A stretch of DNA of 52,235 nucleotides from a virus, in the IMG/VR virus record IMGVR_UViG_3300046003_002393, positions 1 to 52,235 of that record; one strand, given 5' to 3'. Position 1 is the first letter of the stretch. Each line of letters begins with the position of its first letter. The position numbers were made by a program, and so were the translations under genes. The notes beneath the pieces were generated by a model. It did not search any database. It was given only the letters and a program-made list of their open reading frames with translations, and was not told the origin of the DNA. Below are positions 1 to 52,235 of the stretch, piece after piece.

Positions 1-276
1 GAAGATTTCGGCCTCGACTACGCGAACTGGCCAGAGACCTTCGCGACCTTCGTTGCGTTGTACGCTGCTACTCAAGCGGGGATAAGAATCAGTCAGAGTG
101 AAAAAACGCTAGAGTTATTGACAAAAGAATTGAAGAAAGCGAGGCGCGATGCGCTCTCCAAAGACGCCATGCAAGGCCCCACCCAATTCTTACCACAGGG
201 GGCTTGGAACTCCGCAAGACACGGTGGCCGCTATTCAAGATACGACAGGGGAAGCAGGAGTACCTTAATTGGCTAG
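1..276 (+). CDS. Tail tubular protein A, C-terminal part (split by the linearisation point)
   Basis: Frame 1 is open from base 1 (EDFGLDYANWPETFATF...) to the TAG at 274-276. It is the continuation of the gene starting at 51738; joined across the repeat the protein is about 214 residues, close to the T7 gp11 type gatekeeper. The family forms the ring beneath the portal that connects the head to the nozzle. The C-terminus is basic and rich in Arg and Gly (RHGGRYSRYDRGSR), as is common in this family. A Met at base 58 could make it look like an independent 72-residue gene, but there is no reason to start there. The following gene begins at 269 and overlaps this stop. Confidence 0.85.
   Translation, partial: EDFGLDYANWPETFATFVALYAATQAGIRISQSEKTLELLTKELKKARRDALSKDAMQGPTQFLPQGAWNSARHGGRYSRYDRGSRSTLIG
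4..129. repeat. Terminal direct repeat, left copy (assembly overlap of a circular genome)
   Basis: These 126 bases are identical to 52110-52235. The tail tubular A gene that runs off the right end continues in frame from here, so the repeat is the overlap of a circular contig and not two gene copies. Bases 1-3 (gaa) differ from the matching 52107-52109 (acc), which would change one residue (Glu versus Thr); this looks like strain variation or an assembly-edge error. The true genome length is therefore about 52,109 bp. Genuine terminal redundancy of the packaged molecule cannot be told apart from assembly overlap here. Confidence 0.93.
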
Positions 277-2938
277 GCAAAACGGTGAACGGTTAGCTTT
301 CAACCGTGGGGTTGTCAGCCCTCTCTCGCTCGCGAGGGTGGATGTTAAGCGCATATCTCTGAGCGCCGAAGAGCAAACCAACTGGATGCCCCGCGTGCTT
401 GGACCGATGTCCTTGCGCCCAGGACTCCAGTTCATCGGCGGGTCGCACATGCACCAAGCGGCGAGGTATCTACCCTTCGTCTTTGCGGTAACAGACACAG
501 CGATTCTCGAACTAACTCCCAACATAATGCGGGTAATGGTATCGGACATAGAGATAACCCGGTCTGCTCTCGCCACCAGCGTTATCGCAAACGGCACCTT
601 CACATCAAACTTGACAAGCTGGACGGATAGCGATGAAGGAGGCTATGCGGTTTCAGCATGGCTCACAGGCGGGTATATGTCGCTACTTGGGGATGGCACA
701 CTCGCCGCAATACGCGAACAGACAGTAACCCTCTCGGGCAGCGGGGAACACGCCTTGCGGATCGTAGTCACCCAGGGGGTGTTACTCCTGCGGGTAGGCT
801 CGACCTCAGGCGGCGATGACTATATCTCGGAAACTTCACTAGGGGTAGGCACACACTCTCTCGCCTTCACTCCCTTGGGAACTTTCTATGTGAGGCTGTT
901 TAACCGCGATGATTACCCGACACTAGTGGATTCCTGCGTAATAGACGCTGCAGGGGAGTTGACGTTGCCTACTCCGTGGGGGGCTTCCGACCTGTCGAAT
1001 ATCAGGTACGCCCAATCTGGGGACATAATCTTCGTGGCGTGCAACGGTATCCGCCAGATGAAGATAGAGCGGCGCTCAACTACTAGCTGGTCGGTAGTGG
1101 ATTACGTCCCCTCTGACGGGCCGTTCTTGGTGGAGAACTTGTCTGCGATCACGCTGACATCCTCGACCATATCGGGCACCACGACTCTGACTGCTTCCAA
1201 AGCGTACTTCAAAGCCTCGAACGTGGGGTCGCTATTCAAGTTGACCTCAGAAGACGGGCACATACGAGACAAGATTCTGAGCGCTGCGGATGTGTACTCC
1301 GATGCGATCAGAGTAACAGGACTGACGATAGACCGAAACCTCCGCATCGTAACGACAGGAGTGTGGGTCGCCACATTAACCCTCCAACGCTCGGTAGGGG
1401 CGGTTGGAGCGTGGACGGACATTACCACTTACACCACAAACCAAGACGTAGAGTACAACGACGGTTACGATAACCAGATAATCTACTACCGACTCGGTAT
1501 CAAGACTGCGGAATACACGTCAGGCACGGCGGCGATAACGCTGAGTTACCTCTACGGCTCGCTTGCAGGGGTCGTCAAGATCACCGCGTACACCAACTCA
1601 ACTACCGTTACCGCTGTGGTACTAAGCGACCTCGGCTCAGTTGGTGCCACATCAACATGGGCGGAAGGCGCATGGTCAGATCGGAGAGGTTTCCCCTCAG
1701 CAGTAGCCATCCACGAAGGCCGGATGTGGTGGGCGGGTAAAGATAAGCAGTGGGGTTCTGTCAGCGATGCGTACTACAGCTATGGTGATGAACAGATAGG
1801 CGACGCCGGTACGATCGCACGGAGTATCGGTGCGGGGCCGGTGGACACGATTAACTGGCTGGTTTCCACCGAAGGGCTAGTCATGGGCGGCCAAGGTGGG
1901 GAGTTCACCTGTAGGTCGAACAGTCTGGGAGAACCCCTCACCCCCACGAACTTCAACATCAAACGCGGCACCACCGTTGGCTCCACGGCGGTAGACCCGC
2001 TTGAGGTGGATGCCAGCGTGATATTCGTTGACCGGTCGCGCACGCGGGTATACGAACTCACCAACGAAACCTTCGGGTCTACCTACGCGATCAAGGAACT
2101 GACCGCGCTCACTCCCGAGATCGGTAGACCAGAAATAATCCGCACTGCGGTACAGCGCAAGATTGATACCCGCATCCATTGCGTGCGAAGCGATGGCAAA
2201 GTTGCGGTGATGATTTTCGACAAGCTCGAAGAAGTTAACTGTTGGGTGTTGGTAGAGACCAACGGCTTTGTGGAAGACGTGGTTGTGATTCCTGCAGTCG
2301 GGGAGGAAGATCGGGTCTACTACTCGGTAAAGCGCACGATAGATGGCGCGACAGTCAGGTACTTGGAGAAGTGGGCGCTGACCAGCGAGTGCGAAGGCGG
2401 CACGCTGAACAAACAAGCAGACTCGTTCTTGATTTATAGCGGGGCGGCTACCCAGATCATCACGGGTCTCACGCACCTGGAAGCTGAAGAGGTCGTTGTG
2501 TGGGCTGATGGTGTTGACTTAGGAACCTATACGGTGGCTTTTGGCAGCGTGACTCTTGACCGAACAGTGACCGAGGCCGTTATAGGTTTGGGGTACTCGG
2601 CCACCTTCAAGAGTACGAAACTCGCCTACGCTTCCTATCTGCATGGCAGTGCGCTCACACAGAAGAAGCGTATTGATCACATCGGCGTGATACTGCGCAA
2701 CACGCATTACCAAGGACTTCAGTATGGGGACTCGTTCGATACCCTGGACGACCTACCTCTTGTTGACGCTGAACAGATAACCCCCGCCGATACGGTATGG
2801 GGTAGTTATGACTACGACTCCGTTGAATTTAACGGAACTTATGATGCGGATACCCGACTATGCCTGAAGGCGAACGCGCCCCGCCCGTGCACAATACTGG
2901 CAGCGGTAATCAGTATGAATACCAACGAAAAACTATAA
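269..2938 (+). CDS. Tail tubular protein B (tail nozzle / stabilisation protein)
   Basis: 889 residues, TTG start at 269 behind AGGAG (256-260); it overlaps the end of tail tubular A by 8 bases, so the two are probably translationally coupled. The N-terminal stretch (ERLAFNRGVVSPLSLARVDVKRI, then QTNWMPRVLGPMSLRPGL) is typical of podovirus tail tubular B / nozzle proteins, as is RRGFPSAVAIHEGRMWWAG near residues 470-490 (a propeller-like platform segment). The family builds the hexameric nozzle at the tail tip. The length is on the large side compared with T7 gp12 (about 800). The TTG start is the only one that fits the ribosome-binding site and keeps the conserved N-terminus. Confidence 0.88.
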   Translation: MARQNGERLAFNRGVVSPLSLARVDVKRISLSAEEQTNWMPRVLGPMSLRPGLQFIGGSHMHQAARYLPFVFAVTDTAILELTPNIMRVMVSDIEITRSALATSVIANGTFTSNLTSWTDSDEGGYAVSAWLTGGYMSLLGDGTLAAIREQTVTLSGSGEHALRIVVTQGVLLLRVGSTSGGDDYISETSLGVGTHSLAFTPLGTFYVRLFNRDDYPTLVDSCVIDAAGELTLPTPWGASDLSNIRYAQSGDIIFVACNGIRQMKIERRSTTSWSVVDYVPSDGPFLVENLSAITLTSSTISGTTTLTASKAYFKASNVGSLFKLTSEDGHIRDKILSAADVYSDAIRVTGLTIDRNLRIVTTGVWVATLTLQRSVGAVGAWTDITTYTTNQDVEYNDGYDNQIIYYRLGIKTAEYTSGTAAITLSYLYGSLAGVVKITAYTNSTTVTAVVLSDLGSVGATSTWAEGAWSDRRGFPSAVAIHEGRMWWAGKDKQWGSVSDAYYSYGDEQIGDAGTIARSIGAGPVDTINWLVSTEGLVMGGQGGEFTCRSNSLGEPLTPTNFNIKRGTTVGSTAVDPLEVDASVIFVDRSRTRVYELTNETFGSTYAIKELTALTPEIGRPEIIRTAVQRKIDTRIHCVRSDGKVAVMIFDKLEEVNCWVLVETNGFVEDVVVIPAVGEEDRVYYSVKRTIDGATVRYLEKWALTSECEGGTLNKQADSFLIYSGAATQIITGLTHLEAEEVVVWADGVDLGTYTVAFGSVTLDRTVTEAVIGLGYSATFKSTKLAYASYLHGSALTQKKRIDHIGVILRNTHYQGLQYGDSFDTLDDLPLVDAEQITPADTVWGSYDYDSVEFNGTYDADTRLCLKANAPRPCTILAAVISMNTNEKL

Positions 2939-2948
2939 AGGTGATCTG

Positions 2949-3509
2949 ATGGGTGAGCAACTATCTCCGTCGATACTCGGCAGTATCGGAACCGGAATGC
3001 AAGCTGCAGGACAACTCAACGCTGGTTCCGCTTCGCGACGAGCGGGGGAAGCACAGCAAGTCGCCGCTGAGTATTCTGCCCGACAACTCGATACGAACGC
3101 AGGGCAAGCGCAAGCCGCCAGTCAGCGCGTCGCAGAGGAAGAAACCCGCAAGAGTATGCTGCTTCAGTCCCGAGCGATGGCGGTCTCCGCCGCTTCGGGG
3201 GGAGGTGCGCTCGACCCAACGGTGATGGCGTTGATATCTGGACTCTCTAAAGAAGGGCAACTCGCGTCTGAGACATTGCTCTACGGCGGGGCGGAACGCG
3301 CCCGTGGGATGCACGAACAGGCGAAGGCTACGAGGTACGAAGGTGCTACGCGAGCCGCAGCGGGGCATGCTGCGGAACGGACTTCACAGTTCAGCGCGAT
3401 GAGCACTATCTTGTCTGGGGCCACGAAGGATTGGGGTGGCGGGGGGTATAAGAACTCTCGTCGTGCGCCGATTAGCGAATCTGAGACAGTCTTTACAGGG
3501 AACCCATAA
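2949..3509 (+). CDS. Internal virion protein (small, gp14-like position)
   Basis: 186 residues, start at ATG 2949 ten bases after the nozzle gene, with AAGGTGATCTG upstream. The protein is Ala/Gly/Gln rich and helical: a Gly-rich N-terminus (GSIGTGMQAAGQ), heptad-like QAQAASQRVAEEETRK, a small hydrophobic patch (GGALDPTVMALISGL) and Ser/Arg-rich tail. Position between nozzle and the long ejection proteins and its composition match the small internal core protein of podoviruses, which is ejected with the DNA and embeds in the outer membrane. Sequence-level homology cannot be proved by eye. Confidence 0.65.
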   Translation: MGEQLSPSILGSIGTGMQAAGQLNAGSASRRAGEAQQVAAEYSARQLDTNAGQAQAASQRVAEEETRKSMLLQSRAMAVSAASGGGALDPTVMALISGLSKEGQLASETLLYGGAERARGMHEQAKATRYEGATRAAAGHAAERTSQFSAMSTILSGATKDWGGGGYKNSRRAPISESETVFTGNP

Positions 3510-6325
3510 TGCCAGTTCTGCCAGGCGTACAACAAAGGCTAAATCCTGAACCGTCAAGCACGGTAGCGCAGTACACGGGGGGTATCGCTGAGAACGCGGA
3601 GATTGCTCAAGGACAAGCTCTGACCAAAGCGGGGGGTGAGATCATCCAGATGGCGGATAAGCGTCGGGATGAGTTAGACGACTTGAGAGTTGTTGAAGCC
3701 GCTACCGACCTACGGAATCGGGAGTTGAAACTCACCGAAGAGTATAAAGCGATCAAGGGTGGCGATGTCATCAAGGCCAAGTTGCTCCCAACCTACGCTG
3801 CCAAGTTCAAAGCGGCTTCTGATGAAATTAGCTTCGGACTGTCCTCAGCGCAACAAAAGAAATTCGCGCCCCATGTTGCTACCGCCAGTGGAAACTTCCA
3901 AGCGAGCGCGATGGGCTACTCGATACATGAGTCCGAGGTTTATGCCGGCACGGTGTTTGAGAAAGACCTCGAATCTCGGGTGGGCGCTGCGGCTGCGACT
4001 TTCATGGACGACAGGCAGATTAACCTCCAGCGCGACGGGGGGAGAGCGATGGTTCTCGCCCGTATGGACACCTTGGGACTTAAAGATGGCACTGTTCGGG
4101 ATGAGACCGCGAAGGCTACTCTCGGAGCCATTAATGAGGGTGTTATCCACGCCGCGCTAAACGCGGGAAATACCGCACGCGCAAACGAATACTTCAACCG
4201 CCCTGACGTTCAGCGAGAAATGACGCAGAAGCAGATTGAAGAAACCCAGAAGATGCTGAAACCTGCTACGGACTTCGCTGCGGGGAAGGTGATCGCGGAT
4301 AGCGTCTACTCGATGTGGCAGAAAGATAAAACGATCAATACCGCTGAGTACGTCGCAGAGATGGCGAAGGGAAACCCTCAGATCGCTGAGAGAGCGCACA
4401 TGCTTGTCGCGCAGTACCAGCAAGCGCAGCACAGCATCAACCAAGAAAATAAAGGAAGCGCCTTGCTCGTTTTCCAAAAAAGCGGAGCAGATGCCAGTGC
4501 TCAGAGCAAGATGTTTAGTTCTAAAGAGTTCCGCGGTCTCCCCCCTTCAGATCAGGCTTCGGTCATAGATCATACTAACGCGCTAATTCACCAAGCTGTG
4601 AGGGAGTATCGTGCCGACGCGAACTTTACCCGTTCGGAGAACAGGTACGACGCACAAATCGCTAAAGCCGCAGAGCAAGAACGCAAAGCCGCCAACGTCG
4701 GTATGGCGGTAGATTTAGCAGAAAACCCAAAAGTTCTTAAAGAAATGACTCCCCAAAAATGGGCAGCGCTTGAGTTGGATGTTGACCTTAAACACATCGC
4801 TGAGTTGAAGAGAGAACAACAACGGTTGATAAAGGGCGTGGCTAGGCACGACGTAGACCCCGACCAGTTCAAGGCTGCGGTGGCGAACCTTCCGAAGGCT
4901 CAACAGGCAACGGTGAAAGCCCTGGCGGAACTGTACATCGCGAGTGAGCAAGAATCGACAGGGAAGCCCCTTGACGCTGCGGGACAAGCACGGGTAATCA
5001 GACGTGCCATTGACGAGGCCACACCTAAGAATCAAGAATCCTTCCACACTGGGGGAGAAGTACCCCTCTATAAACTGCCCCCCGAGAAGGCGCTATTCTT
5101 CAGCGCGTTGATGGGTAACTTCCCCGACAAGACTCAGTACAACCAAGCGTGGATGGAACAGATGTACGGCGACCAGACTAAAGATGTATCCAAACGCGCT
5201 GCTACGATGAGCATTCTACAGTCGGCGCAACGCAAGGGGGTTCATCTAAATATCGACGAACTAAACGCAGCGGTGGGCAAGAAGTTAGCCACCCCTGCTC
5301 CAACGGCTGCTCCAACGGCTGCTCCAACGGCTGCTCCAACGGCTGCTCCAACGGCTGCTCCAACGGCTGCTCCAACGGCTGCTCCAACCTCTACCGGAAA
5401 TGAGAACCTGGTCACTCCGAGTGCTCGACCGACTGGCGGAAAGGGACTTCCCGATGGGATGATAGCTGCGGGGACTATCGACCTCGCTAAACGGCAAGTA
5501 GTGCATAACGCCGATGGGAGTATAAGCACGGAATTGTCTAAAGGATTTAGCATCGACGGTAGGAACGTACTCATCCCGACGGTCATCGACGGTAAGATCG
5601 TGTCCGATACTGAGGCGATTGCACATTACCGTGCGACGTGGGAGAACTTAGGTGAGTTCAGTAGCGACGCGGCCTCTGATAGGTACGCGGAAATGTTGCA
5701 TAAAGACCAAGAGAAGCGGTACGCGAACCAAGCGAAACCTGTAACGGCTACACCGGCGCCAGAAAATGTGGCCAAGGAAGAAGCTCGTAAAAAGGAAATA
5801 ATATCTCTTGAGAAAGTAGAAAGAGCGCGTATAGCTGCTGAGGTAAAACAAAAAGCGGAAGCGAAGCAGAAAGCTGAAGCCACGGCTGCTGCTGAGGCAA
5901 AACAAAAAGCGGAAGCGAAGCAGAAAGCTGAAGCCACGGCTGCTGCTGAGGTAAAACAAAAAGCGGAAGCGAAGCAGAAAGCTGAAGCCACGGCTGCTGC
6001 TGAGGTAAAACAAAAAGCGGAAGCGAAGCAGAAAGCTGAATCTCAGGTGCAACAACTCTTGGAGGCGAATACGCTCTTAGCAGCGGCAAAACAAAAAGCT
6101 AACGAATCAGCCCCAACACCAGCGCCAGTAAAGGCTAAAGGACTTACCCAAAACCAAGCGCAACAACTCTTGGAGGCGAATACGCTCTTAGACGCAGCAC
6201 GAGGGAAAGGAGAGACAGCCCGAAAAGAAGCTGTAAATAAGGTATCAGACCAGCTATCTCACGAGCTACTACTAAAGCTGCTCGACCAACGCATATCCCA
6301 AAGCCAGAAGAAAGCAGGTAAATAG
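3509..6325 (+). CDS. Internal virion / ejection protein with low-complexity repeats
   Basis: 938 residues; ATG 3509 overlaps the previous stop (TAATG). Residues 1-590 are helical and charged, as in podovirus core proteins. Residues about 595-627 are an Ala-Pro-Thr tract made of 12-bp DNA repeats. Residues about 650-740 (TIDLAKRQVVHNADGSIST... VLIPTVIDGKIVSDTEAIAHY) form a compact conserved module that recurs in phage internal or polyvalent proteins. Residues about 775-845 hold four 18-residue Lys/Glu/Ala repeats (KQKAEAKQKAEATAAAEV), expected to form a long charged helix. The motif QQLLEANTLL occurs twice near the C-terminus. Probably ejected into the cell with the giant protein that follows without a gap. 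Confidence 0.7.
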   Translation: MPVLPGVQQRLNPEPSSTVAQYTGGIAENAEIAQGQALTKAGGEIIQMADKRRDELDDLRVVEAATDLRNRELKLTEEYKAIKGGDVIKAKLLPTYAAKFKAASDEISFGLSSAQQKKFAPHVATASGNFQASAMGYSIHESEVYAGTVFEKDLESRVGAAAATFMDDRQINLQRDGGRAMVLARMDTLGLKDGTVRDETAKATLGAINEGVIHAALNAGNTARANEYFNRPDVQREMTQKQIEETQKMLKPATDFAAGKVIADSVYSMWQKDKTINTAEYVAEMAKGNPQIAERAHMLVAQYQQAQHSINQENKGSALLVFQKSGADASAQSKMFSSKEFRGLPPSDQASVIDHTNALIHQAVREYRADANFTRSENRYDAQIAKAAEQERKAANVGMAVDLAENPKVLKEMTPQKWAALELDVDLKHIAELKREQQRLIKGVARHDVDPDQFKAAVANLPKAQQATVKALAELYIASEQESTGKPLDAAGQARVIRRAIDEATPKNQESFHTGGEVPLYKLPPEKALFFSALMGNFPDKTQYNQAWMEQMYGDQTKDVSKRAATMSILQSAQRKGVHLNIDELNAAVGKKLATPAPTAAPTAAPTAAPTAAPTAAPTAAPTAAPTSTGNENLVTPSARPTGGKGLPDGMIAAGTIDLAKRQVVHNADGSISTELSKGFSIDGRNVLIPTVIDGKIVSDTEAIAHYRATWENLGEFSSDAASDRYAEMLHKDQEKRYANQAKPVTATPAPENVAKEEARKKEIISLEKVERARIAAEVKQKAEAKQKAEATAAAEAKQKAEAKQKAEATAAAEVKQKAEAKQKAEATAAAEVKQKAEAKQKAESQVQQLLEANTLLAAAKQKANESAPTPAPVKAKGLTQNQAQQLLEANTLLDAARGKGETARKEAVNKVSDQLSHELLLKLLDQRISQSQKKAGK
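5293..5389 (+). repeat. 12-bp tandem repeat encoding an Ala-Pro-Thr linker
   Basis: About eight near-perfect tandem copies of GCTCCAACGGCT (encoding APTA) within the ejection protein gene. The copies are identical at the DNA level, which indicates recent slippage-type expansion. The tract links the helical N-terminal part to the compact VHNADGS module. Confidence 0.95.
5835..6042 (+). repeat. 54-bp tandem repeat encoding a Lys/Glu/Ala helix
   Basis: Nearly four copies of a 54-bp unit encoding KQKAEAKQKAEATAAAEV, differing only at scattered bases (GTA versus GCA in the last codon). Protein-level periodicity predicts a single long charged helix or coiled coil. Copy number is likely to vary between isolates. 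Confidence 0.93.
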
Positions 6326-9300
6326 ATGGGGAATCTCGACGATGCAATCCTTGACGAAATCATCGCTCAACGCGGTTCAGGAGTACCTCCCCAAAGTATC
6401 CCAGGGACTTTAGCTCCTTCACCCCCTGCAAGCGCACAGAGGGCGAATCCCGACGATGCAATTCTTGACGAGATCATCGCTCAACGCGACCCCAACGCCG
6501 CGACTGCGGCGAGAGTACAGCAAGCCCTGGGCGACGCGGAAGGCAAGAAGCCCGAAGACGAAGCGCGACGCGCTCAACTTGCGGAGCAGCTAGGCACTGT
6601 ACCCGGCTTGCTACCCTCTATCCCCGAAGCCGAAGCGGAACTCAGGCGTAAGCAACTTCCGACACAAGCGGCAGACCTTGCGGCCAACTCTCCGAAGACA
6701 GCCAATTGGTCTTTGGTTCCGGGGCACACGGCCAGAGCAGGAACATTGGGACTCACGGCTCTCGCTAAGTTAGAGGAGTCGTTCCCCTCCATTGGATACC
6801 CGGCAACAAAACTTCGATCGGGTCTCGCTTCAGCCTCCGCAGGTACCGCAAAGTTAATCGACGATCTTGCGTCGTCCATATACAACCACGTTTACGGGGG
6901 GTACGAAGACCTGAAGGCCAAGCACAGAGCCGATGCGGGGATACCTAAACTGAACCCTCACGACACCTTCATGGGCCGCCTAGCCAAGAGTGAGCAAGAT
7001 AGAAGCGAATCCCTCGCAGCGCGTGCGGATATTATTGATCCTAGCCACAAAGACAAGAAGTACGCTGTCGGATGGAGTGACGAAAACGCGGCGTATAAAG
7101 ACCCGATGAAGATGTTCGGAGACGCTCTTCAATCCCTGCCGAGTACCGCCTTACTAATCGCTGCGAGCGTTGCGTCTAGGGGCGCGGCGGTGGAAGCGCG
7201 TCTTACAAGTTTAGCTGAAAGTGCCGCAGCGGGTATCGCTGAAAGCGTAGCAGCGGCAACCGCGACCAAAGCAGCGATTGCCGCTGCATCGAAGACTATG
7301 GCGATCTTCCAAGGCATAGGTGAGGGGGTTCTGTCCTACGCCCAAAACTCACTATCTACCACCTCTGAGGTGGAGAAGATGGCCTATGACAAGATCGCGA
7401 GCAGCCCGACACTTCAGAAGTACATCAAGATGGGTTACGGGCCTGACGTAGCGCAAGAACTAACTGCGCGTGAAGCCGGGCAGCAATCGGGTATCAGAGG
7501 CGGAGCCTTGACGGGGTTGATAGCCTTCATAGGCGGAAAGTTCACAGGTAAGTTTATCGGTGAAGGTGGCGCTTTCCTCCCCCGTTTTGGTAAGGGGGCG
7601 ATCAACGAAGCCCTTGTGGAAGCCCCCCAAGGTGGCCAAGAACAATGGCAGACCAACCTCGCTATCCGCGAGCACGCGGATAAGACACGCCAACCGGGTG
7701 AAGGAGTGCTTGAGGCTACGGTACAAGGGGCGGTATTAGGACCGATAATAGGTGGCCCGATTGCGGGTTTTGCGGGTAAACACACCCAAGCACAACAAGC
7801 TGTAACTGACCGCGATACACTAAACAAACTTGCGCTTGACGCAGCGGGTAATCCTGTTCGCGAACACTCTCCCAAACCGTACCGAGACTTCATCGACTCT
7901 CTGACAGAGGGGAGACCGGTGCGAGAAGTATTCATCGACACGAATATCCTCCGCGATGTGTTCGCACAAGCAGGAGTAACTGAGAGGGAGTTGACCACAG
8001 TATTCCCCGAGGTCGCCGCGCAGTTAGCCGATGAAGCCAACACCGAAGGGTTTGTCAGTATCAAGACTTCCGACTTGATCACAGGGATTAAGACCCCTGA
8101 GATTCTAAAGTCGGTGCTGGATAACGCTCGGGTTCAGACCGATGGTGAGATGGGTATGACCTTCGCGGAAGCTGAGGCGTTCTTTCAGACTCAGAACGAA
8201 GGCTTAACCCGTGCTCAAGTTAAGGCCGCTGAAGTGCAAGCCGCCGCGAAGCAACACGCTCAAGATATCGCAGAAATCCGCCAAACGATTACCGATGAGC
8301 TAGTCGCGACAGGACGATACGATAGGACCATAGCGGCGACGAATGCGGTGCCCATCACGGCGTTCTACGAACAACGCGCTAGGGACTTCAACGCTGGCCG
8401 CGCTAAGGAGGACTTCACAACAGCGAAGCAGTTGTTTGAACAGTATCCGTATAAGGCGCAGGGTGAAGCGAGTAAATCCATCGGAGAAAACTTCGCGCAG
8501 ACGTCGAGGCTGGAAGACTTCTCCGACCCGAATACCTTCTATCGGGTGATTCGCGGAGATAAAGCATTCCAAGATATTCTTGATACCGGCACGGTCAGAA
8601 CAGACTCTACTAAAAAGACTGGACTAGATAGGCCAACCCTGTTCCCATCGTTCTCTAAAGGTGGCGTGTCAGAGTCCTATGCTGAAGGTGAAGATAACCA
8701 CTACGTTATTACTTCCACCGATTCTTCTATTCAACCCTCCAAGAAGGGCAGACACGGAAAAGGCACCACGATGTTCCCGACTGATCTGGCGGGAAATCAT
8801 CTACCAAGCATAGAAGGCAGTAAAGTCAACGTGTATAAGCACACTGGCAAGGGCAACTATGAATTGGTGTACTCCAACGGAAAGCAAGTTACCCAAGGCG
8901 GTGAGAAGGGTTCGTTCAATCAAGGAGGCGCAGCCACCCCTAGTATCCCAGAACAGTTCTACAGCCAGCTACGCAAAGTATTCCGCGATGCGCCTGAAAA
9001 GATATTCACCGGCGGTGCACAGGTCAAGGCTTGGCTGGCCTCTAATCATGGCAAGTTGGGTATCAAGAAAGAAGAGATATTCTGGTCAGGGATAAACGAG
9101 TACCTTGATATTACAGGCAAGGTAAGCAAGGCGGATGTGCTGGCGTTCCTTGACGGTAACGGGGCTAAGGTTGAAGTGAAGATGCTTGGTAAAGAGCCAA
9201 CTAATGCGGCCGAATTCAAAAAACGAGAAGATGAATTAGATGACCTGCGTGACCGAGGGGGGCGTATATCCCATGATGAGTGGCGACGACGCATGACCGA

Positions 9301-12300
9301 GTTACAAAAAGAGTTTGGCTATGATGAAAACGGTAAACCTTTAGACAAAACAAAATTCGCCCAATACCAACTCCCCGGCGGGACTAACTACAGGGAAATG
9401 CTGATTACGTTGCCTTCAAAGAAGGTTCAGCAGGTTGATGTTATGGGGCGGGAGGAACTATCCGCGTGGTACGAAAAAGAAGTCGGATATAGCCCTATTG
9501 AAGAAGACCCGCAAATATCCACAGATGCGTTGCGCGAATTGGTGCGAGCATACGATGCTGAAAATGGTGCGCAGACATCCCCAACGGTCACGTCAGATTT
9601 CAGGTCATCCCACTTCGACCAACCCAACATAGCCGCCCACATCCGCATGAATGACAGGGTAGGCGCGAATGGCGAGAAGATATTATTTATTGAGGAAGTG
9701 CAGTCAGATTGGGGGCAGAAGGGGAAGAAGGAAGGGTTCTCAAAGGTTGCTGATAAGTCAGAGTTGGACGCCATGAAGGAAGAAATGGCCGCGCTCAACA
9801 GAAGGGCAATTAGTGGGCCAAACTTAAATCAAGCAGAGTACGCACGCCTTGATGAACTTATCCGTCTGACTAAAGCAGGGGTATCCTCAACAGCTAACAC
9901 ACCCGGCGTACCATCCGCCCCTTTCGTAACCGACACAAAAGCATGGGCAAGCCTAGCCATGAAGCACGTCATCCAGCAAGCCGTAGAAGGTGGCTATGAC
10001 TCCGTGGCGTGGACGAATGGCGAGCAACAGTTTGATCGCTGGGGCAGTGAAGAAATAGCATGGGTCAAAGAGGGTAAAGGATGGCGTGTTTCAGCTAAAG
10101 AACAGGTTGGAGGTAACGCTGGCGGGGTTGATCTTGAAGGGGCTGCTAGGGCGCGAGGAATACTTAACGAGGAGACTGGCAAGGTTGTCACATCAAAAGA
10201 GCAGCTTCGTTCAATCGTAGCTACTGTGTTAGCGCGTGAGAACAATGATACGGCGATAGATAAAATAGCTGATCGTACATGGGAGCGTATGCAGTCCGAG
10301 GATGCTGGTACTACCATGCCGAGGCGAGAAGGAATGAAAGGCTACTACGATGCCATCCTGCCCCAAGTAGTAAGCGGCATATTCAAGCAGTTGAAGGTTG
10401 AGGGGAAGGTTGAGAGTGTTGAAGTTAGGGGCGGCTACGCCCGTGACAGTAGCGGTATACCTTCACGGTATAAAGAGCTTACTGAGCAACCAGCCTTCAC
10501 CATCACCCCAGAACTAGCAGCCAAAGTCACAAACGAAGGAATGCCTTTCTTCCAAGCTAACAACGCTGAGTTCAATCCTGCAACGCTGATGTCCACGTTC
10601 TATGCGGGTGCGAATCTGTCCAGCATTATTCACGAATCGGGACACTTCTATCTGGAGATGATGGAGCGCCTGGCCAACCGCCCAGACGCGCCTCAGAAGA
10701 TCAAGGATGACTTCAACCTGTACATGGAGTGGTTCGGGATAGCCCCCGAACAATGGGCGGGTATGGATAACGCGGCGCGTACTCCGTATCACGAACAATT
10801 CGCACTGTCTCAGGAGTTGTGGATGATAGAGGGCAAGTCGCCTACGTTGAATCCGAAGATGGAATCCGCCTTCGCTCGTTTCAGGCAGTGGATGTTGAGC
10901 GTCTACACATCGGCGGCGGAGTTCCTTCGGCAACACCCCTCGGCTGGAAAGCTGAACGATGAAGTGCGGGCCGCGTTCAGTCGTCTGATCGCCAGCGAAG
11001 AAGCGATTCGCGAAGCTGAAGTGGTGAGGGGTTACGTTCCCTTGTTCCAGACCGCTGCGGAGGCTGGCGTATCACAAGAAGCGTTCGACGAATACATGAA
11101 CCTTCGTGAGGAGTTCATCCAGAAGGCGATAAGCACCGCACAGAAGCGTTCCATGCGCGATCTGAAGTGGTTGTCGAACGCGCAGAGTGGTGCGTTGAAG
11201 AAGATTCAAGATCAGGCAGAGGGGTTAAGGTCAACGATCCGTGAGGAGGTAGCAGCGGAGGTGATGGCCGAACCGATCAACCGCGCAAGGCAAGCCATGC
11301 TTAACGGTGAAGTTAAAATGAACATCGAGGAGTTAGGTGCGATGGTCAATAGTCCAGCCGTAGCAGGGATGGTGGCTAAAGACGGGATGCCTTTGGATGT
11401 GGTGGCCGCGCAGTTCGGTTTCCCTTCTTCAGAGGCACTCCTTCAAGAGCTTGCCCATGCGGAGAATGCTCAAGAAAAGATCGCAGGATTGACCGATCAG
11501 CGCATGTTGCAGGAGCACGGCGATATGGTCGATGCGCGTGCTATCGAGAAAGCGATGTACGCTGCGGTGCAGAACGAGGCACTTACCCGCTTTCTGGCCA
11601 CCGGCTTGAAATTACTCTCCAAGTCGAGCCTACCGATCAGTCAGATCACGAAAGCGGCGAAGCTGAAGGCGCAAGAAACAATCTCCAAGATACCACTGAA
11701 TAAGTTACGCCCCGCATACTACGAAGCGGCGGAACGTAAAGCCCTCGCTACCGCCCTAGAGAACGCGGGGAAAGACCCCGCCAGAGCGATAGCGGCGCAA
11801 CAGGCGGCGATACTGAACCGTCAGCTTCACAAAGCGGCTACAGAGACTCAGGAGAGGATTCAGGCTGACGTCGCACGGCTGAAGCGAATCACTAAACCCG
11901 CAGCGCAAAAAGCGATGGGTGGAGAACACATACTGCAACTCAACGCGCTGATAGACCGCTTTGGTATCCGTAGCAAGAACACCCTACTTACTGAGGGCAC
12001 ACCGCGCAAGTCTCTTGCGGAATACGCCGCGACGGAACAGCTTCGCACTTTGAACGCCTACCTGGAGGGAGAAGCGAAGCGCCTCTCCGCGATCGCGCTC
12101 AACGTCCCGAGTTGGATTGCTGACGGTAGCATATCGCAGGACTACAACTCGCTGACAGTAGCGCAGTTCGACGAGTTGATGGATTCGGTGAAAGCGATAG
12201 AGCTACTCGCTAGGCGCGAGCGCGAACAGTACGCCGCTTTTCGCGGGGCAACTTTCGCAGAAGCGAAGGCGAAGAACCTTGCGGTATTCAGGAAGAATTT

Positions 12301-14356
12301 CCCCAAGCTATTCCTCCCGAACGGTCAACTAAAGCCAACCGTGACAGACCCACGGCATAGCGTTGCAAATTCTTTAGGCGACACTTCGGATGCCGTACAA
12401 GCTGCGCTCTCAAGTTCGGAAGCGATAGTGAGTATCCTCGAAGGTGGAAAAGTCGGAGACTTGTTCTACTCCTTGATATGGCCGATGAGTTCACGGAACG
12501 ACTGGAAAGTTGCTCGGATGGAGGAGATATTCAAGGCGGTGCAACCTCTGCTCGACCAGTACAATCCGCTTGAACAAATAGCGTTCACACGCAAAGATAT
12601 CGGTACAGAGGCGCTTGGATTCGTAATGACCCGCGAGGCGGCTCTCACTGTCACGCTTTATCATGGCAGTGAAACGGGTCAGGATAGACTGAGCAATCAC
12701 ACGCTCACCAACGGTAAGCGATTGGATGTCGCTACGCAGCAGAAAGTCATCGACTTATTGGATGCGCGGGATATTAAGTTGGCAAACGGTTTGTGGGCGG
12801 TGTTCGATAAAACTCTGTGGCCTGAGCTAAAGGCGCTGGATGAACGGACTAAAGGCAAGGGCGCTCCGAAGGTTGAAGCAATGTCTCACAAGGCAAAGAA
12901 CGGAGACCTCACCGGCGGGTACTATGAGATTAAGTACGACACGGAAGAGAGCGCGACCCCTGGGAATGAAGCCAGCGCGGTAGCTGAGATGATGTCGGGA
13001 CAAGCCAGTGGGAGAAGGGTCTCCACGGCTCAAGGAACCAGCATTGCGCGGGAGGAGCACACCAAGTACCGTCCTCGCTTGGATTTGGGCGTGTTCTTCG
13101 AGACCGTCAACAAGGTGGTGAACGATCTGGCGTACCGTGAAGTTGTGGCCGACACCCAACGCATGTTGCTCGACCCGGACATAGAGACGGTGATCAAGAC
13201 TGCGGGATCGAAAGTGGAGTACCAAACCTTGCAGCACCGCGTTGGCGCGATGGTTATGGGAGCGCAACTCCCCTCAGGGCCTTTCGAGAAGGCGGCGGAT
13301 TTAGCAAGAAAAAATACTTCCGTTGTGCTTCTCTCAGGGATATGGACAGGATTGCAGAACTACACGAACTTGAGCGCGGTAGCCGATGAACTAGGCACTG
13401 CGAACGTCGCGTGGGAAACTCTCAGGATGCACAGTCCGATGGCCATATCCGCGTTTCGCTTTGGCATGAAGAACTCTGTCTTCTTGCGCAACTATCATCT
13501 TAGCTTCGACCGTACCGTGCAGGAGAACAGCAAGAAGCTGACATCGAAGCAGAAGTTCATGCCCAACATGTCCACATGGTTGTGGTTCATGGGTAAGATT
13601 AACCAGATCGTAGCTTCGATAACATGGAACGCCGCGTACAAGAAGGGGATGGCTCTAAACCAGAACGACCATAACGTGTCGGTCATCTACGCCGATAACA
13701 GGACGAGAAAACTTGTTGGGTCTGGGCGCGATGCTGATGTCACCAAGATCGCAGAGGGACACTGGCTTCCGTTGTTGAACATGATGTACAGCTTCTTCAA
13801 CTCACAGTTAATGATACTGATGGAGAAGTCAACACTGCTCAAGCGCACACTGAAGAGCGATGAGGAGACAGCGGCGTTCAAAGCCAAAGCCGTTGCGCTA
13901 TACGCGAAGTCATGGCTTATGATCGTGGCTATCCCTGCGATACTGGGGGACATGGCCTTGGGCGCGTTCAGGGGCGATCCAGATAAGGACGACGAAGATA
14001 AGTTGACTCACTACTTGAAAGCGATTGGGCTGTATAACATCTCATTCATTCCAGGTGGAGGCTCGGTCGGGGCTTTCCTATACCGTAAAGGTCTTGACAT
14101 GGACTCTTACGGACTCAAGATTTCCCCCGTCGAGGCGGCTATCACAGGAGTCGCTGCGGGGGCTGGCTCCGCAGTAGACATCTGGAACGATGAGGGCGAC
14201 ATCAAGGATGTGGGCAACGAGATAATGGCGTTGAGCTATATGCTCGGCCTTCCAGGGAGCTTCGTCAAGAATGCCGTTGTTGGAGGGTACGCCTACGCTA
14301 ATGAGCAAGCGGGACCAGAAGCACTACTCTTCGGGCCGCCGAAGGTTCCGAGGTGA
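6326..14356 (+). CDS. Giant polyvalent internal virion protein (2676 aa) with HESGH metallopeptidase-like motif
   Basis: ATG 6326 directly follows the previous stop (TAGATG). The N-terminus carries a duplicated motif, DDAILDEIIAQR, at about residues 5-16 and 43-54. Residues 270-500 include several Ala/Gly-rich hydrophobic segments (ALLIAASVASRG, GAVLGPIIGGPIAGFAG) that could cross a membrane. Residues about 735-870 (FYRVIRG, STDSSI, NVYKH) have a weak ADP-ribosyltransferase-like look. Residues about 1000-1410 (LPGGTNYREML, HIRMNDR, FIEEVQSDWGQKG) match a module widespread in phage large polyvalent proteins. At about residue 1434 IIHESGHFYLEMM is an HExxH zinc-peptidase-like site. The C-terminal 350 residues hold further amphipathic and hydrophobic helices (WLMIVAIPAILGDMALGAF). 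By position it replaces T7 gp16 as the large ejected core protein and probably carries effector domains into the host; enzymatic roles are inference. Confidence 0.75.
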   Translation: MGNLDDAILDEIIAQRGSGVPPQSIPGTLAPSPPASAQRANPDDAILDEIIAQRDPNAATAARVQQALGDAEGKKPEDEARRAQLAEQLGTVPGLLPSIPEAEAELRRKQLPTQAADLAANSPKTANWSLVPGHTARAGTLGLTALAKLEESFPSIGYPATKLRSGLASASAGTAKLIDDLASSIYNHVYGGYEDLKAKHRADAGIPKLNPHDTFMGRLAKSEQDRSESLAARADIIDPSHKDKKYAVGWSDENAAYKDPMKMFGDALQSLPSTALLIAASVASRGAAVEARLTSLAESAAAGIAESVAAATATKAAIAAASKTMAIFQGIGEGVLSYAQNSLSTTSEVEKMAYDKIASSPTLQKYIKMGYGPDVAQELTAREAGQQSGIRGGALTGLIAFIGGKFTGKFIGEGGAFLPRFGKGAINEALVEAPQGGQEQWQTNLAIREHADKTRQPGEGVLEATVQGAVLGPIIGGPIAGFAGKHTQAQQAVTDRDTLNKLALDAAGNPVREHSPKPYRDFIDSLTEGRPVREVFIDTNILRDVFAQAGVTERELTTVFPEVAAQLADEANTEGFVSIKTSDLITGIKTPEILKSVLDNARVQTDGEMGMTFAEAEAFFQTQNEGLTRAQVKAAEVQAAAKQHAQDIAEIRQTITDELVATGRYDRTIAATNAVPITAFYEQRARDFNAGRAKEDFTTAKQLFEQYPYKAQGEASKSIGENFAQTSRLEDFSDPNTFYRVIRGDKAFQDILDTGTVRTDSTKKTGLDRPTLFPSFSKGGVSESYAEGEDNHYVITSTDSSIQPSKKGRHGKGTTMFPTDLAGNHLPSIEGSKVNVYKHTGKGNYELVYSNGKQVTQGGEKGSFNQGGAATPSIPEQFYSQLRKVFRDAPEKIFTGGAQVKAWLASNHGKLGIKKEEIFWSGINEYLDITGKVSKADVLAFLDGNGAKVEVKMLGKEPTNAAEFKKREDELDDLRDRGGRISHDEWRRRMTELQKEFGYDENGKPLDKTKFAQYQLPGGTNYREMLITLPSKKVQQVDVMGREELSAWYEKEVGYSPIEEDPQISTDALRELVRAYDAENGAQTSPTVTSDFRSSHFDQPNIAAHIRMNDRVGANGEKILFIEEVQSDWGQKGKKEGFSKVADKSELDAMKEEMAALNRRAISGPNLNQAEYARLDELIRLTKAGVSSTANTPGVPSAPFVTDTKAWASLAMKHVIQQAVEGGYDSVAWTNGEQQFDRWGSEEIAWVKEGKGWRVSAKEQVGGNAGGVDLEGAARARGILNEETGKVVTSKEQLRSIVATVLARENNDTAIDKIADRTWERMQSEDAGTTMPRREGMKGYYDAILPQVVSGIFKQLKVEGKVESVEVRGGYARDSSGIPSRYKELTEQPAFTITPELAAKVTNEGMPFFQANNAEFNPATLMSTFYAGANLSSIIHESGHFYLEMMERLANRPDAPQKIKDDFNLYMEWFGIAPEQWAGMDNAARTPYHEQFALSQELWMIEGKSPTLNPKMESAFARFRQWMLSVYTSAAEFLRQHPSAGKLNDEVRAAFSRLIASEEAIREAEVVRGYVPLFQTAAEAGVSQEAFDEYMNLREEFIQKAISTAQKRSMRDLKWLSNAQSGALKKIQDQAEGLRSTIREEVAAEVMAEPINRARQAMLNGEVKMNIEELGAMVNSPAVAGMVAKDGMPLDVVAAQFGFPSSEALLQELAHAENAQEKIAGLTDQRMLQEHGDMVDARAIEKAMYAAVQNEALTRFLATGLKLLSKSSLPISQITKAAKLKAQETISKIPLNKLRPAYYEAAERKALATALENAGKDPARAIAAQQAAILNRQLHKAATETQERIQADVARLKRITKPAAQKAMGGEHILQLNALIDRFGIRSKNTLLTEGTPRKSLAEYAATEQLRTLNAYLEGEAKRLSAIALNVPSWIADGSISQDYNSLTVAQFDELMDSVKAIELLARREREQYAAFRGATFAEAKAKNLAVFRKNFPKLFLPNGQLKPTVTDPRHSVANSLGDTSDAVQAALSSSEAIVSILEGGKVGDLFYSLIWPMSSRNDWKVARMEEIFKAVQPLLDQYNPLEQIAFTRKDIGTEALGFVMTREAALTVTLYHGSETGQDRLSNHTLTNGKRLDVATQQKVIDLLDARDIKLANGLWAVFDKTLWPELKALDERTKGKGAPKVEAMSHKAKNGDLTGGYYEIKYDTEESATPGNEASAVAEMMSGQASGRRVSTAQGTSIAREEHTKYRPRLDLGVFFETVNKVVNDLAYREVVADTQRMLLDPDIETVIKTAGSKVEYQTLQHRVGAMVMGAQLPSGPFEKAADLARKNTSVVLLSGIWTGLQNYTNLSAVADELGTANVAWETLRMHSPMAISAFRFGMKNSVFLRNYHLSFDRTVQENSKKLTSKQKFMPNMSTWLWFMGKINQIVASITWNAAYKKGMALNQNDHNVSVIYADNRTRKLVGSGRDADVTKIAEGHWLPLLNMMYSFFNSQLMILMEKSTLLKRTLKSDEETAAFKAKAVALYAKSWLMIVAIPAILGDMALGAFRGDPDKDDEDKLTHYLKAIGLYNISFIPGGGSVGAFLYRKGLDMDSYGLKISPVEAAITGVAAGAGSAVDIWNDEGDIKDVGNEIMALSYMLGLPGSFVKNAVVGGYAYANEQAGPEALLFGPPKVPR

Positions 14357-14384
14357 TACCGAAGCATATTTTTAAGCTATAATC
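14354..14384 (+). promoter_or_regulatory. Possible promoter upstream of the tail fibre gene
   Basis: A perfect -10 box TATAAT lies at 14378-14383 in the 50-bp gap before the tail fibre gene. No good -35 box is present at the usual distance, so it may need an activator or be chance in an AT-rich gap. Confidence 0.3.
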
Positions 14385-14406
14385 ATGCAAACATAGAGGG
14401 GTTATC

Positions 14407-15897
14407 ATGGCACAGCAAGACAGAATCGCAGGATTGATTGGCTCGTTGGGCATGAAACCCCCGTGCCGTGTTGTAACCTCATCGAACATAACCCTCTCGG
14501 GCACGCAGACGATAGACGATGTTGCCCTCGCGGTCGATGATCGCGTGTTGGTCAGAAGTCAAACCGATCCAGTTGAGAACGGTATCTACTACGTCACCGC
14601 AGTGGCGTGGGAACGCGCCCCAGACTTCGATGGTGTGCGAGACGTACTCAGGGGAACGACGGTATCCGTCGCAGAGGGTGCAACCTACGTCAATACTATC
14701 TGGCAGTTGTCCTCAAGCGGCGTATTGATCGGGACTTCGGAGTTATCGTTTACCCAGATACTCGGAAGCGGAAGTAGCGGTCTCAGCGCCAGCGCGTTCA
14801 TGCAGACTGTTCTCGACGACACGACCGCCGCTATTGCAAGGGCGACTCTCGGTGCGGCGAATCTGGCAGGAGATGCCGCCCAGAACTTTTCGGCGGATTC
14901 CTTAGCGGTAACTACCGCGCTCGATCTCCCCGGGCCAAGCAAGGTGAACTCATCTGGATACCTCGGTCTAGGCACTACATCACCCACCAGTTTTCTACAC
15001 GTCAATGAAACATCCACATCATCGACCCGCGACACCTCCAACATCGTTAGGACAACGAGCCACACTGGGGGAACCGCCGGTGTTGTCGCAGCGGCGAGTC
15101 GAATCGTCCACACGGTTAACGCAGCGGCTACCAACTATGAGTATGGCCAGTCGGTTACTTTAGAAAACTATGGGGCTTCGAGTTACAACATCGCGGGATA
15201 TTTCAGGGGTAATAAGCGTGCTGTGGGGAGTACGGAAGCCGGTACGTTCGAGGCTAAAGATTACACCGCCGTTGTGAACCCGACGGGGGCACTCCATGCT
15301 TTGCTGGCTACCATCTCCGCGAACGGTTTCGACGGTTTCGGCACACGCTTCGGTTTGGAGATTGTCAGTGGTCGAGTTAACCTCGCGGGTACCGCCGCTA
15401 ATATAACAGCGGGGATTCGTATCGCCGCAGTAGGTACCGATACCGCAGGGTCATATTACACCAGCGGTATCGAACTGAAGAACGACATGCAATCCGCCAT
15501 AAAGATAAACACTTCAGGCGCGAACACCTCTTATGGTATTAAGTTTGAAACTAACCTGCCTATTGGGATCGAGATGCCCTCTGGCGCTGCGGGGGGTATC
15601 GGGATACGGATGCCTGGGACGTACGTCAACGGGGCAATTATGATCGCGCAGGGGCAGAAGATAGTGTTCGACATCACCGGCGTTGGTGCGAGTCTGCGCG
15701 AGGACTCCGTTGTATCTGGCGCGGTGGGCTTTGAGAACTGTTGGGTCAACTTCGCCCAAGGTTGGGGGGTGACTGCGGGGACACTTCTCGCTAGTTCTGC
15801 TTCTGGCGGAGCGGCTACCGCGCTACCTGCTTTACCAAGTGGATACCTCAAGTTCAAGATTGACGGCGCTAATTACAAGTTACCGTATTACAACTAA
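14407..15897 (+). CDS. Tail fibre protein
   Basis: 496 residues; ATG 14407 behind AGAGGGG. The N-terminal 125 residues (NITLSGTQTIDDVALAVDDRVLVRSQTDPVENGIYYV, broken here by DRVLV, then WERAPDFDG and WQLSSSGV) are the virion-anchoring domain shared by many phage tail fibres. TAAIARATLGAANLAG near residues 140-160 is the usual short connector. The rest is Gly/Ser/Thr rich beta structure with repeated GIRI/GIEL/GIKF/GIGIRMPG strands suggesting a triple-stranded beta shaft. The C-terminus (YLKFKIDGANYKLPYYN) resembles a trimerisation tip. It is the probable receptor-binding fibre and is followed by the lysis cassette. Confidence 0.85.
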   Translation: MAQQDRIAGLIGSLGMKPPCRVVTSSNITLSGTQTIDDVALAVDDRVLVRSQTDPVENGIYYVTAVAWERAPDFDGVRDVLRGTTVSVAEGATYVNTIWQLSSSGVLIGTSELSFTQILGSGSSGLSASAFMQTVLDDTTAAIARATLGAANLAGDAAQNFSADSLAVTTALDLPGPSKVNSSGYLGLGTTSPTSFLHVNETSTSSTRDTSNIVRTTSHTGGTAGVVAAASRIVHTVNAAATNYEYGQSVTLENYGASSYNIAGYFRGNKRAVGSTEAGTFEAKDYTAVVNPTGALHALLATISANGFDGFGTRFGLEIVSGRVNLAGTAANITAGIRIAAVGTDTAGSYYTSGIELKNDMQSAIKINTSGANTSYGIKFETNLPIGIEMPSGAAGGIGIRMPGTYVNGAIMIAQGQKIVFDITGVGASLREDSVVSGAVGFENCWVNFAQGWGVTAGTLLASSASGGAATALPALPSGYLKFKIDGANYKLPYYN

Positions 15898-15913
15898 GAA
15901 GAGGATAACAACA

Positions 15914-16105
15914 ATGCACTCCATAATTCTGAGCGATGAAGACTTGCGTTTCATTAACGAAGCCGCCAGCATTTTAATGTCCCACTACAAAGCGGTGGCG
16001 TTTTTAGGCAACATCAACGGCCAGGCGGCTAAGAGTGCTCAAGACCAGAAGGAACGCCAGAAAGAACAGTTTGACGCCGCTGTTGCGGCTGCGGTTCTTG
16101 CGTAG
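15914..16105 (+). CDS. Small hypothetical protein between fibre and lysis genes
   Basis: 63 residues from ATG 15914, 16 bases after the fibre stop; the frame stays open upstream to 15839 but that extension only overlaps the fibre gene. Upstream GAAGAGGATAACA gives a modest ribosome-binding site. The peptide begins MHSIILSDEDLRFINEAASIL and has a helical, Gln/Lys/Ala-rich second half. No family recognised. Position suggests a late gene co-transcribed with lysis. Confidence 0.7.
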   Translation: MHSIILSDEDLRFINEAASILMSHYKAVAFLGNINGQAAKSAQDQKERQKEQFDAAVAAAVLA

Positions 16106-16140
16106 AAACGATTTCACAACAATAAACAAGGAAGTCTGAG

Positions 16141-16455
16141 ATGAGTGATAATGTTGGAGATGATGATAGCTACCGGGACAGGTGGCCAGACCAGCACAAC
16201 AGACGGAAGAGCGACAATAAATTCTCAGTTAGTGCCGCATTTAATATCACACATATTATAGCTACTATAGGCCTGATAGTTTCCATGTTCAGTTGGGCGA
16301 CAGAAGTTAAAACCATCATCGCAACCAATACCGCCGAGATTGCTAATCTGAAAGCGGAGCGCGTGCGTGAAACCGCCGAGTTAAGAACAACCGTGCGGGA
16401 GATTGATGCTAAGGTGACGCGGCTCCTCGAGCGTGGGAATGGTGACAGGCAATGA
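16141..16455 (+). CDS. Small membrane protein with C-terminal coiled coil (lysis cassette)
   Basis: 104 residues, ATG 16141 behind GGAAG. A charged N-terminus (DRWPDQHNRRKSD) precedes one transmembrane helix at about residues 36-53 (ITHIIATIGLIVSMFSWA), followed by a heptad-patterned helix (ANLKAERVRETAEL) to the end. This topology is common for holin-associated or antiholin-like proteins in phage lysis cassettes, but no specific family is recognised. Its stop overlaps the start of the endopeptidase (ATGA), so the two are coupled. Confidence 0.75.
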   Translation: MSDNVGDDDSYRDRWPDQHNRRKSDNKFSVSAAFNITHIIATIGLIVSMFSWATEVKTIIATNTAEIANLKAERVRETAELRTTVREIDAKVTRLLERGNGDRQ

Positions 16456-16868
16456 TTAACAGTAGACAGATCGCTGACCTTCACCCCAAGGTGCAGGAGT
16501 TGTGTAAGAAATTCATTGCTGAGTGCATGGTCGACGGTATTGATGTCATCATCACTTCCACCTACCGCGACAAGGAATCGCAAGACGCGCTGTACGCACA
16601 GGGCAGGGCTACTGCTGGTGCTATCGTAACAAACGCTCATGGCGGCTGGTCATACCATAACTACCGACTGGCTTTCGACTTCGCGCCTATCCAGAATGGA
16701 AAGATCGACTGGAACAACACTGCCTTGTGGGAGAAGTGCGGGCGTATTGCTGAGGACGTTGGATTGGAGTGGGCGGGACGATGGGAGCATAATCGCGAAA
16801 TGGCGCACTGCCAATTTACTGATGGGCTGAAGATAGCGCAACTTTTTAACGGAGAAATGATCTCGTGA
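16452..16868 (+). CDS. Endolysin: M15 family L-alanyl-D-glutamate peptidase
   Basis: 138 residues. The order of motifs fits the VanY / peptidase M15 group: TSTYRDKESQDALYAQGR (substrate loop, residues about 36-53), AHGGWSYHNYRLAFDF (zinc ligands His and Asp, residues about 63-76), and EWAGRWEHNREMAHCQF (catalytic Glu-His region, with the last zinc His in MAHCQF). It cleaves the peptide stem of peptidoglycan. There is no signal peptide, so export depends on the holin. Overlaps the upstream gene by ATGA and the next small gene by 4 bases. Confidence 0.93.
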   Translation: MINSRQIADLHPKVQELCKKFIAECMVDGIDVIITSTYRDKESQDALYAQGRATAGAIVTNAHGGWSYHNYRLAFDFAPIQNGKIDWNNTALWEKCGRIAEDVGLEWAGRWEHNREMAHCQFTDGLKIAQLFNGEMIS

Positions 16869-16945
16869 AGAATTTTATAGAACGTGTTAAAGGCTGGCTC
16901 ATTGCACTCAAAGTTTGGTTCCGCACTTTTCCAAAAGAGAAATAA
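16865..16945 (+). CDS. 26-residue amphipathic peptide in the lysis operon
   Basis: GTG 16865 overlaps the endopeptidase stop, and its own stop TAA overlaps the next ATG (TAATG). The peptide (MKNFIERVKGWLIALKVWFR then TFPKEK) is basic with an amphipathic or short transmembrane helix. ACGGAGAAATG at 16849-16859 supplies a ribosome-binding site. The tight overlaps on both sides argue for a real gene, perhaps a holin regulator; function is unknown. Confidence 0.5.
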   Translation: MKNFIERVKGWLIALKVWFRTFPKEK

Positions 16946-17175
16946 TGGCATTTTGGGAGTGGGTAGATAAGCGGCAGATCGTCAGGCGTGGGGTGTTGTT
17001 GTTCACTCTGGTGATGACTTATCTCGCATTCAGACTCGGTTACGACTTTGCACTGGTGTCCAGGTTCGATGGGGTTGGAACCGCCGCTGTTATAGCGGCC
17101 TTCACCGCGCCCGTGGCGTACCTGCAGAAATCCGCGCTCGATTCGTACTTAGCCAACAAAGGAAAACCAGAATGA
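16945..17175 (+). CDS. Putative holin
   Basis: 76 residues from ATG 16945, which has AAAAGAGAAATA upstream; an upstream in-frame start at 16915 lacks a ribosome-binding site and would read through the small peptide gene. Two transmembrane helices are visible: residues about 16-34 (LLFTLVMTYLAFRLGYDFA) and 44-60 (GTAAVIAAFTAPVAYLQ), with a basic start and a charged tail (NKGKPE). Size and two-helix topology fit a class II holin, next to the endopeptidase and spanin genes. Its end overlaps the spanin start by 4 bases. Confidence 0.75.
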   Translation: MAFWEWVDKRQIVRRGVLLFTLVMTYLAFRLGYDFALVSRFDGVGTAAVIAAFTAPVAYLQKSALDSYLANKGKPE

Positions 17176-17651
17176 ACCCCTACGTGCTGCTTGCAGTGAT
17201 ACTCTTCCTTGCCGGCTCACATACCACTGCTTACTTTCAAGGTCGTGGAGCGCGTGACGATGAAGTAAAGGTAGAGAATGCTAAGATCGCTGCCAAAGCC
17301 GCTGCGGAGTATAAAGTAGCTGTAGATTACGGCAACAAGAAAGCTGCCGAGGTGCAAGAACTAGAGCGCTCATCTGCTGAAGTGTTAACGGAGGTATTAA
17401 TCAATGTTGCTAAAATCACTACTGGGAAGTCTTGCTTGTCTGCTGATGCTGTCAGGCTGCTCAACAAACCCACTAAGGTCTCTGGTCTGTCCCCACGTCC
17501 CCGCGACCCTGATGAAGAAAGTGCCGGAGGAGTTGCCTCCGATACCGACATCGTTAACTGGATTGCCAGAGCACAAGATCAGTATAAAAAGTGTGCTGCC
17601 AATAACAACGGGATTGTAGATATTTTAGTTAATGGCGAAAAACTAAAATAG
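17172..17651 (+). CDS. Rz: Inner-membrane spanin subunit (Rz-like)
   Basis: 159 residues. A single N-terminal membrane anchor (residues 3-21, PYVLLAVILFLAGSHTTAY) with no cleavage Cys is followed by a charged periplasmic helix (DEVKVENAKIAAKAAAEYK to EVQELERSSAEVL), the signature layout of i-spanins. It partners with the lipoprotein encoded in the +1 frame inside this gene (17404-17619). Together they fuse inner and outer membranes at the last step of lysis, which requires a Gram-negative host. Confidence 0.85.
   Translation: MNPYVLLAVILFLAGSHTTAYFQGRGARDDEVKVENAKIAAKAAAEYKVAVDYGNKKAAEVQELERSSAEVLTEVLINVAKITTGKSCLSADAVRLLNKPTKVSGLSPRPRDPDEESAGGVASDTDIVNWIARAQDQYKKCAANNNGIVDILVNGEKLK
17404..17619 (+). 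CDS. Rz1: Outer-membrane spanin lipoprotein (Rz1-like), nested in Rz
   Basis: 71 residues, ATG 17404, wholly inside the i-spanin gene in the +1 frame, with GGAGG at 17390-17394 as a good ribosome-binding site. The signal peptide LLKSLLGSLACLLML ends in a lipobox LSGC, predicting lipidation at Cys19 and a mature protein of 53 residues. The mature part is short and proline-rich (EELPPIPTSLTGLP), typical of o-spanins. The fully embedded architecture is the one known from lambda Rz/Rz1. Confidence 0.9.
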   Translation: MLLKSLLGSLACLLMLSGCSTNPLRSLVCPHVPATLMKKVPEELPPIPTSLTGLPEHKISIKSVLPITTGL

Positions 17652-17669
17652 CGTTGGAGTTGTTTTAGT

Positions 17670-19487
17670 TCAAAGCAAGTCAGAAATAACATCTATCGTT
17701 TCCATCATCGCGATTCTTTCGCCCAATATCCGCATACAATTTACCGCCATACTGTTGCCCAAAGCCTTGTACCGCGCTGAGTTTGATGCACCAGGTATGT
17801 TGGTATAACCGTGGGTAAGGCTAAGATTTATTGCGTATGAATTGCCGTTGTGCATTTGCTCTGGAATGAATGAACTTATGACACTCACGACAAAGCAACA
17901 CAAGGTTTGAATGCTCTGTTCGTAACTCTGGAAATTTGACCCAACTTCCGATGTGATGAACTTCATGCAGTCGTTCTTTGTAGACATGAACTTTGTGGCA
18001 TCGCTGACAAGTTGCTCGATCTCTTGTCCAGATACGTCTACAGACTTGCTTCCATATCCGTGATGAGAAGAATTGTTGATGTTCTGTGGTAATGCCGCCC
18101 CTCCAACAATGGTGTTTGTCCCCAACAAGGTGTGCAGTCTTACATTTAATTGAACAAAATCGTCTAGTTGAATAGGCAGGCGACACCATTTTTGTTTGTC
18201 CGCAAGATTGACAGACAAGAGCAACTTTCCTTGATTGTGTATTTCCAGAGTTCGTGCCTCTAAATTTAGAAGCGCAGACACCTCCGCAAGTTCGGAAGTC
18301 TTGTGATTGCTTTGTCGTGAATTCACCTCCGCAAATGATGCAATTTTTTGTGATTCGCTTACTACGGCATTGCCAGCAACATTTGGCAACTTGGGACATT
18401 GCGTTTCCGCAAGCGCATTGGTTTTTTGATGGTCTGAGCATACGCGAAGTATAACAGTTTTCGTTACCTCAGGAAACCCCTGCAATCTTTCGCACTCAAG
18501 CGGAGTTAATCGGCGTACTCGCATTTGTGAGCAGACAGCCATTTGGTTATCACCAGGTTCTTTGCGAATAGTCCCTGTGTGCTCTTCGTAAGCAACCGCA
18601 TGAACATCCGTCTTGGTTAGCGTATAGGATGACCCTGTATCATCGTAGCCAGTGCCATTCCCGCCATTCTCAGGTGCGCGTCCGATTGTGTTTCCAGCTA
18701 AGGCATAAGTCGGTACAAACAGCGGTGCGCCCTCGTTGATATGCTGATTTTCCAATCCTTGTTTATCTCCGAAGTGTGCGTTTAACGTGCTTGCGATTTC
18801 AGCCGGCCATTTCTTCACTGGCAAGATATGTCCACAGGCTGCGTCTTGCGCTCCGATACTAACGCCAGTGCGCGCTCCAATTGTTCCGGCAAATTCTTGC
18901 CCCTTACTTCTGCTCGGCGGAGGATTCCCGCACAGGCTTTCGGAGTCAAAAAGAACTGCGGCTGCACTTCGCCAGTCTCCAAGACATCCGATAACGAACA
19001 CACGCCTTCGTCTTTGCGGGACGGCTCTAGGGTGCTCATGTGTTCTGCTGAATTGAGCATCAAGAACTCGGTAGGCGAACCCATAGCCGAGTTGCCCCAA
19101 CCCTCCAAGGAAGGTTCCAAAATCCCTTCCGCCGTTACTCGACAAGACCCCCGGTACGTTTTCCCAGACAATCCATTTCGGCTTATATCGATCAGCAATT
19201 GCGAGGTAGATGAGCATGAGGTTGCCACGCGGGTCATCCAATCCTTTTCGCAAACCTGCGACTGAGAATGATTGACAAGGGGTTCCGCCGACAAGAACAT
19301 TGATAGTTGCATCAGGCCACTCCTTAAATTTAGTCATGTCGCCTAGGTTCGGGACGCTTGGGTAGTGGTGCGCCAACACTTTGCAAGGAAAAGGTTCTAT
19401 CTCTGAAAACCCGATAGGGTTCCAACCAAGCGGATGCCAAGCGCATGTAGCTGCTTCGATTCCACTGCATACCGAAAGGTAATTCAC
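17670..19487 (-). CDS. C5 cytosine DNA methyltransferase with an in-frame 219-codon insertion
   Basis: 605 residues, GTG start at 19487 overlapping the upstream stop (GTGA). Motif I-like VCSGIEAATCAW (residues 6-17), catalytic PCQS (Cys71), ENVP (109-112), motif VIII QRRRRVFVIG, a target-recognition segment, motif IX RLTPLECERLQGFPE ending at residue 340, and motif X ARYKALGNSMAV near the C-terminus. Between IX and X, where family members run straight from GFP into the YTNIPGASNSARY-type segment, residues 341-559 are unrelated sequence that overlaps an HNH endonuclease gene in another frame. Without it the enzyme would be 386 residues, a normal size. Likely protects phage DNA from host restriction. 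Whether the insert is translated through, spliced or inactivates the enzyme is not known. Confidence 0.88.
   Translation of the reverse strand: MNYLSVCSGIEAATCAWHPLGWNPIGFSEIEPFPCKVLAHHYPSVPNLGDMTKFKEWPDATINVLVGGTPCQSFSVAGLRKGLDDPRGNLMLIYLAIADRYKPKWIVWENVPGVLSSNGGRDFGTFLGGLGQLGYGFAYRVLDAQFSRTHEHPRAVPQRRRRVFVIGCLGDWRSAAAVLFDSESLCGNPPPSRSKGQEFAGTIGARTGVSIGAQDAACGHILPVKKWPAEIASTLNAHFGDKQGLENQHINEGAPLFVPTYALAGNTIGRAPENGGNGTGYDDTGSSYTLTKTDVHAVAYEEHTGTIRKEPGDNQMAVCSQMRVRRLTPLECERLQGFPEVTKTVILRVCSDHQKTNALAETQCPKLPNVAGNAVVSESQKIASFAEVNSRQSNHKTSELAEVSALLNLEARTLEIHNQGKLLLSVNLADKQKWCRLPIQLDDFVQLNVRLHTLLGTNTIVGGAALPQNINNSSHHGYGSKSVDVSGQEIEQLVSDATKFMSTKNDCMKFITSEVGSNFQSYEQSIQTLCCFVVSVISSFIPEQMHNGNSYAINLSLTHGYTNIPGASNSARYKALGNSMAVNCMRILGERIAMMETIDVISDLL
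17811..18467 (-). mobile_element. HNH-encoding insertion in the methyltransferase gene (657 bp)
   Basis: Boundaries are inferred from where the methyltransferase homology stops (Glu340 codon 18468-18470) and resumes (Gly560 codon 17808-17810). The insert is an exact multiple of three and has no stop in the methyltransferase frame. Nearly all of it (17821-18441) is an HNH endonuclease gene in a different frame of the same strand. It lacks intein blocks (no Cys/Ser-GxTP start, no HN-C end) and leaves almost no room for a group I intron core outside the nuclease gene. Confidence 0.75.
17821..18441 (-). CDS. HNH homing-type endonuclease nested in the methyltransferase gene
   Basis: 206 residues, ATG 18441, TAG 17821-17823. 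Three Cys-rich zinc-binding modules come first (CACGNAM..CCWQC, CIICGG..CGGVCASKF, CQSCGQ..FCSIKC), then the HNH domain: WTRDRATCQRCHKVH, LHEVHHIGSW and HSNLVLLCRECHKFIH. This matches zinc-finger HNH nucleases that often occupy phage introns or intergenic spots. It uses the same strand but another frame than the methyltransferase. No strong ribosome-binding site is seen before the ATG, so expression may be low or coupled to translation of the host gene. Confidence 0.88.
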   Translation of the reverse strand: MLRPSKNQCACGNAMSQVAKCCWQCRSKRITKNCIICGGEFTTKQSQDFRTCGGVCASKFRGTNSGNTQSRKVALVCQSCGQTKMVSPAYSTRRFCSIKCKTAHLVGDKHHCWRGGITTEHQQFFSSRIWKQVCRRIWTRDRATCQRCHKVHVYKERLHEVHHIGSWVKFPELRTEHSNLVLLCRECHKFIHSRANAQRQFIRNKS

Positions 19488-19675
19488 GGCAACCCCAATC
19501 TATCCCGGCACGGGGCACACGCTCCCCCTACCAACCTGAGCGAGTGCTCCTCGCAGTGGATACACTCACCCGCCACACCGACAGGTATCCGTGAAGCCTT
19601 CTCCCTGATCTCCGCGATGTGAGCCGCGTCGAAGAACTCCATCTTTTCGGAGGTCATGTCTATTTCATCGGCCAT
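19484..19675 (-). CDS. DksA/TraR-type zinc-finger protein
   Basis: 63 residues from ATG 19675, spaced 7 bases from AAAGGA; a GTG one codon upstream is the alternative. A short helix (MEFFDAAHIAEIREKASRI) precedes a four-cysteine finger GECIHCEEHSLRLVGGACAPC (split here at ..ACAPC), spacing C-x2-C-x(14-17)-C-x2-C as in TraR/DksA C4 proteins. Short TraR-like proteins bind the secondary channel of host RNA polymerase and shift promoter use. Overlaps the membrane protein gene upstream and the methyltransferase downstream, so it belongs to the same leftward operon. Confidence 0.8.
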   Translation of the reverse strand: MADEIDMTSEKMEFFDAAHIAEIREKASRIPVGVAGECIHCEEHSLRLVGGACAPCRDRLGLP

Positions 19676-19920
19676 CACATTTTCCTTTCATAAGTATGCA
19701 GTTCACAGTGAGTCGCGATAGCCGCTGACATGCCGTTAGGTGAGTTAACCAGTATCTCCGATATCTGATCTTTATTGCAGAGCCAGTAGACGCTGGTTAC
19801 TTCGGGGTGAACTACCCGTCGATACTCCGTCGAGATTTCCCACGCCACACACACTACTGCAAGCCCAATTAACGCCCCGACCAATACCAGCGGGTCAGGT
19901 ATCCGTTCCAAAAATTTCAT
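19675..19920 (-). CDS. Small single-pass membrane protein
   Basis: 81 residues, ATG 19920 behind AAAGGGGG; start overlaps the helicase stop (ATGA) and the end overlaps the DksA-like gene. One transmembrane helix at about residues 10-28 (PLVLVGALIGLAVVCVAWEI) followed by a soluble tail with two cysteines (LCNKD, THCELH). No family recognised. Placed in the replication operon rather than with lysis genes, so a role in host takeover or exclusion is possible but unsupported. Confidence 0.7.
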   Translation of the reverse strand: MKFLERIPDPLVLVGALIGLAVVCVAWEISTEYRRVVHPEVTSVYWLCNKDQISEILVNSPNGMSAAIATHCELHTYERKM

Positions 19921-21332
19921 GCTTGCCCCCTTTTCATTGCTTCCAATAAACAGTCCATGATTCCCTTTTTGTTATCTATTCTCTCCAGCACCAACTCGTC
20001 TATCGTACCCCGTGCGATGATGTTGTGGACGAACACCGAACGCTTGTACCCAGATTGCTCTTGTCTCACAGGGCCAATCCGTTCGAGAATCTGCAATCTA
20101 TTCTCCAGATTCCAGTCATGTGAGAAGAACACGAGTGTTCGCCCACCGTGCTGCAGGTTCAGCCCATGCCCGGCCGAGGCGGGATGCGCGAACAATACAG
20201 GTATCTTGCATTCGTTCCAATCCTTCTGGGTCTGCGGGTCGGCATCCAGCACGCGCCCTTGGGGAAAAGCCTTGAGTAACCTTACGAGGTCGCTCTTGAA
20301 GTGGTATGCCACCAACACCGGTTCGCCCATCGCTTCTTCGATAATCTCTTCGAGCGCCAGAATCTTGACATCGTGAACCTCCTTCCAGTCTTTAGCTTTA
20401 GGGTGAAAGTCGTTGTCAGCATCCGGGTCGAGGTACACCGCGCCGCTGGCGATCTGCAGTAACTTCTGTGTCTTGCTGGCCGCGTTGTGCGCTTCGACCT
20501 GGCGCTCACCCAACTTGATGAACATTTCCTTCTCCATCTCCCGGTACGTCTTGCGCGCCTTCGGTGGGAGGTCGATGTAGATGTTGTTCACGATCGGGTC
20601 TTCCAAGTCGAACCAATCCTTCATGTCGATGGTCAGGCACACATCCCTCAACCTCTCCTGAATCTCGGCTTGCGCGTGCGGTAGCGGAATCAGTGGCCCC
20701 TCTCCGTACTCCGGTGGGCGGAACCAGCGTTGCTTGAAGGCTTCGTAGCTCCTGCCCAGACGCTCCCCCGCATCCACGAACCACAACTGGCCCCACAGGT
20801 CGAGTAGCCCGTTCGGTGATGGCGTTCCGGTGAGGAGGTCGATCTTCTTGATCTTGGTGTGTGCTATCCTGCCCAACGCTTGCGCCCGAACGCCTCCCTG
20901 CTTCAAGCGGAACGACTTTAGTTTAGTGCTCTCGTCGATGATGACGTGCTTGAACGGCCAGCGGTCGCCGTAATAGTCGATAAGCCACACCAGATTCTCG
21001 AAGTTGATCGTGTACACGCTGGCGTCGTACTTCAACGCTCGCCGGCGCTTATCCTCATCGCCCATGATGGGCATGACGGTTATCTGGCTGAGGTGCGACC
21101 ACTTCTTCGCCTCTTCAGGCCACGTTGTAACCGCCACGCGCTTCGGCGCTACGACCAGAACGGGACTGTCCTCGCCAGCGAGAAAGCGGATATCTATGGC
21201 AGTGTATGTCGATACCGTCTTGCCTGAACCCATACCTGACCAGGTACACCCTCGGTCGATAGCGAGTTGGTGGTTCACGATCATGCCTTGGTACTCCCTT
21301 GGGGTGTAGACTGTGCGGATGGAGGGATTCAC
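19917..21332 (-). CDS. SNF2-type DEAD/DEAH helicase
   Basis: 471 residues; GTG start at 21332, overlapping the upstream stop, behind AGGGAG. Helicase motifs in order: Q-like YTPREYQ (residues 9-15), Walker A GMGSGKT (33-39), VLVVAPKRV (motif Ia), DESTKLK as the DEAH-box variant, LLTGTPSPNG (motif III), then C-terminal VLFAHPASAGHGLNLQ (V) and ERIGPVRQEQ (VI, with Arg fingers). This compact SNF2-like type is common in phage replication modules beside family A polymerase and VRR-NUC nuclease, where it is thought to act in replication or recombination. Confidence 0.92.
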   Translation of the reverse strand: MNPSIRTVYTPREYQGMIVNHQLAIDRGCTWSGMGSGKTVSTYTAIDIRFLAGEDSPVLVVAPKRVAVTTWPEEAKKWSHLSQITVMPIMGDEDKRRRALKYDASVYTINFENLVWLIDYYGDRWPFKHVIIDESTKLKSFRLKQGGVRAQALGRIAHTKIKKIDLLTGTPSPNGLLDLWGQLWFVDAGERLGRSYEAFKQRWFRPPEYGEGPLIPLPHAQAEIQERLRDVCLTIDMKDWFDLEDPIVNNIYIDLPPKARKTYREMEKEMFIKLGERQVEAHNAASKTQKLLQIASGAVYLDPDADNDFHPKAKDWKEVHDVKILALEEIIEEAMGEPVLVAYHFKSDLVRLLKAFPQGRVLDADPQTQKDWNECKIPVLFAHPASAGHGLNLQHGGRTLVFFSHDWNLENRLQILERIGPVRQEQSGYKRSVFVHNIIARGTIDELVLERIDNKKGIMDCLLEAMKRGQA

Positions 21333-21568
21333 CTCGGCACTCCCTGAAACAACTTCTTGCGAAGCTGAACCACGATGTCGCTCTTCAAGGTATTGTGGAT
21401 AAAGTCCCGCAGAACAGGATACATCGCGTCGTGCTCCTCCGCTGGCATGAACCTCGAAGCGGTAAACGCCTCGCCTTCTACCTCAACGGTTGTCGTGGAC
21501 AGGTAGCCGGTGATCACCCCATCGGCACTCTTGATCGGGGAAAACTTTATGTCCTCAACTATTCTCAT
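21329..21568 (-). CDS. Hypothetical protein between VRR-NUC and helicase
   Basis: 79 residues from ATG 21568; it overlaps the neighbouring genes by 4 bases at both ends, which supports it as a real operon member. The N-terminal half is beta-rich (DIKFSPIKSADGVITGYLSTTTVEVEG) and the rest helical (DAMYPVLRDFIHNTLKSDIVVQLRKK). No family recognised. Confidence 0.75.
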   Translation of the reverse strand: MRIVEDIKFSPIKSADGVITGYLSTTTVEVEGEAFTASRFMPAEEHDAMYPVLRDFIHNTLKSDIVVQLRKKLFQGVPR

Positions 21569-21912
21569 TTCGCTATCCTCTCAAAGAAAATATCTACTTC
21601 CTCATAGGTGCTCAAGACGTGAACAGGCACCCCCTTTTTCTCCAGCTTCAACGCTTCCCGCGATTGCGATGGGTTGGGCTTTGCACCTGGTCGCTTCAGT
21701 TCAGCGAAGTGCGCACCGTTCAGCGCGACGAACCAATCGGGAGCGTCCTTGCGGCGATACCACTCACACTTGCGAACCTCGGCGCCATAGGACTTAGCGA
21801 TTTTCAAGAAGTAATCCTTGATGTCACGCTCCTTGACGGGCTTGGCTTTCTTAATCGCTTTGCGTTCGAGGTATTCGGCGTCTACTTGTTCTATTGAAAT
21901 TTTAGTTGGCAT
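21565..21912 (-). CDS. VRR-NUC domain nuclease
   Basis: 115 residues. The core PDW-x(7)-FAELKRPGAKPN-x-SQ (residues about 62-85) is the VRR-NUC pattern: Asp of PDW, Glu-x-Lys of AELK as the PD-(D/E)xK catalytic residues, and the conserved Gln that follows. A Glu earlier (VKERDIKDYFLKIAKSYG) fits the first helix of the fold. Stand-alone VRR-NUC proteins act as structure-specific endonucleases and are commonly coded next to SNF2 helicases in phages, as here. Overlaps the next gene by 4 bases. Confidence 0.92.
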   Translation of the reverse strand: MPTKISIEQVDAEYLERKAIKKAKPVKERDIKDYFLKIAKSYGAEVRKCEWYRRKDAPDWFVALNGAHFAELKRPGAKPNPSQSREALKLEKKGVPVHVLSTYEEVDIFFERIAK

Positions 21913-21917
21913 TTTCT

Positions 21918-23978
21918 CTACCCCTTCCTGTATCGATAAGTTTCAAATCCCGCTGCTGCCAGCGGCATCCCTTGTGCCCATGGCGGATTCGTTGCAAGCA
22001 ATTCGCTCAGGCGTCCTACGTTAAAATCTTCAGTGTCTGGTACTTCCGTGATTAACTCATCATGCACCTCCAAGACGATCTCGTACCCCGCATTCTCAAC
22101 CGGAATGAACGAACTCTTGAACACGTCTCGGGCGAATGCTTGTGTCACATTTTCGACGAGCCGCCCGCTATATGTGCTAATCCTGCACCACTTGCGGCTG
22201 AACTGATTCACCCCTTCGTAACTGATCTTACCGTGGTCATCTAACCGTGGGGAGGGATAGCAAAGTGCGCGACCTGAAGGCAGGACTATCCTCAACCATT
22301 CACCTGTGCGCCTGACTCTGACCTTGCGGCACAAGAAGGTGACTTGTGGTTCGCGAATCGCGGCGATCACCGCGTCTTGCACTTCACCCCAGAACGCTAC
22401 GATATTCGGATGCTGTAACCGCCACATCCGTTTAAGCGAGTCGCAAGCGCAGAACACGTCCTTGCTCAGGCCGTAGGTGGCGCGCTTGGTCTTATGACAC
22501 CAGTGCCAGAACTTGATGGCTTCGTTCCATACCTCTTCGGGAATACCGGGGCGGGCCATCGTGGACATGTGATCAAGGTCTATCCGGTATGTGGCCGCCC
22601 CGGTTAGGTAAGCGCCTACACCGCCTTCGTAACCCAGCATCAACTCCATGACCTTACCGATCTGACGCTTGTCGCCAGTGGCCTCTTCAGCGGGAACCTT
22701 GAACGCTTTACCATAAGCGACCTTGTATAAGTCTTCCCCGATTCCCGCATCGAAATCGCGGAACGCTTGTAGCTTCCACTCTTCGCCAGCGAGGTAGGCC
22801 AGCACACGACCTTCAATGTTGGACAAGTCCGATACGACCAGTTTCTTACCCGGTGGTGCGACTATGCAACCGCGAATCGCGTTGGAGGTGAGCGACATCA
22901 CGTTCTCATAGATCAGGTCAGCGCAGTCTAGCTTCATCGCTTCAACACCCGCTTCTATCGCGGCGTTCTTCATGTTCGGTCGCGGAAGATTCTGAGGTTG
23001 AAATGTTCTCCCGGCGCTGCGACCCGTTCTGCCCGCCCCGCAGAACTGGATACTCCCCCGCATTCTGCCATCGGTAGTCGCTTTGATCAGTTTCTTGTAC
23101 TTGCTGGTACTGATAGAGCACACCTGTAACCTGACCTTGAGGAGTTCCTTCAATGCGTCAGGCATGTCGGGGTCATCGAGCAACCGCGTAACGGTGTCCT
23201 TGGTGAGGTCAGGCAGAGCGAAGCCATAACTCTCTAGGATGTGATCTAACAGCACATCGCGCTGCGTGGTGCTCTCTACCTTCCCTTCGGTCATATCGAA
23301 GGTCTTAGCCTTCAGGAAAGCCTGTTCCAAGCCAACGGCGCGGAGGGCGGCGTGCGCCAGTTCGAGATCGACTGCAAACCCACGGTCGTTGATCTTCTGG
23401 TCGAGGTGCCATAGCGCCAGTTCGTCACCCTTGTAGTTCCAAGTGGGCATCTTCTTGGCAATCGCCCTCATCGCTTCGGTATCGTTAATCGCGTACTCGA
23501 TAAACTTAGCCCAGTCCTCGGGGTGTGTTAACCGCGTCGCCCTGCGAACCTTGACGTTCTTTCCTCGGGGCTTGCAGAACAGGTGGATGAGTCGAGTACC
23601 GTCCTTGTGCTTCGCGAGGTCGTCTCCGATCTTGAATATGCCGCATAGCTTGTCGAGACCGCCAGGGAGTGAGAGCGTGAACGCTTGAACCATCGTGTCG
23701 CGCCAGCGCGGGATATCGATGTCGAGGTTCATGGCGTACTTGAGTACGTTACGGTCGAACATGGAGTTGTGGGCAGTGACAAGCTGTTCAGGATCGTTCA
23801 GCGCGTACTTCAGATCGGGAATATCGTATGGGTGTTCGTCGTTCGTTAAGTCGAGACCGATAACAGGGCCATCGTCGATTGCTGATGTCCAGATCATCGC
23901 TTCGCAGTTCGACGTGTAGGCGTAAGTGCCATTTGCTATCGGCACCTCGCTGAATGTTTCGGTATCGAGCCAGATCAT
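21918..23978 (-). CDS. DNA polymerase, family A, with 3'-5' exonuclease domain
   Basis: 686 residues. Exonuclease motif DTETFSE at residues 5-11, Exo II around TAHNSMFDRNVL, and YAINDTEAM as Exo III. Polymerase motif A VVSDLSNIEGRVLAYLAG (residues about 380-397; the usual Asp-x-Ser-x2-Glu core is present), motif B DKRQIGKVMELMLGYEGG (about 435-452), motif C EVHDELITE (about 635). No thumb insertions resembling the T7 thioredoxin-binding loop are evident. ATG 23978 lacks a strong ribosome-binding site and lies next to the upstream stop at 23980. It is the replicative polymerase; the phage also codes a beta clamp (31118-32212). Confidence 0.95.
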   Translation of the reverse strand: MIWLDTETFSEVPIANGTYAYTSNCEAMIWTSAIDDGPVIGLDLTNDEHPYDIPDLKYALNDPEQLVTAHNSMFDRNVLKYAMNLDIDIPRWRDTMVQAFTLSLPGGLDKLCGIFKIGDDLAKHKDGTRLIHLFCKPRGKNVKVRRATRLTHPEDWAKFIEYAINDTEAMRAIAKKMPTWNYKGDELALWHLDQKINDRGFAVDLELAHAALRAVGLEQAFLKAKTFDMTEGKVESTTQRDVLLDHILESYGFALPDLTKDTVTRLLDDPDMPDALKELLKVRLQVCSISTSKYKKLIKATTDGRMRGSIQFCGAGRTGRSAGRTFQPQNLPRPNMKNAAIEAGVEAMKLDCADLIYENVMSLTSNAIRGCIVAPPGKKLVVSDLSNIEGRVLAYLAGEEWKLQAFRDFDAGIGEDLYKVAYGKAFKVPAEEATGDKRQIGKVMELMLGYEGGVGAYLTGAATYRIDLDHMSTMARPGIPEEVWNEAIKFWHWCHKTKRATYGLSKDVFCACDSLKRMWRLQHPNIVAFWGEVQDAVIAAIREPQVTFLCRKVRVRRTGEWLRIVLPSGRALCYPSPRLDDHGKISYEGVNQFSRKWCRISTYSGRLVENVTQAFARDVFKSSFIPVENAGYEIVLEVHDELITEVPDTEDFNVGRLSELLATNPPWAQGMPLAAAGFETYRYRKG

Positions 23979-23979
23979 G

Positions 23980-24156
23980 CTAGTGTTGATTCAGTGAACA
24001 ATCTTCAGAATGTGAGAAATCGTCCACACGACACTCTGGGCACACTGTCCAGTTCGCGCACCCGTTCCTGTTAAGGACACCGGCTACCTTCCCGTCGGTG
24101 GCGATATCGGCTTGTTCTAGTATTTTGTAATCTTCTTTACTTAGCCTGTTAATCAT
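23980..24156 (-). CDS. Small zinc-ribbon-like protein
   Basis: 58 residues. The start at ATG 24156 is chosen because AAGGAG sits six bases upstream; the ATG two codons earlier abuts that site and a longer frame to 24213 has none. C-terminal half has four Cys/His-type ligands (GCANWTVCPECRVDDFSHSE, then DC), plausible as a zinc knuckle. The N-terminus is helical (RLSKEDYKILEQADIATDG). No family recognised. It precedes the polymerase by one base. Confidence 0.65.
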   Translation of the reverse strand: MINRLSKEDYKILEQADIATDGKVAGVLNRNGCANWTVCPECRVDDFSHSEDCSLNQH

Positions 24157-24377
24157 TTTCATCTCCTTATGATTAGTTAAAAGTAGAGGGAACCCATTTC
24201 GAGTTCCCTTCACTTAGGTTGTTGGACTGATTGCCTGAATTTTAATTTAAAGTGTCCTCAGGTTTAAGCATGGCGAGTAAGTGCGAAAAATCGGGGTCTC
24301 AACTCGCCTAGCGCATCAATCCCTATCAGGCGTGCAACCAGCACGCACGTTCTAGGAAGACACTCCCAAGGAAAATC
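24157..24377. other. Non-coding gap with inverted repeats
   Basis: No convincing gene in either strand. It holds the ribosome-binding site of the small zinc protein and two inverted repeats: GGCGAGT (24272-24278) paired with ACTCGCC (24302-24308), and a tight hairpin GCGTGC-AACCA-GCACGC at 24330-24346. There is no T tract, so these are not clear rho-independent terminators. It may be a processed or regulatory leader between the SSB and polymerase cistrons. Confidence 0.5.
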
Positions 24378-24947
24378 TTACATGAAATCTTCGTCGCCGT
24401 CCTCAGTATCTCCAAGGTCAGGAAACTGGTCAGGACTTGCCGGTGCGCCTCCGCCGAATGCGTCTCCGTCTGAGTGGAACTGAACCCCGGTCAGCGTGGC
24501 GTTAACGCGCTTGCCGAACTCCCCATCTTGCGCCCAGATGTCCACGATAGCGTTGACGTAGCAGCCGCCATAAGGCTTCCCATCGGCGGCGGTCAGAGGT
24601 TGCTTACGCCCGTCGATGACTGTGGGGCGGGTCTTGTTGTACGCCGCGATGAAGTACTTACCCTCGAAGCCCTGATAAGGCTCTCCGGATGACCCAACTT
24701 TATCGCGCTCGCCATAGGCGCACTTCTCTTTGCGCTTCAACTCTTCGAGAATCTTGAGAGGGTCTTTTTTCCACTTCCCCTCGGCGGCTTCCTTCATCGC
24801 GGCGTTAATCTTCTTCGCGTTGGTGCTATCCGGCTCAATGATGAACGTCGCACCGAAGCGTGCCAACCCTCCCGCTTCAAAGGATTTAGGAACAAAAAGT
24901 GCGTCCATGAAAGCGATTCTTACTTTTAACAATTGTACTGAGGCCAT
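24378..24947 (-). CDS. DUF2815 single-stranded DNA-binding protein
   Basis: 189 residues, ATG 24947 behind AAAGAGAGA. The layout is that of DUF2815 / phage gp2.5-like SSBs: VRIAFMDALFVPKSFE at the start, FGATFIIEPDSTNAKKINAA, then GFEGKYFIAAYNKTRPTVIDGRK (split here) and YGGCYVNAIVDIWAQDGEFG, ending with NATLTGVQFHSDGDAFGGG. A flexible acidic tail closes with DTEDGDEDFM, the type used by SSBs to contact replication proteins. It lies in the replication operon with the DUF2800 nuclease just upstream, as in many phages. Confidence 0.92.
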   Translation of the reverse strand: MASVQLLKVRIAFMDALFVPKSFEAGGLARFGATFIIEPDSTNAKKINAAMKEAAEGKWKKDPLKILEELKRKEKCAYGERDKVGSSGEPYQGFEGKYFIAAYNKTRPTVIDGRKQPLTAADGKPYGGCYVNAIVDIWAQDGEFGKRVNATLTGVQFHSDGDAFGGGAPASPDQFPDLGDTEDGDEDFM

Positions 24948-24983
24948 GATTTTCTCTCTTTCTATTAGTGACTACTGATTAAA

Positions 24984-26459
24984 CTACATGAAATCGTCGA
25001 TGTTTACTTCTGCTGCCTTTGGTGCCTGTTTGGACTCAAGTTTCGCCCAATCCTTGTCAGTGAAAGTGCTTACCTCTTCGTCTACTACAACTGCCTTTAA
25101 TACAACTTTCTCTACCACTACTGCTGTTGGCACGCCTTCAGGCAACTCTTCGTATCCTACCAAGTCAAACTGATCCGCTACATGCGTCAACGCGGGTCGC
25201 TTGTCGGTGACCGGAACTACCGTCTTACCTCCAGGTTTACGAACGATTAGCTCCTGCAGCTTCGGCCATTGCTTTGCCCCAAGGATTTTAGCCTTGAACA
25301 GCTTCTCGGCTTGGGGCGCAGTGATAACCTTCTTGGAGTAAATGTGCTCTTCACGAATCTTCATGCGCTTCATCTCTGCTTCAACAGCCATGTCGTTCAC
25401 CCAACTGCGAGGGCCTTCATTACCTTGCACGACCTTCCAGTCAGCGAGTTGGCCGTTCTGCTCTAACAGGTAGTGATCCCGCGCATCTTCAACCGCTTTG
25501 CACCACTGCTTGACCAGTCCGACTTTGTTGGCCATGTCGTTCAGGTACTCAGGGGTGTAGCTACCGATAAGCTGGTCGATCTGTCCGGTTACTGCAGCGG
25601 GCGTACTCATATCGGCAGCCGCGTCAATCATATCGAACTGGTCCAACACCACCGCATTCGTTTCTTGCCCGAACTTCTGGCAAGTCAGCTTCGCTTTGCA
25701 ATACTTGCATTGCGCCTCACCAGGGTTCAGGTCTTTATCCGCTACTGACCCATCCCCCTCCGTAAATACCGACCATGCTCGGATCGAAGCGTCTTCAACT
25801 TCATCCGAAAACTCGATCAATTCATCGAGGGTGATCACATGCTCACTTGGGTCATCAAACACCCGTGGTTGGGAGATGACGAGTCGGAAAGTGTCGAAGT
25901 CCTGAACCAGGCCGTACTCGCGGTAAGCGGCGAGCGCATACATCATCAACTGTCGGTTATCTCTAGCCTGAACTGGAGTGCGTCCGTACTTCAGGTCGAT
26001 GATGACTAGCTCTTTTTCCTTAACGACGTGGAAATCGACAGTGCCCTTCGCCCCTTCCTCCGATGTGAGATGGGATATGTCCAGTGCAACCTCGGTGAAA
26101 GAGTCGCCCTCTTCAGCGTGCGCTCTGCACACTCCGAGGTAGGCTTGGATGTACTGAACCATCTCAGCGTCCACGACGAACGAAGTACGGTGCTCGTAAT
26201 CCTTGAAGTTCCTTGAATCCCACAGACACACCTCGTTACCTGTGGCGATCTCAACACAGATGTTGATTGTGTGCCCGAGGTGAACGTGAGCGTTAAGGTC
26301 GCCTATCAGACACTCCGAAGCCAAGAAGTGGGCCGCCGTGCCTTCGTCAGCGAATTTCGATGAGGTATTAGGCAACCCTTCTTCCAGCCTCGTGCTTCCG
26401 GGGCAGAGCATCCATCGGTCTGCTCCAGAGGGAGATAACCTAGCGTGTTGGCCAGCCAT
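24984..26459 (-). CDS. DUF2800 RecB-like nuclease
   Basis: 491 residues from ATG 26459, which has AAAGGGGAA upstream and follows the previous stop by one base; an earlier in-frame start at 26591 would overlap that gene. Pattern of DUF2800: RLSPSGADRWMLCPGS at the N-terminus, DEGTAAHFLASECL, then KGTVDFHVVKEKELVIIDLK followed by QLMMYALAAY as the PD-(D/E)xK core (Asp, Asp-x-Lys and Gln), and a cysteine cluster CKYCKAKLTCQKF suited to an iron-sulfur cluster or zinc. The C-terminus NIDDFM mirrors the SSB tail next door. Probably a recombination or replication exonuclease. Confidence 0.9.
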   Translation of the reverse strand: MAGQHARLSPSGADRWMLCPGSTRLEEGLPNTSSKFADEGTAAHFLASECLIGDLNAHVHLGHTINICVEIATGNEVCLWDSRNFKDYEHRTSFVVDAEMVQYIQAYLGVCRAHAEEGDSFTEVALDISHLTSEEGAKGTVDFHVVKEKELVIIDLKYGRTPVQARDNRQLMMYALAAYREYGLVQDFDTFRLVISQPRVFDDPSEHVITLDELIEFSDEVEDASIRAWSVFTEGDGSVADKDLNPGEAQCKYCKAKLTCQKFGQETNAVVLDQFDMIDAAADMSTPAAVTGQIDQLIGSYTPEYLNDMANKVGLVKQWCKAVEDARDHYLLEQNGQLADWKVVQGNEGPRSWVNDMAVEAEMKRMKIREEHIYSKKVITAPQAEKLFKAKILGAKQWPKLQELIVRKPGGKTVVPVTDKRPALTHVADQFDLVGYEELPEGVPTAVVVEKVVLKAVVVDEEVSTFTDKDWAKLESKQAPKAAEVNIDDFM

Positions 26460-26460
26460 G

Positions 26461-26811
26461 TTATTCCCCTTTGGCCTTGTTGATAGCTTTGGCCAGCGCG
26501 AGGTCGGCGGAGACGTACTGTTCAGGGGAGAGTTCCGATAAGCGAGCAACCTTGAGTCCTGCGAACACCGCCATAACTGCATCGCGGCCACCTAACGCCG
26601 CCAGAGCTTTGACTTTATCGGCCAAGTCCTCAAGAGCTACACCCGAAGCGGGTTCAGCTTTGGCTGGTTCAGCTTTGGCTGGTTCAGCTTTCGGCTTCTT
26701 GATACTCTCAGGGATGTTCGGAGCTTCAGTTGGGGCTACTCCTGTAGAGAGCAGCGCGATTACTTTTTCGAGGTTGGTATTCAGTGTTGCTATTTGCTGT
26801 TCGAGTGACAT
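26461..26811 (-). CDS. Small hypothetical protein with KAEPA repeats
   Basis: 116 residues, ATG 26811. A short N-terminal helix (MSLEQQIATLNTNLEKVIALL) with heptad spacing, a linker with three tandem AKAEP repeats (residues about 41-55), and a helical C-terminal part (LADKVKALAALGGRDAVMAVF, then SADLALAKAINKAKGE). It looks like a two-helix adaptor. First gene after the operator-bearing promoter at 26849-26877; the nuclease gene follows by one base. No family recognised. Confidence 0.7.
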   Translation of the reverse strand: MSLEQQIATLNTNLEKVIALLSTGVAPTEAPNIPESIKKPKAEPAKAEPAKAEPASGVALEDLADKVKALAALGGRDAVMAVFAGLKVARLSELSPEQYVSADLALAKAINKAKGE

Positions 26812-26847
26812 TTTAGTTTTCCTTGATTAGTTGTGTTGCGAGTTGGT

Positions 26848-26877
26848 AATTTATCACCAGATAAATAACCTTGTCAA
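26848..26877 (-). promoter_or_regulatory. Leftward promoter for the SSB-nuclease-polymerase operon
   Basis: On the minus strand a perfect -35 TTGACA (26877-26872) is followed after 18 bases by TAAATT (26853-26848). It sits in the 75-bp gap between 26887 and 26811 and points at the gene starting at 26811. Its spacer and -10 are covered by the TTTATC-ACCA-GATAAA inverted repeat. Confidence 0.55.
26850..26865. promoter_or_regulatory. Operator candidate TTTATC-N4-GATAAA
   Basis: Perfect 6-bp inverted repeat TTTATC-ACCA-GATAAA. The same arms with a different 4-bp centre recur at 28797-28812 between divergent promoters. It overlaps the spacer/-10 of the leftward promoter, the place where a repressor would block RNA polymerase. 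Confidence 0.6.
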
Positions 26878-26886
26878 GCGTTTTAT

Positions 26887-27132
26887 TTAGTGTATCTTAA
26901 TTTCAGACATTATTTCACCGCAGTCGGACATTCCCGCCAGCACGTTTTTGGTTCCGATCACCTCTCTGAGGCGACGGATTCGGGATTCGTGGCACTCAAC
27001 CATCGCTATGTAATAATCGACTTTGGTAATCACTTCCAGAAACTCTCGCTCCGCGAGCTTCAACTCCCTCTCGGCCTCATCCAACGCGCTCGGTAATCCT
27101 GGTAGTAGTATTGATCTCAGTTCTTTAAACAT
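26887..27132 (-). CDS. Hypothetical helical protein
   Basis: 81 residues from ATG 27132, behind GAGGAGAGC. Residues 15-62 form a long charged helix (LDEAERELKLAEREFLEVI, then ESRIRRLREVIG) with coiled-coil spacing. No family recognised. It follows the dCMP deaminase by 12 bases and is the last gene before the internal leftward promoter. Confidence 0.7.
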   Translation of the reverse strand: MFKELRSILLPGLPSALDEAERELKLAEREFLEVITKVDYYIAMVECHESRIRRLREVIGTKNVLAGMSDCGEIMSEIKIH

Positions 27133-27144
27133 TTTTAGCTCTCC

Positions 27145-27612
27145 TCATAATTTTACCCACTCCCTTCCTGATTTCTCCCAAATACCTCGGGCATCGAGGT
27201 TGATGTACTCTTCGTTAAACACTATCCGCTGACAACTTGTATTGAGCAGCAACTTCACACACGTCATGCACGGGCTGGTCGTGGTGTAACACGTCTCGAT
27301 CTCCCATACGTCTCGGCATTGCAGTAAAGCGTTCTGCTCTGCGTGGATCGCGTGGCACCCATCGAGATTCGTCCCCGTCAGAGATTGCGCTCCGGGACAG
27401 GCGTGAGGGTAATCTGTCTCACGGAAGGGATACAAAGGTTCCGATTCATTACAGTGCTTCGCCCCCGCATACACCCCGTTATATCCCGTAGCGAGGATGT
27501 GACCGCGTTTGTTTACGAGGACGCACCCAACACTACGTCGGAGGCACGTTGAACGGCCAGCGGTCACTTGAGCGAGTTGCATTCCCCACTCATCTTTAGT
27601 CGGTCTGGCCAT
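27145..27612 (-). CDS. Deoxycytidylate (dCMP) deaminase
   Basis: 155 residues from ATG 27612 (GAGGTGG ribosome-binding site); GTG 27618 two codons earlier is less likely. Zinc-site motifs are clear: GCHAIHAEQNALLQC (His-Ala-Glu, catalytic Glu) and TTSPCMTCVKLLL (Pro-Cys-x2-Cys). The N-terminus (CLRRSVGCVLVNKRGHILATG, one continuous strand pair) and the GTNLDGCHAIH insertion region fit the dCMP deaminase group. It converts dCMP to dUMP for thymidylate supply. No thymidylate synthase is coded here, so it relies on the host enzyme. Confidence 0.93.
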   Translation of the reverse strand: MARPTKDEWGMQLAQVTAGRSTCLRRSVGCVLVNKRGHILATGYNGVYAGAKHCNESEPLYPFRETDYPHACPGAQSLTGTNLDGCHAIHAEQNALLQCRDVWEIETCYTTTSPCMTCVKLLLNTSCQRIVFNEEYINLDARGIWEKSGREWVKL

Positions 27613-27994
27613 GTCCACCTCTAATGTTAATCACTTCATGCGGTTTTCTTCCCAAGTTAAAGAACAGGGAGTCCAAGTCCAACTTCGGTCTGCTGTTAAG
27701 TCCCTGCTCGTCTAGCTTGGAGGCACTGGACACACTAAGGGGAAATATCCGCGCTTGGTACACCCCGTAGTTCTTACCGGTACGTTTCGCACAGCGTTCG
27801 CCCACCTTCTTGAGAATGCCCATCTTGAGCAAGAACACCAGGCGCACCGCTATTCTGTTACGGTCTTTTGACGTGTCCTTCCCGAGGAACTCCTCGAAGT
27901 CCCAGTGAGTGAACTCCTTATCCAGCCCGTAGTTGCTTTCAATCTTTGCGTATACCTTGGAGAGGATACCTCCTCGTGGGTTACAGTTAGCCAT
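27596..27994 (-). CDS. Hypothetical winged-helix-like protein
   Basis: 132 residues, ATG 27994, overlapping both neighbours by a few bases. Residues about 28-66 (FTHWDFEEFLGKDTSKDRNRIAVRL, broken here, then VFLLKMGILKKVGE) have the look of a winged helix: helices followed by a turn into a basic hairpin (CAKRTGKNYGVYQARIF). The C-terminal third appears extended. The DNA-binding role is inference from this pattern only. Confidence 0.65.
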   Translation of the reverse strand: MANCNPRGGILSKVYAKIESNYGLDKEFTHWDFEEFLGKDTSKDRNRIAVRLVFLLKMGILKKVGERCAKRTGKNYGVYQARIFPLSVSSASKLDEQGLNSRPKLDLDSLFFNLGRKPHEVINIRGGHGQTD

Positions 27995-28472
27995 CGAATC
28001 TCTCCAACATCAATTCCAACACGGCGAGGGCGTTCCACGCGACCTGTGCTTGGTGCATGAGTCCTGTTGCGGAGTCCGTCTGCGCGTCGGTACGTTGAGC
28101 GAACCAGTGTCTCATCATCGCGTTGTCGTACCTCTCTACGCTGTTCGGGACGTGTTTCCAGCCATCGGGTGAATACTTCTCCGCGCCGTAGGTGCCGACC
28201 TTGCCGACCTCTTCCAGCGCCTTCGCGAAGCCCCCCAAGACCAACCCAAGGCGGTTTTTACCAGCGTCTAACTTAGCCCCTGGAGAATGCGGATCGGTAC
28301 CGTGGGGGTCTGTCTCAGCGACGTTCTTATGCTTCACGGTTACAAAATCTACCCCCGGTATGGCGCGTCTCCTCTCGGCGGGAGCTGAGAAAGCCTCTAA
28401 CTCCTGCTGAGTCATTGGGCGGATTTTCTTCGCGGTATCCATCTCTAAATCTATCTGCTTGTATATCGACAT
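27987..28472 (-). CDS. dATP/dGTP pyrophosphohydrolase domain protein (MazZ-like, formerly DUF5664)
   Basis: 161 residues, ATG 28472 behind AAGGAGAATC. The conserved block runs GAKLDAGKNRLGLVLGGFAK, ALEEVGKVGTYGAEKYSPDG, WKHVPNSVERYDNAMMRHW and HQAQVAWNALAVLEL: all-alpha with Glu/Asp clusters for metal binding (EEVGxxGxxGAEKY and ERYxxAxxRH). In 2-aminoadenine (Z) phages a related protein trims dGTP/dATP pools, but no PurZ-like synthetase is seen in this genome. A role in nucleotide-pool control during replication is the safe reading. Confidence 0.82.
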   Translation of the reverse strand: MSIYKQIDLEMDTAKKIRPMTQQELEAFSAPAERRRAIPGVDFVTVKHKNVAETDPHGTDPHSPGAKLDAGKNRLGLVLGGFAKALEEVGKVGTYGAEKYSPDGWKHVPNSVERYDNAMMRHWFAQRTDAQTDSATGLMHQAQVAWNALAVLELMLERFDG

Positions 28473-28483
28473 TCTGATTCTCC

Positions 28484-28708
28484 TTATTCAAGTGCTTCAA
28501 ATTGCGCCCTAACCATCGGGCAGGTTTTAGTTAGTTCCCTTGTGTTTTCCATGACGTTTATTAGTGATGTAGGCCAGCTTTTTTCTTTCGTACACCAACG
28601 TGTACCTTCTTCGGTTCTCATGTGTGGACATAGCACTTCGTCAACATCACACCCCGTAATCTCAACCATAAAACTAACTTTCATTGGTGGGTCTTCAATC
28701 GTTTCCAT
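28484..28708 (-). CDS. Small cysteine-containing hypothetical protein
   Basis: 74 residues, ATG 28708 behind a consensus AAGGAGGTGAC. Contains a C-x5-C-x(9)-C-x(22)-C set (GCDVDEVLCPHM, RWCTKEK, KTCPMV) that could bind a metal. First gene of the leftward early operon, directly downstream of the divergent promoter region. No family recognised; an early host-takeover protein is a fair guess from position only. Confidence 0.7.
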   Translation of the reverse strand: METIEDPPMKVSFMVEITGCDVDEVLCPHMRTEEGTRWCTKEKSWPTSLINVMENTRELTKTCPMVRAQFEALE

Positions 28709-28760
28709 TTGTCACCTCCTTACACATTTCAATCTCCTTAAAAATTAAACTGCGGATAGA

Positions 28761-28790
28761 ACTCTACCACACCTTTTTTATCTTGTGCAA
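28761..28790 (-). promoter_or_regulatory. Leftward early promoter candidate
   Basis: Minus strand: -35 TTGCAC at 28790-28785, 18-base spacer, -10 TAGAGT at 28766-28761. It points at the gene starting at 28708. The 8-bp arms GCGGATAG (28752-28759) and CTATCCGC (28830-28837) flank this and the rightward promoter symmetrically. Confidence 0.45.
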
Positions 28791-28796
28791 ACTATT

Positions 28797-28812
28797 TTTA
28801 TCTATTGATAAA
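28797..28812. promoter_or_regulatory. Operator candidate TTTATC-N4-GATAAA between divergent promoters
   Basis: Perfect arms TTTATC-TATT-GATAAA identical to those at 26850-26865. A further half site TTTATC is at 28777-28782. It overlaps the rightward -35 and lies 6 bases from the leftward -35, so one bound repressor could control both directions. Confidence 0.6.
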
Positions 28813-28831
28813 TAAAATTGAAGGGTATACT
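28805..28831 (+). promoter_or_regulatory. Rightward promoter for the regulator and primase-helicase
   Basis: -35 TTGATA at 28805-28810, 15-base spacer, -10 TATACT at 28826-28831, 32 bases ahead of the ATG at 28863. The spacer is shorter than ideal, suggesting a regulated promoter. The -35 is inside the inverted repeat 28797-28812. Confidence 0.5.
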
Positions 28832-28862
28832 ATCCGCTTCTTTTCAGACAAACGAGATAAGC

Positions 28863-29123
28863 ATGGACCCAACAACACTGAGTACATGGCTGCGAATGGC
28901 CACCCCGCTGCAAAGAGAGGAGTTAGCCGCTGCTGCTGACATAAGCGTGAACTACCTGTACCTCATGGCAGGGGGACATCGCAACAACTTCAGGCTTCGG
29001 ATGGCTTTTCGCCTATCGAAAAAGTCATACGAGATGCACCTGCAAACCTTGTGCTTCCTGCCTTGGATAACAATTGAAGACCTGTACGCTATAACCGATC
29101 GAACAAAAACTAAAAACAAATAG
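28863..29123 (+). CDS. Helix-turn-helix regulator (Cro-like size)
   Basis: 86 residues from ATG 28863; an open extension to 28818 would start inside the promoter. Residues about 19-50 (REELAAAADISVNYLYLMAGG then HRNNFRLRMAFRL) form a helix-turn-helix of the kind in Cro/C1 proteins, with SVNYLYLMAGGH as the recognition region. It is the first gene of the rightward early transcript and next to the TTTATC-N4-GATAAA operator, so it is the best candidate to bind that site. Confidence 0.7.
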   Translation: MDPTTLSTWLRMATPLQREELAAAADISVNYLYLMAGGHRNNFRLRMAFRLSKKSYEMHLQTLCFLPWITIEDLYAITDRTKTKNK

Positions 29124-29133
29124 GGGTATTTCT

Positions 29134-31071
29134 ATGGTGAATCATTACGGCGCCTCGCCCGGAGCGTGGGATCACTTCGATCTCGTCCTCGGGCTAGGCG
29201 AGGACTTATTACCAGTAGCCGCTGACCCGAACGTGGGGATATCCCCAACCTCATCGCTCACCTCTGTCGGCAAAGTGCCAAGCGTGTACAACAGTCGCGG
29301 TCAGATCGTCGGCATGGCGAAGTGGACAGAACACATCACGACCAGCGAAGAGATCACCCGCTGGTCGCAGAATACCGAATTAGGTATGTGCATCCAGACT
29401 CGTAGAATCAGGGCGATCGACGTGGACATCTCCGACACGGATGAAGCGGAGAGTGTTTACGGGATGCTATGGGGCCAAGGGGTATCGTTCCCTCTCCGCA
29501 CGCGCTCTGACTCCTCCAAGTTCCTCGTTCTTCTCGACTGCGCTGGCGAACTGCCCAAGCGTCGCTTCAAGACCGAGCATGGCGTCATCGAGTTCCTCGG
29601 CACGGGACAACAGTGTGTGCTCGACTCGACTCACCCAAGCGGTGCGCGGTACGCGTGGCCGCTGGAGTGGCCGACTTCTATCCCCATACTCACTATCGAA
29701 GAGCTTGACGTGTTGTGGTCATCGCTCGAAGCCCAGTTCGCTGTCGAACCCTCCACCACCGGCTCGCTCTCCACCAAGAAGCAACAACTCACCGAGATTA
29801 TCTCTACCGATCCTGTCGCCCAAGCCCTGAGCGATCAGGGTCTCGTCATCTCCCAAGCCGCCACGGGTATGCTGGCCATACACTGCCCGTTCGAGGACGG
29901 TCACTCCCCCGGCAGTAGCGCAACCTCTACCGTCTATTTTCCCCCGCACACCGGCGGGTACGAGTTCGGGCACTTCGACTGCAAACACGCGAGTTGTGGT
30001 CATCGCGACGATACCGACTTCAAGGAAGCCATCGGCCTTCGAGTGAGCGACCTGTTCGACTTCGTGGAAGACGAAGCGTTATGTACCTCACTACATAGCG
30101 ATGGTGAAGTCCTCCCCCCGCAGCGGTTCGCGTTCAAGCACGCGAGCGAGTTCGTGCAAGGTGCGCAACCCCGTTGGATTATCAAGGATGTGCTACCTCA
30201 AGCCGAACTCGCGATGATCTATGGCGAGTCTGGAAGCGGGAAGTCCTTTTTTGCGTTGGACATGATTCTTGCCGTTGCCCAGGGATTAGACTGGCAGGGA
30301 CACACCACCGTCGAGGCTGGCGCGGTCGCTTATCTGGCCGCCGAGGGTGCTGGCGGTGCGAAGAATCGGATAAGGGCATACATGCAGCACAACCACTTGA
30401 ATATCGCTGACATTCCACTGTTCGCTCTCGGTGACAGCCCGTCGTTCTTAGAGCGGAAAGACGTGGCCGATGTTATCGCCGCTTTGCGTGTTGTGGTCGG
30501 CTTGCGCGTTGTGGTCGTGGATACCGCCGCGTGTGTCGTGGCGGGCGGTGACGAGAACAGCGGCAAAGATATGGGGCGGTTTATTGCTCATTGCCGGGCG
30601 GTCCACAAGGCGCTGGGTGTGCTGGTCGTGATCATTCATCACAGCGGCAAGGATGCGGCACGGGGGGCGCGTGGTTGGTCGGGAATGCGCGGGGCTTTGG
30701 ATGTTGAAATATGCGTGACCAGGGAAGGACATGAGCGGCTTGCGACTGTAACCAAGATGAAAGACGGAAACGACGAAGACCTGGAATTCGGCTTTAAGCT
30801 GGTACCTGTCACCCTGGAAGACTCGGACGGGGTGACAAGCTGCGTTATACAATACGGCGAGCTGTTACCGAAAGCAGAGCGCAAGCAACCCATCAAGGGT
30901 ACTGAGCAGACTCTAATTGACTGGCTAACGGACTATGAAGACAATCACCTGGAATGGCCTAGCACTGCTGAAGTGTTAGCCGCTATACCGCGCGGGGGCG
31001 TACTGCTTGAGCAGCTTATGGAAAAAAATCAGGTATTGGACATTAACGGGCGGATTACAATTAACAAGTGA
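29134..31071 (+). CDS. Primase-polymerase / RepA-like helicase fusion
   Basis: 645 residues, ATG 29134 behind AGGGG. N-terminal bifunctional primase-polymerase (AEP) domain, residues about 1-210: RAIDVDISDTDEA provides the Asp-x-Asp metal site and VIEFLGTGQQCVLDSTHPSG, (one run split by the comma here) the conserved core of the fold. A cysteine/histidine module at about 245-295 (HCPFEDGHS, DCKHASCGH) could bind zinc. The C-terminal AAA_25 ATPase has Walker A GESGSGKS (about 365-372), Walker B LRVVVVDTAA, and VIIHHSGKDAARGARGWSG typical of RepA-like hexameric helicases. It should prime and unwind DNA at the fork. Confidence 0.9.
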   Translation: MVNHYGASPGAWDHFDLVLGLGEDLLPVAADPNVGISPTSSLTSVGKVPSVYNSRGQIVGMAKWTEHITTSEEITRWSQNTELGMCIQTRRIRAIDVDISDTDEAESVYGMLWGQGVSFPLRTRSDSSKFLVLLDCAGELPKRRFKTEHGVIEFLGTGQQCVLDSTHPSGARYAWPLEWPTSIPILTIEELDVLWSSLEAQFAVEPSTTGSLSTKKQQLTEIISTDPVAQALSDQGLVISQAATGMLAIHCPFEDGHSPGSSATSTVYFPPHTGGYEFGHFDCKHASCGHRDDTDFKEAIGLRVSDLFDFVEDEALCTSLHSDGEVLPPQRFAFKHASEFVQGAQPRWIIKDVLPQAELAMIYGESGSGKSFFALDMILAVAQGLDWQGHTTVEAGAVAYLAAEGAGGAKNRIRAYMQHNHLNIADIPLFALGDSPSFLERKDVADVIAALRVVVGLRVVVVDTAACVVAGGDENSGKDMGRFIAHCRAVHKALGVLVVIIHHSGKDAARGARGWSGMRGALDVEICVTREGHERLATVTKMKDGNDEDLEFGFKLVPVTLEDSDGVTSCVIQYGELLPKAERKQPIKGTEQTLIDWLTDYEDNHLEWPSTAEVLAAIPRGGVLLEQLMEKNQVLDINGRITINK

Positions 31072-31094
31072 AAAAGCCCGCATTGTGCGGGCTT
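31070..31094 (-). terminator. Rho-independent terminator for the leftward clamp operon
   Basis: Stem AAGCCCGC / GCGGGCTT (31074-31081 and 31087-31094) with a 5-base loop. On the minus strand it is followed by a T run (31075-31071), so it ends leftward transcription from the clamp gene. Rightward it lacks a U tract, so it would terminate the primase-helicase message less well. Confidence 0.85.
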
Positions 31095-31117
31095 CGTGGT
31101 GCGCGGTGCGGTGTTAC

Positions 31118-32212
31118 TCAGACTCTCATTGGCATAACGACTAGCTGGAAGTCATCGCCGTCAATCAGCACGCTATCATTAGCGGTTAACATTCTTAGAG
31201 CCACATCATCACCTGTTGCCGATTCGAGCGCGTCGATTAGATAGTTGATATTCACTCCCATTTTGAGCGGTTCGCCTTCCCATGTTGCGGGCATGCTCTC
31301 CGTGATGTCGCCCGATGCAGTGCCAAGCGTCACGGTATCTTTAGCGCAATTAATCCGTACTCCATAAAACGACTCTTTAACGGCTGGCTTTAATCTCTTC
31401 AACACAGCGAGTAATCCGGCGCGGTCAGTTGTCAGCGTGCGGTCCCGGTCTTTTCGTGCGGGTATCACCCTTTCATAATCCGGGAATCTACCCTCAATTA
31501 GTCGCGATTGCACCGTGCTACCGTCGGGCAGCTTAAAGTGCATCGCGGTTTTATAGATATTCAATTCTACAATGTCACTGTCCTTTTTTGGCAACATTTT
31601 GTAAAGCGCGGTGACTGCATCGCCAGGCATTATGCTATCTGGATAATCTGCCAAGCCAACCTGGCGACTAGATACACGATGCAATCGGTGTCCGTCAGTT
31701 GCGATCAGGTTAAAATAACCACGATGAACATTGAAGCACATCCCGTTTAAGTAATACCGTACAACATCCTGCTGCGACATTGCCTTGATGACATGTGACA
31801 TCATCGTTCTAAGCGTATCGGCTGGCATGTTCAGAGCTAAGGTATCTTCCAAAGTGTCTACGCTGCGCGGTATCGGATAATCTACCGTGCTCAACACGTT
31901 CAATTTGCTAATGTTGCCATCGTGTTGAATGATCAGCTTATCAATACCTGGTTCGCTGGTCAGCGTGATTTCTGTACTCTTTGGCAATGCGCTTACCCTG
32001 GCGAGTATATCCGCCAGGTTAACGCATACCGGATGGAATACGTCGGTGCCGGTGTCATCCAGTGGCACGGATATAAAAGTATCGCAATCCGTGCCTGTGA
32101 TCTGCCAGGCTGATAAACTTACGCATTGCAGTATAGGTGTCTTATGCCGTTTGTTCACTACTGCGCCCGCTATCTTCAGTGCTGCTGTTAGAACTTCGAT
32201 TTTGATTTTCAT
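31118..32212 (-). CDS. dnaN: DNA polymerase III beta sliding clamp homologue
   Basis: 364 residues, the usual DnaN length, ATG 32212 behind AGGGAG. Conserved signatures: KIKIEVLTAALKIAGAVVNK, ending N-domain strand TPILQCVSLSA; RYYLNGMCFNVHRGYFNLIA then TDGHRLHRVS (the beta-clamp hallmark in domain II); RLIEGRFPDYERVIP; and the C-terminal FQLVVMPMRV matching the hydrophobic-pocket end (MPMRL in bacteria). A dimeric ring that tethers polymerase to DNA. Unusual to find with a family A phage polymerase; it may recruit host or phage proteins to the fork. Confidence 0.93.
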   Translation of the reverse strand: MKIKIEVLTAALKIAGAVVNKRHKTPILQCVSLSAWQITGTDCDTFISVPLDDTGTDVFHPVCVNLADILARVSALPKSTEITLTSEPGIDKLIIQHDGNISKLNVLSTVDYPIPRSVDTLEDTLALNMPADTLRTMMSHVIKAMSQQDVVRYYLNGMCFNVHRGYFNLIATDGHRLHRVSSRQVGLADYPDSIMPGDAVTALYKMLPKKDSDIVELNIYKTAMHFKLPDGSTVQSRLIEGRFPDYERVIPARKDRDRTLTTDRAGLLAVLKRLKPAVKESFYGVRINCAKDTVTLGTASGDITESMPATWEGEPLKMGVNINYLIDALESATGDDVALRMLTANDSVLIDGDDFQLVVMPMRV

Positions 32213-32240
32213 TTTTAAAACTCCCTGTAAAGTTGTAAAG

Positions 32241-32690
32241 TTATGCTCTTATTAAAAAAGTGTTGCCGTCAAAATCTACTTCCACATAGTCTTGCTTTGC
32301 CTCTTCCGCCGCCGCTTCGAAGTTCATTGTTATATGCCTATAGGGCCAGTTCCCGCTGCCCATTTCTTTGGGCATTTCGTAACAGTCATTAATTAATTCT
32401 TCAATGTACTGCGCGAAGTAGTCCTCATTTATTAGTTGCTCTCCATAAATCCAATCTGACGATCCTTCCGCTACACTTTGCAGCTTGAGCAGTATATCAA
32501 GCTCTTTTCCGTCGTCGCTATTATTGAAGGTGTCTAACTCATTCTGCGCGATCCGTTCGGCTTCAGACTCACCTTCAGATTCGTCGTATTCTTCCTGAAG
32601 CGCATCGCGTTCCGCCGTTAGCTCTTCAATCCGTGTAAGTACATCGCGGCTGTCTATGGTGTTGCTGGTGTTATCAAATTCTGTACTCAT
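32241..32690 (-). CDS. Acidic hypothetical protein
   Basis: 149 residues, ATG 32690 behind AAGGAGATT. Highly acidic: an N-terminal coiled-coil-like stretch (IEELTAERDALQEEYDESEG) and a globular C-terminal part (EDYFAQYIEELINDCYEMPK, then NWPYRHITMNFEAAAEEAKQ and DYVEVDFDGNTFLIRA) of a type common on phages and plasmids. The acidity might suggest a DNA-mimic, but I cannot assign it to a named antirestriction family. Confidence 0.7.
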   Translation of the reverse strand: MSTEFDNTSNTIDSRDVLTRIEELTAERDALQEEYDESEGESEAERIAQNELDTFNNSDDGKELDILLKLQSVAEGSSDWIYGEQLINEDYFAQYIEELINDCYEMPKEMGSGNWPYRHITMNFEAAAEEAKQDYVEVDFDGNTFLIRA

Positions 32691-32710
32691 GTTTAAAATC
32701 TCCTTAAAAG

Positions 32711-33370
32711 TTAGTAAATAAAGCCTAATGCTTCCACATCCCGTTGGAAGTCTTCCATCAGTGCGGGCAGCCTGGCCTGTAGCTTCATAACGGTGAAGTC
32801 TTCAAGCCGCGCATCAGGCCATACCGCGCATGCCCTAGCGGCTTCCAGGTTAGGCTCTTTAGCCATTGAGTTATAGCACGGTTCATAGCTCATTGCGCCG
32901 CCGTGTCGCGCGTCGAGCTTGCTTTTTGTTTCTTCGTTCACAATTTCGAGTAGATTTTTAGCACCTGTCATAGGTTCTCTGTAATACGCAAAATATTGTC
33001 CTTGTTCTTTAGGTATTGCCTTTGCGTAATACATGGAATCTGCAATGTAGTGCATGGGGCCATCACTGCTGACTAAATGCCATTTGACATAGTGTTCAAG
33101 TTCAGGGATACGCCGGGCGATGTCTTCATGTATGCATCCGCATGAGCCTAGCCATAGTTTTTTCCCGTCGGCGTTCACGGTATAGCTTTCTCCTGGTATC
33201 CGTTCGGTGCGATCGTATAAACTGCCTGTTATGGCGAAGGAATTGTGCCCGTTTCGGCAATTGTCATCGTATCGAACATTTGCGACAAGTACGCAAGCGT
33301 CGCCGTTATCGTCGGTATATTCTGCGCGAAATTTCTTTTTTTGGTCGTAGGTTATGACTGAAGGATTCAT
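32711..33370 (-). CDS. Hypothetical protein of a phage/plasmid family
   Basis: 219 residues, ATG 33370 behind AGGAGATTTAAACC. Beta-rich first half (FAITGSLYDRTERIPGESYT) with a conserved GSCGCIHEDIARRIPELEHY and WHLVSSDGPMHYIADSMYYA segment; the latter SDGPMHY...YYAK pattern recurs in many phage and plasmid proteins of unknown role. Three cysteines could bind a metal. Part of the leftward small-gene and clamp operon. Confidence 0.75.
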   Translation of the reverse strand: MNPSVITYDQKKKFRAEYTDDNGDACVLVANVRYDDNCRNGHNSFAITGSLYDRTERIPGESYTVNADGKKLWLGSCGCIHEDIARRIPELEHYVKWHLVSSDGPMHYIADSMYYAKAIPKEQGQYFAYYREPMTGAKNLLEIVNEETKSKLDARHGGAMSYEPCYNSMAKEPNLEAARACAVWPDARLEDFTVMKLQARLPALMEDFQRDVEALGFIY

Positions 33371-33439
33371 GGTTTAAATCTCCTATAAAGTTAATGTTGC
33401 AAGCTGATTGTTTCACGGTTCGGTTCAGTAGCTCTTGAT

Positions 33440-33529
33440 CTACATCAAGGTTTTCTGTATTAGCTTGATTAGCACGACATACCCTAAAAGCAAGATAACG
33501 CCGATCTTGTATAGTATTTTGATCTTCAT
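33440..33529 (-). CDS. 29-residue membrane micropeptide
   Basis: ATG 33529 overlaps the upstream stop (ATGA), stop TAG at 33440-33442. The peptide MKIKILYKIGVILLLGYVVL followed by IKLIQKTLM is a single basic-flanked transmembrane helix. The ATGA coupling and the hydrophobic pattern support it; it was too short for routine gene finding. Function unknown. Confidence 0.5.
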   Translation of the reverse strand: MKIKILYKIGVILLLGYVVLIKLIQKTLM

Positions 33530-34110
33530 ATTATGCCTGTTAGATAGAGAGCATGATTGTGGACGTGATGCAGTTCCGCGACAAGCTCCGCGCCCTGGTC
33601 AGTCTGGTATCGCTGTTCGATACCCTCAGCCATAGTTAATGCGTTCTGAGCGTTCCAGTCCTTAAGCTTCTGATCATAGCCGTCGTCGACCATGCCTAGG
33701 TAATCGTCATATCCTTCCATCTCATCGCCGTCAGAATCGACCATAATCACGTGTAAGCAGCAATACCACCAGTCACTATTACACCATGCCCTTAGATTGT
33801 CAAAATCGGCCTGAGCAGCTTTTACAGCTTTCTGGCCTGGCGTATCCGTGGGAAGTACAGCATCACAACTCCAGCCTTCCGCTTTTGCCGTCTTGATAGC
33901 CCCCTGCATATCGTAAAAACGCTTACTACTGTGATCCGTATGTAATATGACCTCTCCAGGCTTCTTATTTCGATGCGTCCAGTTTGAAACCTGTCCATGT
34001 CCGTCGCAATGCTCCCAAGGTAATTCACTGCAATTCTCGAACAAGTAATCTACGCGGAATTGATTACCGGCTGGTGTGATGAATGCTTCTGTTTTATATT
34101 GCGTGTTCAT
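33526..34110 (-). CDS. Hypothetical protein, cysteine/tryptophan rich
   Basis: 194 residues from ATG 34110, spaced correctly from CAAGGAAA; an in-frame start at 34158 runs into the neighbouring gene and lacks a site. Begins MNTQYKTEAFITPAGNQFRV and contains WCNSDWWYCCLHVIMVDSDG followed by DEMEGYDDYLGMVDDG, a pattern I have seen in phage/plasmid hypothetical proteins next to clamp or ArdC-type genes. No function can be given. Confidence 0.7.
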   Translation of the reverse strand: MNTQYKTEAFITPAGNQFRVDYLFENCSELPWEHCDGHGQVSNWTHRNKKPGEVILHTDHSSKRFYDMQGAIKTAKAEGWSCDAVLPTDTPGQKAVKAAQADFDNLRAWCNSDWWYCCLHVIMVDSDGDEMEGYDDYLGMVDDGYDQKLKDWNAQNALTMAEGIEQRYQTDQGAELVAELHHVHNHALYLTGII

Positions 34111-34126
34111 TTTTAAATTTCCTTGA

Positions 34127-34234
34127 TTAAAGATTATAGAAAAGTGCCAGGGCGGCACATACGCCCATTGCCGCGCCTATCAGAACAGGCGCGACAACCT
34201 CATTGATGAAATATTTAATACGCTGCGTATACAT
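34127..34234 (-). CDS. 35-residue membrane micropeptide
   Basis: ATG 34234, stop TAA at 34127-34129, overlapping the previous gene's end by 20 bases, behind GAGGGG. Sequence MYTQRIKYFINEVVAPVLIG continues into AAMGVCAALALFYNL, giving one transmembrane helix with a basic start. Together with 33440-33529 it makes two short membrane peptides in one operon. Confidence 0.5.
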   Translation of the reverse strand: MYTQRIKYFINEVVAPVLIGAAMGVCAALALFYNL

Positions 34235-34376
34235 TATATTCGCCCCTCTTGTGATCCGCCCTCATGCCGCGTTTGTCGATGTAGGCCATAGCTGCGCGTA
34301 ATGTTGCGAACGATGCAATGACATAACCCCACTTGAAACAAATTACCTTGTACTTCCCTTGCAAGTTTGAAATCAT
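34215..34376 (-). CDS. Small hypothetical protein
   Basis: 53 residues from ATG 34376, with GGAGGTTTTAAA upstream; an in-frame ATG at 34454 lies within the promoter region and has no site. Beta-rich start (LQGKYKVICFKWGYVIASF) then a helix with basic end (ALRAAMAYIDKRGMRADHK; first residues T-L omitted). Probably first gene of the leftward clamp operon. No family recognised. Confidence 0.6.
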   Translation of the reverse strand: MISNLQGKYKVICFKWGYVIASFATLRAAMAYIDKRGMRADHKRGEYNVYAAY

Positions 34377-34431
34377 TTTAAAACCTCCGTGATCAGTTAT
34401 TGGCCGTTGGTGCAGTTCAGACGATACGCTG

Positions 34432-34461
34432 ATTTGACGGTTGAGGGTTGACATAGGTCAA
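34432..34461 (-). promoter_or_regulatory. Leftward promoter candidate for the clamp operon
   Basis: Minus strand -35 TTGACC (34461-34456), 18-base spacer, -10 TCAAAT (34437-34432), 56 bases ahead of the ATG at 34376. It overlaps the rightward promoter at 34448-34477, so the two directions would interfere. Confidence 0.4.
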
Positions 34462-34477
34462 GAAATGTTAATATAAA
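34448..34477 (+). promoter_or_regulatory. Rightward promoter reading into the repeat region
   Basis: Perfect -35 TTGACA (34448-34453), 18-base spacer, -10 TATAAA (34472-34477), in an AT-rich stretch. No gene begins until 35019, so it would make a non-coding leader or a short RNA ending at the hairpin 34524-34550. A primer or regulatory RNA at an origin would look like this. Confidence 0.5.
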
Positions 34478-34517
34478 TATTTTTTATTTATATTTTATTT
34501 TCTGGGTATGTGTCGGT

Positions 34518-34550
34518 AAAAAAGGGGTGTGTTCTATAAACACATCCCCT
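34518..34550 (-). terminator. Rho-independent terminator facing leftward
   Basis: Hairpin AGGGG-TGTGTT / AACACA-T-CCCCT with loop CTATA (34523-34550, one bulge). On the minus strand it is followed by six T residues (34523-34518). It would stop leftward transcripts coming from the repeat region before they reach the clamp operon. Rightward the tail is CTTATATT, weaker. Confidence 0.7.
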
Positions 34551-34594
34551 CTTATATTACCTCCGACATACGGATACCTGTTTAAATCTCAATG

Positions 34595-34790
34595 TAGTTA
34601 CACATAGTTACGTTGTTCTCCTTTAGTGTTACTATGTCACCTCCATGTGGTTACTATATGTTACATAGTCCTCCGATTACGAACTGGTTACTATATCGTC
34701 ATGAAGTATTCTCACTGTCGTTATAAAGTGACCTCTAAAGGATACAAAGGGGTTCCGTTACTTTTAGTTACTTTTAGTTACGTTCTAAAC
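34595..34790. repeat. GTTAC iteron-like repeats (candidate replication origin)
   Basis: About ten GTTAC units in 195 bp, including TAGTTAC at 34595 and 34605, TGGTTACTATAT at 34648 and 34685, and two tandem TTTTAGTTAC units ending near 34782. They lie beside a very AT-rich block (34465-34500) that could serve as a melting element. No gene is seen in either strand. This is the arrangement expected of an iteron origin or a multi-site operator. Confidence 0.6.
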
Positions 34791-34833
34791 ATAAGTGTGT
34801 TAGAGTGCCACCACGTTGTAACCCGTTATAGGT

Positions 34834-34917
34834 TAAACATGTATCTAAGATGTATGTTATGAAGTAAACATGTATCTTAAATACATGTTCAGTTGCGAAG
34901 TAAACATGTATTTAAGA
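34834..34917. repeat. Three copies of TAAACATGTAT-type repeats with an internal palindrome
   Basis: Direct repeats TAAACATGTATCTAAGA (34834), TAAACATGTATCTTAAA (34865) and TAAACATGTATTTAAGA (34901), spaced 31 and 36 bases apart, i.e. roughly three helical turns. The middle copy is a perfect inverted repeat AACATGTAT-CTTAA-ATACATGTT (34867-34889). Spacing on one face of the helix suggests cooperative protein binding. Confidence 0.7.
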
Positions 34918-34972
34918 TACCTATTTGAAACCTTTTAGTGTATTTACTGTTATCTATCAGCGGGTAGCGAAT

Positions 34973-34990
34973 CATAGATAATTATCTATG
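34973..34990. promoter_or_regulatory. 18-bp perfect palindrome upstream of the 35019 gene
   Basis: CATAGATAATTATCTATG is a perfect 18-bp palindrome 28 bases ahead of the ATG at 35019. Its half ATTATCTATGG recurs just after that gene's stop (35733-35743). It is probably an operator, perhaps for autoregulation by the helix-turn-helix protein that follows. Confidence 0.55.
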
Positions 34991-35018
34991 GTTAACTCAA
35001 AATGAAGGGGAAAAAGTC

Positions 35019-35729
35019 ATGCCATCACCAGTAAAGACAGTACCAAGAGCACATATTTTAATCCAATACATCCTGGACAGATGTGTCTCCCCACGGTACG
35101 AGGTAGCGAAAAGGCTCAACATAACTCGGAAGACCTTATATGAATGGGAGTACCAACGGATAAACATACGTGATCACATGGTTGATCAGATAGCAGCAGC
35201 AGCAGACTATCCAATGGATAGAATACCGGAGAGCGTGCGCCAAAAGGCGCAGGACGAAGACATCAAACGGCGCAGACGGCGTGACGCTGAAGTGTCACAA
35301 GCCAAACTAGCACCACCAGGCACTCCGGCGAATCAGTGGGTGCGTAAGCCATCACAGATGAGCATGTCAGATGTGGATATTCACCGCCTATGGGTGCGCC
35401 GCGCACTGCGCGAAGGCACGGCACCTCCGCCACCGTTTAATATCATGTTCCCTACTAGCAGCATTTCATCCCTGCCCAAGCACATGCAATGGGTGCCCGA
35501 TCCTGATTTGATAGCTGAAGCACGGAAAACGATGCACCCGTATGAATTGCGGTACATACCCGCGCACCGCATAGCAGACCGGCACCCTCTCGGCCTACAG
35601 ATCACGGCTGGCTGGTACTTTTTCGGCGCGGATGGCAAGATGATGCGCGAATCAGATAAGGGCAAGGCGCAAGCGCGAATAGACAAGCTAAAAGCGGATG
35701 AAGCCAAGGCACTTGACGAGTTCCTATAG
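35019..35729 (+). CDS. Helix-turn-helix protein downstream of the repeat region
   Basis: 236 residues, ATG 35019 behind AAGGGG. Residues about 14-45 (YILDRCVSPRYEVAKRLNIT then RKTLYEWEYQRI) form a helix-turn-helix, followed by a basic patch (DEDIKRRRRRDAEV) and a Pro-rich middle. The rest (WVPDPDLIAEARKTMHPYEL, RYIPAHRIADRHPLGLQITA and WYFFGADGKMM) is not recognised. Its place beside iteron-like repeats and an 18-bp palindrome suggests an origin-binding or regulatory protein. Transcribed away from the clamp operon. Confidence 0.6.
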   Translation: MPSPVKTVPRAHILIQYILDRCVSPRYEVAKRLNITRKTLYEWEYQRINIRDHMVDQIAAAADYPMDRIPESVRQKAQDEDIKRRRRRDAEVSQAKLAPPGTPANQWVRKPSQMSMSDVDIHRLWVRRALREGTAPPPPFNIMFPTSSISSLPKHMQWVPDPDLIAEARKTMHPYELRYIPAHRIADRHPLGLQITAGWYFFGADGKMMRESDKGKAQARIDKLKADEAKALDEFL

Positions 35730-35747
35730 TCTATTATCTATGGTCGC

Positions 35748-35828
35748 TGTCTCATGTATGCAACACCAAGGCGCGAATAGTGTCTCATTTATGCAATATT
35801 GTCGCCATATTGAGACAGTATTCGCGCC
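35748..35828. repeat. Direct and inverted repeats after the 35019 gene
   Basis: Direct repeat TGTCTCATKTATGCAA at 35748-35763 and 35781-35796. The 18-base arms GGCGCGAATAGTGTCTCA (35770-35787) and TGAGACAGTATTCGCGCC (35811-35828) are inverted copies with one mismatch, separated by 23 bases. No T tract follows, so a protein-binding site or RNA structure fits better than a simple terminator. Confidence 0.75.
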
Positions 35829-35839
35829 TCGCTATGGTC

Positions 35840-35940
35840 GGCGCGTTGTTCGCGCCCCATCCTGGCCGCCTTGCGGCCCCACCGGTTCGCGCTTCGCGCG
35901 TCAACATGGCCGCTTCGCGGCCCGGCGCGTTGCACGCGCC
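35840..35940. repeat. Cluster of five perfect GC-rich hairpins
   Basis: Within 101 bases: GGCGCG-N5-CGCGCC (35840-35856), GGCCGC-N3-GCGGCC (35864-35878), CGCGC-N3-GCGCG (35888-35900), GGCCGC-N3-GCGGCC (35908-35922) and GGCGCG-N5-CGCGCC (35924-35940). The outer and inner pairs match each other (arms 1 and 5, arms 2 and 4), making the cluster symmetric. Together with the inverted repeat at 35770-35828 it fills the gap before the terminase genes and could be the packaging (pac/cos) region. Confidence 0.8.
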
Positions 35941-36179
35941 CCCCATAAGTCTTTGCTCTTAGGGCTGAGCGAAGCGAAGACATTTAAGAGTCTTCTAACC
36001 ATAAGACCAATAGGAAGAGGGGGGAGGGGTTTGGTTTTGGGTTCGGTTTTGTTGGATAAGGACGCGTCCGAAAAATTAAAATCTAAAACCGAATCGCGAT
36101 ACCCGAAGCCCAAGTATACTTCCCCCGCGTGTTGTGGTTCGTCAACCCTGATCCGCTAAAAAAATTAAAGGAAAATCCA
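35941..36179. other. Non-coding gap before the small terminase gene
   Basis: No convincing gene. It has purine-rich runs (GGAAGAGGGGGGAGGGG near 36013-36029) and ends in the AAAGGAAAATCCA leader of the terminase gene. The stretch around 36030-36060 is rich in GGTTTTG-type repeats. Location next to the terminase genes is typical of packaging sites. Confidence 0.4.
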
Positions 36180-37310
36180 ATGGTTAACCCCCAAAGCGCA
36201 CCCTCCCCAAACGAATCGTGGCTCGAGGACCTCATCGGCGCACCGCCTACCCACACGGCCACTAACCCCGTCCCGATCACTCCCATCGCGACTCAGATCG
36301 CCCCTCAGGTCACTCCCACGAGTAACTATGAGCAGGATAGGTACGAGCGAAGGTTGCTGCGACAACTCGGCAGACCTTCGGCACCGGTCTCGGATGCGCC
36401 TTTGCCTACGCTATCCGGCCACGAGTCTCCTTCTCCGTACCTCGCGCCCGAGTTGGAGGTGTTGCAGTCGCAGTTGAAGGAGCAGATACGTAAGGTTAAG
36501 CTCACGGAGCGGAAGGCTGAACGGTTGGTCAAGCGCGCCAGAGCGGTTATTAGCCCTCCCAAGCCCGAGAAGCATGACTCCGCAGAGTTCGGGGTTCCTG
36601 TGCCGCCCCCGTCTCCCGATACTCGCACCCCTGACCCCCTCTCGGCGCTGTCAGATGGTCAGAAGTTGCTTGCTAAGGCGGCGGAAGGGTTCCCAGGCGA
36701 TGGGCGAACCCCGATGGCCACTGAGGTAAGGGCGCTTGACCCACGGGAGAGGGTGTTCGTGGGTAATCTGTTCAACGGGATGATGGCTGATGAGGCTGCG
36801 GAGAAGGCGGGATACCCTCACCGGCCTGACTTCGCGATGCGGTTGGTCGCTAAACCTCACATTAGGCAGGCATTGGATTGGATGCAGCAGGAATATCTGA
36901 GGTCGATAGGTGCCACGCTCACCAACGCGGTGACTCAGATGACTCACATCGCGTTCCTCGACCCGCGCAAGGTGGTGAACATGGAGACTGGAGCGCCGAT
37001 ACCGCTGCACAAGCTCGATGCGGCAACGGCAGCAGCGTTAGAGGCGGTCGAGATTACTGAGACGGAGTTCAACGGAGTGTCTAAGGTGACTAAGACGAAG
37101 TATAAGTTCAACTCGAAGTTGAAGGCTTTGCAGCAACTCGGAGAGCACTTGGGGTTGTTCAATCAGGTAGTGAAGGTAGAGCATACAGGGGCAAACGGGG
37201 GGCCGATACAGATGGAGATGAGCCAGACGGAGATCGCACGGCGCATGTTGTTCGTGCTTCGGCAGCAGGGGGAGGTAATTGATGTTGACGTAAGTGCTCA
37301 GGTGGAGTAA
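36180..37310 (+). CDS. terS: Terminase small subunit
   Basis: 376 residues from ATG 36180 (AAAGGAAAA upstream); an earlier in-frame start at 36129 has no site. The first 170 residues are Pro/Ser-rich linker with a basic coiled coil (KEQIRKVKLTERKAERLVKR). The conserved part is residues about 195-310: LDPRERVFVGNLFNGMMADE, AAEKAGYPHRPDFAMRLVAK, PHIRQALDWMQQEYLR, a helix-turn-helix style terminase small subunit (XtmA/Terminase_2-like), then SKLKALQQLGEHLGLF. It recognises phage DNA for packaging and hands it to the large subunit at 43106, an unusually distant partner. Confidence 0.85.
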   Translation: MVNPQSAPSPNESWLEDLIGAPPTHTATNPVPITPIATQIAPQVTPTSNYEQDRYERRLLRQLGRPSAPVSDAPLPTLSGHESPSPYLAPELEVLQSQLKEQIRKVKLTERKAERLVKRARAVISPPKPEKHDSAEFGVPVPPPSPDTRTPDPLSALSDGQKLLAKAAEGFPGDGRTPMATEVRALDPRERVFVGNLFNGMMADEAAEKAGYPHRPDFAMRLVAKPHIRQALDWMQQEYLRSIGATLTNAVTQMTHIAFLDPRKVVNMETGAPIPLHKLDAATAAALEAVEITETEFNGVSKVTKTKYKFNSKLKALQQLGEHLGLFNQVVKVEHTGANGGPIQMEMSQTEIARRMLFVLRQQGEVIDVDVSAQVE

Positions 37311-37359
37311 AAGGCGGGTGTAATCCCATAGCACTATAACTTTATAAAGGAGCATTACG

Positions 37360-37872
37360 ATGGCTGCAACAAAACAGATTTTGACATCCGTACACGGTAA
37401 GCGTCTGGGCATTAGCCCACGGGGTAACTTGGTGGTAGAGGGTAAGACCGCCGCGCTGATGAACGATGCAGGTGTTATCGTTGAACCGATGGCCGCACCG
37501 ACCGCAAAGACCGTAGCAGTAACCCTCACCTCCGCAGAACTGCTCACTAAGTACCTCACTGGAACACACACCGCGGGCGCGACTGCCGCATACGTCCTCC
37601 CGACGGGTACGTTGCTGGAAGCCGCGATCGTTGCGGCGCCTGAACTGGCTAAGGTGTTCGCCGCTGATACTGGCTTCCGGTGGGAGTTGATCAACTTGAG
37701 CGCGGCGGCACTGGATACGATAACGATGACTGCGGGGACTGACCACACACTAGTCGGCGCTGCGTTGATACCCTCGAACCACGTCACCACAGGTGGCCTC
37801 GACGGTACTAGCACATCGAGATGGCGCACGAGGCGTGTGTCTGCAGGAGTATTTGTCACTTATAGGGGGTAA
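37360..37872 (+). CDS. Probable virion decoration protein
   Basis: 170 residues, ATG 37360 behind AAAGGAG. Beta-rich with the pattern TGTHTAGATAAYVLPTGTLL, FRWELINLSAAALDTITMTA (Ser-Ala rich), GTDHTLVGAALIPSNHVTT and WRTRRVSAGVFVTYRG, which recurs in phage structural proteins of unknown placement (small head-decoration or fibre-like proteins). First of a run of short beta-rich genes between the two terminase genes. Confidence 0.6.
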   Translation: MAATKQILTSVHGKRLGISPRGNLVVEGKTAALMNDAGVIVEPMAAPTAKTVAVTLTSAELLTKYLTGTHTAGATAAYVLPTGTLLEAAIVAAPELAKVFAADTGFRWELINLSAAALDTITMTAGTDHTLVGAALIPSNHVTTGGLDGTSTSRWRTRRVSAGVFVTYRG

Positions 37873-37877
37873 TCGCT

Positions 37878-38222
37878 ATGTCAGCAATACCGAACAGTGG
37901 GAACTCCAAGAACGTCAAGTGGGCGAAGCTCAACGCCAGCGCCAGTGGAGCGACTGAGTTAGTCGCGACTACTGGCCTTGGAGCACGGAGCAAGATACGT
38001 GTTCTGGCGTTGGCGCTCACTACCACGGCGGAGAACACCGTCTCGTTCAAGTCAGCGTCCACCGTGATCACTGCGGCGTGGCCACTCGTTGCGTTGGGGG
38101 GCATGGTCTTGCCGTTCAACGAGCACGGGTGGTTCGAGTGCGCGGTCAACGAGGCACTGAACTTTAACCAGACAGTCGCAACGGTGTGCGGAGTGCACAT
38201 CGCGTACACTATCGTAGATTAA
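37878..38222 (+). CDS. Probable virion protein, beta-rich
   Basis: 114 residues, ATG 37878 after TAGGGGGTAA. Compact beta-sandwich pattern: KIRVLALALTTTAENTVSFK, then VLPFNEHGWFECAVNEALNF and VCGVHIAYTIVD, typical of small phage decoration proteins. The next gene starts behind the AAGGAGG that overlaps its stop. Confidence 0.6.
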   Translation: MSAIPNSGNSKNVKWAKLNASASGATELVATTGLGARSKIRVLALALTTTAENTVSFKSASTVITAAWPLVALGGMVLPFNEHGWFECAVNEALNFNQTVATVCGVHIAYTIVD

Positions 38223-38233
38223 GGAGGATGACC

Positions 38234-38449
38234 TTGTTGAAAGCACCGGTAGTAGATATGAGAGCAGTCTCGACGGGTTTGGAGGTGGGGTTGGAAGCAC
38301 ATCCTCTGGACTTTAACCCGCCACCGATCGTTAAGTCGGTTCGTGATTTGGCAAGGTACAACCGCTTGCTGGAAGCACTCGCTGATGGGCAAGAGGTGCC
38401 CTTCGCGGAGGTGGAAGCGCACCGCATAGCGGCTTACGGAAGGGTGTAA
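38234..38449 (+). CDS. Small hypothetical protein
   Basis: 71 residues from TTG 38234. AAGGAGG at 38221-38227 is six bases from this TTG but abuts the in-frame ATG 38228, so TTG is preferred; the alternative adds two residues. Residues include FNPPPIVKSVRDLARYNRLL then ADGQEVPFAEVEAHRIAAYG. No family recognised. Sits between decoration-like genes in the late operon. Confidence 0.6.
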   Translation: MLKAPVVDMRAVSTGLEVGLEAHPLDFNPPPIVKSVRDLARYNRLLEALADGQEVPFAEVEAHRIAAYGRV

Positions 38450-38452
38450 CCC

Positions 38453-39046
38453 ATGCCGAACACAGTAAGCATTGACGAGAAGAAGGTAGAGGGGAGTTAC
38501 CCCGCTGATAACAACCTGCACACGGGTTTCAAGGCGGAGATGACGACCAACTTCGGCAGTGGCATGGCCGGGGCATCCTTCGGGATGTACGGTATCTCTA
38601 TCGGCAACGGAGATGCTGGTTCTTGGGGTGTGCACGACATTGTCGGTGTTCACGGTACGGCGATCAAGAATGGCAAGCACTGGGCGGCGGGGATGCACTG
38701 CGATGTCTATGACTCCGCACCCGGCGGAACAGCCATTGGCCTGAATATCGAGTTTCCGCAAACACAAGTTGGCACTGATACCATCGGTATTAACATTCAG
38801 CCAGATGAAAAAGCGCGAGGGCTGGTCGGGATACAGATTCAGAATCCGCAAGCGTTCAAGCACGGGATAAAGGTACCGAATACAGCATGGGTATTCGGCC
38901 AAGTCGACACCTGCCTATTTGGTATGCGGTTTAACCCTGTTCGGCAGTCGTTGGAGTTCTTCCGGTGGCTTGGGGAGAAGGACGAGACCAAGGTAGGTGA
39001 GATAAAGATGGACTTTGGGCAAGTTCGCCCGGCTGATAAATGGTAA
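38453..39046 (+). CDS. Virion protein with beta-helix-like repeats
   Basis: 197 residues, ATG 38453. Repeated short strands with Gly turns (GMAGASFGMYGISIGNGDAG, IGINIQPDEKARGLVGIQIQ) look like a trimeric beta fold, and the C-terminal part TAWVFGQVDTCLFGMRFNPV then LEFFRWLG recurs in phage receptor-binding or head-fibre proteins (a strand-rich tip). Probable surface fibre or decoration protein. Confidence 0.6.
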   Translation: MPNTVSIDEKKVEGSYPADNNLHTGFKAEMTTNFGSGMAGASFGMYGISIGNGDAGSWGVHDIVGVHGTAIKNGKHWAAGMHCDVYDSAPGGTAIGLNIEFPQTQVGTDTIGINIQPDEKARGLVGIQIQNPQAFKHGIKVPNTAWVFGQVDTCLFGMRFNPVRQSLEFFRWLGEKDETKVGEIKMDFGQVRPADKW

Positions 39047-39078
39047 GATATTACAACTTTAGAGAAGGGTAGAACGAC

Positions 39079-39540
39079 ATGGCAACAACATTCAACTTAT
39101 TTGACAACTGGCGCAAGACGGTGGCAACTCCCTCCCGCGCAGCAGCGGTAGCGGGTACGCTGAAGCTGGCGATATTCAAGGCTATGACCATCGGCACCAC
39201 GGAGCAAGGTGCGTGGGACTTCTATGATGACCTCACACCTGGTACGAATCAGGTATCAGGCACCAACTACACCGATTTGGGTAACGCCTGTGCCTCCCCG
39301 ACGTGGACAGGGCCGACAGCGGGGGTGTTGACGTTTGACGCCAGCGACCCGACTACGTGGAGCCAGCACGCCTCGGGGTTCTCGAACGGTAGACGTGCGA
39401 TACTGTTCTACGACACCGGAGTCGCAGCCACATCGACATTAGTAGGCTTCTCTGACGACTTCGGTGCCGACCTTGGTAACGTGGCTTCTGACTTCAGCGT
39501 AGCTTTTAACGCCAGCGGAATCTACACAAGTAGCAGGTAA
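39079..39540 (+). CDS. Probable virion/fibre protein
   Basis: 153 residues, ATG 39079 behind GAAGGGTAG. Beta-rich, starting TFNLFDNWRKTVATPSRAAA then TLKLAIFKAMTIGTTEQGAW, a Thr/Gly/Asp-rich middle and RRAILFYDTGVAATSTLVGF. Resembles small phage structural proteins found near capsid or fibre genes. It is followed by a terminator. Confidence 0.55.
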   Translation: MATTFNLFDNWRKTVATPSRAAAVAGTLKLAIFKAMTIGTTEQGAWDFYDDLTPGTNQVSGTNYTDLGNACASPTWTGPTAGVLTFDASDPTTWSQHASGFSNGRRAILFYDTGVAATSTLVGFSDDFGADLGNVASDFSVAFNASGIYTSSR

Positions 39541-39553
39541 GAGTACCTTTAAG

Positions 39554-39584
39554 GGTCGTGTTCGCAAGGGTGCGACCATTTTTT
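39554..39584 (+). terminator. Rho-independent terminator
   Basis: Stem GGTCGTG (39554-39560) with TGCGACC (39571-39577), two G-U pairs at the loop end, followed by A and six T residues (39579-39584). It ends the transcript of the decoration cluster; the next gene starts 15 bases later, so read-through or a promoter inside is expected. Confidence 0.75.
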
Positions 39585-39599
39585 AAGAGGAGGTCTGCC

Positions 39600-39854
39600 G
39601 TGGCGGGATTAGAGGCAATACAAGCATGGAATAACGAGTTCATGCGGTTAAACGGTATTCCACCAAGTAGGATGGCGAATAACGAGTCCATGATGGATTA
39701 CTTCAAGACGATAAGTAGGAATGGCGGGTACAAGCTCCCTTCACCTCTTAACGCTGCGCCAGCACCAACAGTTCCAACCCCAATAAAACCCCCTTCAGTG
39801 GCTACCGCCCTCGCCGCAGCGCGAGAAGTGGTTCGACTACTCGAAGCTATGTAA
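39600..39854 (+). CDS. Small hypothetical protein, proline-rich
   Basis: 84 residues from GTG 39600, with AAGAGGAGG upstream. Begins MAGLEAIQAWNNEFMRLNGI, has a Pro-rich linker (PSPLNAAPAPTVPTPIKPPS) and a C-terminal helix (VATALAAAREVVRLLEAM). No family recognised. The gene follows the terminator closely. Confidence 0.6.
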   Translation: MAGLEAIQAWNNEFMRLNGIPPSRMANNESMMDYFKTISRNGGYKLPSPLNAAPAPTVPTPIKPPSVATALAAAREVVRLLEAM

Positions 39855-39866
39855 AGGAGAAACGAC

Positions 39867-40352
39867 ATGCGCTTCACACCAGCACAACAAGCAGCAATCA
39901 AGACATATGTATTGGCTGACCCAGTTCTTGCGCCGCTTACTTCGGGAGACGGTACCGACTATGGGTTCGTAGCGAGTACACTATCCGGCTATCCCATATC
40001 TCCCGTCTTAGCATGGTCAACGAATGTCCCATCGGTTGTCTCTGACGACGCTCCGAGCTACGCTACCTTCGACAGTATCGTCGCGGGTAAGCGTGACTCA
40101 TGGGGATTCTTCCTTGCTAATCCAAGGGACTTTACCCGTAAAAAAGTTCGGGACTGGGTAGTAGACGTTTGGGGTGCTGCTACTGCTGCAAGTAATGCTG
40201 AGGCGATACTCAAGGCGGGTACCGAGAACATGCGGGTGATCGAGGTCGTTCTCGGTGGCGTGGATAAAACCACAGGTACAGTAACAGCCAAAACACGAAG
40301 CTACGTCGGGGGTATCGACCTCGCGGAAGTAGCTGGACTCTTTAATGTATGA
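39867..40352 (+). CDS. Probable virion protein
   Basis: 161 residues, ATG 39867 behind AAAGGAG. N-terminal helix RFTPAQQAAIKTYVLADPVL and later FDSIVAGKRDSWGFFLANPR, DFTRKKVRDWVVDVWGAATA match a family of phage structural proteins seen near head or tail completion genes. Its stop overlaps the glycosyltransferase start (ATGA). Confidence 0.55.
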   Translation: MRFTPAQQAAIKTYVLADPVLAPLTSGDGTDYGFVASTLSGYPISPVLAWSTNVPSVVSDDAPSYATFDSIVAGKRDSWGFFLANPRDFTRKKVRDWVVDVWGAATAASNAEAILKAGTENMRVIEVVLGGVDKTTGTVTAKTRSYVGGIDLAEVAGLFNV

Positions 40353-40996
40353 GTGACGACATCAGGCTGGTGATCGCCATACCGACCGCCGGAACGGTCA
40401 AGATGGGCTTCGCGTATTCGTTGGCGGGTCTCATTGGCTACCTAGCTGCGCACGCTGTGCCCTCACGCCCCGAAGCGGCTGTTGAGGTGCAGATGGACGT
40501 TGTTGAGTCGAGCGTAATTCACACGAACCGTGAGAAACTGGTACGCCGGGCGATAGATTCTGGGCAGACGCACCTCATGTTTATCGACGATGATATGGTG
40601 TTCGAGCCGAACATCGTTGATGTGATGCTTGGGCGCAGACAGCCAGTGGTGTGCACCAACTACCTCATCAAGACGGATGCGTGTGACTCGTTCGTGGCTG
40701 TTGGGCTGAACGATAAACGTGTCAACACGCTGGAGAAATCCACAGGATTGAAGCCCATAGCCTACTCGGGTTTTGGGGTAAGCGTGTTTGAGATAGAGGT
40801 GTTCAAGAATACCCCCCAACCGTGGTTCTTACCGAAGTTCATACCGGAAGACAACGGGTACACAACAGAGGATAATCCGTTCTATGAACGGGTAAGAAAC
40901 GCGGGATATAAAGTGTTCCTAGACCAAGACGCCAGCAAGCTAGTGTCCCATCTAGGCGGATCATCATGGAACTGGAGGGAGTTCAGAAATGGCTGA
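40349..40996 (+). CDS. Glycosyltransferase family 2-like protein
   Basis: 215 residues, ATG 40349 overlapping the upstream stop. IRLVIAIPTAGTVKMGFAYS at the start (nucleotide-sugar strand), THLMFIDDDMVFEPNIVDVM with the DDD metal motif (residues about 75-79), VVCTNYLIKT, and GFGVSVFEIEVFKNTPQPWF. This is the GT-A fold of family 2-like enzymes. Among virion genes it probably glycosylates a capsid or fibre protein, or alters the host surface; acceptor unknown. Confidence 0.8.
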   Translation: MSDDIRLVIAIPTAGTVKMGFAYSLAGLIGYLAAHAVPSRPEAAVEVQMDVVESSVIHTNREKLVRRAIDSGQTHLMFIDDDMVFEPNIVDVMLGRRQPVVCTNYLIKTDACDSFVAVGLNDKRVNTLEKSTGLKPIAYSGFGVSVFEIEVFKNTPQPWFLPKFIPEDNGYTTEDNPFYERVRNAGYKVFLDQDASKLVSHLGGSSWNWREFRNG

Positions 40997-41459
40997 CGCA
41001 ACTACGAAAGTAACAACATCAACACAAGTAACGCACATCGGAAGCGGTGCGTCTATGGCCGCTGCGACACTTAGCGGCTCGGCAGACGTGTCCACCGCGC
41101 TCTCGTTCACGGGGAACCTGAACAGGTATCCAAGGGCAGACCTGGTTCTGAAGGTCTCGCCCACCGCGTCCATCGCGTCCACATCGACGAATATCCTCTT
41201 GTACCGCAGGGATATGAACATCGACAGCACAACGGATGAACCCGTACCGGGGGTGAGCAACAAGCAGCACTACATGGGCGCTTTCCAGCTTTCCGCAGCA
41301 ACAACAGCGTCCACCACTCATAACATACAACTTACCGATATTCCACTACCAGGTAGCGGAGATTGCGAGTTCTACATTGAGAACGCTCTAGGGGTGAACA
41401 TCCCGATCGGGTGGACGCTAAAGGTGACTCCCAAGTCCGACATCGGCGCAACATCGTAA
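40989..41459 (+). CDS. Probable virion protein
   Basis: 156 residues, ATG 40989 overlapping the glycosyltransferase end by 8 bases. Thr/Ser/Ala-rich beta pattern with RADLVLKVSPTASIASTSTN, DMNIDSTTDEPVPGVSNKQH and ADI-type strands ending in NIPIGWTLKVTPKSDIG. Similar in style to the other small decoration-like genes here; no family named. Confidence 0.55.
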   Translation: MADATTKVTTSTQVTHIGSGASMAAATLSGSADVSTALSFTGNLNRYPRADLVLKVSPTASIASTSTNILLYRRDMNIDSTTDEPVPGVSNKQHYMGAFQLSAATTASTTHNIQLTDIPLPGSGDCEFYIENALGVNIPIGWTLKVTPKSDIGATS

Positions 41460-41462
41460 GAC

Positions 41463-43106
41463 ATGATAGTCCGTCGTATCCCGTGGACTAGCCAGCCTCA
41501 GATAGCGGTTCCGATAGATTCATCGAACACGCTGTTTGACGTGTCTAAGATAACTGCTGTCGTCAATCCTGGGTTTGGAACGTACAAGAGGGACGCTCGA
41601 ACAGGTAAGTTATATACTGTATCTACCAACCCCGCCCAAGCGATGAATGCTTTAGGTAAGGGTATTAGATGGGTAGGAGGTACTAATGACTATATACAAT
41701 TAGATGCTGACGCAGATAATGTATTAGATACTGTTAGCTGTTCTATGCTGATAGCTACTGTCAGGAATGCTACTAATAATGGTAATGATATATCTTATGG
41801 ATATGAAGATGGAGGTACTGGTAATAGAGTTCAAGCACACTTTCCTCTAGATACTACTGCTACTATATATTGGGATTTTGGTAATGGTACTGGTGGTGTT
41901 GGTGGAGGTAGAGTTACTGCAAATCCTGGGGCTGCTACATGGGCTATTGGAAGAATTAATATATGGGGTTTTTATGCTGGTAGTAGAGGTAGAGAAATAT
42001 GGTTAAATGGAAGGTTAATAGCGTCTGATATAACAGCTACTAAAATACGTAGTGCTACTACTCAAGGATTTAGAATAGGAAGTGGTGCATCTAATTCTAG
42101 CAGCGCATCTGCACCTTATCACTCTGATAATCTATTTGTATTATCTAAAGAAGGTTGGAGCCAAGCTGCTTTTGCAGGATTAACTGCTAATCCTTGGCGG
42201 ATATTTGAGCCTAAACAGGTTACAGTCTTCGCGGCACCTTACCCCCCAACGGTCATAGGCCTTACCGCCCCGACTCTCGGACTCACCCCCCAAGATATCG
42301 CGCAAACGAGGACGCAAAATCTCACCGCCGCTGCGCTTACTTTAACACCGAACAGTGTAACCGCGCTATGGACTATCCGCCCCGCGACTGCAGATTTCGC
42401 CTTTAACCGAGAAGTTTTCCAGATCGCATCAGCGAATAACTTAGGGGTTTCGACTTGTGACTTCACGGCTTTAGAGATAAGTGCTCAATCGGTAGCATCA
42501 CTAGGCACTGCTGCGATGGACTTCGTAGCCAACGACGTGCAGTTAGCGATTACCAATAACCTAGATGTTGGCAACTTAATCCTCGCCGGTCAGGATACTC
42601 AGCAAGTCGCCAGCACGACATTGGGCACCGCGACGATGGACTTCGTGGGTAAAAACATCACTGAGATACAGGTTGTTGCTCTTGGTTCTGCCGCGCTGAA
42701 CTTTACCGCGCAGACTTCCAACCCAGTCGCGGTAGTTACGCTCTCTACCGCTGCGATGAATATGGTTGTGCTCGATATCAGACCGGAGAACTCACCGCTT
42801 GGAACGGTGCAGGTGATGACGATATCCGCGATGGACTTCGCGGTTAACCCTATCAGCAACACTGCCAGCACGACGCTCTCCGCTGCGGCGATGAACGATG
42901 TGGCTTACGAATTGCACCTCGTATCGAGCAACGTGCTTACCGCGCCTACGTTTGATCTAGCGCCTCAACCGCTGACCGTTACCCAAGCCGCCGTAGTAGT
43001 GGCACTTGTTCCCGCGACGTTCGACTTCGTACCGGGCGCGATACAAGCGGCAGGCACGTCATCGGTGGGCGACAGACGACGCATTATGATGGGAGTGGGC
43101 AAGTAA
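41463..43106 (+). CDS. Lectin-like adhesin / fibre protein with an AT-rich laminin-G-like module
   Basis: 547 residues, ATG 41463. Residues about 45-255 form a concanavalin/laminin-G-like domain (TNDYIQLDADADNVLDTVSC, WAIGRINIWGFYAGSRGREI, LNGRLI, DNLFVLSKEGWSQAAFAGL, then NPWRIFEP), encoded by DNA at 41600-42205 that is visibly AT-rich with T/A-ending codons, unlike its flanks. Residues about 265-535 are seven or eight approximately 28-residue repeats of the type LGTAAMDFV/LSTAAMNMV. Probably a surface receptor-binding protein. The stop overlaps the large terminase start. Confidence 0.72.
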   Translation: MIVRRIPWTSQPQIAVPIDSSNTLFDVSKITAVVNPGFGTYKRDARTGKLYTVSTNPAQAMNALGKGIRWVGGTNDYIQLDADADNVLDTVSCSMLIATVRNATNNGNDISYGYEDGGTGNRVQAHFPLDTTATIYWDFGNGTGGVGGGRVTANPGAATWAIGRINIWGFYAGSRGREIWLNGRLIASDITATKIRSATTQGFRIGSGASNSSSASAPYHSDNLFVLSKEGWSQAAFAGLTANPWRIFEPKQVTVFAAPYPPTVIGLTAPTLGLTPQDIAQTRTQNLTAAALTLTPNSVTALWTIRPATADFAFNREVFQIASANNLGVSTCDFTALEISAQSVASLGTAAMDFVANDVQLAITNNLDVGNLILAGQDTQQVASTTLGTATMDFVGKNITEIQVVALGSAALNFTAQTSNPVAVVTLSTAAMNMVVLDIRPENSPLGTVQVMTISAMDFAVNPISNTASTTLSAAAMNDVAYELHLVSSNVLTAPTFDLAPQPLTVTQAAVVVALVPATFDFVPGAIQAAGTSSVGDRRRIMMGVGK

Positions 43107-45679
43107 TGCGTGTTGAGGACATGCTGAAGATACTAGCCCAAACACCGGGAGGGGGTCGCGATGAAGTATCGCGACTCGCGCTTGAGGCTACCGCACATAT
43201 GAAGTGGGTTCCGAACCCCGGGCCGCAAACCGAGGCTTACTTTTCACCGGCTGACGAGATATTTTTCGGTGGGCAAGCAGGCGGGGGAAAATCGGATTTA
43301 GAAATCGGACTCGCTATTAACGAACACGATCGGTCACTGCTCCTCCGCAGAACGAATAAAGAAGCCGATGGGCTGGCCGACCGTATGACCGAGATTCTCG
43401 GCAACCGCGATGGGTACAACTCCCAGAAGGGAACATGGAGGATACCGCACAATGGAAACATCGTGGAGATCGGTGGGTGCCAGCTAGAAACGGATAAGCA
43501 ACGGTATAAGGGGAACCCGCATAGTTTGATCTGTGTGGGTAGAGAAACGCCAGTGCTTATGGCAGATGGGTCTTATAAGGCAATCTCCGCTATAAACGTA
43601 GGGGAGTCGGTGACTACACTTGAAGGCCCCCGGCGGGTACTGAAATCTTTCCCCGTCGCGGCAAAACCTTCGGTGGAGTTGCGCGTTCAACTACCGTGCG
43701 GAGCCGTTCATCGCCAGGTGCAATCGACGACCCATAAAGTTCTTTCGCATAAGGAGTGGGTTGCCCCCGGTACACAAGGCGTTTCCCGTGGCCACCTGTC
43801 GGCCCTTGCTTCCAAGCAATGTCATACTCAGCGAGTACCACGCGCCAAACGATCATCCCTACTTGGGTTAGTCGAGCGAGCTCTCTGTACGACAAGTCGG
43901 TTGGGGCGAAGTACCTTGCCACCTCTGCAAGTTGGTTACGTGTCGTCGGGCAAGAAGGGTCAATTGGACGGGTGCGCATATAAGGCGCGAGAACTTCATC
44001 AAAGTGTAGTCGTAAGGTCTGGTGCGCGACGCCTAAATGCTTGGCAGCAGCTTTTATGTTGCCTGTCGTCTTCAACGCTTCTGAGACAATCGAGGAGGTT
44101 AAATGCACCCTCTTTCCATCGTTCATCTTCTTGGCATGATAACTACGATGCGCTGAAAAAGTCATTACTTCTAAGTTCTCAGGTCTGTTATCAGTCCTTA
44201 TCTCATTTTTGTGGTGAACACATTCCTTCTCTGAGGACTTCGTACTCCACACCAAAGGGCGCCCTATCATATCCTCTCCCACAAGACGGTGTTGGAATAC
44301 CCAACCCCACATATTCGCCTCGCGATGAAAAGGATGGAATTCTAAAACGTAACCACCCATCAAGCACGTATGTCCACCCTTATACGAAGGAAATACGTCA
44401 AACGGAGTGCGTGCTTTCTTTAGCTTCATGGTCAGCGGTTCCTATAGGCGATATTGAGTTGTTCGACATCGAGGTTGAAGAAGTAAACCATTTTATCACA
44501 AAAGGCGGGATAGTCAATAAGAACTGTTTCGATGAAGTGAGCGATTTCACCGAATCGCAATACGTTTTTATCAATGCGTGGAACCGCTCCGCGAACCCCA
44601 AACAGCGGTGCCGTATCGTCGCTGCAGGGAACCCCCCGACACGTCCTGAAGGTCTGTGGGTTGTGCGCCGATGGGCAGCATGGCTCGATCCGAAGTACGC
44701 GAATCCCGCTAGTCCGGGAGAGTTACGCTGGTACACCACGGGCGAAGACGGTAAGGAAATCGAGGTCGACGGGATAGGTCCACACCGTATCTATGGCGAA
44801 CAGGTGTTCGCAAGGTCGCGCACCTTCATCCCCTCCCAGTTATCCGACAATCCCGATCTCTCAGCCACGAACTACGCGGCGTCCTTAGCGGGTCTGCCGG
44901 AAGAACTACGGCTAGCTTACCGCGATGGCGACTTCAGTGTGGGTCTCCGCGATGAGCCGTGGCAGATAATCCCCTCGGCATGGGTTGTGGAAGCCCAAGC
45001 CCGTTGGACGAAGAATCCCCCCTACGGCGTGCCGATGTGCTGTATCGGAGTGGACGTAGCGCAAGGAGGTAACGATAACACCGTGCTCGCGATACGACAT
45101 GATGGTTGGTTCGCTCCGTTGATCGTTGTCCCCGGAGCCGAGACCAAGGATGGCCCAAGCGTGGCGGGTAAGGTAGTAGCGAACCGCCGGGACGAGTGCC
45201 GCGTTGTGGTTGACATCGGCGGCGGGTGGGGTGGTGAAGCCTATGCACACATGAAGGCCAACGGCATAGACGCGGTGGGCTACATGGGCATCAAGGCGTC
45301 CACGAGGCGCACGCGGGACAGGCAGTTGGCGTTCACCAATGTCCGTACCGAAGCGTACTGGCGGTTCCGTGAAGCCCTCGATCCTGCTCAACCTGGCGGG
45401 TCGAACATCAAGCTCCCGAGCGACCCCGAGGTGGTATCCGATCTCTGCGCGGCGATGTACGAAGTGACCTCACGGGGCATCAAGCTGGAAAGCAAAGAAG
45501 ATGTCTGCAAGAAGTTAAGCCGATCACCCGATAAAGGCGATGCTATTGTCATGGCGTGGTGGGACGGGTATAAGGTAGAACAGCTTCAAGACGGGGATTG
45601 GAAGGGAGTTAAAGGTGGTAGAATGACTCCTAAAGTGATTATGGGACGTGCAGCGGCGCGAGCGAACAAGAGAAGATGA
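43106..45679 (+). CDS. terL: Terminase large subunit precursor interrupted by an intein
   Basis: 857 residues, ATG 43106. Walker A GGQAGGGKS at residues 55-63; Walker B aspartates in CFDEVSDF. Between SLI (residue 142) and CFDE (residue 474) lies an intein of 331 residues (Cys143 to Asn473). Excision gives SLICFDEVSDF and a 526-residue terminase, the usual size. The C-terminal RNase H-type nuclease shows CCIGVDVAQGGNDNTVLAIR, then VVVDIGGGWGGEAYAHM and SPDKGDAIVMAWW acidic residues. It powers DNA packaging and cuts concatemers. Splicing is inferred from conserved intein motifs; the gene is non-functional without it. Confidence 0.93.
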   Translation: MRVEDMLKILAQTPGGGRDEVSRLALEATAHMKWVPNPGPQTEAYFSPADEIFFGGQAGGGKSDLEIGLAINEHDRSLLLRRTNKEADGLADRMTEILGNRDGYNSQKGTWRIPHNGNIVEIGGCQLETDKQRYKGNPHSLICVGRETPVLMADGSYKAISAINVGESVTTLEGPRRVLKSFPVAAKPSVELRVQLPCGAVHRQVQSTTHKVLSHKEWVAPGTQGVSRGHLSALASKQCHTQRVPRAKRSSLLGLVERALCTTSRLGRSTLPPLQVGYVSSGKKGQLDGCAYKARELHQSVVVRSGARRLNAWQQLLCCLSSSTLLRQSRRLNAPSFHRSSSWHDNYDALKKSLLLSSQVCYQSLSHFCGEHIPSLRTSYSTPKGALSYPLPQDGVGIPNPTYSPRDEKDGILKRNHPSSTYVHPYTKEIRQTECVLSLASWSAVPIGDIELFDIEVEEVNHFITKGGIVNKNCFDEVSDFTESQYVFINAWNRSANPKQRCRIVAAGNPPTRPEGLWVVRRWAAWLDPKYANPASPGELRWYTTGEDGKEIEVDGIGPHRIYGEQVFARSRTFIPSQLSDNPDLSATNYAASLAGLPEELRLAYRDGDFSVGLRDEPWQIIPSAWVVEAQARWTKNPPYGVPMCCIGVDVAQGGNDNTVLAIRHDGWFAPLIVVPGAETKDGPSVAGKVVANRRDECRVVVDIGGGWGGEAYAHMKANGIDAVGYMGIKASTRRTRDRQLAFTNVRTEAYWRFREALDPAQPGGSNIKLPSDPEVVSDLCAAMYEVTSRGIKLESKEDVCKKLSRSPDKGDAIVMAWWDGYKVEQLQDGDWKGVKGGRMTPKVIMGRAAARANKRR
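43532..44524 (+). mobile_element. Intein in the large terminase, at the Walker B strand
   Basis: 331 codons. Block A starts at Cys1: CVGRETPVLMADGSYKAISA. Block B is QSTTHKVLSHKEWV with the expected Thr-x-x-His-type site. Blocks F/G are ELFDIEVEEVNHFITKGGIV then NKN, with terminal Asn and downstream +1 Cys (codon 44525). The penultimate residue is Lys instead of the usual His (NKN-C), a known but less common variant that may slow splicing. The middle (about residues 85-290 of the intein) matches no sense-strand family; it is the antisense strand of an HNH endonuclease gene (43614-44429). Confidence 0.92.
43614..44429 (-). CDS. HNH endonuclease encoded antisense inside the terminase intein
   Basis: 271 residues on the opposite strand, ATG 44429, stop at 43614-43616, wholly within the intein. 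The HNH_3-type core is clear: GWVFQHRLVGEDMIGRPLVW, KECVHHKNEIRTDNRPENLE then VMTFSAHRSYH. Downstream are two helix-turn-helix-like segments (NIKAAAKHLGVAHQTLRLHF and DLSYRELARLTQVGMIVW) as in homing endonucleases. Its C-terminal 60 residues overlap the conserved N-terminal splicing blocks and are probably dispensable. AGGA 10 bases upstream of the ATG is a weak ribosome-binding site; a leftward promoter within the terminase is not evident. Confidence 0.88.
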   Translation of the reverse strand: MKLKKARTPFDVFPSYKGGHTCLMGGYVLEFHPFHREANMWGWVFQHRLVGEDMIGRPLVWSTKSSEKECVHHKNEIRTDNRPENLEVMTFSAHRSYHAKKMNDGKRVHLTSSIVSEALKTTGNIKAAAKHLGVAHQTLRLHFDEVLAPYMRTRPIDPSCPTTRNQLAEVARYFAPTDLSYRELARLTQVGMIVWRVVLAEYDIAWKQGPTGGHGKRLVYRGQPTPYAKELYGSSIAPGDERLRTVVERATPPKVLPRRGKISVPAGGLQV

Positions 45680-46125
45680 CAACCTACCAACGCGAAACTT
45701 TTGACGAAGCCTACACGGACGCGCTACCGATGCTGGAAGCCCACCGGATAGAGATATCGGACAATGACGTTCCGCTGGATGTGAATGTGAAAGCATACCA
45801 ACAAAGTGAGAAACTTGGGCTGTTAAGGATATACACCGCTAGAAACGACAGAGGTATGGTGGGCTACGCCGCGATGTTCATTCACCGGGGGCTGCATAAT
45901 CAGGATAATTTACAGGCCGCGCAGGACATTTTCTATGTCGACCCCGAGTGGCGGGGCGGTATGGTAGGAACCAGACTTTTAAAATTTGTAGAGGATCAAC
46001 TCCGAAGAGAAGGAGTGCAGATTGTCTATCAAACGGTTAAGATAAAACACCCGATGTTGGGGCAACTACTTGAGCGCAGCGGGTACACCGCTACTGAAAC
46101 TGTCTATCAAAGGAGGTTAGTATAA
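45676..46125 (+). CDS. GNAT family acetyltransferase
   Basis: 149 residues, ATG 45676 overlapping the terminase stop (ATGA). GLLRIYTARNDRGMVGYAAM, then QDIFYVDPEWRGGMVGTRLL as motif A (acetyl-CoA binding, R/Q-x-x-G-x-G/A pattern RGGMVG), and HPMLGQLLERSGYTATETVY as motif B. GNAT proteins sit between terminase and portal genes in several podovirus genomes; target unknown, perhaps a virion or host protein. Its end overlaps the next ATG. Confidence 0.88.
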   Translation: MTTYQRETFDEAYTDALPMLEAHRIEISDNDVPLDVNVKAYQQSEKLGLLRIYTARNDRGMVGYAAMFIHRGLHNQDNLQAAQDIFYVDPEWRGGMVGTRLLKFVEDQLRREGVQIVYQTVKIKHPMLGQLLERSGYTATETVYQRRLV

Positions 46126-46388
46126 TGGCTGAAGCAGCATTACCCGCAATCTTTGCATCTCTCGCTGGTAGCGTGGCGTCTACCGTACTCGGTAAAGTTC
46201 TGGGCGGTAAGGATGATAACCCTCCCCCCGCGCCTACTCCTACCGCGCCTACCGTCATGCCAACCGCCGATGACGCTTCGGTACAGGCGGCTCGCAAGAA
46301 GTCCATCGCTGACCAGACACATCGGCAAGGGCGAGCGAGTACGATCTTGACCAGCGATCAAGACACCTCTGACAAGTTGGGGGGTTAA
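46125..46388 (+). CDS. Small probable head-region protein
   Basis: 87 residues, ATG 46125 overlapping the GNAT stop, with AGGAGG at 46111-46116. Small hydrophobic N-terminal helix (ALPAIFASLAGSVASTVLGK), Pro-rich linker (NPPPAPTPTAPTVMPTADD) and a conserved tail RKKSIADQTHRQGRASTILT. This tail recurs in small phage proteins next to portal genes. Role unknown, perhaps in head-tail joining or membrane contact. Confidence 0.65.
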   Translation: MAEAALPAIFASLAGSVASTVLGKVLGGKDDNPPPAPTPTAPTVMPTADDASVQAARKKSIADQTHRQGRASTILTSDQDTSDKLGG

Positions 46389-46389
46389 T

Positions 46390-46893
46390 ATGCCAGTAAT
46401 AAAAGTCCCGATACCTGCCAATTCAGTTATCCGTTCAGTTATCAACTCGGGGGTCTTCGCAGGTAAGAGGCGGGGAGTTTTGCCTTCTCCGGATTCTGCC
46501 AATTCAGTTATCAATTCAGTTATCAACTCGGGGTTCTTCGCAGGTAAGAGACTGGGAGTTTTGCCTTCTCAGGATTCTGCCCCCGCGACCATACTTGACC
46601 CAAGTGACCCGACTCTTGGCAGTACCTATGCTGATGGCGTGGAGCGTGCCAGTAGGGTTAAGAAAAAGAAACAGATAGCCGCAGGTGTGGGCGACGCAGG
46701 AGGCGAGGGCGACGCAGGAGGCGAGGGCGACGCTCGCTCGATACTTGAGGAACTTAAGTCGATGCTTATGGGGGCGCCTCAGGGACTCGTGACCCCAGAG
46801 GAGTTAGAGATGTCCCCAGAGGAGTTAGAGATGCGGCGCAAAAAACGTGCCGTGCAGTCAAGTTTGCCGAACCGCACCATATTGGGGGGTTAG
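46390..46893 (+). CDS. Hypothetical protein with duplicated 27-residue unit
   Basis: 167 residues, ATG 46390 two bases after the previous stop. The 27-residue unit ANSVIRSVINSGVFAGKRRG plus VLPSPDS is duplicated in tandem (residues 10-36 and 37-63). Further short repeats follow: GDAGGEGDAGGEGD and EELEMSPEELEM. The C-terminal KKRAVQSSLPNRTILGG resembles the preceding protein's GRASTIL tail, suggesting an old duplication. Precedes the portal gene by zero bases. Confidence 0.65.
   Translation: MPVIKVPIPANSVIRSVINSGVFAGKRRGVLPSPDSANSVINSVINSGFFAGKRLGVLPSQDSAPATILDPSDPTLGSTYADGVERASRVKKKKQIAAGVGDAGGEGDAGGEGDARSILEELKSMLMGAPQGLVTPEELEMSPEELEMRRKKRAVQSSLPNRTILGG
46417..46578 (+). repeat. 81-bp tandem duplication
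   Basis: Two near-identical 81-bp units (46417-46497 and 46498-46578) inside the gene at 46390; about 90% identical at DNA level by eye. The in-frame length (27 codons) shows selection to keep the gene open. Confidence 0.92.
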
Positions 46894-48528
46894 ATGGAAG
46901 CAATCGAGTTTCACCTAGAGCAAGGCAAGAAGCTATTTGATAGTCGAACAGCACTCTTGTCGATGTGGCAAGAGATCGCGGATAACTTCTACCCTGAACG
47001 CGCAGACTTCACCACGGTGCGCAACATCGGCGCAGAGTTCGCTGATAACTTGACGACCAGCTACCCGATACTCGCACGGCGCGATCTAGGAAACTCTCTC
47101 GGCTCGATGCTGAGACCGACCAGCAAGGACTGGTTCAGAATACGCACCTCCGCGAACTGGGAAACCCTTGGGGTGGAAGCACGAGCATGGCTTGAGTGGG
47201 CGGGCAGTGTGATGAAGCGTGCGATGTATAACCGCAAGGCGCAGTTCACCCGCGCTACTAAAGAGGCCGATCACGACTTCGCCGCCTTTGGGCAAGCAGT
47301 TATCCAGACTTCCCTCAACCGCAATGCCGACGGGTTGCTGTATCGTTGCTGGCACCTCCGCGATGTAGCGTGGCGTGAGAACGAAGAGGGCATGGTCGAC
47401 ACTGTTTATCGCAAGTGGAAACCCACGGCACGCGACCTGACACGACTCTTCCCTGGAAAGGTACACGCTAGTATCTTAGCCAAAATGGAGAAGGAACCAA
47501 TGTGTGAGGTCGAGGTGTGGCACTGTATCGTGCCCTCCGATCTCTACAACGAGGGCAAACCTTCGCGCACGCCGTTCAAGTCCTACTACATCGACGTGGA
47601 TAACAAGCATGTTATGGAAGAGGTTGGCCTCCTTATGATGGAGTACATCGTTCCCCGCTGGCAGACTGTCTCCGGTTCGCAGTATGCCTATTCCCCCTCC
47701 ACGGTAGCCGCACTACCAGACGCAAGGTTACTCCAAGCGATGACCAGCGTGCTGATCGAGGCTGGCGAAAAAGCAGTTAATCCTCCAATGATCGCGACGA
47801 TGGAAGCCTTGCGCTCCGATATCAGCGTCTTCGCGGGGGGCATAACGATAGCGGATTCTGAATACGACGAGCGTTTGGGCGAGGTACTACGGCCTTTAAC
47901 GCACGACATGAAGGGCATCCCCCTAGGTCTTGATATGGCACGGGATACCCGCGCAATGATCTCGGACTGCTTCTTCCTGAACAAGCTGGCACTACCCCCG
48001 CCTGAGCGTGAGATGACCGCATACGAGGTTGGTCAGCGAGTGCAGGAGTATATCCGGCAAGCAATGCCCCTATTCGAGCCTATGGAGGCGGAGTACAACG
48101 CGCCGATATGTGAGAACACCTTCGCGCTCATGCTCCGCGCTGGCGCGTTTGGCTCTCCGATGGACATGCCGCCCGAACTCCACGGCGCGGGGTACGAGTT
48201 TTCGTTCGAGTCGCCGCTGCATGACGCTACTGAGCGTCAGAAAGGACAGCGGTTCCTGGAAGCTAAGAGCATGTTGGCTGAAGCTATCGCGCTTGATCCT
48301 TCCGCCGCGTCGATGGTTGACGTGAAAATCGCGCTCCGCGACGTGCTGCAGAGCATCAACATACCCGCGAAGTGGACACGCACCGAATCGGCGGTGGCTG
48401 AGATGGAAGCGCAGCAGCAACAACAGCAGCAAACTTCCGCGTTGCTTGACCAGATGCAGAAGGGCAGCGATGTGGCTAAGACGATGGCCGAAGCGCAATC
48501 CATCGTACCCGCTGAGGCTACGATATGA
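46894..48528 (+). CDS. Portal / head-tail connector protein (T7 gp8-like)
   Basis: 544 residues, ATG 46894. Matches the podovirus head-tail connector family: MEAIEFHLEQGKKLFDSRTA, LLSMWQEIADNFYPERADFT, DNLTTSYPILARRDLGNSLG, SMLRPTSKDWFRIRTS in the clip/stem start, FAAFGQAVIQTSLNR, and DISVFAGGITIADSEYDERL then MTAYEVGQRVQEY in the crown. A Gln tract (eight in a row near residue 510) precedes the C-terminus. It forms the dodecameric DNA gate through which DNA is packed and ejected. Confidence 0.93.
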   Translation: MEAIEFHLEQGKKLFDSRTALLSMWQEIADNFYPERADFTTVRNIGAEFADNLTTSYPILARRDLGNSLGSMLRPTSKDWFRIRTSANWETLGVEARAWLEWAGSVMKRAMYNRKAQFTRATKEADHDFAAFGQAVIQTSLNRNADGLLYRCWHLRDVAWRENEEGMVDTVYRKWKPTARDLTRLFPGKVHASILAKMEKEPMCEVEVWHCIVPSDLYNEGKPSRTPFKSYYIDVDNKHVMEEVGLLMMEYIVPRWQTVSGSQYAYSPSTVAALPDARLLQAMTSVLIEAGEKAVNPPMIATMEALRSDISVFAGGITIADSEYDERLGEVLRPLTHDMKGIPLGLDMARDTRAMISDCFFLNKLALPPPEREMTAYEVGQRVQEYIRQAMPLFEPMEAEYNAPICENTFALMLRAGAFGSPMDMPPELHGAGYEFSFESPLHDATERQKGQRFLEAKSMLAEAIALDPSAASMVDVKIALRDVLQSINIPAKWTRTESAVAEMEAQQQQQQQTSALLDQMQKGSDVAKTMAEAQSIVPAEATI

Positions 48529-48797
48529 CCGCAAAGAAGAGAGTAGATATCCCCGCAGACTTACCCGCGTACTGGGAGTTGCCCGACATAGCCGCTATTC
48601 AAGCTCTTGAAAAAGGAACAGCCACGCCGGAACAGCAGGTACGCGCTTTGACGTGGGTGATAAACAACGCTTGCGGGACGTATGACCTGTGCTATCACGT
48701 TAATGACAGGGAGCACGCCTTCGCAAGTGGAAGGCGTTTTGTAGGTTTACAAGTAGTAAAAATGTTGAAGTTAAACGCAGGTAAATTTAAGGAGTAG
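48525..48797 (+). CDS. Small conserved protein between portal and scaffold
   Basis: 90 residues, ATG 48525 overlapping the portal stop (ATGA). PADLPAYWELPDIAAIQALE then GTATPEQQVRALTWVINNAC and GRRFVGLQVVKMLKLN are typical of a small protein found at this place in podovirus genomes, with a helical C-terminus. No function is established. Confidence 0.75.
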   Translation: MTAKKRVDIPADLPAYWELPDIAAIQALEKGTATPEQQVRALTWVINNACGTYDLCYHVNDREHAFASGRRFVGLQVVKMLKLNAGKFKE

Positions 48798-48800
48798 TGA

Positions 48801-49703
48801 ATGTCAGACCAAGAAGCAGCACCCGACGCATCAACGGGAGACCCTGCAGATAACGCAACAGATACCTCCGCAGCCTCATCCGAAGCATCCACCGCCGAAG
48901 CAACCTCCACGTCAACCGCAGCAGACCCGAACGACTGGGCGACCAAACGCACGGCATACGCTAATGGCGACGCGAAGTTGCTGTCCCGACTTTCACGGTA
49001 TTCATCCGAGAAGGACGCGATAGACGCGCTAATCGCGGTGCAGAACAAGATGGCCAGCAGCAGAGCGAAAGAACCCTTGCCCGACAACCCAACACCTGAA
49101 GAAGTAGCGGCATGGCGTGCGGAGAACGGCATTCCGATTACCGCGAAAGATTACGGGGTGAAGGTGCCTGAAGGGATGGACGCGGCGCAAACGGAGGAAT
49201 TTCTCTCTACTGCGCACGAGTTGAACATGACTCCCGCGCAGGTGGAGAAGATAATCGGCTGGAAAGCCGCCGCAGACCAGAAGTTCCTTGAGCAACGGGC
49301 GGAGAACGACCAAACTGCGCGGGATGCCGGAACGGAAGAACTACGAAAGGACTGGGGCAGTGAGTACAAGCTAAACATCAACCTCATCACGGGTCTGCTT
49401 GATGGTGCGCCCCAAGGCGTTAAAGAGCAGATCATGGGAGGTAGGCTGGCCAACGGTACGTTGATCGCGAATGACCCGAGCATGCTGCGATGGTTGGCTT
49501 CTCTATCCCGTGAAGTTAATCCAACCGCAACGGTCGTACCGGGTTCTGGGGTGAACGCAGCCCAGGCTATTCAGAGTGAGATGCAGAATTTGCAGACCAT
49601 GATGGGCGATCGGAAGTCGGAATACTGGAAGGGGCCGAAGTCGGAAGCGTTGCAAGCAAGATACAGAGACCTCGCCACGGTTCAGTCTAAGATTAGCAAA
49701 TAA
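48801..49703 (+). CDS. Capsid scaffolding protein
   Basis: 300 residues, ATG 48801 behind AAGGAGTAG. Acidic, Ala/Ser/Thr-rich disordered N-terminus (residues 1-45), then DALIAVQNKMASSRAKEPLP, NPTPEEVAAWRAENGIPIT and YGVKVPEG, a helical core with Gln/Glu-rich segments and a C-terminal helix. This layout (NPTPEEVAAWRAxNGIP and YxxKxPEG) is characteristic of T7-like and related scaffolding proteins that guide procapsid assembly. Followed by the leader of the capsid gene. Confidence 0.87.
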   Translation: MSDQEAAPDASTGDPADNATDTSAASSEASTAEATSTSTAADPNDWATKRTAYANGDAKLLSRLSRYSSEKDAIDALIAVQNKMASSRAKEPLPDNPTPEEVAAWRAENGIPITAKDYGVKVPEGMDAAQTEEFLSTAHELNMTPAQVEKIIGWKAAADQKFLEQRAENDQTARDAGTEELRKDWGSEYKLNINLITGLLDGAPQGVKEQIMGGRLANGTLIANDPSMLRWLASLSREVNPTATVVPGSGVNAAQAIQSEMQNLQTMMGDRKSEYWKGPKSEALQARYRDLATVQSKISK

Positions 49704-50003
49704 AAATCGGCGGGGCTTACGTTGTCAAGGCTCACACGGAAAAGCGACTGACCGTTTATTCCTCGATCGCAGCGTAAGCCACACCGACGCAGAAAGTATA
49801 TTTCAAAGGCATTAACAAGTCAAACAAATAAATAGCTTGACAACCTTCGTTAATCGGAATATGTTTACGCCATAACACCGATAGCAAGGCTCCACAGGTG
49901 CTAGGTAGATCAACCCCTTTATGGGATACCTGATTGAGATAGACAGCGAGGACACCCCAAGCCGACGGATATGTAAATATCTTTTAACTTTGGAGAGTCC
50001 ATT
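49704..50003. promoter_or_regulatory. Leader region before the capsid gene, with hairpin and promoter
   Basis: A 300-bp stretch with no gene. A long hairpin GGCTTACGTTG / CAGCGTAAGCC (49714-49724 and 49770-49780, one G-U pair) has inner complementary segments ACGG / CCGT. Downstream lies the promoter at 49837-49865. The remaining about 135 bases to the ATG are an untranslated leader, with TTTGGAGAG as the ribosome-binding site. The hairpin could protect the upstream message or limit read-through so that capsid is made separately in excess. Confidence 0.6.
49837..49865 (+). promoter_or_regulatory. Promoter for the major capsid gene
   Basis: Perfect -35 TTGACA (49837-49842), 17-base spacer, -10 TATGTT (49860-49865). 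It gives a leader of about 130 bases before ATG 50004. An extra capsid promoter makes sense because capsid protein is needed in largest amount. Confidence 0.6.
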
Positions 50004-50834
50004 ATGTCTGACCACGCATACCAAACGCAGTACCGAGCCGAGTTTGTTGCTGGCTTCGAGCAAAAACAATCCCTGACCCGTAACACCGTCACTACTGAAG
50101 CGATGGTTAAGGGCAATACCGCTACCTTTTTAGTTGCTGACTCTGGCTCTGCCACTGCGGTAACAAGAGGCTTGAACGGTCTTATCCCCGCCCGTGCTGA
50201 TAATCTGACACAGTATTCTGCCTCTCTGACCGAGTGGCACGATCTGGTTCGGCGCACAAGCTACAACATCTTCAGTTCGCAAGGCGATGGTCGCAGGATA
50301 ATGCAAGACACCACGATGGCTGTTATCAACCGCAAGATTGACGATGACATCATCACTGAACTGAACACCGCTACTCAAGACACCGGAACGACTCAGACAG
50401 CCACCTTGTCGATGGTTATGTACGGTATCGCGATCTTGGGCAACAACAGCGTTCCCCTCGATGGCAATGTCTCTGCTCTCATCACGCCAGCGTTCCACGC
50501 TTACTTGATGCAGACTAAAGAGTTCGCCAATGTGGACTATGTGAACAACAAGCCTTTTGAAGGTCAGATGATGTCCTACCGTTGGGCTGGCGTGAACTTC
50601 ATCGTTCATCCGAACCTCCCTGGTAAGGCAACTACCGCCGAGAAGTGCTTCTTGTACCATAAGAACGCAATCGGGCACGCGATCAACACTGGCGGTATCG
50701 ACACCTCTGTTGACTACAACGCTGAACATGACTACTCGTTCGCACGTTGCAGCGCGTTCATGGGGTCGAAGATTCTGCAAAACTCAGGCATCGTAGTGCT
50801 GAACCATGACGGTTCTGCTTACGCCGCCCAATAA
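50004..50834 (+). CDS. Major capsid protein
   Basis: 276 residues, ATG 50004 behind GGAGAG. HK97-type fold features for a podovirus coat: an N-terminal MSDHAYQTQYRAEFVAGFEQ helix, EAMVKGNTATFLVADSG, the long spine helix region RRIMQDTTMAVINRKIDDDI, VPLDGNVSALITPAFHAYLM then WAGVNFIVHPNLPG and HKNAIGHAINTGGIDTSVDY. Placement after scaffold and before the decoration protein and tail genes is decisive. The protein is short compared with T7 gp10A (345). Confidence 0.9.
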   Translation: MSDHAYQTQYRAEFVAGFEQKQSLTRNTVTTEAMVKGNTATFLVADSGSATAVTRGLNGLIPARADNLTQYSASLTEWHDLVRRTSYNIFSSQGDGRRIMQDTTMAVINRKIDDDIITELNTATQDTGTTQTATLSMVMYGIAILGNNSVPLDGNVSALITPAFHAYLMQTKEFANVDYVNNKPFEGQMMSYRWAGVNFIVHPNLPGKATTAEKCFLYHKNAIGHAINTGGIDTSVDYNAEHDYSFARCSAFMGSKILQNSGIVVLNHDGSAYAAQ

Positions 50835-50852
50835 TCTAAGGAGACATACAAC

Positions 50853-51122
50853 ATGGCTTATTCAACAGCAAACCCTCCAGCCTTAGTTTCTGCTCCCTTG
50901 ACGGGCGCGGGAAGACTGTGGTACTACACCTCAACCGATGTGGCTACTGACGTAGACGCAACCGGCTACTTCACCAACGGCAATGCTCTTGGCATGGCGG
51001 TAAACGACATCGTGTTGGTCTGCGATACGGATACCGGACCAGTAACTACCATCCACAGGGTCATAACCTCGACCACTGGCGGCGCGGCGACAGTATCTAC
51101 CACTGGGTTGACCATCACCTAA
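50853..51122 (+). CDS. Small probable decoration protein
   Basis: 89 residues, ATG 50853 behind TAAGGAG. Gly/Thr/Ala-rich beta-strand pattern (GRLWYYTSTDVATDVDATGY, FTNGNALGMAVNDIVLVCDT, HRVITSTTGGAATVSTTG), of a type placed directly after capsid genes in many phages. Followed by a terminator. Assignment rests on position and pattern. Confidence 0.65.
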   Translation: MAYSTANPPALVSAPLTGAGRLWYYTSTDVATDVDATGYFTNGNALGMAVNDIVLVCDTDTGPVTTIHRVITSTTGGAATVSTTGLTIT

Positions 51123-51150
51123 CAGCACTTAGTTGATAAGTGATATGATG

Positions 51151-51180
51151 AACGGGCGCTCGTTAAACAGCGCCCGTTTT
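51151..51180 (+). terminator. Rho-independent terminator after the capsid operon
   Basis: Ten-base-pair stem AACGGGCGCT / AGCGCCCGTT (51151-51160 and 51169-51178) with an 8-base loop, followed by TT. It ends the capsid and decoration transcript and lowers expression of the tail genes downstream. Confidence 0.85.
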
Positions 51181-51203
51181 CATAACTAAAAGGATACTAA
51201 AAC

Positions 51204-51728
51204 ATGACAGAATCTATCAAGCTCGCGCCTAAGTTAACTCCAGATCGCTTTAAAGAGGCGGAATATACTAGGCGTGTGTGGGCGATGACGCCCGCAGTAG
51301 GCACTGAGGTTAAACACCTGCTCGCTCCCGCGTACTGGTCGCACGTAGCCGCTAAACTGAACCCGACGGATCGCATTGAAGTAATCACTGAAGACAACGC
51401 ATGGTTCGCTGAACTGTTGGTAATGTCCCAAGGAGGTAACTGGGCGCAAGTCAAGTTGCTGAGATATGTTCAGTTAACTGGTGTGGCCGCCGCGCCGGAG
51501 GCAGTCGTTGAAAAAACTTCTGAATCCGTAGCCGAGGAAGTTACTGAACCCACTACTGAGACACCATCAACGGATAGCCAACTCACCGTCAGCTATGGAG
51601 GGATAAAGGCACGCCATCGGGTCATACGGAAATCTGATAAGGCTGTGCTAAAAGATGGTTTCCCAACGCAAGCCGAAGCTGTAAAATGGATGCACGAACA
51701 TGAAGTAAATAACCTCATCGCACCGTAA
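51204..51728 (+). CDS. Hypothetical virion-region protein
   Basis: 174 residues, ATG 51204 behind AAAGGA. Residues 1-90 are a compact domain (AYWSHVAAKLNPTDRIEVIT, FAELLVMSQGGNWAQVKLLR), then a disordered Glu/Thr/Ser-rich linker (TSESVAEEVTEPTTETPSTD) and a C-terminal module YGGIKARHRVIRKSDKAVLK, GFPTQAEAVKWMHEHEVN, which looks like an RNA/DNA-binding alpha-beta repeat. Such small proteins sit between capsid and tail tubular A genes in podoviruses. No defined function. Confidence 0.65.
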   Translation: MTESIKLAPKLTPDRFKEAEYTRRVWAMTPAVGTEVKHLLAPAYWSHVAAKLNPTDRIEVITEDNAWFAELLVMSQGGNWAQVKLLRYVQLTGVAAAPEAVVEKTSESVAEEVTEPTTETPSTDSQLTVSYGGIKARHRVIRKSDKAVLKDGFPTQAEAVKWMHEHEVNNLIAP

Positions 51729-51737
51729 GGAGTCAGC

Positions 51738-52235
51738 ATGGCAAACGACCAGTTGGGCATGTATAACCAAGCAATGTACTTGTTGGGCGAGCGCAGTCTT
51801 GCTTCCCTCACCGAGAACAGAGAACCCCGCAGGGTACTCGATCTTGTGTGGCGCGGTGCGGTGAAGTTCTGCCTCGAAGCAGGGCAGTGGAAGTTCGCAC
51901 TCCGCACGGCGAAGTTAACGTACTCAACTGATGTCGTACCGACCTTCGGATTTCGCAGGGCGTTTGAACGCCCCTCGGACTGTGTTCGGTTGGCTAAAGT
52001 GTGTAGCGACGAATACCTGCAGAATCCTCTGCTTCAATACAGCGAGGAAGCGAGTTGGTGGTTCGCTGACGTTGATGATATTTATGTGAGCTATGTCTCT
52101 GATAGTACCGATTTCGGCCTCGACTACGCGAACTGGCCAGAGACCTTCGCGACCTTCGTTGCGTTGTACGCTGCTACTCAAGCGGGGATAAGAATCAGTC
52201 AGAGTGAAAAAACGCTAGAGTTATTGACAAAAGAA
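51738..52235 (+). CDS. Tail tubular protein A, N-terminal part (continues at base 1)
   Basis: Starts at ATG 51738, nine bases after the previous gene's stop, behind AAGGAG at 51727-51732. The N-terminus MANDQLGMYNQAMYLLGER, then ENREPRRVLDLVW and LEAGQWKFALRT, matches the podovirus tail tubular A / gp11-like pattern (an alpha-helical start with a conserved EAGxWxFA segment). The 166 codons here join 48 more at the left end to make about 214 residues. In this family the protein docks on the portal and recruits tail tubular B, which follows directly. Family assignment is by pattern recognition; the joining across the ends is seen directly. Confidence 0.85.
   Translation, partial: MANDQLGMYNQAMYLLGERSLASLTENREPRRVLDLVWRGAVKFCLEAGQWKFALRTAKLTYSTDVVPTFGFRRAFERPSDCVRLAKVCSDEYLQNPLLQYSEEASWWFADVDDIYVSYVSDSTDFGLDYANWPETFATFVALYAATQAGIRISQSEKTLELLTKE
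52110..52235. repeat. Terminal direct repeat, right copy
   Basis: Exact copy of bases 4-129. It lies inside the tail tubular protein A gene that starts at 51738, and the reading frame is preserved when the ends are joined. Confidence 0.93.

Follow-up and report, generated by a model that had tools for sequence, protein, structure and literature searches.

Organization of the locus

The window, that is, the whole stretch of DNA analysed, is a virus record of 52,235 bases, and its minus strand carries a C5-cytosine methyltransferase gene with an in-phase insert that encodes an HNH endonuclease in another reading frame. The features of this locus are as follows.

17670-19487, minus strand: methyltransferase ORF of 605 codons
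18468-19487, minus strand: N-terminal 340 codons of the C5-cytosine methyltransferase, up to motif IX (LQGFPE), recognized by PF00145 and TIGR00675
17811-18467, minus strand: insert of 657 nt, stop-free over 219 host-frame codons, delimited by frame analysis and by the empty site in the relative L003
18442-18467, minus strand: leader of 26 nt, from motif IX to the HNH start codon
17821-18441, minus strand: HNH endonuclease ORF of 206 aa with zinc ribbons and an HNH core, recognized by PF01844 and phrog_144
17811-17820, minus strand: tail of 10 nt, from the HNH stop codon to the resumed methyltransferase
17670-17810, minus strand: C-terminal methyltransferase segment with motif X (YKALGNSMAVN), assigned by comparison with L003 and by phrog_23296

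The N-terminal part of the methyltransferase matches PF00145 (E 2.7e-43) and TIGR00675 dcm (E 4.9e-44), motif X is matched by phrog_23296 (E 5.5e-8, residues 570-598), and motifs I-IX and X of C5-cytosine methyltransferases are all present. Following the insert, the enzyme resumes as GYTNIPGASNSARYKALGNSMAVN, which carries motif X. The insert-free relative L003, whose DNA is 75-92% identical to that of the window across the matched pieces, reads LQGFPDNYTNVAGLSNSARYKALGN, and the window reads LQGFPE, then 219 codons, then GYTNIPGASNSARYKALGN; the edges of the insert are confirmed because L003 has the empty site. Relative to the host gene the HNH ORF lies in the third frame, and the host frame is +1 of the HNH frame. 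Over the 657 nt the host frame is free of stops, the unused third frame has 14 and the HNH frame has only its own terminator. The initial annotation, made from the sequence alone, had described an HNH ORF in another frame of an in-frame methyltransferase insert at 17811-18467, a host frame without a stop over 219 codons, and a methyltransferase intact to motif IX and continuing to motif X. All three statements are confirmed, the first by the ORFs, profile matches and L003, the second by the stop count, and the third by PF00145/TIGR00675, L003 and phrog_23296.

A second viral contig, IMGVR_UViG_3300046004_000733, is 100% identical to the window over 7 kb. Elsewhere in the window, the ORFs at 17172-17651 and 17404-17619 (plus strand) presumably represent an overlapping spanin-like pair, comprising an inner-membrane protein of the Rz type and a nested lipoprotein ORF, and the adjoining ORF at 16452-16868 is taken by us to encode a peptidase-like endolysin.

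The HNH nuclease and the family of inserts

The HNH protein of the window matches PF01844 (E 2.2e-9) and phrog_144 (E 2.8e-15), contains the catalytic His and Asn residues and zinc Cys pairs of the PF01844 HNH fold, and has PDB 5h0m as its nearest solved relative by profile (E 1.3e-13). Across 26 aligned HNH proteins, H162, H163, N179, H188 and four Cys residues are invariant.

Searching viral contigs with an alignment of the HNH core revealed 80 related loci, of which the closest non-identical ones are likewise located in methyltransferases, again with the host frame open. Using full-length HNH alignments, first 8 and then 23 loci (the earlier 8 included) were obtained from viral contigs, and in 23/23 the host frame is stop-free over the HNH match, all within methyltransferase genes. 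The junction coincides with the QGFP end of motif IX in 22 of the 23, the exception being L192 with the altered motif LQTVG; two loci, L177 and L193, reach the contig edge inside the HNH. Sixteen distinct intact members were retained, namely the window, L093, L172, L173, L174, L176, L181, L182, L184, L185, L186, L187, L189, L190, L192 and L194, leaving out the copies L001, L175, L177, L183, L188, L191 and L195 and the partial L193; adding L193 and L109, the latter from the HNH-core search, brings the number of distinct members to 18. HNH identity to the window copy is 36-54% across members, and the HNH gene starts 26 nt into the insert, as in the window, in 12 of the 16 intact members and after 20-38 nt in the remainder. 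Not every host gene looks intact: upstream of the insert, the methyltransferase of L172 is split between two ORFs, and motif IX of L192 is altered.

L095:2699-3433 is an in-frame fusion, possibly left over from recombination, in which an unrelated segment precedes the C-terminal half of the hidden HNH and motif X. Among viral contigs, a single-protein HNH query and a host-frame peptide query retrieved nothing beyond the identical contig; the plasmid search gave no match for the window HNH and only distant ones for that of L093, and none was found in the genome contigs searched for the HNH.

Probability of an open host frame

The initial annotation had reasoned that a random frame of this length would be open only about 3 in 100,000 times and had inferred selection from it. 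This number is too small, because the sequence already encodes an HNH protein, which leaves the host frame stop-poor. When the HNH protein was held fixed and its synonymous codons were permuted or redrawn, the probability of obtaining no host-frame stop in the window was 0.058 with permuted codons, 0.085 with HNH codon usage and 0.0057 with phage codon usage, with a mean of 2 to 4 stops expected in the host frame and 13.7 in the third frame. The earlier figure thus gives way to 6-9% given the HNH protein, or 0.6% under phage codon usage. The window copy alone proves nothing about selection, and chance is ruled out at the level of the family only.

With each HNH protein and its codon set taken as given, the joint probability of an open host frame across the 16 intact members is 10^-18.8, which overstates the case because the members are related but are treated as independent. 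Individually, it is 0.0035-0.021 in L176, L173, L192, L186, L174 and L189, 0.06-0.09 in the window and L181, and 0.15-0.45 in the remaining eight. The strongest cases are AT-rich, such as L176 (31% GC, P 0.0035, 33 third-frame stops), followed by L173 (P 0.005, 26 such stops), L192 (P 0.013, 28) and L186 (P 0.016, 29), and GC-rich members contribute little (L093 0.41, L190 0.45), the GC content of the HNH gene ranging from 31% to 63% across the family. Codon sharing at identical residues, estimated from six members, is 47% versus an expected 39% and hence not far above expectation. HNH ORFs of 180 aa or more that do not belong to the methyltransferase set served as a control, and each of the 32 contains at least 4 stops in the corresponding frame. 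That an HNH gene merely happens to leave the host frame open is plausible for the window taken alone, and GC-rich members reach probabilities as high as 0.45, but with the joint value over 16 members and none of the 32 outside ORFs open in that frame, this explanation is rejected for the family and is extremely improbable. Selection for an open host frame is accordingly supported by the 23/23 loci and by the joint probability, kinship being ignored in the latter.

In L109, a TGA lies inside the HNH frame while the host frame is still open. Recoding is unlikely, because the four neighbouring genes contain no in-frame TGA; none of them ends in TGA either. The nuclease of L109 looks dead with persistence of the host frame, as judged from a single contig in which a sequencing error is possible.

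Properties of the host-frame peptide

Outside the methyltransferase ends, Pfam and NCBIfam models revealed no family in most of the 17 host-frame peptides, with scattered one-member matches, the best of which was to a DNA polymerase III beta model (1/17 members, E 1.1e-4). Comparison of 15 members (L187 was omitted as near-identical to L184) showed host-frame similarity above the synonymous null with z 20.5, and likewise for the unused third frame with z 10.1, the z being higher in the host frame than in the third frame in 81 of 105 pairs. Shared ancestry explains part of the host-frame similarity, because the unused frame also exceeds the null. In three closer pairs, the changed host codons are synonymous and nonsynonymous in ratios of 10:91, 13:82 and 10:85, and the changed HNH codons of the same pairs in ratios of 43:53, 40:50 and 38:54. 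With such weak constraint on the host-frame amino acids of these three pairs, selection would act mainly against stops. Thus, the identity of the host-frame residues seems to matter little and the absence of stops seems to matter; these comparisons give no clear sign of host-frame conservation that goes further than the avoidance of stops. AlphaFold prediction gave a low-confidence model, with a mean pLDDT of 56.9 for the whole enzyme and 44.6 for the insert segment, and in both runs the insert was predicted, with low confidence, to begin and to end in a strand (340-350 and 550-559, or equivalent).

Such limited conservation of host-frame residues, together with the methyltransferase of L172 that is split upstream, would also fit an open frame that is needed for purposes other than methylation, either preventing polarity on downstream genes or feeding the nuclease with frameshifting ribosomes. 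However, motif X and the downstream segment still form a normal C terminus in 17/17 aligned members, and the codons changed 3' of the insert between the window and L003 comprise 14 synonymous and 5 nonsynonymous changes, which may predate the insertion. We regard a role unconnected to methylation as unlikely, and translation through the insert into a complete methyltransferase is preferred.

Search for an intron or an intein

Covariance models of Rfam at the gathering threshold identified no family in the window or in six other member loci, and scanning the window at E up to 10 returned chance-level matches only. Compared with dinucleotide shuffles (z -6.9) and synonymous permutations (z -4.4), the insert of the window has the more stable fold, which could be taken to favour an intron that belongs to an unrecognised self-splicing class, with its core overlapping the HNH coding sequence and removed from the mRNA by splicing. 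The HNH coding sequence also contains nested perfect inverted repeats of 14 nt (17885-17898/18307-18320) and 12 nt (17924-17935/18241-18252), and the insert borders carry a direct repeat of 10 nt with 9/10 identity, at 17803-17812 in the 3' flank and at 18449-18458 in the leader. This near-repeat resembles what the consulted portion of PMC11855218 describes for the ShiLan domain, a mycobacteriophage insert discussed below whose start resembles its 3' flank. However, the stability is ordinary for this genome, as 20 of 258 other windows of 657 nt are more extreme, and the consensus fold of seven aligned inserts amounts to only -5.9 kcal/mol, lacks covariation support and has no conserved structure matching the 14- and 12-nt repeats. 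Moreover, a spliced intron would have no need of the open, in-phase host frame that every member maintains. Group I and group II introns are hence rejected, in line with the original remark that the insert has too little space for a group I core, and an unrecognised splicing class is very unlikely.

A degenerate or unrecognised intein, spliced as a protein, would agree with an insert that is in frame and open, and genuine inteins do hide HNH genes in another frame, as found in two terminase large subunits (L135:1848-4376 and L196:1100-3640, Intein_splicing E about 1e-11), one of which belongs to Synechococcus phage S-EIVl (KJ410740). Against this, none of the 17 host-frame segments matches any intein model, and the aligned junctions exhibit no consistent Cys/Ser/Thr nucleophiles and no terminal His-Asn. 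The absence of intein blocks stated in the initial annotation is borne out, an intein is rejected on these grounds, and a degenerate form is highly improbable. The terminase inteins share with the window family a zinc-ribbon HNH in another frame of a stop-free host-frame insert and differ from it by the intein splicing domain encoded in their host frame.

As a separate observation, the SNF2-type helicase gene at L003:286-2595 contains an intein-like insert with an HNH at 1619-2266 (plus strand) in another frame (phrog_3377, E 1.1e-41). Pfam and NCBIfam intein models gave no match to this insert, and the helicase of the window (19917-21332, minus strand) is without it.

Putative promoter and expression of the nuclease

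Within the leader, an extended -10 promoter-like site can be recognized.

18448-18456, minus strand: candidate extended -10 element TGTTATACT, 6 nt before the HNH ATG

Sites with at least 8 of 9 matches to TGnTATAAT, ending exactly 6 nt before the start codon, occur in 8 of the 16 members. With the host amino acids held, the probability of the -10 site is 0.001-0.028 in L182, L093, L189, the window (0.02) and L172, and lies at 0.09-1.0 for the 11 remaining members; the site is absent or poor in several, namely L176, L184, L190 and L194. A generic sigma-70 promoter scan reported nothing at the window leader. By established promoter geometry, a -10 element at 6-nt spacing places the transcript start at the A of the ATG; the message would therefore begin at the A of the HNH ATG, and a leaderless start is predicted.

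Distribution and transfer of the insert

When loci were collected by methyltransferase similarity, 138 of 160 had the empty site, two carried the element (L002, which is the window copy, and L197, which is the L174 locus), one had another long linker and 19 were uncalled. The HNH genes of L184 and L187 have 12 differences in the 519 nt compared, and the N-terminal parts of their methyltransferases have 106 differences in 564 aligned nt (19%); over everything that can be aligned between the two, leader and flanks included, identity is 93%. A near-identical insert in divergent methyltransferases therefore points to recent horizontal transfer of this insert. Among the 11 members with comparable N-terminal parts, HNH identity exceeds methyltransferase identity in 36/55 pairs, with a correlation of 0.50, and the descent of the insert family, as read from these sequences, is a mix of vertical and horizontal inheritance.

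Relation to known elements

The initial annotation had proposed that a translated-through nuclease insert would be a distinct type of mobile element. The claim of novelty does not stand, as the same architecture was published in 2025 for mycobacteriophage methylases (PMC11855218, in the portion consulted). According to that portion, the ShiLan domain of the mycobacteriophage methylase gp65 is a stop-free insert of 202 residues, carries an HNH ORF in the third frame, has a patchy distribution and no intron or intein found, and its authors proposed leaderless translation; the architecture is also treated in the part of PMC9957025 that was available. Insofar as these excerpts describe it, the window family is like ShiLan in having a stop-free, in-phase insert in a phage methylase with the HNH in another frame and no intron or intein signature, and in its horizontal spread between divergent methylases (here L184/L187 and the 36/55 pairs) and patchy distribution. 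It differs in the enzyme, a C5-cytosine rather than a DPPY-type methylase, in the site, in the HNH sequence and in the start codon, which is ATG after 26 nt here and GTG after about 18 nt in ShiLan. Examination of ShiLan gp65 (JN020143) showed a DPPY-type methylase with an HNH different from that of the window family, hence these are the same kind of element but separate families. In the literature on out-of-frame HNH inserts, with preprints outside its scope, no case in a C5 methyltransferase was found.

Further nested genes occur in mycobacteriophages. Applejack gp54/gp55 is a nested HNH in a methylase, according to the portion of PMC12613952 consulted. Tasp14 (NC_028784), Lamina13 (NC_024143) and Optimus (NC_041844) have an HNH ORF in another frame of a methylase ORF, and the Lamina13 record annotates both genes. 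These three differ from the window family in being of the DPPY type, in having the host frame at +2 rather than +1 of the HNH frame and in the site of insertion, and the mycobacteriophage nested HNH shares about 30% identity with member L098 across 132 aa. Intron-less homing genes of the T4-related mobE type comprise a nuclease without its own intron or intein, located in or beside a conserved gene. The mobE type breaks the host gene into two ORFs, whereas the window family keeps the frame open.

Model and implications

The site, the frames, the family-wide open frame, the patchy occurrence and the recent spread of one copy are seen directly. They are, in our judgement, quite probably explained by a mobile homing-endonuclease insert that is neither an intron nor an intein and is tolerated through read-through translation. 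From these sequences we infer, in addition, that the insert is read through, that the nuclease cleaves for homing and that the methyltransferase is active. The probable target of the HNH enzyme is the conserved stretch at motif IX in methyltransferase genes that lack the insert, and repair off the occupied copy would install it there. The host gene would be spared by a nuclease gene written stop-free and in phase for the host frame, with the ribosome translating some 210 additional residues after motif IX before the motif X helix completes the methyltransferase. The nuclease itself probably has a message of its own, leaderless and driven by the -10 element in the 26-nt leader. Thus, the original notion of a translated-through nuclease insert holds as regards the open frame in relatives and the absence of an intron or intein signal, and fails in the rarity assigned to a single copy, which was overstated.

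Homing genes are normally thought to depend on an intron or an intein to spare the host gene, and a family of open-frame inserts across divergent phage contigs represents another solution to the same problem. The zinc-ribbon HNH genes hidden in inteins suggest a shared strategy, that is, use of the other frame of whatever tolerates read-through. The ShiLan work left the question whether the open frame is meaningful, no test of it against chance having been found in the portion of PMC11855218 consulted; measured here, the answer is yes. In this family, nature has also repeatedly maintained two open frames in the same piece of DNA, and close relatives with the empty site provide a control. It is somewhat likely that dual-coded homing inserts constitute a third general in-gene lifestyle without splicing, in which a nuclease gene selected for readability in the frame of the host, with its own promoter located at its first base, would reside within a host enzyme that is enlarged and may remain functional.

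Follow-up and report, generated by a model that had tools for sequence, protein, structure and literature searches.

The gene for the terminase large subunit (TerL) in this phage is very probably interrupted by a mobile intein whose homing endonuclease is encoded by a separate antisense gene in the intein's central loop, rather than by an in-frame fusion. In inteins, the endonuclease is understood to form part of the intein polypeptide itself. The features of the locus in the window (the whole stretch of 52,235 nucleotides that was analysed) are as follows.

43106..45679, plus strand: TerL precursor ORF, 857 aa, N-extein plus intein plus C-extein
43106..43531, plus strand: N-extein, the TerL ATPase part, ending ...PHSLI in the Walker B strand (alignment to the empty sites of L007 and L006)
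43532..44524, plus strand: intein, 331 aa, C1 ... N331, +1 Cys (exact insertion relative to L007, intein_Cterm, Hint fold)
43532..43771, plus strand: N-terminal splicing (Hint) domain, residues 1-80 (pLDDT ~90)
43532-43555, plus strand: block A
43721-43744, plus strand: block B (QSTTHKVL)
43778..44350, plus strand: sense linker (residues 83-273), without stops and predicted to be disordered (pLDDT <50)
44351..44524, plus strand: C-terminal splicing domain, residues 274-331 (pLDDT mostly 80-94; invariant residues in the alignment)
44369-44392, plus strand: conserved HPYT strand in the C-terminal splicing domain
44459-44482, plus strand: block F
ending at 44524, plus strand: block G (...VNKN)
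44525..45676, plus strand: C-extein, first residues CFDE
43614..44429, minus strand: antisense gene for the HNH endonuclease (271 aa and a stop codon; start ATG at 44429)
44136..44225, minus strand: HNH catalytic core (ECVHHKNEIRTDNRPENLE ... SAHRSYH)
43836..44102, minus strand: two helix-turn-helix segments, predicted DNA-binding (HNH protein residues 110-143 and 179-198)
44440..44443, minus strand: weak Shine-Dalgarno-like AGGA that precedes the ATG of the HNH gene by 10 nt
44490..44517, minus strand: putative promoter-like site TTGACT-16-TAAAAT with TG, within blocks F/G

The 857-residue open reading frame is identified as TerL by its matches to PHROG 979 (E=1.9e-22) and PHROG 2 (E=2e-20), and the position of the insert is fixed by alignment to the intein-free orthologues L006, L007, L009 and L010, all of which are empty at Walker B. 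The alignment places the boundaries at exactly 43532-44524, in the Walker B strand, where L007 reads ...HSLICFDELSDF... and L006 reads ...HSLIAFDEVSDF..., both without the insert; the insertion is in frame, absent from the orthologues and located at a conserved motif, as is characteristic of an intein. These empty sites bear out the proposal of the sequence-only reading that an intein interrupts the Walker B strand of the terminase. Two further contigs are identical to the window DNA, over 11 kb and 6.5 kb, one covering the whole intein and the other starting within it, and these independent contigs rule out an assembly chimera.

The splicing blocks that the same reading had placed on the sense strand (Cys1, block B, blocks F/G with the Asn, and the +1 Cys) hold up in profiles, residues and predicted fold. 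NCBIfam intein_Cterm matches the whole ORF at 17.3 bits (cut-off 15.6), the intein-containing model Rv2578c matches in part (6e-8), and Pfam Hom_end_hint matches at 1.7e-4, under its cut-off. In an AlphaFold2 model built with an alignment of relatives, residues 1-80 and 274-331 reach a pLDDT of ~90 and form the Hint fold expected of a class 1 intein, and the Foldseek matches of the model are gp41-1 (2.8e-4, the top match), MchDnaB-1 (7.1e-4) and PI-SceI inteins. The class 1 terminal residues C1, N331 and +1 Cys are present, the first two being invariant in an alignment of 21 relatives. The combination of a TxxH block B with a penultimate His is not found: the block reads S-T-T-H, with H68 present, and the penultimate residue is Lys, and both departures count against the reading. 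Since mycobacteriophage inteins are reported to have Gly, Lys or Ser in place of the penultimate His (PMC5050341), the Lys here is taken as a known variation and not as an excluding one.

On the opposite strand, the 271-residue HNH_3 gene that had been proposed is confirmed by matches to Pfam HNH_3 (3e-7; 30.4 bits, cut-off 24.8) and PHROG 7545 (1.6e-15). Residues H72, H73, N81, N85 and H94, the catalytic residues of the HNH motif, are invariant in 24 relatives, homologues are full-length down to ~30% identity, and the AlphaFold2 model of the protein has a mean pLDDT of 82.5. The helix-turn-helix segments suggested earlier also stand, since profiles for them match in 15 of the 24 relatives and the helices are present in the model. 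A sequence search of the PDB with the HNH protein found no HNH, and Foldseek with the whole HNH model against the PDB returned nothing significant, I-HmuI appearing only at E 0.78. Codon-usage log-odds favour the HNH frame from ~43700 to 44392 and the sense frame on either side. A stretch of ~800 bases codes for two proteins, one on each strand. The promoter-like site lies at the same position in most Walker B-site relatives, and promoter scores exceed those of synonymous recodings (mean z 0.77 +/- 0.17; for the window, P=0.01); the HNH promoter probably lies within the block F/G codons. In this region, chance alone is expected to produce sigma70-like sites. The Shine-Dalgarno sequence is inconsistently conserved across antisense-endonuclease inteins.

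No endonuclease was found on the sense strand in Pfam, PHROGs or NCBIfam, in agreement with the earlier claim that the middle of the intein lacks one: a sense LAGLIDADG or HNH match was looked for in these profile libraries, and the sole library match of the linker is a weak one of the isolated intein to RHS_core, under the cut-off. A degenerate sense-strand endonuclease is ruled out by this lack of a profile match, and the in-frame, same-strand endonuclease of a canonical HEN intein is absent.

The linker nevertheless stays open to a degree that the HNH sequence does not itself provide. When the window's HNH gene was redrawn synonymously 20,000 times, the sense frame was open in 0 redraws and held a mean of 9.3 stops, and synonymous recoding of HNH genes leads to ~8 expected sense-frame stops per locus, compared to 0 observed. 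Dipeptides of the form Phe-[IMTNK], which force sense stops, number 0 in intein-resident HNHs compared to 86 expected, and 35 compared to 33 expected in other HNHs. Selection was tested with codon-position rates from 23 unique related inteins, because the window's close copies are identical. Pairwise differences at sense codon positions 1/2/3 are.20/.12/.49 in the N domain,.14/.28/.11 in the overlap and.06/.03/.30 in the C domain, so that the fastest-changing position is sense position 3 in the splicing domains and HNH position 3 in the overlap. Linker changes which are nonsynonymous in the sense frame and synonymous in the HNH frame are in excess (188 observed, 67.9 expected), those of the reverse kind are depleted (26 observed, 69.8 expected), and changes that create stops are rare in both the sense frame (1 observed, 13.8 expected) and the HNH frame (2 observed, 12.2 expected). 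Two unrelated locus pairs have the same substitution pattern. The frame offset makes the HNH wobble bases sense second positions, which allows the HNH to evolve synonymously while the sense linker drifts freely as long as it remains stop-free. The earlier contention that one DNA segment must satisfy two readings holds, with a qualification: both constraints act, but what the sense linker has to preserve is mainly the absence of stops and not a particular sequence. The exceptions are short stretches close to the splicing domains, in which constraint falls on both proteins; in codons 45-90, 2 changes altering both proteins were observed and 17.4 expected.

The arrangement is a widespread class and is not unique to the window phage. 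It occurs in 66 further IMG/VR contigs, with identical antisense phase in all, and in cultured Pectobacterium/Dickeya phages, including Taid and Koroua, the insertion sites being terminase Walker A, terminase Walker B and one helicase. In the cultured Pectobacterium examples the terminase is labelled a hypothetical protein and the HNH gene has no annotation. An open sense frame was one requirement for selection into the catalogue of loci; in a scan by sense sequence only, made without that requirement, the HNH is kept in 31/31 full-length inteins with 0 broken antisense frames, so that relatives with an intact sense intein and a stop-broken antisense frame, the contrary case named by the sequence-only reading, were looked for and did not appear. 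A tblastn search of cultured phages with the sense intein at E 0.01 gave no match because conservation is limited to the short splicing blocks, and two scans of genome contigs yielded no antisense-intein case and three free-standing HNHs only. A lead in Aphanizomenon phage CL131 was discarded, its intein having a sense LAGLIDADG-like endonuclease and lying at a different site, the P-loop.

In 47 locus pairs the inteins are >93% identical and the C-exteins 71-83%, and such near-identical inteins (93-98%) in diverged exteins (71-83%) indicate horizontal mobility; alleles with and without the intein both exist, and intein identity is decoupled from C-extein identity, as in a mobile host element. 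As far as sequence comparison reaches, the architecture, the coding on both strands, the avoidance of stops, the purifying selection that acts on the HNH and the horizontal mobility can be regarded as established. In the proposed mechanism, the whole 993 bp would be translated in the sense direction as part of the terminase precursor, and the Hint halves (residues 1-80 and 274-331) would fold around a disordered linker of ~190 residues and excise themselves, restoring TerL. An antisense promoter, probably in the block F/G codons, would express a 271-aa endonuclease with an HNH and a double helix-turn-helix, the ATG of which lies just within the C-terminal splicing domain; this protein would cleave terminase genes that lack the intein, at the Walker B site, and repair would copy the intein in. 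That the window intein splices, that its antisense strand is transcribed and that its HNH cleaves the empty site is what we infer.

It is unlikely, although worth weighing, that the HNH is a free-standing mobile nuclease which happened to insert into a mini-intein's loop and has no role in intein homing, cutting elsewhere or serving, for example, in DNA packaging. Phages also carry free-standing relatives of this HNH family, distinct HNH clades are found in the Walker A and Walker B inteins, and HNH proteins are known components of phage packaging machines (cited in PMC12613952). A passenger would, however, be expected to be lost or to occupy varied places and orientations, whereas the HNH is intact in every full-length intein found by sense sequence, lies within the intein loop in 60 of the 78 non-window matches of the family scan, and belongs to an intein that moves between diverged terminases as a unit.

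That the antisense ORF arose by accident across from an ordinary intein, or that the locus is misassembled, deserves almost no weight: GC-rich DNA often contains long antisense ORFs, but the strength of the HNH profile match (PHROG 7545, E=1.6e-15), the full-length homologues down to ~30% identity, the purifying selection in the HNH frame and the identical independent contigs all oppose this explanation, and the same profile match and selection, with the synonymous redraws and the missing forbidden dipeptides, rule out a chance ORF. Highly improbable as well is removal of the insert as RNA, by a self-splicing intron with an antisense homing endonuclease gene (HEG), or trans-splicing of a split intein from separate halves. 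In favour, the top structural match, gp41-1, is a split intein of a fractured gene. Antisense HEGs do occur in nuclear group I introns (PMC9548176), but no part of the window matches Rfam at gathering thresholds, so that the ribozyme core of a group I intron is missing, and the Hint halves fold with high confidence in the model. A split intein or fractured gene is also contradicted by the single frame that runs open across the intein, both in the window and in 66/66 catalogued relatives, which were selected in part for that frame, and neither model requires an open sense frame or the strong avoidance of stops.

Dassa and colleagues reportedly described, in 2009, split inteins of fractured genes (gp41 among them), in which a separate endonuclease gene lies between the intein halves; there the host gene is in two ORFs, whereas here the sense frame is uninterrupted and is overlapped by the antisense endonuclease. 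The closest precedent is the ShiLan domain or Pacc40 insertion of phage DNA methylases, with its HNH out of frame (Arsenault, Gosselin and Gogarten 2025, PMC11855218), which is neither an intein nor an intron according to its authors and whose sporadic distribution suggests homing. It too is an in-frame, stop-free insertion in a phage gene in which the actual product, an HNH endonuclease, is read in another frame and the in-frame reading is a loop, but its HNH is on the same strand, in the third frame, and it has no splicing domains, whereas the window's HNH is antisense and flanked by Hint domains. Canonical HEN inteins (PI-SceI; phage TerL inteins, PMC5050341) share the Hint domain, insertion at the TerL Walker A/B ATPase motifs and a loop between blocks B and F that contains an endonuclease; their endonuclease is translated in frame within the intein, whereas here there is a separate antisense gene and a disordered sense loop. 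In Didymium, nuclear group I introns carry antisense homing endonuclease genes, opposite the strand of the host element and with their own expression signal (PMC9548176), but the host there is a ribozyme intron in eukaryotic rDNA with a His-Cys box enzyme, and because it is non-coding there is no second protein-coding constraint. No described antisense HEG within an intein was found in the literature covered, which leaves out Gorbalenya 1998 (PMC147447) and bioRxiv 10.1101/2025.01.02.630785, a preprint on non-canonical intein architecture in actinobacteriophages.

The HNH tree (95 columns) is poorly resolved: the unconstrained tree scatters the intein-resident HNHs, the Walker A and helicase HNHs form a clade (95.7), and forcing all intein-resident HNHs into one clade is not rejected (p-AU 0.74), so that a single origin is possible. 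The shared antisense phase is not the one with the fewest chance stops in other HNHs, so base composition alone does not explain it. A tentative reading, to which slightly less than an even chance is given, is that the inteins with an antisense endonuclease all descend from one origin and form an old, widespread phage lineage, which has spread to several sites with its phase fixed and in which the F/G codons also serve as the HNH promoter. If this is true, splicing, promoter and nuclease functions would overlap in a 1-kb selfish element, and expression of the endonuclease would be independent of the host gene's transcription.

With splicing and homing assigned to two opposite-strand genes, the two functions can be expressed separately and can mutate separately. 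The class offers a natural system for the study of overlapping-gene evolution, with one frame pair, dozens of alleles, free-standing HNHs as controls and a forbidden dipeptide that can be measured (Phe before Ile, Met, Thr, Asn or Lys). Intein surveys confined to the sense frame will score antisense-HNH inteins as endonuclease-free. The arrangement also bears on how endonucleases invade mini-inteins, and possibly on the origin of fractured genes with split inteins.

The window is a viral contig of 52,235 bases with a phage structural module (TerL, the terminase large subunit, a head-tail adaptor and the major head protein), and residues 143-473 of its TerL reading frame (43532-44524) are absent from orthologues. 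The insertion is exact and in frame: the empty site reads NPHSLICFDELSDF in the intein-free relative L007 (86% identical) and NPHSLIAFDEVSDF in another, L006, and the window reads NPHSLI/C...NKN/CFDEVSDF across it. Two further IMG/VR contigs are identical to the window, one over 11,152 bases that span the whole intein and one, which starts inside the intein, over 6,480 bases.

Features of the terminase locus
43106-45679, plus strand: terminase large subunit ORF, 857 aa (PHROG 979, E=1.9e-22)
43614-44429, minus strand: HNH endonuclease ORF, 271 aa (HNH_3 above cut-off; PHROG 7545, 1.6e-15)
44225-44136, minus strand: HNH core, within the 271-aa ORF
44102-44001, minus strand: helix-turn-helix segment 1 of the HNH protein
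43895-43836, minus strand: helix-turn-helix segment 2 of the HNH protein
44517-44490, minus strand: sigma70-like site TTGACT-16-TAAAAT with TG, inside blocks F/G, 61 bases before the HNH ATG

Elsewhere in the window, a 167-aa ORF (46390-46893) contains the internal near-duplicate SVI[RN]SVINSG[VF]FAGKR[RL]GVLPS, and a 2676-aa ORF (6326-14356) matches PHROG 9880 through its C-terminal half; its matches to DarB-like antirestriction and virion RNA polymerase families are weaker.

Judged by its insertion, terminal residues and modelled fold, the element is an intein, and splicing is predicted. With the whole ORF as query its C-terminal end scores above the NCBIfam intein_Cterm cut-off and its N-terminal end gives weak matches to Hint models; C1, T6, G13, G24, L30, H68, D312, H320 and N331 are invariant in an alignment of 21 relatives, and the deviations (a penultimate Lys, and a block B that reads S-T-T-H) are of known type. 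In an AlphaFold2 model built with this alignment, residues 1-80 have a pLDDT of about 90, residues 274-331 mostly one of 80-94, and nearly all residues from 83 to 273 fall below 50; Foldseek ranks gp41-1 (2.8e-4) and MchDnaB-1 (7.1e-4) first for the model, with PI-SceI and other inteins behind them. The sequence-only reading had seen no endonuclease in the sense middle, and this holds among the 21 relatives, in whose sense frames Hint is the sole Pfam domain found. A canonical endonuclease-containing intein is excluded because the endonuclease is not in frame. The predicted model of the antisense HNH protein has a mean pLDDT of 82.5, and log-odds of codon usage, with the other genes of the window as training set, point to the sense frame across the exteins and the splicing domains and to the HNH frame between about 43700 and 44392. 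At 44206-44250 (minus strand), before its core, the window's HNH has an insert of 6-7 residues (the VWSTKSS region), present in close intein-resident relatives and missing in free-standing ones.

That a single DNA segment serves two genes, as had been proposed, is upheld by stop avoidance, by a shift in the variable codon position and by the constraint on codons 45-90. In the shared phase, Phe followed by Ile, Met, Thr, Asn or Lys in the HNH always produces a sense stop; such dipeptides number 0 against 86 expected in 16,200 residues of intein-resident HNHs, a zero which is forced by the open sense frame and gauges the extent of change the HNH protein needed, and 35 against 33 expected in other HNHs. 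When the HNH is redrawn synonymously, each locus gains 8 sense stops on average, and the chance that its sense frame stays open is 0.25% (0/20,000 redraws for the window). Across 23 unique inteins of equal length, mean pairwise differences at sense positions 1/2/3 are.20/.12/.49 before the overlap,.14/.28/.11 inside it and.06/.03/.30 after it. The same shift appears in two independent pairs at the Walker A site, Taid/Koroua (5, 16 and 7 by position in the overlap) and L080/L087 (7, 37 and 7), both with a position-3 excess outside it. When changes between near pairs are classified, with an assumed transition weight of 2, codons 90-285 show 188 that alter only the sense linker (67.9 expected), 26 that alter only the HNH (69.8), 67 that alter both proteins (120), 1 sense stop (13.8) and 2 HNH stops (12.2). 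In codons 45-90, where block B lies over the HNH tail, 2 changes alter both proteins against 17.4 expected, which is genuine dual coding; by these substitution patterns, both frames are under selection. In the C-terminal splicing domain, the HPY invariant in the relatives' sense-intein alignment (window intein residues 282-284) lies across from the YKGG/YKDA conserved at the N-terminus of the HNH, so that the same bases are conserved for both strands.

Of the 80 loci that a scan with the family alignment retrieved, 62 (2 being window copies) carry the HNH in antisense orientation within a gene that bears an intein. The catalogue comprises 67 cases including the window, the majority at the TerL Walker B site, with six at Walker A (L030, L041, L043, L080, L087, L099) and one in the P-loop of an SF2-type helicase (L053); a further spanning ORF, L133, has a different phase and no visible intein. 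L029, found in a scan with an HNH alignment, is a diverged TerL whose intein occupies the same site and whose antisense HNH shares 35% identity across residues 10-243. Among cultured phages, direct inspection identified Pectobacterium phages Taid and Koroua as carriers; whole-gene identity is 91-100% for phages Pappous, Amona, Sabo, Ymer, Abuela and Dickeya phage Setonix, annotated records label the intein-bearing product a hypothetical protein, and the insert is covered by none of the remaining 72 records with similarity to the Taid terminase. One TerL gene (L085, 1820-5443) has two inteins, one at the P-loop with sense LAGLIDADG-like motifs (by eye) and one at Walker B with an antisense HNH. 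Another with an antisense-HNH intein (L135, 1327-1566; L206, 2277-2834, is on this contig too) gives a second HNH match, a weak one (E 1.8e-7), which lies in the C-extein region and is read in a different frame of the same strand.

Since catalogue membership required an open frame, the sense N-terminal domain alone served as an unbiased query. It returned 33 loci, of which 2 are short weak matches and the other 31 all have an intact antisense HNH (2 cut by contig ends); a broken antisense frame beside a conserved sense intein, which would have told against the sequence-only reading, occurs in none of the 31. In 67/67 catalogue loci and in Taid, the first positions of HNH codons pair with the first positions of sense codons, and HNH position 3 therefore faces sense position 2. 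This is not the phase with the fewest chance stops (4.1, 4.6 and 3.6 per 100 codons in the three phases of 90 other HNH genes). A single origin would explain the common phase; in an HNH tree of 95 columns a single clade is neither demonstrated nor rejected (p-AU 0.74). In 47 locus pairs, which are non-independent but represent several lineages, the intein exceeds 93% nucleotide identity and identity in the C-extein is 71-83%, the pattern to be expected of an intein that has moved between diverged terminases; the element is predicted to work like a homing intein.

Antisense expression of the HNH is inferred from sequence. Sigma70-like sites are to be expected by chance in the region, at a mean of 1.9 per shuffle, but in Walker B relatives a site recurs at the same place because the N-H-Y/F-I codons read TATAAT-like on the opposite strand. 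The native sequences score higher as promoters than the same peptides recoded synonymously (over 42 loci, mean z 0.77 with SE 0.17; P=0.01 for the window), a comparison weakened by kinship among the loci. The AGGA that resembles a Shine-Dalgarno sequence is poor and lacks conservation.

Inteins with endonuclease activity are known from terminases, at Walker B and elsewhere (PMC5050341), and antisense homing endonuclease genes from nuclear group I introns (PMC9548176). The closest precedent is the ShiLan/Pacc40 insertion (PMC11855218), which has its HNH in a different frame of the same strand and has no splicing domains, whereas the HNH here is antisense within an intein. The literature searched, which did not extend to a 2025 preprint about non-canonical intein architecture in actinobacteriophages, yielded no account of an intein with an antisense endonuclease gene. 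Out-of-frame same-strand HNHs inside DNA methylase genes (L068 2809-3051, L074 2962-3222, L103 2434-2706 and, outside actinobacteriophages, Cylindrospermopsis phage Cr-LKS3, L185, 1998-2288) resemble the ShiLan insertion.

Three IMG/VR terminase inteins at another site (...Q/C...GETPVLMADG...SHN/TRW) contain a Recombination endonuclease VII gene (Pfam 8e-18 to 3e-17) in the +2 frame of the same strand.

Recombination endonuclease VII genes in the +2 frame, same strand as the terminase intein
L017, 1408-1881
L019, 2405-2887
L020, 4222-4698

The same endonuclease is hidden in an annotated intein of Mycobacterium phage Phlyer (L224, around 1501-1893), and many cultured phages of Gordonia and Mycobacterium have matches to it within their terminase genes; such hidden endonucleases may be the subject of the 2025 preprint. 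With the antisense HNH and the +2-frame Recombination endonuclease VII, there are therefore at least two forms in which inteins harbour endonucleases outside the sense frame.
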